DNA of 64,000 nucleotides from Aquila chrysaetos chrysaetos (Eukaryota > Chordata > Aves > Accipitriformes > Accipitridae): assembly GCF_900496995.4 (NCBI RefSeq), contig NC_044029.1, forward strand, positions 1,240,001 through 1,304,000, in the 5' to 3' direction. The notes below the pieces were generated by a model. That model worked only from the letters and a program-made list of their open reading frames with translations, ran no database searches and was not told the origin of the DNA. Positions 1-64,000 of this stretch are shown piece after piece. Each line of letters starts with the position of its first letter. The first letter of the stretch is position 1. Position numbers and translations under genes: made by a program.

Positions 1-3000
1 AGGATAATGTTAATATTATTTGGATGTTGAAAAAATTGGCAGAGGCTCCTGTGTAGGGATTAAATAATACATACAAGTAAGTAGAATTGCTTGTACTTCA
101 AGTATCCTATGAAAAACTGAGCAAGCAAAAAGTTTGAACTCTGACTATAAAAACAGTGTGCGCTTCTGGGTTACACTCTTATGGGAAAGGGGAGCAGAAA
201 TCTCTCTTCCTTTTCCACCCCCACCGCCCTCACTTCACCACATGAGCACAAAAATGTCCTGCCTGATTCATTCTTTGGGATCAGATGAGACTTACCCGCT
301 TTATTTCCTGTCCAGACATGCAGAGTGATAAGAAGGCAGCTGTGGTTTCACTCTTCTCATCCATCTGGTAAATAAAAAAATAACAATAATGCTTCTTTTT
401 TCAACAACAAACTTAGATAGCATCTTAGATCCAAAATCTGCCAGTCCTTGTGAAGCCAAGATTGGACTGAAACATTTCTGTTCTGTCTTGAATGCAGGAG
501 GCCACTGAAATATTTACAAGCATCCCTGTAGTGTTATATACGTTCCTTTGTTCTATCACAAGTTCAGCATCTATAGTATCATAAATTTTGTCTTTAGTAA
601 GTAAATAACTTTTTCTGTGGCACACCAAGCCCCTGGTCTTGCCCTCTCTTGTCAATATCTGATAGAGTTCAAAGGAAGCCTAGGGGTTGGGGGGAAATGC
701 ACGATAGCCAGCTAATGGTGAAATGCTGTTTATGGCAAGAAGAAAGACATTCTTATTCCTTGAAGCACAAAATCTGATTACTCTTATCTTCCTGTGCATA
801 ACTACAAATCATATTAATGTTCCTAACATCATATGCTAGCCAAGTCATTTGGCATGATTACCTTCCTTCATAATGGATTTCACACACTAATTATATGCTC
901 TTTGGATACATATTTATTGTTTATTTGTATTAAATTTGACAAGTGATTATTTTTATCACGAAATTTTGTGTTCTCATAAAGCAGGAAAGAATTTTAAAAG
1001 GAGAAGGAAAGATAAATTAGAACAATTTTTATTGTTTTTCAATTAGCTTTTCCTTCTTCCTAAAATGGCACTGGACTCCAGAAGTCCCCACTTTACCAGG
1101 GATGTCTTTGTCATTAGTGGTCATAATTTCCTTTAAATTATAAAAGAAACAATAAGAATAGTATAAATGGAGAACAAAGAAGAGGTCTGGATGTGGAAGC
1201 ACTGGGAAGAAAGGCATAAGAAGGGCTACAAGAACAGCATATATTGATGGCACCTAGATTAGCAGATCATTAAGATGTAAGCATATCGACACATGGATCC
1301 TCTGGACACCCAGACTGGGAAAAACAAAGCACAGTTTAAAACAAGATATGTCCTGAAACAAGGGACGGAGTACACCTAAGACTTAATAAAAGGAAAAATT
1401 CAAAACACTAGAGATGATGGTGCTAAGATAAAGAACAGGATTGAGCCATAAGATACCTAGATGAGGAGACAAAACACGATGAGACCTAATGATACTCAGA
1501 AGTGGGAAAAGGTGGAGAGACAAAAGACGACAGTCACTGCCAGCTCCTGAAGGATGTGAAAGATGCATCTAAAATGAGTATATGGAGGTCAAACTAAGAG
1601 AAACCCAGCAGACATGATGAGGACTCCAGAGCCCATGCCTTGACTCTTCTATGTGATTGCAAGAAAACCAAATAGTATGAACAACTGCATCTTGGTGCTT
1701 GTGAATATGTGGTTATGAGAGTCTTAGTCTGAGTGAGTGAAATCAGTGTGGCTTAAAATAAAGTAACCTTCCCTTTCTGTAGTGTCTCATATTGACCTCT
1801 GTTACTCCAATATTGCAACAGTGTTTACTACAAAATGAAGTATCAAAAGGTAACATGAAGACTTTTTATGATGTCCTCAGTATGGAAAAGTCTTCATCCA
1901 AACCCATCTCACATCATTCTGCAGCTTTGGCATTGGCCTGTGTGGTAAGAAGCTTCTTTCAGAGCTCTTTCCACTTTGGCTCATGCTCCTTTTAGCCAGA
2001 CACTGGGAGGAAACCCTGGACAGATGCACAAGAAAAAGAGCAAGGCACCAGTGCTGTAGGCATGAGGTGACATTCTTGGATTCAACATCCTCCCTCACTT
2101 GGCTTGGTCAATATTGGTTGGGGTCTCCTGTGCTGAAACTATCTGCCCTTTTTTCTCTCCATACCTGATAAAGGATGGCGTTTTAAGACTCAATACAGGT
2201 GCCAAAAATCACATAAAATCACACTTATGACTTATAACATATATCAGTCCTAGAAGTTGCATACAGCTTTTTCCATAGCAGGACCCTTCTTTAAAGACTC
2301 TTGCCAACAAAGACACTTTTGTCCTTCCTGGGCTTTAACTGATGTTTTTTCCCCTCTGTTCTACTAACAGGATCCGCTTACAATACTTCCTGGCACCAAC
2401 TGGGCTTATTATTTGGGATTTCTCTTCTCTCTGTCTCCCACCTACAGCCATGCCTGCACTGGAAAATGTTGCTGTACATTTATCAGCAAAATACACTGCA
2501 TGAGTCACATATTGGATACACAAGCATTTATAACTCTGCTGGCTGGCTAAGCTTAAGATTAATGAGGACATTGTTTAATACCATACATTTTCCTAAAGCA
2601 GACATTGTATGAGAATCTCTGCTGTGCATATGTTATTTACCAAACATCTGTACACATCTGTAGAACAAGCCTTCCCCCATGTTACTTGGCCAACCATCTG
2701 CCTGTCACTTCAGCTCTCTGAGGTAGGTGTCTGTCTTGATTATCATTTCACCAGTGAACCTGCTGGAGAACCTAATAAATAAAATACCAATGCTACCCAA
2801 TAAATAAAACATACTCACCAGCTCCCAGAAAGACCCTTGTCTATTTTGAGACCTGAGTGTACAGCTAACTCCAGTAAGCACTGCAGTCAGGACAGTCATT
2901 TCATTACAGTCCCCCAGAGACCTCATTAAGTGTAAGGTCCCCTTTGTGCCAAGTGCTGTACAAACCCCAGAAGGCAGAGACATGTGGGTACGTGCCTGTC

Positions 3001-5036
3001 CTCGCCCCTCCATAGGAGAAGAGGCCTGTCTGGCAGGAGCACCTTCCTCAGCCAAGGACCCCCTTATCACTGCCTGCCCTTCCCAAGCCTGGGGCTTGGT
3101 GATGACAGATGATACACAGGCATCCCAAAGGCTCAGACATCAAGTTCACCCTCTTTTTCAGCCCCTGGAGCTCTTCTGCATTATCTGATATCTCTGGCCC
3201 CCTCTGCGCTATTGCTCTAATGATAATCTCTTGCTGACCCCCAGCAACTATTGCAGGCACTGGGCTGCTAAACAGAAATCTGCTGTCATTATACCCTAGC
3301 TGGGGAGATCTTGAGATAGTAAGAACATAAGAAAATAATTTATCCCCCCGTTTACACTTCCAGAGAGGGGCACCACCAGTAACACAGCAGTGGGAGTTGT
3401 TATGAGGAGCTCTGTACAGCCACTGAAAAGAGAGATCTGCAAGGCTGGAGTCACACCTGAGAGCTTGGCTTTAGCTCCTTCCCTCTTGCCTGAAAGCAAG
3501 CACCCGAGATTGCTTTGGTCAGGTTTCTGCCTCCTCCGTGCAACACTCAGCGCTGAGGCACAAAGCTGACTTTAAGCTGCTCCTGAGGAAAAGGCTCCTC
3601 CTGGCTTGCTGCTGAGGCTGTTTTCTGCCCATCCCTGCCTGCCTGGTGGCTGCTGTCCTTCGTTCCTGCAGTCTGCTGGATCGTGTGAACTCCCTGAAAA
3701 GCTGCTGGGCACCAGAAGCGTTTATTCTGCGCTGCTATCCTGCAGCTGCTCCTGCGCTGACATGAAACCCCACCACCCGAGCTGATGTCCAGCAGTTGCA
3801 GTGGAGAAAAGTGGCTCAGGAGACAAGGGAAAAGGGCACAGGGACTTTCTTGGCAGCCACCAGGTTGGGATGACCACCGTAAGCGAACCCACACGTATAT
3901 GTCTGAACTCCACTTGAATTCAGCAGGCTTTGATTTTGTTGGGAAATAAAGTTGCTAAATAGGAATGAAGTAACAAAATATCCTTGTGGGCCTGAACAGG
4001 TAGAAGAAGACATGGATTCCAGTTAACTAGCTAGATCAAAATCCCCATATTAAGGTCTCCCAGGTATCAGAGGGAAAGGAGCTGCAAGCAGGATGCTGAG
4101 GGCTGCACGCAGCAGCAGGACCATTCCCCAGGGAAGAAGGACAGACCCAACAGTGACCTTGTGTTTACAGGAAATACAGAACAAGGTGAATGTCCAGATC
4201 AGCAGCTCTGAGCAAGGCAAGGATGCTAACGCCAGCCACAGGGACCAGCTCGCCCACCACAGCCTGCAGAAGAGACAGGCCCATGACCTGCCTTCAGCTG
4301 CAGGACGTGATGGGGTCTGTCCCACCTGTCACATCGCCGGTCCCCTGCGACCCCCCTCACCGCTCATTCAAGCACCCCAGCTTCTCCCACAATAGCTGCA
4401 TGTCTGTGTATCCTCCTGAGCATGTATGTCTTCCACCTGATCTGCCTTGCTGTCCAGAACATGAATCAAAAGGCAGAGGGACACCCAGGGTGTACCCCCA
4501 GCCCTTTTCTGTCTTCAGGGTTGCTGCTGATGATGGTGAAGTTGAGCCTACGACTGGTGCTGGCTCCAGGACTGGGGTCCCAGTGCTGCAGGGAGCCGCA
4601 GCGTAACACCAGAACAGCAGCCCCAGGCAGGAGAGGGGTCGGGCTCCTCACTCTGCACTGCCACCACGCTCCAGCCATTGGGCTGAACAGCAGCAGCTAT
4701 AAAACAGTCCACAGCCAGCCTCAGCTCCCCCCATCCCGATCTGCTTCCTCTCCTCCCCATTCTTGCCCCACTTGGCCAGTGGGACACACTATGGCACCAG
4801 TCCCGTCCGCTTCTCCAGGCTGTCTGTCCCCTCCACCACAGAAATGGCACTGCCATCTCCCACCTGCTCCAGGCCCCGTTCGGCCCTGGGGAAGATCCTG
4901 CAGGAGGGTGCCACGGCCAGGGGAGAGTCATGGAGAGGGGCTCCAGCTGCTGGGGCGAGAGGCAGGGGTAGCACGCACAACCAAGCCCAAATGACAGAGC
5001 AAAGCAGTTGCCAATAGCAGCTGCATAACCAACGAG
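1..5036. other. Gene-free flank, left edge
   Basis: No exon, splice-supported frame or RNA gene was recognised on either strand. The open frames here are short and mostly rich in Ser, Cys, Pro and Leu, as expected for chance frames. The first part is AT-rich and the part after about 3900 is moderately GC-rich. A weak LTR-like stretch near 1600-1835 is treated as a finding only. Confidence 0.6.
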
Positions 5037-5041
5037 GAAGC
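5037..5041. repeat. Target-site duplication GAAGC, left copy
   Basis: GAAGC directly abuts the TG end of the LTR; the identical GAAGC follows its other end at 5743-5747. Confidence 0.85.
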
Positions 5042-5742
5042 TGTGGTGGGTTGACCCTGCCTGGATGCCCCAGGTGCCCACCAAAGCTGCTCTATCGCTC
5101 CCCTCCTTGGCTGGACAGGGGAGAGAAATTATCACGAAAGGCTTGTGGGTCAAAATAAGGACAGGGGGAGATCACTCACCAATTGCCATCATGGGCAAAA
5201 CAGACTCGACTTGGGGAAAATTAACTTATTACCAATCAATTCAGAGTAGGATAGTGAGAAATAAAACCAGATCTTAAAAACCCTTCCCCCCACCCCTCCC
5301 TCCTTCCCAGCTCAACTCCACTCCCTGTTTTCTCTATCTCCTTCCCTCCAGGAGAGGCAGGACAGCCTGCCTCACCATGCTCTTCCTCATGGACTGCAGG
5401 GGAATCTGTGCTCGGTGCCCGGAGCACCTCCTCCCCCTCCTTCTGCACTGGCCTGGGTGTCTGCAGAGTTGGTTCTCCCACATGTTCTCACTCATCTCTC
5501 CGGCTCCAGTTTCTGTTCCACAGCAACTTTTTTCCCCTTCTTAACTATGTTATCCCAGAGGCACTACCACCGTTGCTGATGGGCTCGGCCTTGGCCAGTG
5601 GCGGGTCCGTCTCGGAGCCGGCTGGCGCTGGCTCTGTTGGACATAGGGGAAGCTTCCAGCAGCTTCTCACAGAAGCCACCCCTGGGGCCCCCCTGCTACC
5701 AAAACCCAATCCAGAAACAAACTGCCATGCAAACCCAATACA
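5042..5742 (-). mobile_element. Solo LTR of an avian endogenous retrovirus (ERVL-like)
   Basis: The element has TG...CA termini: read on the minus strand it begins TGTATTGGGTTTGCATGG and ends in CAACCCACCACA. It is flanked by a perfect 5-bp direct repeat GAAGC (5037-5041 and 5743-5747). No internal gag, pol or env sequence accompanies it, so it is a solo LTR, the product of recombination between the two LTRs of a provirus. I recognise the sequence type as a common repeat of neoavian genomes; a 5-bp duplication fits ERVL-type integrases. Other copies, as I remember them, carry a longer tandem-repeat middle that seems missing here. The family name is not certain. Confidence 0.85.
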
Positions 5743-5747
5743 GAAGC
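5743..5747. repeat. Target-site duplication GAAGC, right copy
   Basis: It matches 5037-5041 exactly and so fixes the boundaries of the LTR between them. Confidence 0.85.
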
Positions 5748-8315
5748 AAACTGGGGTCTTGATACCCTGGTGTCTCCACTCTCCATTTGGGAGTGTTTTG
5801 GGGCAGATGACCTTGCCAATCCTCTCAGCCCCCTCCTTGCTGTTAGTGGGAGCCTTTGCTGCTTTTGTCAGTGACCTTGGGGAAGAGGCCTCCCTGGGAA
5901 TTTGCTAAGTGGTGGTGAGGCTTGGGAGAAGCAGAGGAGGAGGGTGCTTGTCTGGAAATGGAGCCCCCTCCCACACATGCCACCCACCCGTGGCACGTCT
6001 GTTTGTCACAGAGAAATTTGCAGAGACAGGTTTAATACATTAAACATAAACAAACCAGCGCCAAGCCTTTGGCTGCTCGTCACGGCTAGAAATAGAAGCC
6101 AACCACTTCAGGGGCTTTGGGTTTGCATGCTCGATGGATTCCCAGCACAAGGACAGATGTTCAGCTAACCCCAGCCCAAATCAAAGTAAACACTCCTGCC
6201 TGGATTTTCAAGAAGACAGCACAGAGCTGAGTCGGAGAACATCAGTGCCATTCAAGGCAATGGGCAAGGAACAAGGAGCAGCTCCCAAGCAGCTCGTCTT
6301 GGGGAGTTGAGGGTCCCAGCAAGGACATGAGGGCATGATATGAGCAGGACCACAGTACCCCTGGCATAATAAAGCTAACGATGTAGCTCTTGGGACTTGC
6401 TTCCCCTGCGCAACACGTAGTCTTACAAAAACAGTAGCACCATAATACCTTAGAGACCACTGCCCTGTCAGGTGTGTCTGAGGGTTTGGAAGGGGAGACA
6501 GGACAAGCAGACACACAAACCACCTCATTTCCATAAGAACAGCCACAGAAATAATCCTGTCCTATCATGTGAAATGCTGGTAAAGCAGTTTCTCAAGTTC
6601 TAAATATCCTGGACACAGCTATCTTTATTATTAAAAGAAAGAAGGTTTTATTGTCCTAGGTCACGGAGCCAGACCTGCCAAGAAGGACTCCACTGAAATA
6701 GCAGTTGCAGGACTCAGAGACCAAACAGAAACCTTCAGATGAACAGGGCCCCCAGGGCAAGGCAGCTAATCCATTCCCTCGTGTTGCTAAAGTCTTGCTT
6801 CATCACCACTGTGATGGAGGGTGCCTCGTGGGTTCTCTCTGTTCTCCCTTTGCAGGGATATTTGTTCTTTTTAAAAGGGAGTGCCTGGGGCACGTGCAAT
6901 GTGGCAGGCACCTTCCCTTGGGAGCAGCAGGGTTATGCTTGGGACAGAGCTGCCTCCAGAGCATGGCGTGGGCAAAAAAAGAAATAAAATCACAGCAAGG
7001 GTCAAAGGGCCTGTCATTCGCACAAAGACAGGGAGCCAGTGGGGAGGAGGAGGGTGCACTCCTATCCTGCAGTCTGAGAGGGGCCATGTGGGGTGGTTTG
7101 TATGCTTGAAGGTCTCCACGCTGGTGGACAGACAGAAAGGCAGAAAGAAGAGACCCAGGTTTGGGATGCTGACGACAACCCTAATGGGACAATTCTTAGG
7201 TCACCCTACTCCTGCCTGCTTCTCTGTGGGTGGACTGCATCTTTCCAGAGTGGTTTGCATCTCTGTGCAGTGGCGGTGAGTTATCAGGTCACAGGAGAGA
7301 CACCAAAGACATGCTGTTTCCATGCTAGGGAACTGCAAGACAGAAGTAGTTGGAAGACCCATTAACTGTGGCAGCATCCAGCCTCCTGGATGACAGAATG
7401 GATCTGTGGAAACAAGACTGACGACCCCTTTGATATAAGCATTGCTACCTCGGTTACAGCATCAGAAACAGCCTTTCACTTGAACAATCCCCTCCTTTCT
7501 GCCACTGTCTTGCCAAGACTAAAATGTACCAAGCAGGGGCTCATTCACATTTTCCTCTCACCTGCTATAGATATTTTTTTAATATGCAAAGGCATCTTAT
7601 TAATATCTTCTTAACAAAGTATTTTCTTTACTGCCAGAACCTCAACAGGGGAGAAAGCCTGAAAACATTGCTACAAGATGGGGTCTGAAATCCAGGATGT
7701 CCAGTGATCCGAGAGAGCACTGCAACTGCATTGGAAAAGCCACGTAGCAAGGGAGCACATTCCCCATTGCCCCCCACAAGTAAAAGGCAGTTGCTCCAGG
7801 AGGAAAGCTCTCACTGGCAAGGAGTCAGAAATGGAGAGAAAACAGTGATCCAGACCTGTTCAGCCTCAGCTGTGCCAAACTAGAGCAACCAAACAAGGCC
7901 GCCTTTCATTCATGGCAAAAGACTGCCATTTTGACTTAAGAAAATAGCCCTTGGGACTCACAGGGAGATGGAGGATGAAGAGAAAGCATGGCCATGTGGC
8001 TAAGGCTCAAGAGATCTGGATGCAGGAGATCTGGGTTCTCTCTCCAGCTCTGCTCACAGGCTTCCTCAACAATCTGGGGTAAGTTACTGTCTGTCTCTTC
8101 TGTTTCTCAGCCAAAGAACAGAAATAATTGGCCAAGAAAAATAAAGTCTTGTTTACAATGGGAAGTCATGAAATAGCCTAGGGTCAACACCCACATTGAA
8201 TTCTAAAATGCCAAAGAATACTCAGAGTACATCAGATTTATACTGAAAGTACCACAGTACCAGTTGTAAAATAAATACCAGTTAAATACCAGTTGTATTT
8301 TAAAACACAATCTTT
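5748..8315. other. Gene-free spacer between two solo LTRs
   Basis: No supported gene, RNA or recognisable repeat. Overlapping open frames on both strands around 6200-7300 show no splice context and no familiar protein family. Confidence 0.6.
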
Positions 8316-8320
8316 TGGGC
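8316..8320. repeat. Target-site duplication TGGGC, left copy
   Basis: TGGGC lies immediately before the LTR start and is repeated exactly after its end. Confidence 0.9.
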
Positions 8321-8908
8321 TGTCCTGGTTTCAGCTGTGATAGAGTTGATTTTCTTTCTAGCAGCTGATATAGTGTTATGCTTTGGGTTCAGTCTGAGAA
8401 GAATGTTGATAGCACACTGATGTTTTCAGTTGTTGCTGAGTAGTGTTTAGACTAAGTCAAGGATTTTTCAGCTTCTCATGCCCAGCCAGCAAGAAGGCTG
8501 GAGGGGCACAAGAAGTTGGGAGGGGACACAGCCAGGACAGCTGACCCAAACTGGCCAAAGGGGTATTCCATACCATGTGGTGTCATGCCCAGTGTATAAA
8601 CTGGAGGGAGTTGGCCTGGGGGGGTGGATAGCTGCTCGGGGACTAACTGGGCGTCGGTTGGCAAGTGATGAGCAATTGCATCATGCATCACTTGTTTTGT
8701 ATATTCCAATGCTTTTATTATTATTGTAATTTTATTGTTGTTATTATTATCACTGTTAGTTTCTTCCTCTCTGTTCTATTAAGCTGCTCTTATCTCAACC
8801 CACAAGTTTTACTTTTTTGTCCCTGATTCTCTCCCCCATCCCACTGGGTGGGGGGAAGTAAGCGAGCGGCTGCATGGTGCTGTTACTGGCTGGGCTTAAA
8901 CCACAACA
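8321..8908 (+). mobile_element. Solo LTR of an avian endogenous retrovirus (ERVL-like)
   Basis: The element starts TGTCCTGGTTTCAGCTGTG and ends TTAAACCACAACA. It is bounded by a perfect 5-bp duplication TGGGC (8316-8320 and 8909-8913). Inside are a T-rich ATT/TTA stretch at about 8710-8760 and the GGGTGGGG block near 8845, both typical of this abundant neoavian LTR as I remember it. There is no internal retroviral sequence, so it is a recombined solo LTR. A TATAAA-like motif in GTGTATAAACTGG near 8592 could be its old promoter. The exact subfamily is not assigned. Confidence 0.9.
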
Positions 8909-8913
8909 TGGGC
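8909..8913. repeat. Target-site duplication TGGGC, right copy
   Basis: Identical to 8316-8320; the pair marks a 5-bp staggered integration. Confidence 0.9.
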
Positions 8914-11900
8914 ATACAGCCTTGTATTATTCAGTGGATAAGAAAACAAATGAATAGTTTTTCTTGAGGTGTTTTTTCTATTGATTCCAGTGATTAATAG
9001 CAACAAAAGAAAAAACAGGAGAACTGCAAGATCCCACCCTGCTCTCCTGATAGCTGATTTGCAGACCCAAGAACTTGGCATTTCTCTGAAGTTGCCCACA
9101 CAGATCAAGGAACCAGAAGTGGACTGTACCAATGCTAACCATGTCTTCTGGTACCTATGGAAGTAATGACGTGCTATCTCAGTCCTGTCCAAGAAAGTTA
9201 CAGATTGCAATACTATCAACGCCTCAGCTGCTAGATAAAAGGCAAGAAATAATGCTGGTGATATAGGCATTACACAAACTAGGTGACATGGGTGGCATAG
9301 AGTTGCACAAAGCCCCAAACAAGATGATGAAATGTGGACTCTGGCCTAGGAAGAGAGGGAGGTGGGTGACAGGAAGGGTATATAATACCCATAACACAGG
9401 GATAGGGAGAAACTTGGAGTGCACACACAGCCCATGAGTTTAGGCTGGAAAGTGGATGGGTCTGGCTTTTCACCCTGCACATGGACAGGATGGGGGGGGC
9501 TCCAGGGTCTGCTGTGATGCACAGGGGATTCAAAGGCTTGAGCCCTGGTGAGTGCATGGGGAGGAGGACACAGTGCTGGTTGCAGCCGTGATACAGAAGG
9601 CAACTGCACAGCTGCCATATGTGGAGGCCTGGGGCAGGCAGGGAGACAGTTATCTATGGGCCTTTCCTCTAACCTGGAGAAATGTGCTGCTTTGCAGCTC
9701 ATTGGACTAGCCTGGCTGCCTGTATTTGTAGGTATATTAGTAGAGAAGTGAGAAGTTCAAAGGGGAGAACAAGTACTTTCTTCTTCAGTGTGCATCTTGT
9801 GGCTTTGCAGGTTTTTCCACCGAGAATATTCCTCTGAAGTTTCCTTAGTGACTGAGCCAAAATGGGTCAAAGAGGTACTTGATTCACAGCCCCAGAAAAA
9901 ACACTGCTATGTTCTCCACTCCATCATTATCAGTTCCCTGTGGTACCCACACAGCACCTTCCCTCACTGACCCTTGCCTGTCCCTGGCCACATCACCCCC
10001 TGGGCAAGTCCTTTCCTCCTCTCAGACCAGCCTCTGGCTCTTCCCTGCCCTCCTCTTTCACGATCCTGCAAACCACTTCCCCGGTCACATCCTTCAGACA
10101 ATATTTCCCCCTCCTGTGTCAACTGCCCACCCCTTCGCCAGCCTGTGGGCTGCTGTTAGTGGTAGTGAGGGGAAGCCATCCTGTGCAGAGGTGCAGAGTG
10201 ACTCAGCCCTGCAGTCTGTCTACCTGCAAGAGAGGGTTTGCTTCTACTATTGCTGCCCAGATTTATTGATTCCTCTTCCTTCCAGATTAACAGAGGTGTC
10301 AGACAGCCGTGCCTTTCGTCCTTTTATTATAAGGAGGAACATCAGTTCCTACTATGTCTTATGCTAAATCTTCACTATACCCTCCCCCTCCTGGGAACTC
10401 CAGCGCAGCTCAGTGCTGAACTTCTGTGCGTGGGATGGGATCTGACCCGAGCACCATAAAGTTCACCCTGTGACAGCTATTCTGGTATATACCAGAGAGA
10501 ATTTTTAAATTTTTATTCAAAGTTGGCAGGGCCCTGGTGCTTAGCACGGTCCCTAGAAGAAAGGCAGGAGGTTCAGTCAGGACTTCAGCTGGAGAACAAG
10601 CCAGGCAGCCTCGCTGCGCTGGTGGCTGTCCTGCTCCTCCGCACGCATAAGGCACCGGGGCTGCGAGCCCTGGGAGGTGTCTCTTCCCTTCGTGCTGGCA
10701 GTCAGAGGCCTCTCAGCATCTTCCAGGTACCCCTGAGAGCAGGAACAATCCTGACCAGACAGACTCACATGCAGAGGCCAGGGGCTGGCTCCTCTTCTCC
10801 GGTGCGAATGCCGTTCTGGTCCTTCTCCTGCTGGGAAGACTCCCTGTGGCTTGGCCAGACCCAGCGCTCTGTGTGCAGGGGACTGGAGCGACAAAGCTGA
10901 GGCGCAGAGATGTCCGTACTGAAAGTCTTGGTTCAACCTGCAGCAGATAAGGGCTAGTTCAGAGGTCTAATTCCCTTGCATCCATTCCATCCTTGCATTC
11001 AGACTTTGGTTTGGGCCCACACTACACAAAAGGGAAGAAACAAATTCTGTGCTCAAGGACAGAAGTGAGCAGAGATGGCAAATGCAACAGTTGATACACC
11101 ACACATACCATGTTGAACTCCCCCTTCCTCAAACAGCCTTGCCCAATCTGATACTCAGTATAATTTACACAAAGGTGGCACCGCATCAGCTGCTAGAAAA
11201 GAGGGAACAAAAGCAGCAGAGAGCTGAGCCTTGCCCTGTAGAGCTCAGGACAGAAGAGCAGCAACTCTCGGCACCAACTCATCCCTCAGGTCTCTTGCTG
11301 CCCGGTGGCATTCCTATCCCAGAGTCAGACTCCTGAGGGATGTGTGTACCCAGGAGAGTTGCTGATGAAAGCTGAACACTGCATGGGGAAACACCCTGCC
11401 AACTGGTAGGAAATGCTGAGGAAAGGGCTGTAACATAAAACCCTGCATCCCCAGGGCACTTGCAAGTACCAAAGGGAAGTGCCCAAGAGAGCTGAATGGT
11501 GCCATTAGGACCTGGCAGTTGGTTTCTGTCCCGGTAGGGTATGCGGGGAGCACTCCTGGACCCCAGCCCTCACCTCTGAGGAACATTTACTTATTTTATG
11601 CCACACATAGCGGTTTGGCGGGGGGGGGGGAACACAAAAATGTTAGTCCCCTTGCTGAACCTCCAGGTCTTTGTAATATTCTGCTTCTGGAGGTGTTCAA
11701 ATCCTTTCTCACCAAGGATGAATGCATCTTCCATGGTGCAACCCAATTCCATGTTCCCTGGGGTAAAGAACAGCAGCTCTTGCACGCCTCTGCAGCCTCG
11801 CTTTGCTGTCAGGCAGGCTCAGCTGCTATCTTAGCTATTTTGAATGTCCCTTGAGTTCAGGCACTGCTGCAGAGCAGGGGCTCTCACACAACAGTATCTA

Positions 11901-14900
11901 TCTCCACAATACTGAGGGGAAAGGGAAGCCCCTCATCCTGCCTTCTGTCAGCTCGCATCCGGCACCTCCTCCCCTTGAAAACAAGCCCAGCCTCCCTGGC
12001 CAGCTCAAAATGTTTGGGCCAAGTACATCACAAATTCAAGTCAGAGATAACACAACGGGGGACAAAACCCAAACTAAAGCAACGAACAAGAGATTGCCTC
12101 TCCACGAGATTCTGCCTGTGATTTCTACCTCGGATGCTCCATCACAGTGACTAAGCCTACCAAAGCTGCATTGCAGAAGCCTTTGAGCACACGGATTAAT
12201 TAAGGCAGATCCCCTGGTTCCACAGCCAGCGCTGTCTGTGCCCAGGGCATCCTCAGTGCAGCACTCTGGGGCTGTCCATGCTGTGCAAGCCCTGGAGAGA
12301 ACTGCAGAGAAGCTGGAGGAGGAGGAGGAGGCTTTTCCTGTGGCTGCATTGCGGCTCCCAAGGTTGTTGGTTAGGTGCAGAGTTCTAGAAGGTGCAGAGG
12401 GAATTAAACTCCCCAGTGTACATAATGAAGCTCCTGAAAAGCTGTCCCTATAATTAGCTGTGTACACAGCGAACACAGCCACCGGGGAACATTGCTTTTG
12501 CTCGCAGGCTTGTTTGCAGAACCAGAGCTTCATTCATGTCCTGTTTTGTTTCCCCCCAGCACTGAGGAAGAGTCACGTCGCTGTGCCCAATTCCTGCAGC
12601 TGTTGTGTCCGCACAGGGCCAAGGCACAAACCTCAGACACCCATGCAGCAGGCCAGTTCCCCCCACACTGTTTTGTCTGGACCACAGAGGTGTGTGACAC
12701 TGGAAATGTCTACGACGCCAAAGCTCCTCGCAGGTCTTCCCACTCTACCTTACTGCAGAGAAAGCAGTACAACCCTTCCTAGGGAGGAATGAGCTATAGC
12801 CATAAAAAGCAGCAATTTTCCCACTGAGGGAAAGCAAGCGGGGCTCTTGCTAGGAGATACAGCCCTGCATGTTCCAGGACTGGTGTAAAACCAGGAGTTC
12901 AAAACCATTACACACCACTGACATGGGGATGTTGGAAGGCAGGTGTGAGTGCTCTGCCAGGGCTCTGGGCCAAGTGTGAGGCAAGCCATCTCTGATCCTC
13001 AGAGCTGTAGTGTGTGACAGAGTCTGGGATGAGACCCCGTGGCTCCCCAGTGTTTCAGAGGGGCTGAGCCCTGTGCTCACACCTTCACACAGCCATAGGG
13101 TCAGAGACAACTGATCCTCCCACCACCATGCCCCTCGCACAGGGCACACACAGGCCTGGCAAGCCTCATGCATTGCACAGAGAACTCCAACACCAAAGAC
13201 GAGGCTTCATTCCTGCTCTTCCAGTCCAGCACTGCAACCTCTGCCCACACGCAGGGGCTGAACCAGCAGCCAAAAGCAGTGAGACACTCTGACACCTTAG
13301 ACCCTTCCTCCCTCATTGGGGCTCAGCCTCCTGCTCCCAGCATCTTTCCTGTACTTCTACAGCCCTTCTTCAATGCACAAAAGCCACAAGAGCATCCAGC
13401 AGGATTCAGGCATATATATTGCCACTAGACACATGCTCATCCAAGAGGTCATCTGATGCAGACAGTTCTCTTCCCTGGCCCTACCAATGGTGAGGGCACG
13501 CATTGCTCTGCCCACCACCACCATCTCCTGGGTGAGCTCACCAAGCAGGAGAGACGCTGCCGCGCAGCCACGTGATGATAGCAGGCAAGGTCCCCCGTGC
13601 CAAGGACTGCCAACAAGAAGCAGTCTTCACTTGCAGCTCCAGGACTAGCATGTAAATCCAATGCACCAAACACAGTGGCAGGTATGTGACCCACCCTGAA
13701 CAGTCTCATGCTTCAGAGTAAAAGACACTTAAGAGATCTGCAGTGGTGGCTCACTCCAGCTGTTATGTGAACACTACAGCCATGGGCCAAACCATATGGC
13801 TTTGTAGGCTCCAGCTGATGACGGTAATATCTCCACTTCTGGGACTACATGCTAGTGGCAGAAGGTCACTGTGAAATGGCTGCTCAGAAGACAGGACACC
13901 CGAGTACAACAGTTTTATGGGCTAAGGGCAGGTGCCTCCACTTTTACCAGCCTCAAGAAAGAAACATGCAGCATGTAATGCCCCAAACCCACCTCTCCCT
14001 TGACATCTTCAGTGTCATTACCTAGCTGCATCCAGAAGCAATACCACAGGTTCTCATAAGGCCACATACAAACCAGAAGTTAGGGAGCACTCAGCTGTGA
14101 CAAGGGGAGAACTGAACAGACAGAGGTTTGCCTCTCTCTCCTCTCCCTCTTGTCCTGCTCTTTTCTGAACTGCCTCATTTAGGAAACAATTCTTGGCTAT
14201 TGCATTGACCATGGAGCTTCTGAGACCCCCTATTGCCTACCGCCCTGCCTCTTAGGGGAGAGCTCCCTGTGCACAGAGAGTTTCCCAGCCTTGCCAACAC
14301 AAGGGACAATCCTGAATACAATGTTTTGGCCATACCACTCTTCCTTGGAAATGTGCAGCAATTTTGATCCCCCATACCGACTGTTACAGCATTGGGCTTG
14401 CTTTAGGTAAGCAGAGGAGAAGGGAGGGTAGAGCACTAAAGGAGGTAAGTCCAGCTGCATGGCAGACAGAGCCTTGGGGAGATGAAAGACATCAGCTTGA
14501 TCCACATGGAAGAGGCAAGAGCTAATGCAGGGCTGGTACCTGCCTCTCTATTGTACTGAGAGCCCCCCCACCGTGGCCCTCATCGTGGTGGCTGGCAGTT
14601 ACTTTGCATCCCTTCCAGCTCCTGACTTCTCCCTCTGTGGTGGGGATCTGCGTTTGCCTCATTCACAAGAACAACTTCTTTTTATTTCCAGTTCTTCACC
14701 TTGGGCTAATCTCTGAGAAAGGGCTGAGGTCTCTCAGCTCTACACCTCCTAGGCTCCCTCTCCCAAGCCAAGTCTCTCAAGCCCTGAGAGACAATGAAGT
14801 CACTGTTTGACAGGAGCATCCATACTTCATGCCAAAGGATGCTGAGCCAAGTATGAGGCAAGCCTACTGCATGCATGTAGTACAGCAGAACGGGGATGGC

Positions 14901-15394
14901 TCATACACCTCGCCTGCAAAGTCTCCATCCCCCATACGCCAGCACTGGGACCTCTGAGGGATGTCTGAGGTCAATACACAGACATTAGCCTTTTCCTCTA
15001 ATGCAATGTGGAGATATCCCCTATCTTGCAATGTAACTTTCTACTGCCCTTCTGCCACAGCTCCCATTCCTCTTAGCCTCAATCTGCATCTTAGGCTCAT
15101 TCGTTTTTGCTGCACCAGCTCAGACCTGCTTTACCCAGTGCTATTGTGACCCCAAACCTTCATAGAAATCTCTCATCCTGGTGGAAATATCTCTTGATGA
15201 TGGGTCCAGTTTCAAGGGGAATGATCCTTAGCAACCAATCTGACTGGTTAGGCATTGCAAGCCTGGTTAAATTCAGAGAAAGGAGATTTTTGAGCTTGCT
15301 TACTCAGAAATACACACGCTTTGTCCTTAAGTGAAAGACACGAGGAGTGGGAAATCACATATTTGCATAAAAATTCAGGCTATTCACTTTCTGC
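8914..15394. other. Gene-free region downstream of ERP27
   Basis: I looked for the exons of MGP, the expected next gene on this side by synteny, and did not find its conserved C-terminal coding block on the minus strand. No other coding exon or RNA gene is supported. MGP may lie just outside the window. Confidence 0.55.
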
Positions 15395-15400
15395 TTTATT
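15395..15400 (-). terminator. ERP27: Probable ERP27 polyadenylation signal
   Basis: AATAAA on the minus strand, about 456 bp below the ERP27 stop codon. It is the first canonical signal I see downstream and gives a 3' UTR of roughly 480 nt. Confidence 0.6.
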
Positions 15401-15855
15401 TAGTAAAATAAATGGAAAAGTTCATGTGACGTCAAGCAACCAATCTGTTCATAGTGTCAGGAGAGGCTGACAGTGGATCCCAGCATGGCACCAAAAGCAA
15501 AGAGAATGAAGGAAACAGATCTCTGGGAACTACAAGCTTTATCTCTGATATTGCCATTTTGCTATATCACTCTTTGCTCCAACAGAGGCGGCATGGAAAG
15601 ACACAGTGTAGGGCAATACCAGAGCTCCTGGAGTACTGAGAAAAGAGAGCTGGAGCCAGCAAATGAGAAGGGAGAAGAGATTCCTCGAGAGGACAGACAG
15701 CATATACATACAAAGCATGGAGATGGGAATCCGTGACTGACTTGGCCCCTTAATCTTACTATCCCAGGAATTCCTGAGCTGCGGGGCTCAGTGAACTCTT
15801 CATACACCAGAAACAGATGACTCTGGGCAGAGTCATCCTGTCGTCTGACAAAGAA

Positions 15856-15900
15856 TCAGAGCTCCTCATTGAGGGTCTTCTCTTCAGGTTCATCTTCTTT
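15856..15900 (-). CDS. ERP27: ERP27 coding exon 7 (C-terminus, ER retrieval signal)
   Basis: 45 bp including the TGA stop, acceptor TGTTTTAG|AAAGAA. It codes KEDEPEEKTLNEEL. The acidic tail ends in NEEL, a KDEL-like ER-retrieval tetrapeptide (human KVEL). The short acidic tail and position match the last exon of the human gene. Confidence 0.9.
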   Translation of the reverse strand, partial: KEDEPEEKTLNEEL

Positions 15901-18900
15901 CTAAAACACATTAGAGGCATGAAATCAGTTTTGATGTTGCTCAGTTTCTTAGCATAGTGATAAAAGGAAACAAACCAACTTAAACGCCTCCCTCTGCTGT
16001 CTGTGCCACTGCTCTGCCTATCCCATTTCAATTGCACAACACAGGCTCCTGACACACAAAGCCTCTGTGCTATAGGAAGATGAGCTTTGACAAAGAGAGT
16101 ACTCTTAACACTGAATGAACAGGGAGGTTAAATTGTCCCTCTCCCAGCAGAGACCTCTGGTAGAGTCCTGACTGGTATACTAGTCTGTGCACTCTGTTCT
16201 GTGGCCTTCTTGATAGATTTCCTGCCTATCCATGCCACTGTCTCTCTGATCCTCTCCTATGGGCTGCCAGCCACCACCCCCATTCTCAGTGTTCAAAAGC
16301 ACCCTTCACTCTGTCTCCCCAGCTGCTGTTCCCAGAACATAGATGCTTTGCTGAGACCTTCATACAGTTGCAGAGGTCAGTGAAGTCTTCTTGCTGTAGA
16401 CTAGAAGGTAGAGGTCAATGAAGAAACAGGCTCTGCAAAGACATCTATCTCTGCTCTGCTCTAGGTCTAATGCTTTTCTGATATTCAGGTGCAAATGAAA
16501 ATGAAAGAGGAGGTGGCAGGAGTGGGGGGGAGTTCAAGGAACTGAAGTCATTTTCTTCAAGAGCCTTGTGAGCAACAGCATCATCCTACAAGATCCCAGC
16601 TTCCTGTAGACTGTACAGGAGACTCCCTTTACCTTCTGCATTCTTTGTAAGAAACGATTACAGAAGTCCTGTACACGCTCAACAGAGACTTCATCCAGAG
16701 TCAACACATCCTGCTTCTCATCTGGTGTGTTGAATATAGCCAGAGCTGGCAGCTGGGACTTCTTCAGTTTGAAGAATGACACTGTTTGTTCATTGCTCTT
16801 CAAATTGCTGTCTACCAGGATAAAAAGAATCTGCGATGGAAATAGGAAAGGAAACGTGAGCAAAACAGAGACTGAGAGAAAGAACAGATCCCCAGACAGT
16901 GATCATAGGAAGATTAACAGTGATATTTTTATAAAGAGGTAGACTCTCTTAGGACAACAATTTCCTCTGCCACTAACTCCTCATGCAGTGCATTTTTCTG
17001 TATTTTATCAAGTCCAGACTTACACTACCAAACAAAATGTTTTCTTTCACCTTCTTTAACAATATATCTCCAGTATGGCAGGAAGGCAGTCTCCATTTCT
17101 ATTCTCTTAATAGATGAGGAAACAAGATGTCTTTTATCTTAGTGGCACATGTAAAAGAAGCTGACTCCTCTACTTGCATGTTATTTGGATAAGATGCTTA
17201 CATCCATGCAAGACCCAGAGTGGCAGAGTAAAAAGGTGTTTTGCTGTGTGGAAAATCAAACTCAATTGCAAGAATGTGGGAGTGAAGTATAGGGCAGCGG
17301 GAGCCTGCAAGGATAAGAACATGAGAATACCAAACACAAAGGACGTATTTAAGTGAGCTGCAGTGAATAGAAATGAAGATGCAATCATTTCAGAAACAGG
17401 AGTCGTTGGCAAGACACTAATGTCCATATAGCCCAGCTCAGCGGAGGGTTGTTCAGACCTGGGGAGAGAAGCCCAACAATGAATAAGCCGGGATGAGAAT
17501 GACCTACAGTTTTCTGGGCTCCCAAATAGTCTTAAAGAGCAAGATCAAGATATGGATTAGGATTCTGCTGGGATGATTCAATAGTATGGATTTATCAGAA
17601 TTGGTGACCAACTCCATGATTTTATTTTAAGAGTAAAGTTCAACTGAGATCTTACAGGTGCAGTAGGAATTGGTACAAATTTAAAATTTTGGAATCTGAA
17701 AGATTATCAATAAAATATACAGCTATCTCAAAAATCTTTGTTAAATTATCTGTAAATACTAAACACAAACATTACATATAAATTTTATAAGAGAAAGTAA
17801 ATACAGCAACTGAACAATTTAATCAGTGACTGATTAAATGCAATCCCTTGGCAGGTGATATCCAAGACAATGAAACAAACATCCAGCTAACGTGTCATTT
17901 TGTCTTCTCTTTATCCTGTGCAGTCTACTGGGCCTAGCATCTTCAAGGTACCTATAGACATGGATATGACTTAACTTACACAAGGAAAAAAGAGAATTTA
18001 AAAAAGAAAAATAATGCAATGTGAAGATGATGTGCCCAGTTCCCAGGCTGTGACTCATGTTTTTCTTTCTTTTCAATCAGGAACACTCAACTTTTTTCTT
18101 CTCTAAAAATAAACTTGGTAAATCTCAAATTCTTTACTTTATTAAATTTATGTTCTATAAAAAACCAAATACATCTGGAAATTTTCCTAGGCAACAGCCT
18201 ATGGGAAGGAGGGATAGTTAGGTTGGTGTAAGGTTTAACTGCAGTTTATCACTGCAATACAGAAGCAGGAACGACACTTTCAATGGATATGTGATATTTA
18301 CCACTTGCAGTCTCTTCCAAAAGTCAACTGTGCCCCAAGGGCAACAAGCTAGTGAGCACACAGGCTGGGGGGAACTTCTCCTAGAGTGCCAAATTCATCC
18401 TTTCGCAGGATAAAACACGAAGCTAGAGAAGGGTTACAAATCTAAGGGTCAGAGGTCTAAGGACCTGATCTAACAGGCTTTCAGCTGGAGCAGCAATGCT
18501 TATGTTTTAGGGCTCTCCTTCCAACTGGCAAGCTGGAAACAGAGGCTGGTGTTGGAGGGAAGCACTTTCAGAGGGTTGGTACAGGAAATGGTATCACATT
18601 TTCACCAGTTCATTCACCAGCTTTTGTTTTTCTCTGTGAAAAATCCACTAGACAACAACAATTTTTTAATCAAATGTTAAACAAGAAGTTAATAAAAAAA
18701 AAACATTTAGAATACCTAGGTTGTTAAATGCTGTCACTTTCTATACAAAATCTCCTCCACCTTTAAAACAGATGAATAGCATTTTAAAATGGTAATATAA
18801 ATAAATGTTAGTCAACATTCTTCACTTTATCAAGCTTCCAGCCTTTGTTAAAAATCCCAAAACTAAAAAAGCTGTACATAAGAATAAAAAGGTTGGGGTT

Positions 18901-21900
18901 TAGAACTCCAAACACCTTCTTCCTTATCGAAGAAAGCAAAAACACACAAACAACTGGCCCCTCAGCTAGAAAGGCTAAGATATCATCATTCACAGTTCCT
19001 GACTTGGATGTCTCTAATGACTCACATTTGGCTCACAGAGTTATAGGGTGCCAAAGTACAGCAAAAGTTTCCTTCCCCTCTTATATTCCAAAAAATACAG
19101 GAGAGACGGCAATTGTGTTTGTCCACTATTGCTCGAAAGAAGACACCTTAATGCCTATCATATGCGTTTTAGAATGACACATCCCTGGTAGGTGCTGTGA
19201 TGTGGGATGAATCCTCCTTCAGCAAAAGGACAGGCCACGCACCCTACACTGGACGTCCTCCAGGAGTCCTGCCAAGGCCTGTGTGGCCTCAAAGTCACAC
19301 CTGCGAGGCAGTCTGTAAGGTCTGTTGGTACCGAGGCCACAAGCACTGGAAGCCTGCTCCCCTCAGCAGCTGGAAACCAAGCAGGTTTCTCAATGGGGAC
19401 ACTTCCACGAAAGATGCCACCTGGTGGAAATGGCATTTTCTCATGAGGAATTTATTTTGTTCAAAGATTCCTGGCCAGCCCTAATCATAAAGAATGAAAG
19501 CAGTGACCATGGTAAATGATACTGACCATGAGACAAGATTCACCTTGCTTAACTTCTGCCATCTAGATCTTAGTCTTGTCTCGGCCAGCCGTCTGGGTAA
19601 CCTCTACAATGAACAGTGACAGGAACTTTATCCCACCTATTTTAGAAGGGAAGGAAGGACGTGCCTGTCCTTCTCCACCAGCGCTGAAAAGAGCCTAAAG
19701 CCTTTGCTCAGATAACTTACCAAAGCTATAATTCACCAAAACAAATCCCACTTATGATGCCAACTCTCACATCACTGCTAGAAACCAGGTAGTTCCATCC
19801 CAAACAGAAAGTTCATTTTCTATTTCATACTATCCTGTACAATAGCTGTTTTTTTCTTTCTGAAACCACTTCCATGAAATTGTTTCATTTTGTAGCCATC
19901 TTCCTGCCTGTGTTCAGAGGTCTGCTGCTACAGGCAGTGAAGGATCTCCTGCATGGATGAGGAAGTCCTGACACAAATTCTCCCCTCCACACATGGTATT
20001 ATCTGTGCACTGCCACCTGCAATAAGGTCTCTTTCAGAAAATTTTGTACACTGGTGCTGTCTTGGTGTCTTGACAACTTGATTCCTAGCCCAGTGCTTTT
20101 AGAACATTGAGTTCCTGGTAAATACTAAGATATGGAATGATGTTACTGCCCAAGGAATTAAAGTTAACTGAAAAAAGTACTGCAATAGTAGAAAACAATT
20201 TGATGTTGCTTAGTTTTTCCTCTAACAAAGACAAACAGGAAGGATGATCAAGCCTCATATCCAGTGTTTGACTTTGAACTTCACGGAGCTGCAACTTTCA
20301 TTCTTGGAGGAGATTTTAGAAGCAAAAAGATCAAATTCTGAAGTTTGAGTAATTTCATACATAGCTTACATAGTACATCAAAGCAAAATGAAAACATCAA
20401 TCATGAATTAAAAAAAAAAGCAAGCTATAAAAACAACTTTACTGCAGATATCTGTTAAGTGACATAGACCATCCATATTTACAGGTTCCCCTATTTATGG
20501 CTAAAAGAGGCATCTCTAAAGATTATCTCTCTCAGTTCTGGAGCCATCAATGCCTGACAAGAAAAATAAAAAGTCTATGAATGACTCTCTGCAAGAGAAA
20601 GGGCACTGTCCTTTCGTTTCCATGGAAGAACACCTGAAGGACTCTCAGGAGTTTCTGAGAACCCAGTTCTAAATGGGCATACATATAAAGTAAAAGGGAC
20701 TTTGCAAACATGTCTACCCAAATAATTTTGACATCGTAAACCAGTTATATCAGTTGCAGCAAAAGCTGCTTTTGTTATTCCCAACATCACCTTATTGAAA
20801 CTCTTGCAAACACCCATGAGGTACACCAGATGTAATTGTTATGTTATATTCTGACACTGTGGAAAGAAAACTGAAGATGCTTATGCTAATTTGGCTCAGC
20901 AATGCAAATCCTGACATTTCATTTCCGGTAGAAAGCCTGGACTCTTGGCAGTACTTTCTCAAATAAGCACATATTTGATTGCAGTGGGATCCTTCCAAGA
21001 AGGCTGGTGGATTCGGTCCTGCAGCTGCAGTGCTCTGAGCTCTGCCTGTTCACTGTCACCCACCCACAATTGTTTCTCAAAGTCTGCTACAAAAGTACCA
21101 TATTTCTTCTTATTCTTGTCAGCTCTTGCTGGCTTAGCATCATCTAACATTTGCACTTTCCTTTCCAGCATTTTATAGCCCCCAGGTTCCACGATAAAGT
21201 CTAGAGGAATCTAGACTGCCTTCAGACACTCACTGCTGCTCAGGGTGCAGTTCCGGCTGTTTTCAAATAACAGTCCTCACCATACAGCCTCAGGGATCCT
21301 CCAGCCGAAAATCTCAGCTTCCTCTAAGGCAAAAATGAGAAGATCATAAACCAGAGATGAAGGGACCATAACCCAGGAACTGGTAGGTGAATCACTTCCT
21401 CATGATCCATTAATAGTTGAACTCAATGATCTTAAGGGTCTCTTCCAACCTCAATGATTCTATGATTCTACAACTGTCTTCATTCTTTGGGGTCAGTCAC
21501 TCAGCAGCAGCAGTTCCTCTTCATCACTCCATCAATCCAAGCAACAAGTTTCTCTTCTCCCTCCAGCTGGCGACGACAATGACAAGGACTCCTCTTCCCT
21601 CAGAGTGCAGCAGAGATGGGTGAAAGGATCAGTACCCCTTCTCCTGCTTGGGAACCCTCTCAAGGCTCTGTTTGTCTTCTGCACTGGCTTGTAGAGAAGT
21701 TGCAACACACGCCGTGTCTCCCCACTCTGTTCTGGCACTCTGCAATCACTGTACAGTGCTGCTGGATGCCGTGGTACATGTTCACAGGGAGCCTGAACAC
21801 CTCTCCACTGCACAGCAATGATTCCTTGCTCAAACCAGTGACAGCACTAATCCCGCAGCACAAACAAGCCTTTCACCACCAGCCACAGGCTATGAATTAT

Positions 21901-24900
21901 TCACTGGTAATCCTGAATAAAATTCAAGTCAAGAATCTTGCATTTATTCACAGACAACCTGCAAGCCACAAAAAGGCAAAATCTACTCAATACTTTACTT
22001 GTTTTGAAGTAAACCTGAGTTAACTTGGTAGTCCTGACAACAGATAATTCCACCTAGGGAAATTAGCCAGCAGAGATTTCCATGGTATTGTGCAGTGGCT
22101 GCTTCTGGTACTGAAACTAATTCATGTCTTTCTACATGACAGAGCAATGGAGACAAACCTAAGTGGGCATACTGCTCTGCTTACTCCTTAGTATCCAGAT
22201 CTAAGACCCAAACAGCGGGATCCTAGCTCTCTCTTATTTCTTTGCAAGAGGGCAATTCAAACCACAATTTACTCCTCCAAGTGCCACTCCTTTGGGAAAA
22301 ACAACTTATTAGACTCTAAGTCCCTTCATCTACATGTCCTGCAGTACCACTCCAGTCAGGTGGAAATAATTAGTCAAATCCCCACATATTTAATCTCTGT
22401 ATTATATTCTTGCAAACTTCTATACTGATTGGGTGGGAAACTTGCCTGTATGAATTAAAAAAAAAATTAGATTTGGCTTGCTGGCAATTCATAAATTATC
22501 TGGACTTCAGTACAACATTTTACCCAATGTTTTGTGAAGTATTCCTCACATTTGCTCAGATCTGGGCATGTCACATGAAGAGAAAACTGCCTGCAGTCAC
22601 ATCAGCAAAGGAGAGTGATGCTAAACAGCAATGCACTGTGTTAGAAGAATTAGCTGCCTGGGGAGAGCCTGGTATCAGACTCTGCTGCTTATGGACAACA
22701 GGGATAATGGTGTCGTTATAGCACACACCTCACATGAGACGGTAGGAATTTTTCAGGTAAATGAGTTCTCTTTTATCACTATGTATTCATCGAAGCAAAA
22801 CACTTTTCGAGAGACCTTTTGACTTTGATGGCTGGTTTATGCCTGGTCTCTTGCCGATGGGTGGGACAGATGGCAAGGTCCAAAGTAGTCCTGCCATAAA
22901 CAAACGTCAGGACTTCTGAGGGTGCACAGTTCTGAGGTGGCCCCTCCATTCGAAGATGAGGATATACTTGATTAATTTAATCTGACCCGTCAGTACCACA
23001 AACAGATGCATGCCGATGTTCATGTTCTTAAACCCCAACTCCTTCCAGCTCCACTCTTCTCCCAGGAAGATCTCTTCCACTGCCTCTCAGCTTAGCCTTC
23101 TCTGCTGCTGTGATCCTCTGCCCCCTCCCATCTGCTGTTCTCCCTTGCCCCAAATGCCTTCCTGTTGCTCCCAATCCTCCTCTGCTTGCCAGTTCCTTCC
23201 TCTGTTCCCTGGACACAAATTCCCCTGTAATCCAGCTGCTGGCAGAGAATCAGCCATTAGAAGATTTACTGTCTGGGGAGCTCTGCCCACAGAGGGGTGG
23301 GAACCAGGCGGAATTTCTCTGAAAGACTCCATCTATCCCATCACGTTAGTGTGGGAAATCCGACAAACCCATTTGCAACTCCTTTAAAATTGCTATTTCC
23401 CCAGGATCCAACCAGAAGGCTAAGGGTTAAGAAGCACCGCAACATTAATTGCTGTCTTATATAATGCTCCTTGGCATCTTGCAGGCTGTACATACAACAT
23501 CACCTCTCACACCAGTGGAATGCAACCATCACCAGACTGAAGTGCAGCAGCTGTTTGTCTTCTCCCAGTGCAAGGGAACAAAACTGGACCAGAGGCAAGG
23601 AAGTACATAATGTCCCACTGAGGGAGTACAGGAGTAGGATACAGAGGATATTTTCCCCACAAAGAGGCAAAATGGCAAAAGGTGAACAGATCCAACCCCT
23701 CCACTTAATTACCCAGCTAATCCTCTTTTTCTGCCACTTGGCTTTTGCTCCCCTAATGCACAGAGAAGGAGATTATGCCCTCCCCATCCACGGAAGCAAT
23801 CACTGTTCTCCCTTTTTTCTCCCTAACGGCTCCCTTTCCTCTCTGTTTGGACTTACCTTCCCCTTGAAGAGCTCCGCTGCCGCCCGATATCTGCGCATTC
23901 GCTCGGGGTGCCTTGGGGACATCTTGTCTGTGATCAGGAGGAGGTGAAGCTGGAGTGAACTCTGCATCACACCTATTGCTGTCTGCAAAACACACACAGA
24001 CAAGGAGATTGAGAACATTCAATCTGCATTGGATGCACTGCCAGAAGGAATCAATCCTCATGTCTCAGCTAAGATTTCTTTGCAAATCAGCTTCGCAAAC
24101 AGGACAGCTTTCTTTAAAGGAGGAGGGATCCAATCTGGGTTCTTTGTGGAAGCGCTTAACCTCCTGGCTTTGCTTATTCCCGAGATGAGGGTCTGAAGAC
24201 CACAAGGGCTCATCCCTGGCCCTCAGGATAGTCAGTGACTAGGCAGGGGAACTGCCTGGATACAGCAAGCTGAAGTCTAGAGGGGCAAGGAAGTGGAGAG
24301 GGAAGTCCAGCAAACACTGAACATCAGGGTGCCCTGAATCACTGAGGTCCAGCACTTGGCTGAAATGGGAGCAAGAAAGCGGGAATGATTTGTGGTGTCA
24401 GGGTTGGTGTCTCCCCTTATTTCCTTTCTTTAGGGTTAAGCTGTGCACAGGATGGGGATGAGTCCAGAGTTTCAGCAACCCCCGGGCCTGGGCATTCCAG
24501 AGTGCTGAGGGTTAAAATTGCAGTCCCACACTGGGAGAAGACCTGGAGCCGGCTGTCCCTCGTCCCCTGGGCAAGGGCCAAGCAGTCAGCACACACTGGC
24601 CCTCTGTGAGGAGACAGGTCTGGCGCTGCCCAAGAAGCCGCTGCACCATCTCCAGGCACTCACTCACTCACTCACTCGTCATCTCGCTTCTCCTTCCACC
24701 CGCTTCCTGCAGCCTCTCCCTCAAACTAAACAGCAGCTGGGCCAGACCTGCTGCCTCCCCTGTACCACCAAAACCACGGAGGCACAGACCATGCAGCTCC
24801 CTGCCAGCCGGAGAAGAAAGTTTCCACACGCTCCAGGAGTAATAAGGAAGGGGTCGGGGAGTGCATGCCAGCAAGGGCCATGCACTGCAAAGCATCTAGT

Positions 24901-27900
24901 TTTTGGCAGCCAGGACTCTGCCATTAGCCTAATGTTTATCAGACATTTTGCATCCCTTTGCTTCTCTGGTGGTGTGCGGATGGGGCAGGGGAGAGTAGAG
25001 GGGATGCAAACCAAGGCTGGAGAGCATTAGAAGACCTCATGGGAGAGGACGGGGCTGAAGGTGAGGGTGAAGCCAGCCAGCACCAAGGGCCATGATAAGG
25101 CTGGGCTGAGAGCAGGCAGGGCTGGAGCAGCAGTTCCTCCAGCAGCTCCACACAAAGGCGTGCCTGTCCACGCAACCTTGTGCAAGAGTGATCCGCAGAG
25201 CTCATCAGCATGGCTGGGTCACATCTGACTCTCCTGGAAAGCCCACAAGGTAATCATTGCCTAAAAATGCCTAAAGTATGTGGGAGAAACAGTAAGGGCC
25301 CCAGGATGGGGAGAGAAACTCTTGGCAGCACTCGGTGTGATCCGCATGACCCCAGCCTCTGCTGACCAGCAGCATAGATGTAAACAGCATATGCGCTGGG
25401 AATAAATATTTATGAAAAACCAAGCTACATTAGTGGAGCTGGGAGGGCTTTGGGCTGGAGACTGCAGGAGGCACTGTTAACTGCAGCACCTTGATAGGAC
25501 TCCAGTGTCTGGAAAAAAACTGGAACAACATGTGTACTGCCAGTCAGGGTGGAGGGGACCTGCTGAACAGCTCAGGACTTCTTGGTCAGGGAGACAGCCT
25601 GGGTGCCGAACAGGAGCGAGAGCCCAAAGGATCAGCAGAAACACATGAAGAAAGAGCCATGATTGCATGAAGAACAAGCCATGACCTAATCAATTGCCAA
25701 AAGATGCAGTGTAGGCTCCAAGAGTTCAGAAGGCCTGGATGATTATAAAGATAACAAGAACATCTCCGGTGATGTGACTTCGGTGATCTCAAACGGCTGT
25801 GAGGACAGTGGGGAAGGATATAGCTTTTCTGTCCCCAGAAATATTCTGTGATTTTGAAATGCATTTTTCACATCCCTTATCAAGTTGAAAAACAAATCCA
25901 CTTTTTTCCTTTTTTTTTTTTTTTTAAACCAAAAAACCAGAACTTATACTATATTTCATTCTGGAAACAAAATGTTACATTTCCAAAACAAAATGCTCTC
26001 TCTACTGGTGGCCTGCACCTGAACTGGGAAATGTGTCAGCCCTCTTAGCTGATACTTGGCATCAGCTTGAAAATGTATAGCTTTGAAACAGGTTGGGTCA
26101 TTCTCCTTTGATTAAATCGAGCCTGGTCAGCACTGTTGTAGCTATCCAGAAGTCCACAAAAGACCCCATCGGCAATGACAAAGTCTCAGCCTTGCGGCCA
26201 TCGGGGCTTTTAAGACCTATTGACTCCACAGCAATAAGCCCAGTGAACTGCTGAGATTTCAGAGCAGCCTAAATCCTTGATCACTCTCTATAGCAGGGAG
26301 GAGCACTGGGACCCTGCCACTGCCAGTCAGAGGGGTGAGCTAATGAAGGTGGCCAACATGGAAGCATCCTATGTATGGGGGGGGGGGGGGGGGGGGGGTG
26401 TTGAACTGATGAATTCTGGAGTAAGGGATAGAGGGGATGGGAAAAATTTTGCTTGGGAGGTTTCCAGACAGCTCTTGAATATGCTTTCAAATAGCCAGGC
26501 TTATGTCAAGCCCTATGTGTTGGGTGATGAAGAAAAGCCTGCCTTCTGGGAGTAGGTCACTCGAGTTTCCATGTTTCTCAAGGCTTCTCAGCCAAAGAGA
26601 GGGGATCCTAGCTGAGCAGGGTCTACAGGCATGGCACAACATGGCAAATGCCCATGGGAGGAGGCAGCACAGCCAGCAGGAGTGGTAAGAAATGGAGCTC
26701 TCTCCCACCAACACCCCAAATTTACTGGAAAGCTAAAGGAATCGCCATGCCTCCCTTACTCCCCCCACCCCACTTGCACGCACCAGCACAGCATCTGCTT
26801 CCAGCCCCCGTATGGATTAGCAGTGAAGAGCTGCGTGGCTTCCCCAACCCCATCCACACTGTTGCTGCAACCCCCGCACACGTCTGGGTATGCCAACTCT
26901 TGGGCCAGAGGATGCCCATGAGCAGGCCAGGTGCCAGGGTGAGGGCTGTGGGGAGCTGATAATTACCACAGGGTTGTACTCTGTCACCAGGCGGAGCTCG
27001 TTCATCCGAATGAAACGAGTCATCTTCTCGGCATCAACATCTTTGCTGTTCATATCCAGATCCCTCCGGTCATTGTCTACCTGAAGACATGCAAAGAAAC
27101 CTACAGTCACAGCTGTCCTCTCCTCTCAGCACCCGTTCCAGGGGCACTGATGGCACTCCCTCACAGAGACACCCATCCCCTGGGACACCACCATCCTCTC
27201 TCCCCCCACCACGTAATCCCCACTTCTGGAGGTCCAGAACCTACAGAGACCAGCCTGCACTTTGCGACAATCATCTTCCACCCTCCTTCAGTCTCCCAGT
27301 GACACAGCACACTCATGGCATAACAGAAATCACTGAGGACTCCAGACATCCCTACGGTATCAGCTCCTGATGCACTGGAGAAAGAGAGGATTAGCTGATA
27401 ATTCTAGGCCTTGTGGGGAGAGATCATTAAATAGCCTAACTCCTCACATCGATTTTGGCTTTATATCCCCTTTTAAAATCTTCATCTGCTTATTCTTTTA
27501 CTTCTACAAGTAATAAACTTTGGCATGGGCTCGTATGGATTTCCTGGAAACGTTGTGCAAGTAGGAAATCTCTCCAATAAAAAGAGGATTATTTTTTTTC
27601 CAGTACAGCAGAAAAAAAAAATAATATTGAGAACAGCACATTTTAGCTTTAGAGGAAAATTCATCCTGCTACACATCTCCCCACACTTCACTGCCCCATG
27701 CAAACAATGTGATTTTATTGAGGTTTTCATGACCTGGTAAACATTAAAAAAAGCAGGCAATCACTGAACGACAGCTAAACCACCTGAAGAGTTGCTGTGC
27801 AGTAGCACCGCAGGACGTGACTGAGTTGAGCCATGGGGACGCTGGGCTCTGACATGCAATAGGTTCAAAGTTTGGGATTTGAAGGCCTTTGATACCCATG

Positions 27901-30900
27901 TTGAATGAGGTTCTTGGGGCTGAGGAAAGGTCCACATGCACGGCCCAGATTTTATTCCCTGCATCTGTACAACCTCTGAAAGTGCTTGTGTTAGTTTTTT
28001 CCAGTGGTGTGCAGACATCTAAAGCCCTTTTTGCTGTTCTGTGGTCATTGGCAAGGTCTTTGATCTGGTAGCGGGGCACAGTGCCCTGTCTGGCAACCCA
28101 AACTGATGCTTTTCAGACTGTGTGGCCCAATTCCTCTCACAGATTTGCTCCTGCATAAAATGAAAGGACAGCTCTACTCAAGTAAATGAGATCAGGCCAG
28201 TGCAACACCGGAGATCAGACAGACCTTGGGAACCAATCTAAAGCACCCTGGACTCCCAAGATAGTGTTCTCCTGGCTTTCATGGGCTTCTGGAAACACCT
28301 GATTTCCATTTTGGGATAATAACATCTTGAATCTGCGTTCAACATTTACGATTTTAAGAAAATAAGGCTGGAAAATAGCCTGCATCTAATAGTTGAAGCT
28401 CTAGTCAAAATGTCTTTATCACTTCATATAATTAGCTTGTTAGCATCTGTTAATTATGTTCTTTTTAGGTCTATCAGGCCAGATTCCTCACTAGAATAAA
28501 TCAGTTTTCCTCCACTATATGCAAAGAAGTCACCAGCTGACAGCAGCCCCTCCTACTACTGTAATTATGGTTTAAACTTCTAAGCATTGAAAGTGTTTCA
28601 TACTCTGCAAAAGCAAAGAAAAAATGAGTTTATGCCTCTGATTCACTGCTATCCTGGTCACGCATCTTCGTATTCTTCAAATGAGTATTTGATTCCAAGT
28701 TCTTGTCTCTTTTCTTTTTTCTTTTCCTTTTTATCTCTGACCCCTTACTCCTACACAGTATTCAGCACAGAATAAAAGGAAAAATAATGTGTCTGAATAA
28801 CTTAAGAAACACTGACAATTAGATGAGCGAATTGACAACCACATTTGAACCTGACTAGCATATTACTTTCTTGGTTGGTTTTTTTTTCCTATTAAACAAG
28901 AGTTCAGCTGCAAAAACTGGACAGTGAACAAAGAATATTCAATACAATCCAAATTCCAACAATCCAGACACTTTCTTTTATCAAATACCCTCTCAATGCA
29001 GTCATCCTTGCTATCTGCAACAGCACAAAAACAAAGGAAAATTTCAGTATTTTTGGAAGAAAACCACCATGACTAAGAACCAAAACTGAGATGGGTGTTG
29101 CTTCAAATTGCAACATGTGCACATAGCAAATAAAAGGTTAAATAAAAGGACCTGCCTACCTATTGCTCACTCTTAGATCATTCTCTTTGAGTTATTTGGA
29201 TTATGCCAGTGGTAAACACCGTGCAGGAAATAATGAGAAAGAAAGGGGAACAAACTGGCTTTGTCCAATCTTTGTACAACCTGGGTCTAGACCTTGGGCA
29301 AGCTGCCACATTTAGTTTCCCTAGTACACGTAGCGTGTCCCTGTGTCCTGTCCACCCCCACTCCCCCATGCGCTTAGAGCTGTGATGACACAACACTTCG
29401 CGGGCTTTTAGGACATCTTGTGCTACCTAGGGCCCCTCTCCTCCTCAGATACACCTCACTCTCCAGTTTTCAAGTGCCACACTTGTGTGAGAAGGGGCAA
29501 CACAAGGCAATGGATATAACTAGAATACTTGCTCTTAGCTTTTGTTGGTACTCTTGAAGCGAGTACACGGCCCTTCGCAGTATTGCCTCCTTAAATTTCA
29601 GCAAACATAGCTTCAAATTCAGTGAGGCACCAGCACTTACAGCTGGAGTCAACAAAGATTTGACTTTGCACAGCATCCATCCCTAAGAAACTGCAAAGTA
29701 ACATTCTTAATGGGCCCATGCCCAAAGTGTATTTAGGGGATAGCTCTGCAAACCACAGTGTAGGAGACAGAAGAGAGCGTTTGGGATTTCTTTTGGTGGC
29801 GGAGCACCCGTAACTGCAGAGACCCAGTCTGGATCTGCTTTTGGTCACGACGGAAAAGTTGTGCACCCAGGGAGATGGCCTTGCCTGCCTGAAGTGACAC
29901 CTGGCAGGATTCGATATCTAGCCTGCTGCATTTATCTGTTGTAACACAGCCTCTAGGTGCTTTTTGTGTGTCTCGGTAGCCTTTCCAAAACCACAGAAAC
30001 CCCATCCAAGTAACACTGAGCTCCAGGCAGGTCACTCAGAGACACAGACACTGTTCTGTGCAAAGCTCTGGGTGCTGGACCAGATCCATAGGGCAAACAC
30101 TTAAAATGGAGAATCTCGTCAGGTGTAATAAATGTTGCACGTCTCAGTGATGGGCAAGTGAAAAGCGAAAGACCTCTTTGGGGCGGGAAGCTCTACAAAC
30201 GTGCTTTTAGGTGGGCAGGCGGAGCGACTCTCACCAACCAGCCTATTTTTCTTTTTTTTTGGCTCGCTCTGAGGTGAAGTGCCCAGCTTTAACCTCCCTC
30301 TCCATCACCACCACCCGGAGATGCCGCTTCTCCTGCCCTTGACCGCAGGCAGTTTTCAGGCCCTTGCCCTAGAGCCTCTCCCACCCAAACCAGCGGGCAG
30401 GCCGACTCCCGAACCCACAGCCTTCCTCTGGCAGATCCAACCTCCCTGCGCGGCAGCCGGTTTCCCCGGGAGGGAGCTGCTCCTCCGGCCACGGTAGCTA
30501 CGGCCCCCCCCCCGCCCCGCCGGGCCCACGCACCCTACGGAAGAGCGTGAGGGTGTCCGCCGCCACGCCGTAGCGGGACAGGACGGCGGGGCTGGTGCTG
30601 AGGCCGAAGGGAACCTCCGCGATCCGGCCGGCCGCCCGCTCAAACTGGGACGCTGCGGGGCTCCGCGGCTCCTGTGGAGAGAGAGGAGGGGGGGGAGGAG
30701 GAGGAGGGGGGGGGAGGAAGGGCGGCTGTGAGGAGCAGCGCGCGCGCACGCACAGGCCCCGCCCGGCCGTGGCGCGAGGGCGACACCTAGCGGCCGCCGC
30801 CGGCCCCGCTCCGCTCCGCGCCCCCCCCCCCCCCCCCCGCCGCGGTTGGGGAGGGGGGAGAGGGACGGGACCGGGACGGGGGGCAGCCGAAAAAACGGGA

Positions 30901-33693
30901 CAGGGCGGCGGGGTGCCGGGGGGAGCGTCTTTTTCTCCCGTTGTCACCTTGCCTGCGGGGCTGGGATGCTGCAGAGATCCCCCCGCAAAAGAAGGCCTAG
31001 AGCTCTCAGAAAGGGGGGGGGAGAAACCCAGAACCTGGATGGAGCACGCCCAAATACACACACACGTGTGTCTGTATAAAATAAATACATAAAAAATACA
31101 GTTTTTAAGGTAACGGTGATTCTAGAGTCAGGGGGTTACAATTGTTGAACACCTTGCATTCGCAGTGCCCTGGTTCCTTTTAAAAAGGTGCCTTGGACAT
31201 ACCCTTTAAAAAGTAGCTAATGCAGACACATGGAAGGACAGAAATGTGCAATTTCTCCGTGACTTGAGGTCCGTTCTCCTTCTTGCAGTGAGAGCATTAG
31301 CTACAGCCTTAGCCCATATTAAAGCCTCCCTTGCTAGTCCCATTCCCGACTTTTCTTTTGAGTGATGTATTTTTGATACTTCTACTTTTTGGATTTAAAT
31401 TCTCGAGACGCAGTCTCTGCTTGGAAATTGGTTTGTTTTTCTTTCTAGTTTCAACCTTCAGCTCAGCTGTTTGCGAGCCCAGAGAGAATGGAAAACAAAA
31501 TTCTTTCTTCATTCAAAAGAAAAACAACTCTTCGTGACCTGTTTTGGAAATGCCAGCGCATCCACATGGCTCTGGAGAGAGTGCTAAAGCCTGGGGTGGG
31601 AATAACCTCACTGAGTTTCGGAGCATTCCTGGGAAAACTGGGGTTTAATCAGGCCAAGCATGACCCTTTCTTGCAGACACGCAGGGTTTCTGGAGCAGCG
31701 TGCTGTTTTTCCATCATGGCATGCTGCTCCCAGCCAGGGAGGCCGCGCTCATTATACGGGGAACTTGCCGAGCCGCGTACCGCAGTGAATTGAAAGGCTG
31801 CAGCGGAGGAATAATTTAGGGCGAACGGAGAACATGGACATTATTTGGATGAATATACTCTCAGGCAGAGGGCCACGACAAGCCCTCATGGCACACATAC
31901 GTCTTTATCTACCGTTTAAGCGCAGCCCTGTCGTGCTTCAGGCACTGAACGCCGGACACGACGCTGGCTGCTGCCTCGTGCTCCTGGCAGCCGGGGCCGC
32001 ATGGCAGCGGCCTCCCGTCTGACTGATGAATGAAATCCTGCAGCGGGAGGGAGGCCGCGGTGGCCCAAGACGGCGGCGGTCATGCCCCCCGCGCCGCTTC
32101 GCCGTAGCCGGTGGGGAGGCTCTGTGCCCCCGGGTACGGCGCGGCCGCAAGCCCAGCCAGCTGCTCTGGGGGAAGGAGGTGTCTCAACACTTTCGTTCTG
32201 CGCGTGCAGATTGCCTCGCTGGTTTGCAGGACTGTAGCTCTGCAAAAGCAACCCTCCGGGAGCTCCGAACGCCTGCAGGCACCAAAGGCGGAGCAGCTGG
32301 TGCTCTGTGATCCGGGCTTAGCGTGGCTCCCGGGGCATCAGCCTCCAGCGCTCACGCAGCTCCTGCTGCCCCACCGTCGGTCCTCGCTCTGCCGTGGGCT
32401 GCGAGATGCCCTTGCCCTATCCCAAGGGCATGAGGACCTCCCTAGGCTGCGCTCCAGCCCCGGGCATCGGGCAGAAAGAGGAAGGAGCTTGCAGAAAGGA
32501 GTTGTTTTTCAAAGGGTGAAGTCTTCTCTGACAGAAGCCACAAGGCAGTGTGTGGGCAGCAGAAGCCCAGGGGAGAGCTCAAAGAAGAGGGGGAAAAAGG
32601 TGTAACTTGGGGGCCTTAAAAGTAATGAGGATCCTGTCAAAGAGCCCTCTGTTTTATGGTGCTCCTGCTCAATAAATATTTTTATCTTGTTTCCTAAGGA
32701 AAAATATTCATGCCATTTTGGGGGCAAGGGGCGCATACCCATCACTCACCTTTGAATTCAATTGAATTTAGACACAGAGAGGCAGAGATCTCAAGGGCAT
32801 CAACTCTGGGGAACAAAGCAGCGAGACAGAGAGACCATGCCTACACCCTCCCTGGGAGGAGGCTGCAGCTTGAGCCCAAACCCCCTTGGACTTCAGAGGA
32901 CCGACACCAGCACTGCTCCCTGAGACACGGCTTCCTCGGCCCCGTCACGCAGGCAGTGCCTTGCTCTGTCTTTGCTGCCTAAAGCAAACAACTGACGTTC
33001 CCACTCATCCCTCACCAACGCTGTTTCTCTGCCACCCACATTCCTGTTTTGCTTCCCCTGCAGCATTTCCCTTTCTCCTGCTCCAGGGCTCCTACAACCT
33101 CCCTCCATCTCCCTTTCCGCACACGGACCAAATTCCCCGTGTTCTCTCTGTGGCCTGTCACAGCCCCTGCACCTCTGGGGACAGGAGCTGCCTTTGGGAA
33201 GTGCTTACACCACTTCCAGCCCCACGCTCTCGTCAGGGTGGGATAGGGCTCACAGCTGGCGGAGGGGAGGTTCTGCCAACACACCTGGAAGAATCCAACG
33301 ACCGCCACCTCTGCACCGCTGATGAAGGCTTCGGCGTCCACGATGCTGTTCAACAGGATAGGTTTCTCTGCGGTGCCGGCTGCGCCTGGAGAGGAGAGGT
33401 CAGGGTCGGACAGAGGGTGCACAAAGCGCAGCCCAAAGAGGCTCCCCCCGACACGCACGCAAGCATCCCACCCCTTACGAGCTCACCCACACATGCCTCC
33501 TGCAAGCTCGACACAACGCTTGTGCAGCACACCCTGGCTCAGGAGGACTCCCCGCGGCAGACCCAGCCTTCCCCCGAGCCAGGAGGAAAGCTCACTCACC
33601 GTGGGGCGCGGGGCTGCCGTCTCCAGCACAACCTGCTGGGGACCCCCCGGCCAGCAGGATGGCGAAGAGGCACGGGAGGACGGAGGCGCCCAT
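15856..33693 (-). CDS. ERP27: ERP27, endoplasmic reticulum protein 27 (whole coding span, 7 exons)
   Basis: Joined exons (minus strand): 33693-33600, 33385-33285, 30671-30534, 27080-26967, 23982-23857, 16830-16633, 15900-15856. All introns are GT-AG and the frame stays open for 816 bp, 271 aa plus stop (human is 273). ERp27 is a two-domain member of the protein disulfide isomerase family with b and b' thioredoxin folds but no CxxC active site; none is seen here either. It sits in the ER lumen, binds unfolded chains and, in humans, recruits ERp57 (PDIA3). Visible landmarks: hydrophobic signal peptide at about 1-23, b domain about 40-148 (EVAVVGFFQ, VTEYNPV), b' domain about 150-255 (ILFILVDS, FFKLKKSQLPALAIF), C-terminal NEEL as ER-retrieval signal. 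The residues matching the human ERp57-binding motif are changed (see findings). The start ATG has a strong context (TACCATGG). The gene lies head-to-tail behind ARHGDIB. Confidence 0.96.
15901..16632 (-). other. ERP27: ERP27 intron between coding exons 6 and 7
   Basis: 732 bp with no other recognisable feature. Confidence 0.85.
16633..16830 (-). CDS. ERP27: ERP27 coding exon 6
   Basis: 198 bp, phase 0 to phase 0, acceptor CCATCGCAG|ATTCTT, donor CAGAAG|GTAAAG. It codes residues 192-257, most of the b' domain: ILFILVDSNLKSNEQ, FFKLKKSQLPALAIF and the helix SVERVQDFCNRF. Residues 229-232 read EKQD where the human protein has DEWD, the ERp57-binding motif. Confidence 0.95.
20959..21275 (-). pseudogene. 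Protein-like disrupted reading frame, parent not recognised
   Basis: On the minus strand a frame runs from about 21275 to a TGA at 20959, broken by a TAG at about 21208. Its residues are rich in Lys, Asp, Glu, Gln and Arg (for example KMLERKVQMLDDAKPARA, ADFEKQL, LRALQLQDRIHQP), a coding-like make-up very unlike the Ser/Cys/Pro-rich chance frames around it. It has no ATG in suitable context and no clear splice sites, and it lies inside the large ERP27 intron. I infer a decayed gene copy or retropseudogene but cannot name the source. Confidence 0.35.
21413..21472 (+). mobile_element. CR1 LINE, 3' terminal fragment
   Basis: The stretch GATCTTAAGGGTCTCTTCC followed by AACCTCAATGATTCTATGAT is the conserved 3' end of avian CR1 retrotransposons, finishing in the ATTCTATG-type terminal repeats. 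The plus-strand copy is severely 5'-truncated; how far it extends upstream of 21400 cannot be judged by eye. Confidence 0.8.
23857..23982 (-). CDS. ERP27: ERP27 coding exon 5
   Basis: 126 bp, phase 0 to phase 0, acceptor TTTTGCAG|ACAGCA, donor AAG|GTAAGT. It codes residues 150-191, including the strand QLHLLLITDK and the helix with RRYRAAAELFKGK, matching the start of the human b' domain. Confidence 0.95.
24657..24677. repeat. (CACT)n microsatellite
   Basis: Five tandem CACT units plus one base, within an ERP27 intron. Confidence 0.85.
26377..26398. repeat. Poly(G) tract, 22 bp
   Basis: An uninterrupted run of 22 G within an ERP27 intron. Length is likely polymorphic and prone to sequencing error. 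Confidence 0.9.
26967..27080 (-). CDS. ERP27: ERP27 coding exon 4
   Basis: 114 bp, phase 0 to phase 0, acceptor CATGTCTTCAG|GTAGAC, donor CCTGTG|GTAATT. It codes residues 112-149 with VDNDRRDLD, MTRFIRMNEL and LVTEYNPV, the end of the b domain and the linker to b'. Confidence 0.95.
27081..30533 (-). other. ERP27: ERP27 intron between coding exons 3 and 4
   Basis: About 3.5 kb. AT-rich for most of its length, it turns sharply GC-rich from about 30290 towards exon 3. No other gene or repeat was recognised. Confidence 0.85.
30534..30671 (-). CDS. ERP27: ERP27 coding exon 3
   Basis: 138 bp, phase 0 to phase 0, acceptor CTCTCCACAG|GAGCCG, donor CGTAGG|GTGCGT. It codes residues 66-111, including EVPFGLSTSPAVLSRYGV and TLTLFRR, matching the b-domain segment around human ISTDSEVLTHYNI. 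The exon is extremely GC-rich and lies in a CpG island with long G and C runs, unlike the other ERP27 exons. Confidence 0.92.
30672..33284 (-). other. ERP27: ERP27 intron between coding exons 2 and 3
   Basis: About 2.6 kb. It begins in the CpG island, passes through an AT-rich stretch, and has a second short GC/CpG-rich block at about 31930-32160. No coding sequence is supported. Confidence 0.8.
30822..30838. repeat. Poly(C) tract in the CpG island
   Basis: An uninterrupted C run of about 17 bp, G-rich on the ERP27 sense strand and able to form G-quadruplex or i-motif structures in principle. Confidence 0.8.
33285..33385 (-). CDS. ERP27: ERP27 coding exon 2
   Basis: Acceptor CTCTCCAG|GCGCAG, donor CAG|GTGTGT, 101 bp, entering in phase 1 and leaving in phase 0. 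It codes residues 32-65, including EVAVVGFFQ, the second beta strand of the b domain, nearly identical to the human EVAVIGFFQ as I remember it. Confidence 0.93.
33600..33693 (-). CDS. ERP27: ERP27 coding exon 1 (signal peptide)
   Basis: Codes residues 1-31 plus one base of Gly32. It opens MGASVLPCLFAILLAG, a hydrophobic secretion signal with a small-residue region (AGCAG) suited to signal-peptidase cleavage. The donor is CACG|GTGAGT, phase 1. The exon sits in a GC-rich promoter region, and ATG at 33693 is the only start that puts the hydrophobic core at the N-terminus. Confidence 0.93.
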
Positions 33694-34247
33694 GGTACCA
33701 GCTTGCCCTCTCCTCGCCGTGCCGCCCTGCTCCGGTCCTCTCCGCGGCAAGAGACACGTCAGCCTTGGCGGGGGCCCGCGGCCGCTCCTGGGGCGGTGGG
33801 AAGGGAGCAGCTGGCCCAGGGCGAAGCCTTCAGCTCCCGAGAGAACCGCCCGGGTGGGAGAGAACCCCTCTCTGCTGCGCGGGCACCAGCCCCGCAGACC
33901 CTCGCCGACACTGGTGCGTAAGCGTTAAACGTGAGAAGGCCATGTTATAGCTCCCGGGGCTCGTTCAGTTGCCACCTGGGATGAGAGGTGGGGGCTGTCT
34001 ACCCCTGGCGTCTACCCCCATCGCGGGCCAGACTTTGGGATTCAAGGAAGGATTCATGAAACCCCTGAAGGAAGCAGCTCTAAAATAATTTGCCTATAGA
34101 GCGAGGCTGACGTTTTGATGGAGGAGGGCTACTTCCCTGCTGAAACATGCTCTCGAGCCTTCCTATAACGCAATCTCCACATACACGTCACTGAAAAACA
34201 TACTCTAGAAAAGAACGTGACACTCACGCAGAAAAGAAGAAACTGAT
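33694..34247. other. Short gap between ARHGDIB 3' end and ERP27 start codon
   Basis: Only about 550 bp separate the ARHGDIB poly(A) signal from the ERP27 ATG; ERP27 5' UTR and promoter must fit here. No other gene is present. Confidence 0.75.
33755..33761 (-). promoter_or_regulatory. ERP27: UPRE-like site TGACGTG upstream of ERP27
   Basis: TGACGTG on the minus strand, 62 bp before the ERP27 ATG, matches the core of the unfolded-protein-response element bound by ATF6/XBP1. That would suit an ER folding factor. It also fits CREB/ATF sites, and a 7-bp match may be chance. Confidence 0.35.
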
Positions 34248-34253
34248 TTTATT
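34248..34253 (-). terminator. ARHGDIB: Probable ARHGDIB polyadenylation signal
   Basis: AATAAA on the minus strand about 570 bp below the ARHGDIB stop codon, the only canonical signal before the ERP27 promoter. It predicts a 3' UTR of about 590 nt. Confidence 0.7.
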
Positions 34254-34823
34254 CTTGAAACACTGAAGTCTTGTTACAGCATCTAGCTGCATTCCCCCTG
34301 ACTGGTTTTGCCTGCACAAGGATGGATTTTAACGGGGTAGGGCACCAGATACGGACCAGGAGACCATCACGGGAGGTAAGTAACCATTTACAATGAGTCA
34401 GAGCACATGGCAAGTGTAACTCGGATAGGGATTTTCCAGGGACCAGTCCGCCCTGCCAGGTGATCTTGTTTCCTAGAAAAGGCACTTCTGGGACCGGAGT
34501 TGGTACAGGAGAGACGGAGGCTGCAGGAGGAAGTACTGGGAGAGAGGGAGGGAGATGCTTCCCAATTTAACCCACTATGTGTCATGATGGGGCGGCGGTG
34601 AGGACGGGCAGGTGATTTTCAGTGTATCAGAAGCAGCAGCAAAGGCCGCCTGCAGGCCTGTGCATCGACCGAGGCTGGCACAGAGCCCCGGCGCCCGCGC
34701 AAAGGGCTGCCAGGGCCGTGGCCGGCTGCGGTGGCAGGAGGGAGCAGCGTGGTGGGCATGGCCCACCTGGAGACTGGTGCAGGAGGCGAGGGGATGGGAA
34801 GGGGGAAGGCAAACTGGGTGAAC

Positions 34824-39241
<4,418 letters not shown>

Positions 39242-39724
39242 GGTCGCTTGGTCTGGGTTACAGAGGAGGGGACAGTCAATGGGATTGCTCTGGAGGGGGG
39301 TCGCGTCCCCGGGGGGACTCGCTCTGGCCACGGTTTGGCTCAGTCCCCGTGGGCAGGCAGGCACCCGCCCAGCGCTGAACGCAGCGGGATCGTTACAGGC
39401 AAATGGCGACGGCGATCGGCTGCGATCCCGACACTGCCGTGCTGATATTCTGGCTCGAACACAATCCCCCTCTGCCCCCGCTCCTCTCCCTGCAGGCACC
39501 ACGCGCACACGCAGACCTACACCATTCTTCCCTCCCGGGGAGGAGGTGCGGGAGCGGAGGCTGAGACCGGAGTGATTTACAGCCACTCTGCAGCACGGTT
39601 GCTGGCCGGCAACCCTGCAATTACAAGCCACCGCACGAGGTTTCAGCGCTTGCGAGCTATCTTGCACAAAGAGCCACTGCCACACACAGACATGAATAAA
39701 GCCCAGGCCAGAGGTTTCACTCAC

Positions 39725-39775
39725 CCTCTCGTAACAGGTTAGAAGCCACGGTCAGGCAGCATTTCGTACAAAGAT
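39725..39775 (-). other. ARHGDIB: Candidate ARHGDIB non-coding leader exon, proximal (TATA-linked)
   Basis: A strong donor GAGAGG|GTGAGTG ends at 39725 on the minus strand, 472 bp upstream of the first coding exon. A TATA-like box lies about 75 bp further upstream, placing a start near 39770 and making an exon of about 45-50 nt. There is no ATG in the short exon. Start position and use are inference. Confidence 0.4.
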
Positions 39776-39796
39776 CGAATACCTGACAGCAACTCC

Positions 39797-39803
39797 CTTA
39801 TAT
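39797..39803 (-). promoter_or_regulatory. ARHGDIB: TATA-like box of the proximal ARHGDIB leader
   Basis: ATATAAG (in GATATAAGGG) on the minus strand, a suitable 25-30 bp before the predicted start of the short leader exon. The flanks are AT-rich, unlike the CpG-island promoter further upstream. Confidence 0.35.
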
Positions 39804-42423
39804 CAGCAAATTAATTGAAGCCCTCAAGGAAACGCACCCGCTACAGTCTATCTGCTGGCGTTCCCGGTGCTTGCTCCCCAGAACAGCTCACTTCGCGCAC
39901 CCATCAGGTCTCCTTCCCGCTGAGGAAGGACGCGCGACGGTGATGGTGACCGCATCCAGCCTGGCTGCGGAGCAGCCCCGCGTACCTGCGCTGCATCGGT
40001 GGGGCTTCTCGGAAAGGAGAGGCAGGACGGCTGGAACCCGCAGCCAGCACGGCCGGTACACGCGCCGCTGAACGCAGGAGAAGCTCCTTGGGTGGCATCC
40101 CAAATGGGAGCCAGAGCGGGGAGAGATCAGCTGATGGGCAGCCAGGCAGAGGGCAGGGAATGGGGAACAGGAGACAAAGGCAGGAGAGGTGAGCAGAGCT
40201 GTGCCAGGTCCCCCTTAGTCAGCTGCCTGCCTCACGGAGCCAGCCGCATGGTCCTAGCCACCTTCCCACTCTTCAGAGAACAGCTGACAAACGGAGCAGT
40301 GCCCTGGTGCCGTGATGGGTGTCGTCAACGGCCAAGCCATCTTGCCGTTTGGCAGCGAGGAGATTTGGTCAAGCTACACAGATCATTCAGTTCACTTCAG
40401 CTTATCCTTACATTAGCTCCTTCTCAGAGGCTGTCCCTGCTGAAAATTCCCCTTTTGCCTGCTTATTTGCAATTTCCCCAGCAAGCCCTTTAACCCTCTC
40501 TGCAGCTGTGGCCTTAACATTTGCCCCTGCTCCCAAAAGTTAAATTGGGAGCTACCAGGATAGTTTTCTCATTCATTAAAACAGAAAGGAAATTAAAAAA
40601 AAAAAAAAAGTATACGCAACAGTTCAGGGTGAATCAGCAAGTGTCATCAGGCAGCGATGTGTAATACGCAGACCTCCCGGTGCAATCCCAGCACGGGTGA
40701 GACCCATGGAAAAAATTCAAGGAGGGGTATATTGGCGTGGTACAGAGGGACAGAGAAGGACGGAGCAGCACAGGAACAAGACGACTCAGTCGGGCACGGT
40801 AATGGACAACGGCTCTGATGCAAGACTACTTTGCAATGGCATTTTGTGGTGAGTCAGGAACTAGCGCAGAGCGGGCAGCTGGGAAATAAAAGGCAATCCC
40901 AACTCACATGAACGGGAAAGGAAGCATGTCCCAGCAGCTGAATAACCTTGGCTGAGTTCACGTTCAGCCCTAGGAGTGCTAAGGACTTACGCACCTTGGG
41001 AAAGGCCCTTGAGCTTGTCCTCATGAGGAAGGAAACCAGAAGCTCCCTCATGAAATCAACGATTGCTCAGGCCCCACTGCTCTGCAGCCCCGGCACGGTC
41101 ACCTTACAAAGCCTCGCGATCCCCTCAGTGCCACCCCGCGCTCGGCGCAGGAAGAGGACGTGATGAGCCCTGGCAGCCACCGCCAGGTCTTGCCTTCCAC
41201 TTGGGCTCCAGCTGCGGATCTGAGTCATTTCCACTCTCCCAAAATCTCTCGTGATACTAGGTTGCATCTGCCACAGCTACAACCACAGAGCAGAGCTGCC
41301 TGCCTGCCCCCATCCTCCACGGGGTTTTTGTGGTTTATCACAGGAGAGGGAGAGACCCAGGCGATGGAGAGAGACATCTCTGGCCACATGTGGAGAAAAG
41401 GCAGAGAGTCAGGGCTGGACCAGCAGGTTGTTTCCCATCCCTCAGACCTTCCCTTTGCATCACGCATGCCGCAGAGGCTTTCCCTGCCAGCCTGTGGGGG
41501 TGGCTCGCTTGAGGGAGGATGCTTTTAGGCTCTGAAAACCTCCCACAGAGGTGGACAGGCAGCCTGCAGTGCCAACAGCAAGAGCCTGAGGGGAACGGGA
41601 CCAGCCAGGCTGCCTGGGCTGAACACCCCCCGGCTCACACGTGTCTCAGGACCGCACCGATCAGACCCTGTCCTGGCATTTCTCCCCAGGTTGTGGACCT
41701 GACCCTGCCTTCCCGTCAAATTCCCAGGCAGCAGGTGACCAAGAGGAAAGCTCCCATCTCAGCCGCCCCTGCCTCTGCTCGCTCCAGCTCTGCGACTGGT
41801 CCCTTCTGCAACCTTAGACGTGCTACTGGGCTCGGGCACCAGCACTTCCCCGGAGCGAGCATGTTGGTGCCCAACTCTCGGGGTCCCTGGGCTCCTGTGT
41901 CACTGCCCAGGCCAGGGGCTGGGCTAAGACGGAGACCCCCTACGGCCTTCAGGCTTCGAGCCTCATTAAAAATGAGAAAATTAACCTATAAATGCTCTAT
42001 ACAAGGAGAAATCTGGGTGATACCCCGCCACGTTTTTCCTGTTTCCTGCAGCCCCAACCCGCCGCTGTGCATCACCTGCACCCCTGCGGCCTGGCAGCAC
42101 CCACAAAGCAGCAGAGAGAGGGGCAGGGGCAGCGCTCGGGACCCCCTGCCAGAGAGAGACCTGGCTGCGGGAGGCGGAGGAGGAATCGTGCCCCGCTCAG
42201 GGGTGCGAGCGGCTCTGCCTGTGCCGGGGGTGGGTGGCTGCCCTCGCACCTGCAGCAGGAGGGGAAGGGGGGGGCAGCAGTCAGGCTGGATGGTGGGCAC
42301 CTCCTCGACCCCCCCCCCCCCCCATGCCACCACAGGGCACAAATTGGGGTGTCACAGGAGCAGCGTTTTATTTGCCCTCGCTCTGTGCATCACTCCTCCA
42401 AAGCACACACACACGCACGCACC

Positions 42424-42444
42424 ACCCCCCCCCCCCCCCCCCCC
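42424..42444. repeat. Poly(C) tract preceded by a short CA/CG-rich run
   Basis: A run of roughly 20 C follows ACACACACACGCACGCACCA. It is part of the set of C runs in the ARHGDIB upstream island. Confidence 0.8.
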
Positions 42445-42897
42445 GCCTCCCCGATCGAGGGCTTATCTCCAGGAAGCGGGTTTGGCAGGGAGGAAGCGAT
42501 TTTCCTCCGGGGTGGGAGTAACCCCCCCCCCCCCACCAGCACCCCTGGCCCCGACCTCCCCATCCCACCCCCCTGGGGTGCGAAGGCAAAAAGCGACCCT
42601 TACCGCCCAGACACCCCGGGGGACCGCCGGGTCTCCCCCCCCCCGGCCCCGGGGCCGCCCCCTCCCCTCCCTCCCTCCCTCCCCCCCCCCATCCCAGCGC
42701 GGAGCCCGACTCCCCCCGGGCTGCGGGCAGGGCCCTGCCCGTCTCTCCGGGCAAGGCTGGACAACGGGAACAAAGGCGCAAAGTTGCGCGGCGTCAGGGG
42801 AGAAGGAGCCGGGGGGGGGGGGGGGGGGGAGAGCCCGTTCCTCTGGCCCCCCCTCCATCCCCGGCAGGCTCCCCCCGCATCCTCCCCTCGTACTCAC

Positions 42898-42960
42898 CGG
42901 CTGAGCGGTCCGGGGTCCTCCGCGCTGAGCGCTCAGCTTTGAGCTTTGGCAGTTGGAGCA
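42898..42960 (-). other. ARHGDIB: Candidate ARHGDIB non-coding leader exon, distal (CpG island)
   Basis: A consensus donor CAGCCG|GTGAGTACG ends an exon at 42898 on the minus strand inside a CpG island. The sequence before it (AGCTCAAAGCTGAGCGCTCAG) has no ATG. Its upstream edge is not defined; a 51-bp poly(T) stretch (sense strand) lies just beyond. It could be the main first exon, an alternative to the proximal leader, or unused. Confidence 0.45.
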
Positions 42961-42984
42961 GGAAGGAAGTTGGTGAAGAGAGAG

Positions 42985-42988
<4 letters not shown>

Positions 42989-43039
<51 letters not shown>
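42989..43039. repeat. Poly(A) tract, 51 bp
   Basis: An uninterrupted run of 51 A on the plus strand (T on the ARHGDIB sense strand) inside the CpG island, just upstream of the distal leader exon. No retroposed gene or target duplication precedes it, so it is a simple homopolymer rather than a retroposon tail as far as can be seen. Confidence 0.9.
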
Positions 43040-43041
<2 letters not shown>

Positions 43042-43340
43042 ACCACACACTCACAGGCAAAAAAAAAAGAAAAAGCAAAGCAGCCGCCGCCCCCCCCAGC
43101 CCACTCGCAGAGGAAGCCCTGCGCGGTCCCGCATGCTGCAGCCCTCCGCCCGCTGCGCTGCCCCGCGTTGTTTGCGCGCCCGCCCGCCCGGCGCTGCGCT
43201 CTTTTTGCGCGGGGGGGTGCGCAGGGCTTTGTCTGCGGACGCTGAGCCCGGCTGGGGACGCGGGGGGGGCTTCTCCGTGCGGGACTGCGGGCTCTCGGGG
43301 CGTGCTGCTGTGCCCACCGGCGGGGGGGGGGGCTTTGTTT

Positions 43341-46300
43341 TTTCAGCCCTGGTCTTTATTTTGTTTATTTTGCCGGTGTAATTAGGGTCCGTTTCAAAAG
43401 CTGGCCCTGATTTATACCGATTAAAATAAGCGGAGAATCAGGTTGAGTGTATTTCTGCATACGTGGGGGGATATGAGGGTGGGCAAATGGGGGTTATTGC
43501 TGATGAACCTCATTTTTCCTGGTTAACACATGCTACCTGCTGTACTTAATCAGCTAATTGTTCCCAACTCCCAGCCATTTTCACGCAAGCAGTTTCAAAG
43601 ATCAGCTACCTCAGGAAGAACAAGCTCTCATTTCCCAGGGATGCTTAAATGATCGGAAAGATTTTACAGCACTTCCTTTCTGAAATATCAGCATATTTTC
43701 TCTTTCTTTTCCACTCACGGAGTGCCCACTTAGTTCTTCAGTCACATAAATCCTTCACACTCACAGTCCTCGGTGCACAATTTAAGAACAAATTAGATCA
43801 TTGGTTTGCAACCAGCAAATCTGGATCTGCAATGACTGATAGACTGCTCTTAATGCACTTGCAGAAGCAAAATAAGCAAAGCAAATCTATTGTCAATGGG
43901 CTTAAATTCACTGCCCCACATCCACATCTCCATTAGGAAACATTTCTTGTACACAAATTTTTAAAGGTTGCCAACAACTGCGTAAGAGAGCTCTCCTTCA
44001 GGGATGGACAGATCTCAGACGAGGGGGACTGATTTTCCCAGCCTACCATAGCTTTCATTTAGGATGCGGGTGGCACTTTAATTCTGACCTCATGCATTTC
44101 AAGGGACAAACAGAACATATGTCTGGCTGGCAGTGGATTTCCATTTAGCAGGGGCTGTAGCCTCAGAAACATTTTAAGCCTCCATGAAATAGCTTCACCA
44201 CCAAAAGAAATTATTTTATTCTCTGCTGCTCTTTTTCATTCCTACGCTAACACTCCCCATGGGCCAGCACAAGAGAACTGAGCTGAATACAGCACTGAGC
44301 TGAGCTTAAAACGTACCTGACAAATATATGTAAGCAAAGCCATAAGTATATACCACTGAGTTTTAAACCCAGATACGTTTCCCAGTCCTTGTTCATGATG
44401 GCCAAATGTGGCTCAACCCTTGTGCCAGCACAAGGGAAGGAGCTGTGTGGGATAGGGATGGGGAAAGGACAGAGAAAATTCTTTCAGTGACAGTGCCATG
44501 TTATGGTGGCTCAAATTTTTCATGTGAACAGTCCTGGCCTGGGAAAGGTGTGAAGAGTTGGATGTGTTAATTATGGGGAGCTTTGAGGAAATGGTCTTGT
44601 TAAGCAGCCTCTGCGTCTTGTACATCAACTCCTTGTCTTGGTTCCTGTGCTGTCTGGACTAACTCTCTGATTTCAGTAGACTCCCCAGTTTGTACTGGGA
44701 GACCAGAACACCCTTTTGGCTGGGAGGGTGTGTGGGTTGAGGTTACAGTTTGCTCATGGCTTGGCTTGAGATTTCCTTGGTTTTAGCAGCTGTGTACAGA
44801 CACACCAATGCAATCATAACTGTAGCGTTATTATGATCATTTTTGCTGGATGATAGTAGGGTTTAGCTTTCCCTTGTTTTTTTTAGTTGGAGATAAATAC
44901 CAGACTGCCTGTGTCTTTGTGTAGCTATTTGCACACTATTTCTAAATGTGTGTCAGCATATGTCAAGACCAGTATATCCAAAAATGTGCATAGAGGTATA
45001 GGGGTGTATAGCTGTGTGCCACCATAGGTATGTATGCTCAGCCTATATTGGCACGTCTGCCTAGCACGCAGGCAAAACAGATTTTACTCCTAGATTAGAA
45101 ATTAGCCAGTATATAATCATGGGCAAATCATGTCATTGCTCTGTGCTTCATCTTCCTGTTGGTAAGAGGGGTGAGAACGAGCTGCAGACGTTGGATACGC
45201 ACCATGCCGAGCAGATGGGAGCTTAGAAGCCAGGCATCATCCTTTGGGTCAGCATATCCAGCATCCTGCTGGGGAACCACGTCACTGATCTGCTGGAAGA
45301 AGGGCAGGTTTTGAACCGTGTTGGAGCAGAACAACACTGAAAGCAAATCCCTACCACCGGGTATTTAATCTCTGACAAACTGATGCCATGCAATGAAGAT
45401 GACCTCTTGGCAGACGTTGCCCAACCCCAGCCAATTCTTATGCCTGTGACAGAAGGAGGCAAGGACAACAGCTAGAGAGTACCTGCTTTATTGCAAAAGA
45501 AACCGTAGTATTTCAAATGTGTTCTTAGTTGGAAAATAATATTTTCTGCTTAAAATACTATGATTAGGTCTCATTTACTTTGACCTCACTGATCACAGTT
45601 GGTTGTACAATTAGTTGATCACATTAATATGTGTGATCAGTCGCTAGTGTCTGAACTTATTTCAAGTAAATAGCTAAAAGTTCATGCAAATTTTTAAGTG
45701 TATATCCTTCAACTACACAGCCTTTCCTCTCAACAGTCATATACCTTCTGCAGCACCTTGTTGGACCCAACAAATCTTGAGATTTCTTAAAAGTTGTAAG
45801 ATTAAAAAAAGGAGGCATGGCATTTTTTTTCTATTTGAGTTTGGATTGCTGCCATAAGCTGCCCAGCATTTCTGGATTTTAATTTTTTAGATTGGTGGTA
45901 CACTGCTGCTGCGTGCTGCTAAACATCTTCTCCATCTTCTGCAGAAGAGGTGGCTGCGTTTGAGGCAAGGAACTATTTTACAGCCTTTAGAAGTGACTAA
46001 TTCAGGAAACCCTCACCTGTTAGAATCCTTTACTTTCACCTACTCTTAATTTCCAAAACTGTCTAATTTGGAGCTGAAATTTCCCAGGCTGAAAGCTCTG
46101 AGGGGAAAAATAAAGCAAGATTTCAGTCCAGGCAGGGAACCCATTTTTGTAATTTTAAGAGGCCCGATAGTGTAATATTTTTTAGTACTGCTCTTGTAAA
46201 GTGGTTTGGTTTGGGGCTCCTCATTTGCATTTGCACTGAACTCAGTACATAGCATTACTAACTTAGATTTCTCTCTAATGAATAATGGTGCCGAATCCTG

Positions 46301-49300
46301 TCACTGTGATGACCTTTACCTGCCCCTCAAGCTTTTTGCAGTCTCCAGGAAGACCGCAGGGGTACGTCGGGAAGACAACCCCACGGTGCAGCAAACTCAC
46401 GTCAACAGCTGCTGCGAGGTAAGCGTCAGTTTTGGGCATGGGTGTCCCCAGATGGTGTCCCTCACTACGTGCGGAGACCCTTTCTCCTCCAGGGATGGGA
46501 GGAGGTAAGTCACGAGGTGATGAGCGTGGGGGAAGGTGACAGGTCAGGGAGCTCAGACACAAGGCCTTTCCTTGCCGTAGGAGGAGACGTTCACTGCATC
46601 ACGAGGTGCCACCCAACTCCTTGGTAAACCCAGCACTGCCTCCTCCGCCTCCCAGTTAAGCAGGATAAACAGGGAGATGCAGCCAGTGAAGCATGAATTC
46701 ATTCCGCATAAAAAAACAACACAGGATTTGGTTTAAAAGGCAATCCCAAGGTTGATCCTGCTGTGCCTAGCACACATGGAGCCCATCTTCTTCCTACTCG
46801 GTGCCACTCACCCCTCCTAAAGCTCTGCAAAGGAGTGGGGTGGGAAGGGAGGAAAGGGATGGGGGCTAGGCATGGTGCCGGGCAAGGGAGTCAATATTCA
46901 GCATGGAGAGCAAGGAGGAAGAAGGCACTTTGGGCTGCAGCCACAGAGGCCCTGGTAAGGGCTCAGCTGGGTTTCCCACCCCCCGATCCCATGGCAATCC
47001 CTTCAAACCACCCGGCCACAGGACTTGAGGGCTCTCAGCTGGGTGAGGAGCTGACCCCAGAAAACGTGACTGGGTGCGCTGTCTCTCCAGCTCCTCCAGA
47101 AGAGATCTCCCTGAGAGATGGAGAGAAGATTGGAGATGTAATGCTTGTCTAAGCAGCTTTCAGGCCGGTTAACGTGCTAATCCCATAACCCCCATCTCCA
47201 GCCTGAAGGTGCGCAAAGACTTCACATGTCACTTCTGGATGACTCGACTCCCCTGGAGGAGCAAGGGGAACAGCAAGAGGGAGAAAGGAAAAGGATTTGG
47301 TTGGGAACGAGAGAGTGGGGGCAAAGCAGAGCCAGTTTCCTCCAGAGGCTAGCCCGGGAAAGGCTGAGGATGGACAGAGCAGCCCAGTAAGGGAGAGGGA
47401 GAGCTAAGGGAGTGGAAGGGGGAGAGTGGGAGGACGGGGCTGGGTGAGGGCAAGAAGGTCCCTGCCCCCGGGGAGCAGGGGTGTCTTCTCTGCCCCCCCT
47501 GCACTCCAGAGCCCAGCATGGAGGAAAGCAGCTTCTGCTCTCCATCCCTCAGTGGATGTCGTGGTGGGAGCCGCTGTCTTGCAGGGAGCGGGGTGCTACA
47601 GAAGTCACCCACCGGAGCTGGATTTGAAAGAGGACTGGATTATTTTAGGACCTCTCAGAAAACAGGTGGTTATGTAAGGTCAAATCTCAGCAAGTGTAAT
47701 CAAATCTCAGCCCTAAGCTGATCACCAGGCAGGGTGTTAGGAGGTATTTATCCAAGCACTCCTCCTTGCGTTGTGACTTTCCTCCAAAACAGCCAGAGCC
47801 GAAGCTGGGACTAAATTAGGAAAGCTGTGGCATCCTCTCCTCCTCTGCTGGCCTTAGAAAATCTCTCTTGCCAGCTGCACCCTGCATTGCCTGCACTAAA
47901 CACTCCTCTCAACAGAGACCTTGATTTTATACTGGAATTCATGGCTCCATGTCAGGCTGTGTCCAGGCTCCCACTACCTCTTAGGTGCCTGATGTACCTT
48001 GGTGCTTTAGCCTTAGCAGTGCTCAGAGCATGCTGCTTGCAGCTACATAACCTCTCCCTGAAGCCTGGAGGCAGCAATTATCAGCGTCTCTGTGGCAACA
48101 TTTTTCCTTTATTGCACTGGTGCTGTTCCCATATTATTGCTCTCCCAGCCCTGCCTCTGCAAACCCCCACAGCGTTATTGTGGTGGATTCTCACTGAAAG
48201 CACTGGTGTGAGAACTGCCCCTCCTCCCTCTCCTTTATCTCTTGTTTTGTAGACTTTAGTATAGAAAAGAGAAAAACAAGTGTGGTGCTCAACAAAGCAG
48301 GTAACAGCTATTTAAATTCTCAGTAAGTATTATCCAATAATATCTATTCACAGAAGCTTAACAAGCAATGAATGTGCAACATTCGCACGCGAGGAGCATT
48401 CTCCACCCAGATCTAACAGAATCACAACCGGGAATAACCAATAGGGAGTTTAAGTGGGTCCTGATGAAAAGTGTATAATGCTAAGGCAAAGCACGGCAAG
48501 AAATCATCCTCCTCATCATTTTCACTGTCATCACCTGCTGCACTGGAGAGAGCCCTCTGAGGAGGATGCTCCTACGGGACCCCTTCATTGCCCTTCCCAG
48601 CTGGCCACTGGGGAAAGTTTCCCCTTTTTCTCTCTCTCTCCTTTTCCTTTATTTTCATTTTTCTCTAGAAATAACTTTCACCATTACAGTCGAAGTACGC
48701 CATCAGCTATGGACCCCACAAATAAATCTTTGTGTATATGAAACTGTCAGAACATCCTTTGTGCAACATGTGTTCGCCCAGCGTGCAATGATGGCTACTA
48801 AACAATTCACTTAGTACGTGATGTGTTTATGATGCTTGACTGGACCCCAGAAGTAGGCTGCAGTTTCACGTTCTTAGCACAGAAATATCCTTACAGCCTC
48901 CCAGTAAGAGGCTCTAATTCACTTTATAGAGGTGTGTACCTCCACTGGAAAGCAAGAGTGTAGAGACTTTAAATTAAAAGAAAGGTCAGGATCTGCCAGT
49001 GAAAGGCTATTAAAAAAAACCCATTAAAACATTAAACCCTATGCATTTGCAAGATCCTGAGGGGAGAACAGAAGGCTTAGTACCTGGCAATACACCTGAG
49101 CAATAGAAGGAGAAAATTAAAAAAAAAATTTGATTCACATTTTCATCCCCTTGCTTTTCCCCTTTCAGAGTTATTTCCACCAGGGATCTGCTATCACATG
49201 GCAGCTAGAGCATTTAGCATCCACGTGTCTGGGAGGTGAGCAGCCACCCAAGAGACAAGATAATGGAGCAGGAAGAGCTGCCTCCCCTGCCCATTAGTTG

Positions 49301-52300
49301 AATGTTCCCAAGGAGAGTGCGAGATGCTCCCCAGAAGCAATCATTTCTGTTTGAAAGCCTCAGCTGTTACATGAAAAAAATCATAATAATGGTGGCAAAG
49401 AGCTGAACTGAATGAGATTGCACAGCGGTGCTTTTATCTGGTAGGAGGAGGAAAGAAGAGTATGTCTGTAGCATGGTGTGAAAGCCATAGGAAGAGATGT
49501 GTCCCCTTAAGAAGAAGAAAGAAACATTTTACCAAAATGTTTTAGAAGAGCCTTTCTTTATTGGGCTGCTGGTTGCCAAGGAGAAAGAATTGATCGTTCA
49601 GAAAAAAGATGAGAAAAGGAGCTGTCAGGAAAGAAGACATCTGGAGCTGACTTGTGTACAGTTTCTTCTTCTTAGCCCAGTGACACTGAATCATTTGCTT
49701 CACTGTTCTAAACTGAATAAAGCTCTGGAATTATCTGATTTCCATTTAAATAAAAACACCCTCTTGCAGTCTCTTTTTTTGTCGTTGGTTTTGTTTGTTT
49801 TAAACAAGGCAGTATTACTTCTCTCTTTAGTTCAATGCATGATCATTTTAATGAGTGTTAGTGCATCATTTAATCACTGTTCACAGGTATATGGCATGTA
49901 ATTCATAGAGAAGGAATCAATTATGGAAAAAAAAAAATCTAAGACAGACCCTTGAGACAATACTGTGAAAACTGTGTTATTCACGTACATTTTTAAGAGC
50001 AACCGTATGCTCTGCTTTCTGGCAGTCGGCAGTCAGATAGGTAACAAGATTAACTACCTGGGTTTGATCAAAAAAAGGGAAAAATATCAGGTCATGATTC
50101 ACTATATTAATGTCAAGCATGTACTGTAAATGGCATTCAGGAGAAAAATAATCTTATAAAAGAAAAAAACCAGATATTTTAACTGTGGGCAGTATGAAAA
50201 CAGGAAAGAGAGGAAGCTTTTTAAAATGATCTAACAAACTCAATCCCATTGCAGCACTACCAACAGCCTGGATGCAGACATTAAGCAAAGTTAGTGCAGG
50301 GAGAGGACACTCACTAATGTTACTGCTTTCTCATGGGACAACTCTGCAGTGAGCAGGGGGATGCTCTTAAACAATGAATCACAAAGCAGTTATAAAGCAC
50401 TGAGCTTTTTGTGCTGCGTGGCTAAGCACATCAGCCCCCACAGCAGATGTCTGGATGTCTGGGTCTCATCTGCAGGTCTGTGAACTTTCTGTCCATCAGC
50501 TTCCATACCTACAAATAGGGATGATGAAAATTTAGCTCTGTGTTTTGAGATCTGTGGGTGAAAAGTGCTACCTAAAAAAAGAGAGGATTCATTCTGGTTT
50601 TCCTTTTATTTATGCCCATCGGGGAGAAGTTCATGTAAGTTAAGGGTATCATACCAGTGTAGCAGTCTTGTGAGTATTAGATGGTAAGGCTTGGTTATCT
50701 GTTCCAAGAAAGGCCAGACTCACTACTCAGAAGAAAACGTAACTCTCTGGTAACTAATGAAGTATATGACAGGCTATGCGGTTTTTATATCATCTGCTAT
50801 AAAAAACCCCAGTGTGTCCTAAAGCATTGGTGCCTGAAAGCCTGGGGCCTGTAAAGATGTTCTGACATGCACAAATTGAGCACCCTTGACTGAATGAGAA
50901 AAGCAGGGACTTCAGTTTTCCTGAAGAAGCCTTGGCAATGGCCATTTGGCTTGCGGACTTAGTCATGTCCCCAGCACCGCCTCATTTCTAACATAGACAG
51001 GGCCATTGCTGATAGTTCGGCTAAACCTTACAGCTTTATTTATGTTTCCTCAAAGGACCCTTTTCTCCAGACTGACCTTGGAAATCTCTCCCTAGAGCCC
51101 TGGCAGTGGAAAAACAGACCTCAGCCTCTTTAATCTCTGCCCCATTGGCAGAGCAGCCTCCAGGGCACGAGTGGAAATGAGAATCGAGACCAGGCTCTTT
51201 TGCAAGCTGAGCTCGGAGACGCTCAACATAACTGTTGTACCTGGCAGCAGGCACAGATTCCCAAAGTCAGCACACCCGGTTTATTGCAGGTTGTTATAGA
51301 TGCTTAATCCTGACTCCAGAGTAGTGGTGCATGATTTCCTGAAGGAAGAGCAATAAAACTCTCCAGGAGGATGCCTTCTTCTCTGCATCTTTGATGGACT
51401 AATTTGCATGTATTCAAACAGCTAAATATCTGTGCCAGGCAAAGCCCAACCCTCTATATCTGTTTCTCTTTTTTCACTAGCACAAATGACAGGCAGCTTA
51501 GGAACAGGATGGCCATTGGGGAAAGAGGGTTACAGCATGCAAATCTTCGCTTGCAGGCACCTTGGTACGCTGAGTTTCTCACCAAAATGCTGTTGACTTG
51601 ACAACCTCACTGACCTTCTACAAGACCAGTAGACAATCTCATTCCAAATCCAGGTCCTACTGCTGTCCTTCTCTCGCCAGGGATTCAGAGGCACTTGGTA
51701 GGCTACCTGTCTGCAGGAGGGAAACCGAGGTTTAACTGCAGATGCCTGGGAAACTCCCTGCTCGTTTCCAGTCAAGTATGTCTGTGTGGCAAGTGATAAA
51801 GCTCTATCAATAAGGCATAAAGTCTCCCAAGCACCTGGCACAAGCTTGTACAGATAGATTTCAAACGAGTTATTGTGGCCCATGTCAGCCACAGCCCTCA
51901 TCTGCTGCATCCCCGAGTCTGCGCCCCGGCTGGGATTTCCTCCCACAGTCCCATGAGCTCCGCCAGCCCCTGGAAAAGTCACTGTCTTGTAAACTTGTGT
52001 TTTCTTTGTCATTCAAGGGAGCTGCTATTTCTGGTATAACTACAGTTACCATGGCTACACCAGCTCATAAATAGGGTCAGAAACCTTGGAGATGTTTTTA
52101 AGTGATTCCTTGCAACAGGGAATAAACCGGCCAGAGGTAACGAAGCTCATGGGTTTTCCTTTGGGGCCACAGGGGCTGCACCCCTGCTACCACTTGGACC
52201 CCATGGCTTCTGGTGCAGCTCTGGTCTGGATCGGGTGGCGACTGACGTGGACCGAAAGGCCGGTGCTGGCTTTCCCGGGGCCAGGGGACAAAGACCCTGG

Positions 52301-54630
52301 GCAGGGGCAGGGAGGGACAGGGATCAGGTACTTGGTCCCTGGGCAGAATTCCTCATCCCTCTGGGGTGGCAACCGGGCACCGACACAAAGCTGGCGCCTC
52401 TTGCTCTGCAGAGGAGCTGCACACCCGCATCCCCGTGAAGCAAATGTCACCCGCTTTGTGAGGGGAAGGGAGAGAGGGAGGATGGACGGAGAGAAGGAGA
52501 GGGGGGAATGGCCTGATAAGCACAGGAGATAAGAAAGAACATGATAAGCAGGGCTCTTTAGGGAGTTTCTGCTACGTTTTGCCAGTGGCCAAAAAATAGC
52601 TTCACGTGACACCATGGAAATTTTTCTCCCACACGTCCACTTTTGTTAAAGAGAAATGAGCCAGATTTCATTGGGAAAACAGGAAAACAAAAGGGGTGTT
52701 TTGAAAACAAACAGCCTGAAAATATGTAAATTTTTAAGGTTCAGAAAAGAGGAGCGGGGGTTGTAGAGCCGATCTCCCCAGCAACTCTACCTACATAGGA
52801 GGAGGCAGAAGGGGAGGGGGAGCCCCCGGAAACCTGTCTGCAGCAGATGGAGGCATGGGAATGAGCAGCGGGGATGGGAGCGGAGTCTGTTGCCAGCAGG
52901 CTGCACCTCTTTATACCCACACAAGCAGGTCCCTGCCCACAGTAATCACTTCTGCTGTCAGGAGCTGCTGAGCGCAATCAATCTCCACGCATTTGTATAC
53001 AAGCTCTAGTCGTCCCAGGGAAGAGACGATGCCAACGCGGTGCTGCCCCCGTCCTCTTTCCTGTGCCCAGAAATTATCGCACAAGCCTCCGAAAGCTGTG
53101 TGATCGTCCTCAATCACGTGGGAACGCGAAGTGTGTTTGCTCCTTCTCTGCTAGATTGAAAGCTCCTCGACTGCATCTAGGATTTACTTCCCAGCTTCTC
53201 TGTGCCCACTCAAGGGCTAGGACCTTATCGATTTTTTAAATGTAAGCTAAGAGTCTCGCTGAAGGATTTATCTCATCTAACTTCAGCCATCTGAAAGGCC
53301 AGAGGCCTCGGCTGTGGGGCTCTTGCTCAGCACCAGAGCAGTGCTGGACTGGTGCCCGCTGCCAGGGTCTGTCATGTCAGAAAGAGCCGGTCCTTTCTTG
53401 GTCAAGTGCAGTCGCACTGGCTGCCATGGCTGCTCCAAAACCCCCTCCTCCAGCCTCACCCAAAGACGAAGCCCGTCCATCACTACACAAACCCACCTTG
53501 GTTCCCTTCTGCCCCTGCGCCGCTCTGATGCTCCTAGCTCTGATGCTCTGCTCTCTGGGACCATTTTTGGCCCTGCCAGCCCTGATCTCATGTTGTGCGC
53601 TGGTTGCTCAACAAGGGTAAGCGAGCGGTGCTTCCCCAGACCCAACAGACCCCACGGGATTGTTAACCCTGTGGTTATGTCTCAAGCCAGACAGCTACAG
53701 CCTGTGACTGAGGTGCTGCTGCAGCTGAGGATGAGGACGATCTTCCAGCACCTTCTAGCAGGGCCCTGGACCTTCTCTTTTCATCCTGAGACTCCGCTCA
53801 CTTCTTCCACATCTCTGACACCGATCTCCCAGGCAGTCACAACAGGCTATTATAACACATCAGAGGTACAAAACACCTGATAAAACAGTGTGCATTACCA
53901 TCCATGGAGTTTTGTTGGCTTGGAGTTTGGGCTGAGGCACCAGCTCTTCTCTTTCTCAGACAGCCCCTCACAGCAGCAATGCTACCGGTACCCAGACGTG
54001 ACCTAGCTCTTACCCTCAGCCCAGCGCCTCGGGTCCCAGAGGCGACAGGCCACCCCACTGGCTGGCCACACACGTGCAACACAAAGGTTCTCCCTTCTTC
54101 CCCTGCCATCCCATCTGCTGGATGCAATTAAATATTCACCGGGGCCCTGTGCAGCACCCCAGCAGCATTTCTTATGACTCCCTTGAACAGACTCAGCCCT
54201 CTCGGCACCGGGCTGACTGAGTGCACCGCTCTGTGAGGTGCGTCTCGTCCCCTGCGGCACCGCTGAGAAGTTTGCTGGAAGCCTCTCCATGCATTCACCA
54301 GCACAGGGGAGGGACCTGGGGTGATTAGGACCAATTCCTCCCTTCCCTGCATGTGCAGGCGTGTGTGTGTGTGCGCTCATGAGCAGCGGCATCGCTCAAA
54401 GGGCAGGCGATTTCCTTATTCCTCTCTGCTTCTCCAGAGATCTCCCCCCAAGGAGCACCAAAGAAGCCACAACCTCTTCTTGCAGAAAGGGGCACGTCAC
54501 CCCTCGGGAGGGTGTCGCGGCTCCGCTGCTGCCCCAGACCTCGCCGGAGCTGTGCCTGCAGAGCCCCGAGGTCACGGCGCTCCCCGCACGTCCCCCCCCC
54601 CGGCACCGTGCGGGGGCCTGCCCGCGGTCG
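43341..54630. other. Gene-free spacer between ARHGDIB and PDE6H
   Basis: About 11 kb between two divergently oriented genes. No coding exon, RNA gene or recognisable transposon was seen. Frames such as those at 49497-49901 (plus) and 51530-52012 (minus) have no splice context or family resemblance. Shared or gene-specific enhancers would be expected here but none can be named. Confidence 0.6.
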
Positions 54631-54636
54631 GCACCC

Positions 54637-54644
54637 TGACGTCA
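54637..54644 (+). promoter_or_regulatory. PDE6H: Palindromic CRE TGACGTCA, candidate PDE6H promoter
   Basis: A perfect 8-bp cAMP-response element, about 13 bp upstream of a TATA-like stretch (GTATATCTAG, 54657-54666). This layout looks like a core promoter on the plus strand, 4.8 kb upstream of the PDE6H coding exons. Assignment to PDE6H is inference from position and strand. Confidence 0.4.
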
Positions 54645-54687
54645 CCTGGTAGCAGGGTATATCTAGAGGAGAAAGGACACCTCGAGA

Positions 54688-54741
54688 CCCTTTCGACGCA
54701 GGCTGGGAGTTGGATGATTTGCAAGAGGAGCCCTTGGCACT
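54688..54741 (+). other. PDE6H: Candidate PDE6H non-coding first exon
   Basis: A consensus donor GGCACT|GTAAGTG at 54742 follows the CRE/TATA pair by about 80 bp, giving a leader of about 50 nt if transcription starts about 30 bp past the TATA. PDE6H is known to have a non-coding first exon a few kb upstream, and the first coding exon here does start with a splice acceptor. The start is estimated. Confidence 0.35.
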
Positions 54742-57700
54742 GTAAGTGTTTCCCAGCAGCTCAAAGCAATAATGAGGGTGGCAGGGAGATGAAAGGGGAA
54801 CCGGCTGCAAAACCCAGAGGAGAGAAAAGTCCTGATAAAACCCCAGGGTGGGAAAATTCGGATGTTTGTGCTTGGAGAGCGTGAACAGACCCAGTAGCTA
54901 AGAGAGGGAGTTGTGGTTCTCGCGTGGTCGTTCTCGGTTTCCTCTCACTATTAGGGCAAGTGCTGGAGCAGTGCCGTGTCTCAAAGCTCCCTGGCCGTGC
55001 GAGGTTCCTCGTGCCCAGCACCCCTCGGTCGGGGGTCCCCAGCACGCCCGCGGCTCGTGTCCTCAGCTGGCTGAGCCGGCAGGTCAGCAGTGCCGGGGGG
55101 GCTCCTGAGGAGCGGTCGGGACAGGCAGCTGGTGTTCCGTGCTCCGGTGCCCAGCTGTAGATGCGGGGCACATCGGTGGGGAGTTTGTACCGTGTGATGC
55201 TGTACCTCCGGTGTTACTGAATCCCTTCTTTCAGCTGGGATAGTCATTCCAATGATCCCCACCCGGGAAGCAGTTGTGGGAACGTAGTTCTACTTGAGAT
55301 GAGTTCTGGCTTTTAGAGTGCATCCTCTTTCATCGGTTCTTGGTCTTAAAACTGCTGCTAGAACGGAGGGTCTCAGATCCTGTGTAAAACACAGGAACAG
55401 AAAGGGCTGAACCTGCGTGGACTTCTTCCATCACCGTGATTAGCCAGCTCAAGCAACTGAGACTGGAGCTGTGAGGCTCCTCACAGGCATCTTACACTGG
55501 ATACAATATTCCCTGACGAAAGCCTGGCTGCAAGAATGATGCTAGAGGCTCTCATGAGGTCAAGAGCTGAGCATGCAAGAACCCCATCAAAAGGAATGTG
55601 AAAACAAGGATATTTCCTCCTACCTGCTGTCTATTCCCAGTGTATACCTGCATGGTGGGCCACGGCTCATGGGGGTTCTGTGTCTGACATCCCTGAGGCA
55701 CCACGAAGACCAGTGCACACGGAGGAGTCTGTATTTTTGAAGGTTTCAGACAGGGGAAGATGAGTTCCTACACTGAATTTGTCTGAAGAAGGTCAAGCAA
55801 GGCATCTGCATTATCTGTCAGGGAAATTTTCCACAGAGAATCAGAGATTAAGGAGAGGGCAGATTAAAGAGTCAGCATTTGTCAGTAGTATTCAAGTCCC
55901 TTTAAGTTCAAAGAAAACTAAAAGAAGGATGATTAACCTGCCCAGCAACCCAGAGGTGGGATATCTGACGCAACTGAGATAAGCCCATTACCATCTATTA
56001 GGTATAATTAGCATTCGGACGCAAGCAAAGCTCTTACCCAGAGGATTAAACCCTGGAGTGAGCAGAAATGCTGTCAGGGGTGATTAGTTAACACCTTGTC
56101 AGAGGAGGGGGCAGGGGAAGTGCGTGGAAGAACATCTTGTTCTTCAACAGCCTTTGCATCCACAGCCATCAGCTCTCTCCCGGGAGCTGCATCCCAGTGC
56201 CAGCGGCAGCAGAAGAGCTCTGGCAGCCCAGGAAGCACTGGGAGGAGGCAGCATCTTGCAGAGATCTAGAGAAGGAGACTCAGTCTCCTCGACGTTTCTC
56301 AAGCCATCTGTTCGGTGTGGTACCAAGGACTATCCAAGTACGCAGGTACGGGGAGGCGAAAGGCTGGGAAATTCCCCTGGGAAGCTGCCGTGGGAGCTTC
56401 TTTTGCATCTGTGATCGCGGGGTGCCTGCCGACCCATGCCTGGCAGCTGGTTCCCGAGGTGTGGGAACCGGGGCAGCTCCGGTGCTGCGGGGCAGGTCCC
56501 TCTCCAGCAGGAACGGAGACATCTTTGCCTAAGTGTGATGGCAAGCGAGTCCCACCAGCTCAATGGCGGGAGGGCAGCTTGATTCCTGCTGCAGGATGGA
56601 GGCTGTTATGTGTCATTAAGGCTGCTCTCTGTCCTCTGCCATTTCTTTTGGTGATGCATGGAGAGAATAGGTAGAGGTGGTTGGTAAGGAAGAAAGATTT
56701 GTCCCTTTTAGTTTCATTGAGTGCTCTTTCTTGAATTCATGCAGGTCAGAAAGAGGATGAACTGTGATTTGGGCAGATCCTTTTTCCTACCAAATCTTGG
56801 GTTATTGAGTAGCTAGTAGGTGGATGCAACTATTTCAAATTGGGGGAAAAGGAAACTCCAAGGACTGAGTCTTCCCATTATCTATTTCTCTGTTGAGTGA
56901 AGGCCAGGGGCAAGGCATGGATTCAGGGAACTAAGAGGAGTCGACCCTCAAAGACATTTTTGTGGTTAAGGTACCACGCTGGCACACAGCGGGTCTTGGT
57001 GAAGCAGAGAAGGAACTCACTTGGAGATGGAGCTCAAATGCATCTTACAAGTTTTGGATGCCAGTCCAAAGGGTTGGAAATCTGTTAGCCGGTTTGTTTC
57101 TTCTGCTGTACTTTTGGGAGTAGCCCTTGAGAGGGGTTTCAAGTATCTTGGCGTGTCAGATGAACATGGTGCTTAGAAGTGGATGTGTACCTCTCGTAGT
57201 TCAGGAGGGGTATCTAGCACTGAGACAGACACCCTACTGATGAGAACTGCACCTGGGGCAGAGGCATAATACTATATTTCGGGGCATTAGCAGACATGCC
57301 ATGCAGCAGTTTTCTCATGCAAAGCATTTTGTTGTAGGGCAGTACCATCTGAATTCCTCACTGGTCCTGAGTAACAGTGAGGCACCAAATTCTCTCTTTG
57401 GTTTGGAGCCAAACTACCTTCAGGTCTCAGTTTGGCCCTAAAAAACCGTGAGTCAAAAGATTTTGTCAATCCTCCCAGCAGTGCAGTCCAGGTCATACCG
57501 ATCACTGCACCTCCATTCCTATTCTGTAAAAGATGAAGGTGACAGTGTTTGCCTGTCCTGCCACTGTGCTGTGAGGATAAAGCTGTAAATACTGGGTGAT
57601 TATTTAGTTGCTGCAGAGATGGCAGCCAAATAAGTAACTTCCACGACTTGAGCTGATCCCTGTGTTTGTGGGCACAGTGTGTGCTTAGGAAGCGTTGTGT

Positions 57701-59398
57701 TACAGGCGGGGAAATAGCATCTGTGCATACTTCAGCTGCAGACACAACCATCTGCTGCTCCATTTGGGGCTGCTGGAACCTGTCCAGTCTCCTGCTCGAG
57801 ATATTACAGCTGAGACAGGAGCCCAACCACAAGCGACAGGAGAACTAGCATGCCTCTAGGTGCTATCATTAGGATCCATCCTACTGTCAGCACAGATGGA
57901 AAGATGTCAGGGGTGAAGTATTCCCAGACTGCCACAGATACAGAACGCGTTCGCCTTGCACTGATGTGGAAGTGACATGGGAGGATTGCTTGGATGGTCT
58001 TTCTCCTTGCATCTTAGGCTTTGCTTTCCGGCACTTTGGCTATTTCAGGACTGTCAAAGACATGAACTGTCTTCCGACTAAGAAAAAAAAAACAAACCTG
58101 AACATTTTTGATGGCATTTATAGTTCTGAGATTAAAAGTCTAGAGTGTCACTGCAGGTGATGTTGGGTATTAGGCTAGAGCACTATGGTGACCTAATGAG
58201 ATTAGCCCTTAGTTCCAAATCCTGAAGTTAATTCCATCAGCCTGGCTGCACAGGGATGAACACCTGGAGATAGGAGTTATATAATGGTCATGGGGAAGAA
58301 TGTGACCTCAAGGAGGGGAGTGAAAAATGGCATTTATTTTTGTCCATAAATGCACTTGCTCAGACCATTCTAGCATACTAATTAGCACAAAATTAGATGA
58401 AGGGCTGGAAGGTCCCCCTCGGGCATTGGTGAGAGTTATTGCTGTCCTCTCTGGGCAGGAAGCAAAGGGCTCTGAATGCAGCAGTTCTGCCCTCTGAGGC
58501 AAGAGAGATATCTCCCACACAAGAATTACTCCCTAATAACTATTTAGCCCCTGTGAAGTGGAGTTTGGCTCATGTGCACTGTGGTGCAGAAGAGGTCAGT
58601 GCATGTCATATAATGCTCACAAACACCAAAATGGACATATCCTGGGGAAAGTTACAGGCTTTACTCTCCTAAATCCTGAGAAATTAACTTCTGCCTAAAA
58701 GACAGTCTCCAATGCTTTGCCTTAGCCTTCTTTACAATCTTTCAAAGATTCTGTGCTGTAAGTTTGGTATTGATAAACATGAGGCCCAAATTGCAGCTCC
58801 AGCCAGACTAAGGGGCTATGTAGCTCAGCATCCCATCTCCAACAGTGTCCAAAACGTAACGCTTAGGCAAAAGTATAAGAATAGGTGACGTATATCATAA
58901 TGATTCCCAAGGATAGGATATTTCTCTAAGCTGTAAGTGTGTCTTTGTGGGTCCTAGTAGTCATGTTGTGAACCAGTAAGTAAAAACATCAGCACTGCTG
59001 TTCCAAGGCTAACTAGAAAACAAACAACATTGGCATTAACCTTCCTATTTTACCCAAACTGCGGGGCAAGCTGCTGCAGCAACCTGTCTCCAAGATTCCA
59101 GCTATGTCTGAGGCAAAAGAAGGTGTGACTCTCCGTGACTCTGCAAGTCACTGCACTATGGGGTTAAGTGTCGTTTTGTCCTCAGCTCAAGTGTCCTTTG
59201 TTTGGCCTCCTAATTCTAGCATGCCAGATGAAAGACCGTGCTATCCTGCTTACTTTGTATGCATTACAATCTTTCTTTATGTTTACTATCCTTATCTTTA
59301 ATCCTGTCACAATTATATTTTCCGTAATTCTGTCATCTGACTACTGATACCTAGAAGTGATAAGCAGAGTGTTGTCAGTCCTTGCTGTTATCTTGCAG
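54742..59398 (+). other. PDE6H: Putative PDE6H leader intron
   Basis: 4.7 kb between the candidate leader and the first coding exon. No repeat or other gene was recognised. If the leader is elsewhere, this is simply upstream flank. Confidence 0.45.
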
Positions 59399-59588
59399 AC
59401 AGAGGGATCTGAGAGAGGCACGCGCCTGCCACACACCACAGCCCAGGGATGAGTGAGAACCCACCCACCAACCTCAGCACTGGAGATGCTCAAGCTGGTC
59501 CCACCACACCACGCAAGGGGCCTCCCAAGTTCAAGCAAAGACAGACAAGGCAGTTCAAGAGCAAGCCCCCTAAAAAAGGAGTAAAAGG
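59399..59588 (+). CDS. PDE6H: PDE6H first coding exon
   Basis: Acceptor GTTATCTTGCAG, 50 nt of 5' UTR (59399-59448), then ATG at 59449. It codes residues 1-46 plus two bases of Gly47, donor AAAGG|GTAAGG. It holds the whole polycationic region ([17 protein letters not shown]). Confidence 0.95.
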
Positions 59589-60866
59589 GTAAGGGCGTTT
59601 TGGAAAGGAAAGAAACCATGCCAGTCCGGTGGCTCCCCACTGCTAAGCTGGGCTTCTGCGGCACCGTCTTCCCTTAGGCAAGGAGACAGGAGGCTTCACC
59701 CTGCCCCGCTGCCTTCAGCTCTCCTGCCTGGAGCTGCTTCTCTCCGTCTGCTGCCCGCCCGCAGCTCTTCCCTGGCTGGGGGTGCAGGGCAGCTGCCCTT
59801 TCCTGGGTGCTGCTGGCCCAAATTCACCCTCACCTGCTCTTTTCTCCCCTAGGTTTGGAGATGACATCCCAGGCATGGAGGGACTGGGCACAGGTAAGCC
59901 CTGTGGGATGGTGTTGTCATGCCCTGCTTTAACGCAAGTGCAGTCACGCTTCAGCACGGGAGGGGACTCCGGGTGGCCTCTGTCCCCCTGGCATCTCTGC
60001 AGCTCTCAGGGTCACCACAGAAGGCTCGTACTCCCTCCGCGAGCTGCCACGGTCATGCTTGTGCTTACATGCACTATGAGACAGAAAGGCTATTTAGGCA
60101 TGCTTCAATTTCTGAATACTTTCGTTTGGCTGCAAATGTGCTTGTTTGTTTTCTGCTAATGCTCTGCCTAAGAATTTCAGCAGAATGAGGTTCTCAAAGA
60201 ATTGCCAAATGCTGAGCTATTAATACCAAAAATCACAGGAACTAAATCCCAGCTGGTTAAGTATTTCTGTTATCACGAGAATCCTAATTTTAAGAATTTT
60301 ATGCACCCGTCTGAGACTGAGAAACACACACTGGATGAGCTGTAGCCAATCAGAACTTCTTAGGTATCAATAACAACTGCACCTATCAAAGAGTTACAGA
60401 TCCCAAATGTTGTAGACCAAATTATTCAGCATGTGATTTAAGATTGCATGTATCTTCAAGATCACAGTTTGGCTACAGGCAGTTTATAAGAACAGAAGAA
60501 ACCTCGTTATTGGAATGATTTTTACACCAGTCTACACAGTCACTGAAGAGACTGTAGGAAATGCTGGTTTGCTTTTGCTCACAGAGAAAGATGGCACAGG
60601 AGAAATACACTGATCTGGTTTGGTCTGGTAGGTACTGCCAGATTTGAAGAGCTCATCTGCTCATTTAATCTTCAAGTGGAATCTCATTTGTCTTAATGTT
60701 TCCTGAGTAAATCAGCCTTTCTATTAATACGAAAGAAATCCAAGAAGCACAGTGACCAGAACCCATTTCTCATTCTCTCTCTTTTGCAGATATCACAGTG
60801 ATTTGCCCATGGGAAGCTTTCAGCCATCTGGAACTGCACGAGCTGGCCCAATTTGGGATCATCTAA
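59449..60866 (+). CDS. PDE6H: PDE6H, cone cGMP phosphodiesterase inhibitory gamma' subunit (whole coding span, 3 exons)
   Basis: Joined exons 59449-59588, 59853-59893, 60790-60866; 258 bp, 85 aa plus stop (human 83). In cone outer segments this small, largely unfolded protein blocks the catalytic PDE6 alpha' subunits until activated transducin displaces it, so it controls cGMP breakdown in cone phototransduction. Visible parts: a variable N-terminus ([15 protein letters not shown]), the TTPRKGPPK segment with phosphorylatable threonines, the polycationic region about 21-45 that binds PDE6 and transducin, the glycine-rich linker [14 protein letters not shown], and the C-terminal inhibitory plug [13 protein letters not shown]. 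From TTPRKGPPK onwards it matches human cone PDE6H; the N-terminus separates it from rod PDE6G. Cone photoreceptor expression is expected from the family. Confidence 0.97.
59853..59893 (+). CDS. PDE6H: PDE6H second coding exon
   Basis: A 41-bp exon, acceptor TCTCCCCTAG|GTTTGG, donor ACAG|GTAAGC. It codes the linker [13 protein letters not shown] and is too short to be noticed as an open frame on its own. Confidence 0.96.
59894..60789 (+). other. PDE6H: PDE6H intron between second and third coding exons
   Basis: 896 bp, nothing else recognised. Confidence 0.9.
60790..60866 (+). CDS. PDE6H: PDE6H last coding exon
   Basis: Acceptor CTCTTTTGCAG|ATATCA, then [16 protein letters not shown] and HELAQFGII, stop TAA at 60864-60866. 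The terminal residues form the plug that occludes the PDE6 catalytic site. Confidence 0.97.
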
Positions 60867-63800
60867 GGTGCCAGCATCTCTACTGGTGTCACCTGGTGAC
60901 TCCACAGATCCCAGCATGGTCTTCATCACCTTTGACGCTTATTTTTGGCCCTTACATCCACCTGCTCACGGGCAGGGTGGCTTTGTAAGAGCTAGTTATG
61001 AGAAAGTCCTTTGCAGATTAATTTGGCAAAGAAGTTAGTTGGGACCCTGAACAGACCTCATGCTCCATGTGGTGAAACTACTGAAAAATGTCTTAATGCC
61101 TCCCTGAACCATATTCTGTCTTCTCCCACTGTCATTGCTCTTCAGGTTTATGGAGATAGAGGGAGGCTGTATTTGAACTTTCCCCTGGTTAACTTTTCTC
61201 CTGGTTAGCTGAGATACTGTGTGCATGGGTGTGCATATATGTCCAGACCTAATCATATCAAGCCCGTTCTGTTTTCTTCCCTCCCTGACAGCTTTCTGTA
61301 TAGGATTTCCATGGATATGTCCCCATGTTATCCGGGCCACCAATTATTTGCTGAGAGTATATCTGTAGAGAACAGCATTAGAGTCACCAGTCCAGACGTT
61401 AGGCTATTTTTCTGTAGGAGACCCTTCCCCAGGGGTTCACCATAAGGAATTTGCTGCTAAGATTTACCTCACCAGCAAATGGGGAAAAGGGGTTGCAAAT
61501 GTTGACTCTGCTGTACTGCCCACAGGCTATGAGCCATGAGACTCTGGCTGTTCCAATAATGTTAAATGAAAATATGCGTGTCTGAGATCAATAGCTAAGT
61601 GAATTAATCCTACTATTCATTCCTTTGTGTCTGCAATTCCAAAGAAGCAGCACTCAAATGACACTGTGTTCCTCTCCTTCGATAGGCACGCCGTGTGACA
61701 CTTGCACTGTCCCCATGCCCATACATACTTACAGGAGGCATTTGCTCCCCAGCACGTTTGCTGCCAGTTAAGAAGACAGAGGATCATTATGATCTGTCAC
61801 CAGACAGTGCCAGTAGTCCCGCCTCATCTAGCAGAAGGTGGTATCGCATTAATTGCTCCCTCTTCTCTGCATTTAGCATGGGGCAAGTCTCCCTTCACAC
61901 CCTGCCCCATCAGCAGGAAGGCTTTTCTCTTCACCCCCTGGCAAGTTCAAGCTCTGGAGCTTGACTGGACAAGCAGGCAAATGGTGGTTCCCCAGAGAGA
62001 GATAACGGCAGAGCCGGTGGGGAGGCAGGGGGAGTGTAGGATGTGTATATGCAGGCAAGCCCAGAGCGAATCCACTTAACCCTATCGATTTGTGTCTCCT
62101 GGTCTCCGGCAGCCTGAGTGCTGGTGAGTGGTGAGGCACTCATAATCACTTAAATGCTTGGGGAAGGCACCGAGATTCCCTGCTGCCCTGGCATTAAGGA
62201 AGAGCTTTTATTTTGTTTGGAGGCAAGGAGGGAGCTTTGTTGTAGCTACCTAACATTCACAAGAAGAGGTGGTATTTTTAATCATTGCCTTCAGCTTGAT
62301 GAGCCTCATTGCATAAGAACTGCCTCCCCCCAGCTTATCTTTCCTATGCTGAACATGTTCACGGGAGCATGGAGTGGTTATGGAGAGGAGAGCAAATCCT
62401 GCCTAAAAGATCAATCCCCACGCATAAAGCATTGCTACAAATCCATGGCTGTGCTATAGTTATCCACTACTGTTATTCCAGAAGTAAGAGGTAGCAGGTT
62501 TCATTTACAATACAGCTTCAGCACCAAAAGCTAAAGGAAATTCCTGTTGGCAGTCCAGAGTACAGCTTTTATTATTCAGCACTCCTGCCGTTAGAAACAG
62601 CAGTAAACCAACAAGCAGTTCAGAACCGCAACACAGTCACAGCGCAGGAGTCATGTACCATTTAGCTAATTGCAGCCCACAGCTATTTCCTTGGGCAGAG
62701 GCAGTCTGTCCTTTCCACTTACTCCCAGTTTCTCCCACCTTTCTCACCTTTTAAGGTTTTTCTTCTTTCCCTAAGTGTTCTTTATGTAAATGATGTTTTA
62801 TTTAGCTTTTACTGTAGGGGACTGATTTCATTTTTCTCCAAGCTCATGTGCTAGCTCTCTCCTTCTGTGGTTAAATGTGAACATTCCTATGTCAATGCTC
62901 TTGTGCTTTCCCTCATATTACACCACCCTGTAGCATGTGATCCTTATTCCACCTCCTGAGTCTGTCCTCTTCTATCTGGGAGAAGACCCACTGCATCCAG
63001 TTTTGGATCCTGCAAGATGGCTGCCTCTATTATCATTGAGTTTCCCCTTTTTTAAGCAGGAGAACAACAAGAGGAGAACCTTTGAATTAGCCCTTTTGCT
63101 CCCTTTCATCCCAGGCCTTGGGAAAGCAGTCCAAAGATAGTGAGATCCTCTGTCAGAAAATACTGGGGTAAAAGCAAAGTTCTTCTTAGTCCAGGGACTG
63201 AAACATTTCAGCAATTGGGAGGGTCCTGGTGTAGTTCCACATCTGATTGCTGTAACCCCGGCTCCCATCAGAGACCTACTCCACTCTCCTTCCTAGAGGC
63301 ATCCAGCAGGAATGCACACATACCCCAGGTCTCATGCCTGGCTGATGAGCTGTATCAGAAGATGTTTTGAGTCAACATAGTTTGTTAGCTATTTTAAAAA
63401 TAATTTCTATTCATTAACAGGGACTACATTTGTTCCTTTACTTGTAAGGAATTTTGAGACTTGGAAGGAGTCTTAAAACATCCTCACAGTTGTTTTGTCT
63501 GAGGTTCTGAGCTTTTTCTAATGAGCTATAACCCCCGAAACTTCCATTTTACAAACAGTGAGAGATGGCTATGGTGCAAGAAAGCAAATGTGTTAAAGAA
63601 GCTTATTGAAGGACTTCAGTCTATAAACATTGTAATATGCTATTCTTTGTTCTTTTACTATAAAAACAAGTCAAAAGCAATAAAAATGAATAAAAAATGT
63701 TTTAAAAATGCTAGGAATGTAGTCTGTCTTGTTTTCAAAATATATCCGGAGAAAGGCAGATAACTTAGCTTTTCATTCTAAAATCCTTTCCTCAGGAAAG

Positions 63801-64000
63801 CTCTGAAAGCCACTCACCACTCCTCATGAGAGAAAACCAGCTATTTATCTCCAAACAATAGGCAATAAAGACTAACTGTGATATCATCTGAGAAGCAGTT
63901 TTTCCCTGAGTGATGGTGTATTCTCCCAGGCACGGTGCACGTGATTTCCTTAGGGCTGAAATCTTTTGGTCAGTTATGTCTTCTGGGACTCTTTATGCAA
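60867..64000. other. PDE6H 3' UTR and downstream flank
   Basis: No coding exon was found; the next gene expected by synteny, RERG, is not seen. The first canonical AATAAA signals on the plus strand lie far away (63679, 63689, 63864), with a CATAAA variant near 62421, so the PDE6H poly(A) site cannot be fixed. Confidence 0.55.

Follow-up and report, generated by a model that had tools for sequence, protein, structure and literature searches.

The window, that is, the whole stretch of 64,000 nucleotides of Aquila chrysaetos DNA analysed here, is free of N and carries on its minus strand a gene whose seven coding exons, located by tblastn with human ERp27 and by reading of the splice sites, join into one open frame of 271 amino acids with GT-AG borders at all six introns. 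To judge by its sequence, this gene is an intact orthologue of ERP27 (PDIA8), encoding two thioredoxin-like domains (b-b') without a CXXC motif. Beside it, likewise on the minus strand, lies a Rho_GDI gene, and the two are represented by the following features:

33600..33693, minus strand: ERP27 coding exon 1 (ATG within ACCATGG, hydrophobic N-terminus, GT donor)
33285..33385, minus strand: ERP27 exon 2 (tblastn with human ERp27)
30534..30671, minus strand: ERP27 exon 3, b domain (tblastn)
26967..27080, minus strand: ERP27 exon 4 (tblastn)
23857..23982, minus strand: ERP27 exon 5, part of b' (tblastn)
16633..16830, minus strand: ERP27 exon 6, remainder of b' including EKQD (tblastn and PDB 4f9z alignment)
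15856..15900, minus strand: ERP27 exon 7, tail KEDEPEEKTLNEEL and stop (found by reading the sequence; AG acceptor, phase and a tail that fits the human one)
34836..35027, minus strand: C-terminal part of the Rho_GDI domain of the putative ARHGDIB neighbour (profile positions 130-193, E 1.1e-25)

Exon 1 was selected on ATG context, frame and splice site, and exon 7 on frame, splice site and fit to human, each without a strong match to the human protein. Among the exons found by tblastn, exon 3 (G+C 0.75) gives the piece with the lowest identity to human (33%). The N-terminus encoded by exon 1 is likely to be a signal sequence, and the mature chain was assumed to start at residue 22. Cysteines are found only at 8, 22 and 248. 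The strongly acidic tail ends in NEEL, a KDEL-like C-terminus that would be expected to act in ER retrieval and that replaces KVEL, the end described for ER retrieval of human ERp27 (PMC3500226).

The best PDB match of the predicted protein is human ERp27 (4f9z, E 1.4e-65, phmmer), the Pfam domain Thioredoxin_6 spans residues 64-249, and identity to human amounts to 126 of 273 residues overall and 70 of 113 in b'. The coordinates of the Rho_GDI C-terminal part were derived from residues 102-165 of the minus-strand frame at 34827-35330; an N-terminal part lies at about 39071-39211, also on the minus strand, the whole gene spanning 34836-39211. This neighbour is presumably ARHGDIB, the B paralogue being assigned from its place. 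In almost all tetrapods PDIA8 and RhoGDI beta are described as neighbours (PMC5722932), and the arrangement in the window matches this. On the plus strand, the window's longest open frame (41513-42901, 463 codons) has no Pfam match and is perhaps a chance frame.

A brain expression study of the red junglefowl tabulates ERP27 (PMC5108935), so that at least one bird expresses the gene. For the habu snake, a table lists two gene models called ERp27 that differ in expression (PMC9146206), and ERP27 may be duplicated in some reptiles; according to the text of the same paper, an ERP27 tree is given in its supplement. When prokaryotic and viral contigs were scanned with the exon 6 peptide, none of the pattern matches (145 and 21, respectively) encoded a relative.

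Within exon 6 lie the loop and the four codons with which we are mainly concerned:

16690..16731, minus strand: loop between PALAIF and VSVERVQ, NTPDEKQDVLTLDE (residues 225-238 here, 226-239 in human)
16708..16719, minus strand: E-K-Q-D codons, residues 229-232, opposite human D230-E231-W232-D233 (translation and spliced gene)

We take human DEWD at 230-233 to be the motif through which ERp27 docks on ERp57, and the loop between PALAIF and VSVERVQ is presumably the turn between strands 4 and 5 of b'. The E231K change in human ERp27 is said to weaken ERp57 binding; among the literature matches listed, there was no ERp27 paper with DEWD, E231K, Glu231 or Trp232. The original prediction had E-K-Q-D at residues 229-232 between the two conserved flanks, DEWD at human 230-233, a lysine opposite Glu231 and no tryptophan, and on all of these points it is borne out. 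Translation and spliced gene put E-K-Q-D in one frame with PALAIF (16732-16749) and VSVERVQ (16669-16689), and the letters at 16708-16719 are ATCCTGCTTCTC on the plus strand and GAGAAGCAGGAT on the minus strand. The string GAGAAGCAAGAC, which had also been used for the E-K-Q-D codons, is wrong, since the minus strand has GAGAAGCAGGAT, so that 374 genome matches to GAGAAGCAAGAC are uninformative.

The human motif begins at 230 and, from human to A. chrysaetos, D230 becomes E, E231 becomes K and W232 becomes Q, while D233 is kept. The only gaps in the comparison with human ERp27 fall opposite human 13, 120 and 255, and the N-terminal part holds a single additional residue, so that this pairing is unambiguous, and the PDB 4f9z alignments give the same placement; with no gap near human DEWD, we reject a misalignment that would have hidden the motif elsewhere. 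The human sequence used for comparison is the same as that of 4f9z at every position from 30 to 256. From residue 22 on, the A. chrysaetos protein has no tryptophan at all, the other human one, at 42, being replaced by leucine. The sequence comes from one assembly only, and the changes could in principle stem from a sequencing error, from a decayed gene or from a single individual; we hold this to be very improbable, as the open frame, the canonical splice sites and the conserved flanks, in a window without N, argue against it and lead us to reject the pseudogene reading, and the replacement of tryptophan (TGG only) by CAG needs two base changes besides the change from E to K.

The loop is the part of b' in which the two proteins differ most. 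The two lowest-identity windows among the 101 windows of thirteen residues in b' start at 225 and 226, and thus fall on the loop, each with 4 of 13 residues identical to human. Compared with the remaining b' (66 of 100 identical), the 4 of 13 of the loop give a Fisher p of 0.03, which is weak because the loop had been picked beforehand by the earlier finding. The exchange of DEWD for EKQD is not exceptional by itself, since 22 of the 108 four-residue stretches of b' are changed at three or more of their four places. When either ERp27 is compared with human P4HB or PDILT, the loop is identical at 0-2 of 14 positions and the sequence elsewhere at 27-35 of 97-99 (four pairs). The docking loop seems loosely held across these comparisons of ERp27, P4HB and PDILT, although P4HB and PDILT are no less alike in the loop (4 of 14) than elsewhere (29 of 97), a poor fit to a rule that the loop always varies.

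Human P4HB and PDILT have neither a tryptophan nor DEWD at the loop, and this would also agree with a history in which nothing has been lost, DEWD being a mammalian gain and the loop of A. chrysaetos (or another) being nearer to the old state. The same is suggested by human PDI 4ju5, which scores 135.4 bits against A. chrysaetos ERp27 and 119.5 bits against human ERp27, and by the differences in b', where P4HB agrees seven times with A. chrysaetos (including D230E), five times with human and 32 times with neither; however, seven against five is no real difference. The P4HB residue opposite 231 depends on the alignment, being Glu in one and Thr in the other, and with Glu at this place the lysine would be the new state. 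We regard a mammalian gain as a serious possibility, if somewhat short of an even chance, and it is compatible with the explanation that we favour below. It also bears on the claim that the docking motif is lost in A. chrysaetos. E231 and W232 are indeed absent and a lysine occupies 231, in a b' domain whose core is well kept; what is not supported is the word 'lost', P4HB and PDILT being likewise without DEWD.

A finding that goes beyond the original prediction is that the whole A. chrysaetos ERp27 is much less acidic than the human protein, through arginine. The mature protein has a net charge of -4 (pI 5.59), versus -19 (pI 4.60) in human, with 19 arginines versus 4, 14 lysines versus 15 and 37 Asp plus Glu versus 38. 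Since the number of acids is nearly equal, the lower acidity is due to the gain of arginine, and we reject a loss of acids as the cause of the shift. Over the whole precursor, 23 of the 41 human acids are not acid in A. chrysaetos and 19 acids are present only in A. chrysaetos. Charge is reversed at ten sites, eight of them from acid to base (39, 68, 125, 137, 174, 216, 231 and 260) and two the other way. The net charge of b' is -5 in human and either +3 or +2 in A. chrysaetos, depending on the borders (human 141-253 or 143-253). All these counts are relative to human and come from one A. chrysaetos genome, so that they do not give the direction of change between lineages. The arginine gain may come partly from base composition (G+C is 0.74 in exon 1 and 0.75 in exon 3), although it is only 0.42 in exon 6, which bears the motif.

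The acids are also distributed differently. If an acidic run is defined by simple count as a net three or more acids per six residues, such runs occupy 117-128, 172-179 and 226-235 in human ERp27; in A. chrysaetos ERp27 they occupy 237-242, which follows closely on the loop, and 258-265, in the tail. The first of the latter, the short run DEVSVE, results from the gain of an Asp at 238 (human numbering), and the tail contains a new run, EDEPEE. The loop itself (residues 225-238) keeps Asp229 and Asp233 (human numbering), and its net charge is -3, versus -4 in human, so that we reject the reading in which the loop has no acids left. E231K and W232Q most likely reflect weak constraint on an exposed loop, together with a general drift of charge, rather than a single targeted switch.

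The acidic b' loop of human ERp27 is described as docking on a basic patch of ERp57, thus bringing the enzyme to the client, and the ERp57 residues that meet ERp27 are basic (PMC7763558). The contact is characterized as electrostatic, with three basic residues (PMC7763558; for calnexin, PMC8151781). One domain of ERp57 serves both ERp27 and calnexin/calreticulin, according to PMC7079004, and the change of calnexin Asp347 to Lys is described as abolishing ERp57 binding (PMC7687155). By analogy with calnexin, one would expect poorer docking on ERp57 from a basic b' domain that carries a lysine at 231. The A. chrysaetos protein would most likely hold unfolded protein in the b' pocket, as in mammals, and as Glu231 and Trp232 are replaced by Lys and Gln and many arginines are added, docking via the loop would probably be weak or absent. 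Given a basic ERp57 site and a less acidic ERp27, we consider it likeliest that docking is weaker or has been relocated, and on balance we lean towards an intact ERP27 orthologue whose docking on ERp57 through the loop is probably weak or absent. Against weak docking it can be said that the loop is still net negative, with two aspartates kept and one gained, that the total of acids hardly differs, and that the tail, through EDEPEE, could serve for docking instead. Conservation of Lys214, Lys274 and Arg282 in PDIA3 would say little, because calnexin and calreticulin need the same residues.

Those remaining acids could mean that ERp57 binding has been kept, through Asp228, Glu229, Asp232, Asp237 and Glu238 of the loop or through the acidic tail, with E231 and W232 being dispensable in this lineage. 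A loop charge so near to the human value, the acidic runs at 237-242 and 258-265 and an electrostatic ERp57 contact that, as described, involves three basic residues would all accommodate such docking. We consider it rather unlikely, however, as the lysine sits at the position reportedly decisive, the net charge of b' is positive and in calnexin one change of Asp to Lys is described as enough to abolish binding. Going further than weak or absent docking through the loop, the explanation that we favour, it is conceivable, though speculative and in our opinion improbable, that in the A. chrysaetos lineage (perhaps in all birds or sauropsids) ERp27 has become uncoupled from ERp57, passing from strongly acidic to nearly neutral by means of arginines and acquiring a basic b', and that it would act as a stand-alone holder, with another, acidic partner, or by docking on ERp57 with its tail. 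The literature matches listed included no paper comparing the docking motif of ERp27 across vertebrates.

The hydrophobic client pocket of PDI is described as consisting of F240, F249 and F304 (PMC7763558), opposite which human ERp27 has Y147, F156 and F211, and A. chrysaetos ERp27 Tyr, Met and Phe. The original prediction held that substrate binding is kept, a claim that is plausible with mixed evidence, as two of the three pocket positions are as in human and F156 is replaced by Met. From this comparison, client binding by A. chrysaetos ERp27 appears likely.

If docking on ERp57 were absent across a vertebrate class that has retained the gene, ERp27 would have to have a function independent of ERp57, which would help to clarify the purpose of the protein. 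A natural reversal of charge at the docking residue provides a ready-made test. If, on the other hand, the loop merely drifts, DEWD would be unfit as a mark of ERp27 outside mammals.

Human ERp27 (PDIA8; PDB 4f9z, 2l4c) shares with the A. chrysaetos protein the b-b' architecture, the lack of CXXC, a b' domain identical at 70 of 113 residues and a Rho_GDI neighbour. The A. chrysaetos protein differs from it by E231K and W232Q in the loop, by the lack of tryptophan, by a far lower acidity due to arginine, by NEEL in place of KVEL and by its acidic tail. Where the human docking motif is D-E-W-D, A. chrysaetos has E-K-Q-D; its membership by descent stands. The next-best PDB matches, at 132.6-135.4 bits for full b-b' chains, are to the b-b' part of human PDI (P4HB), a protein with catalytic a and a' domains. 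The pocket position F304 of P4HB is kept in A. chrysaetos ERp27, and the P4HB loop is one residue longer and identical at 1 of 14 positions. The P-domain of calnexin and calreticulin has a fold unrelated to that of ERp27. Its tip resembles the human ERp27 loop in that both are acidic and, as described in PMC7763558 and PMC7079004, contact one and the same basic surface of the b' domain of ERp57; it differs from ERp27 in that a conserved Met-Asp-Gly tip is described as the part that docks (PMC7687155).
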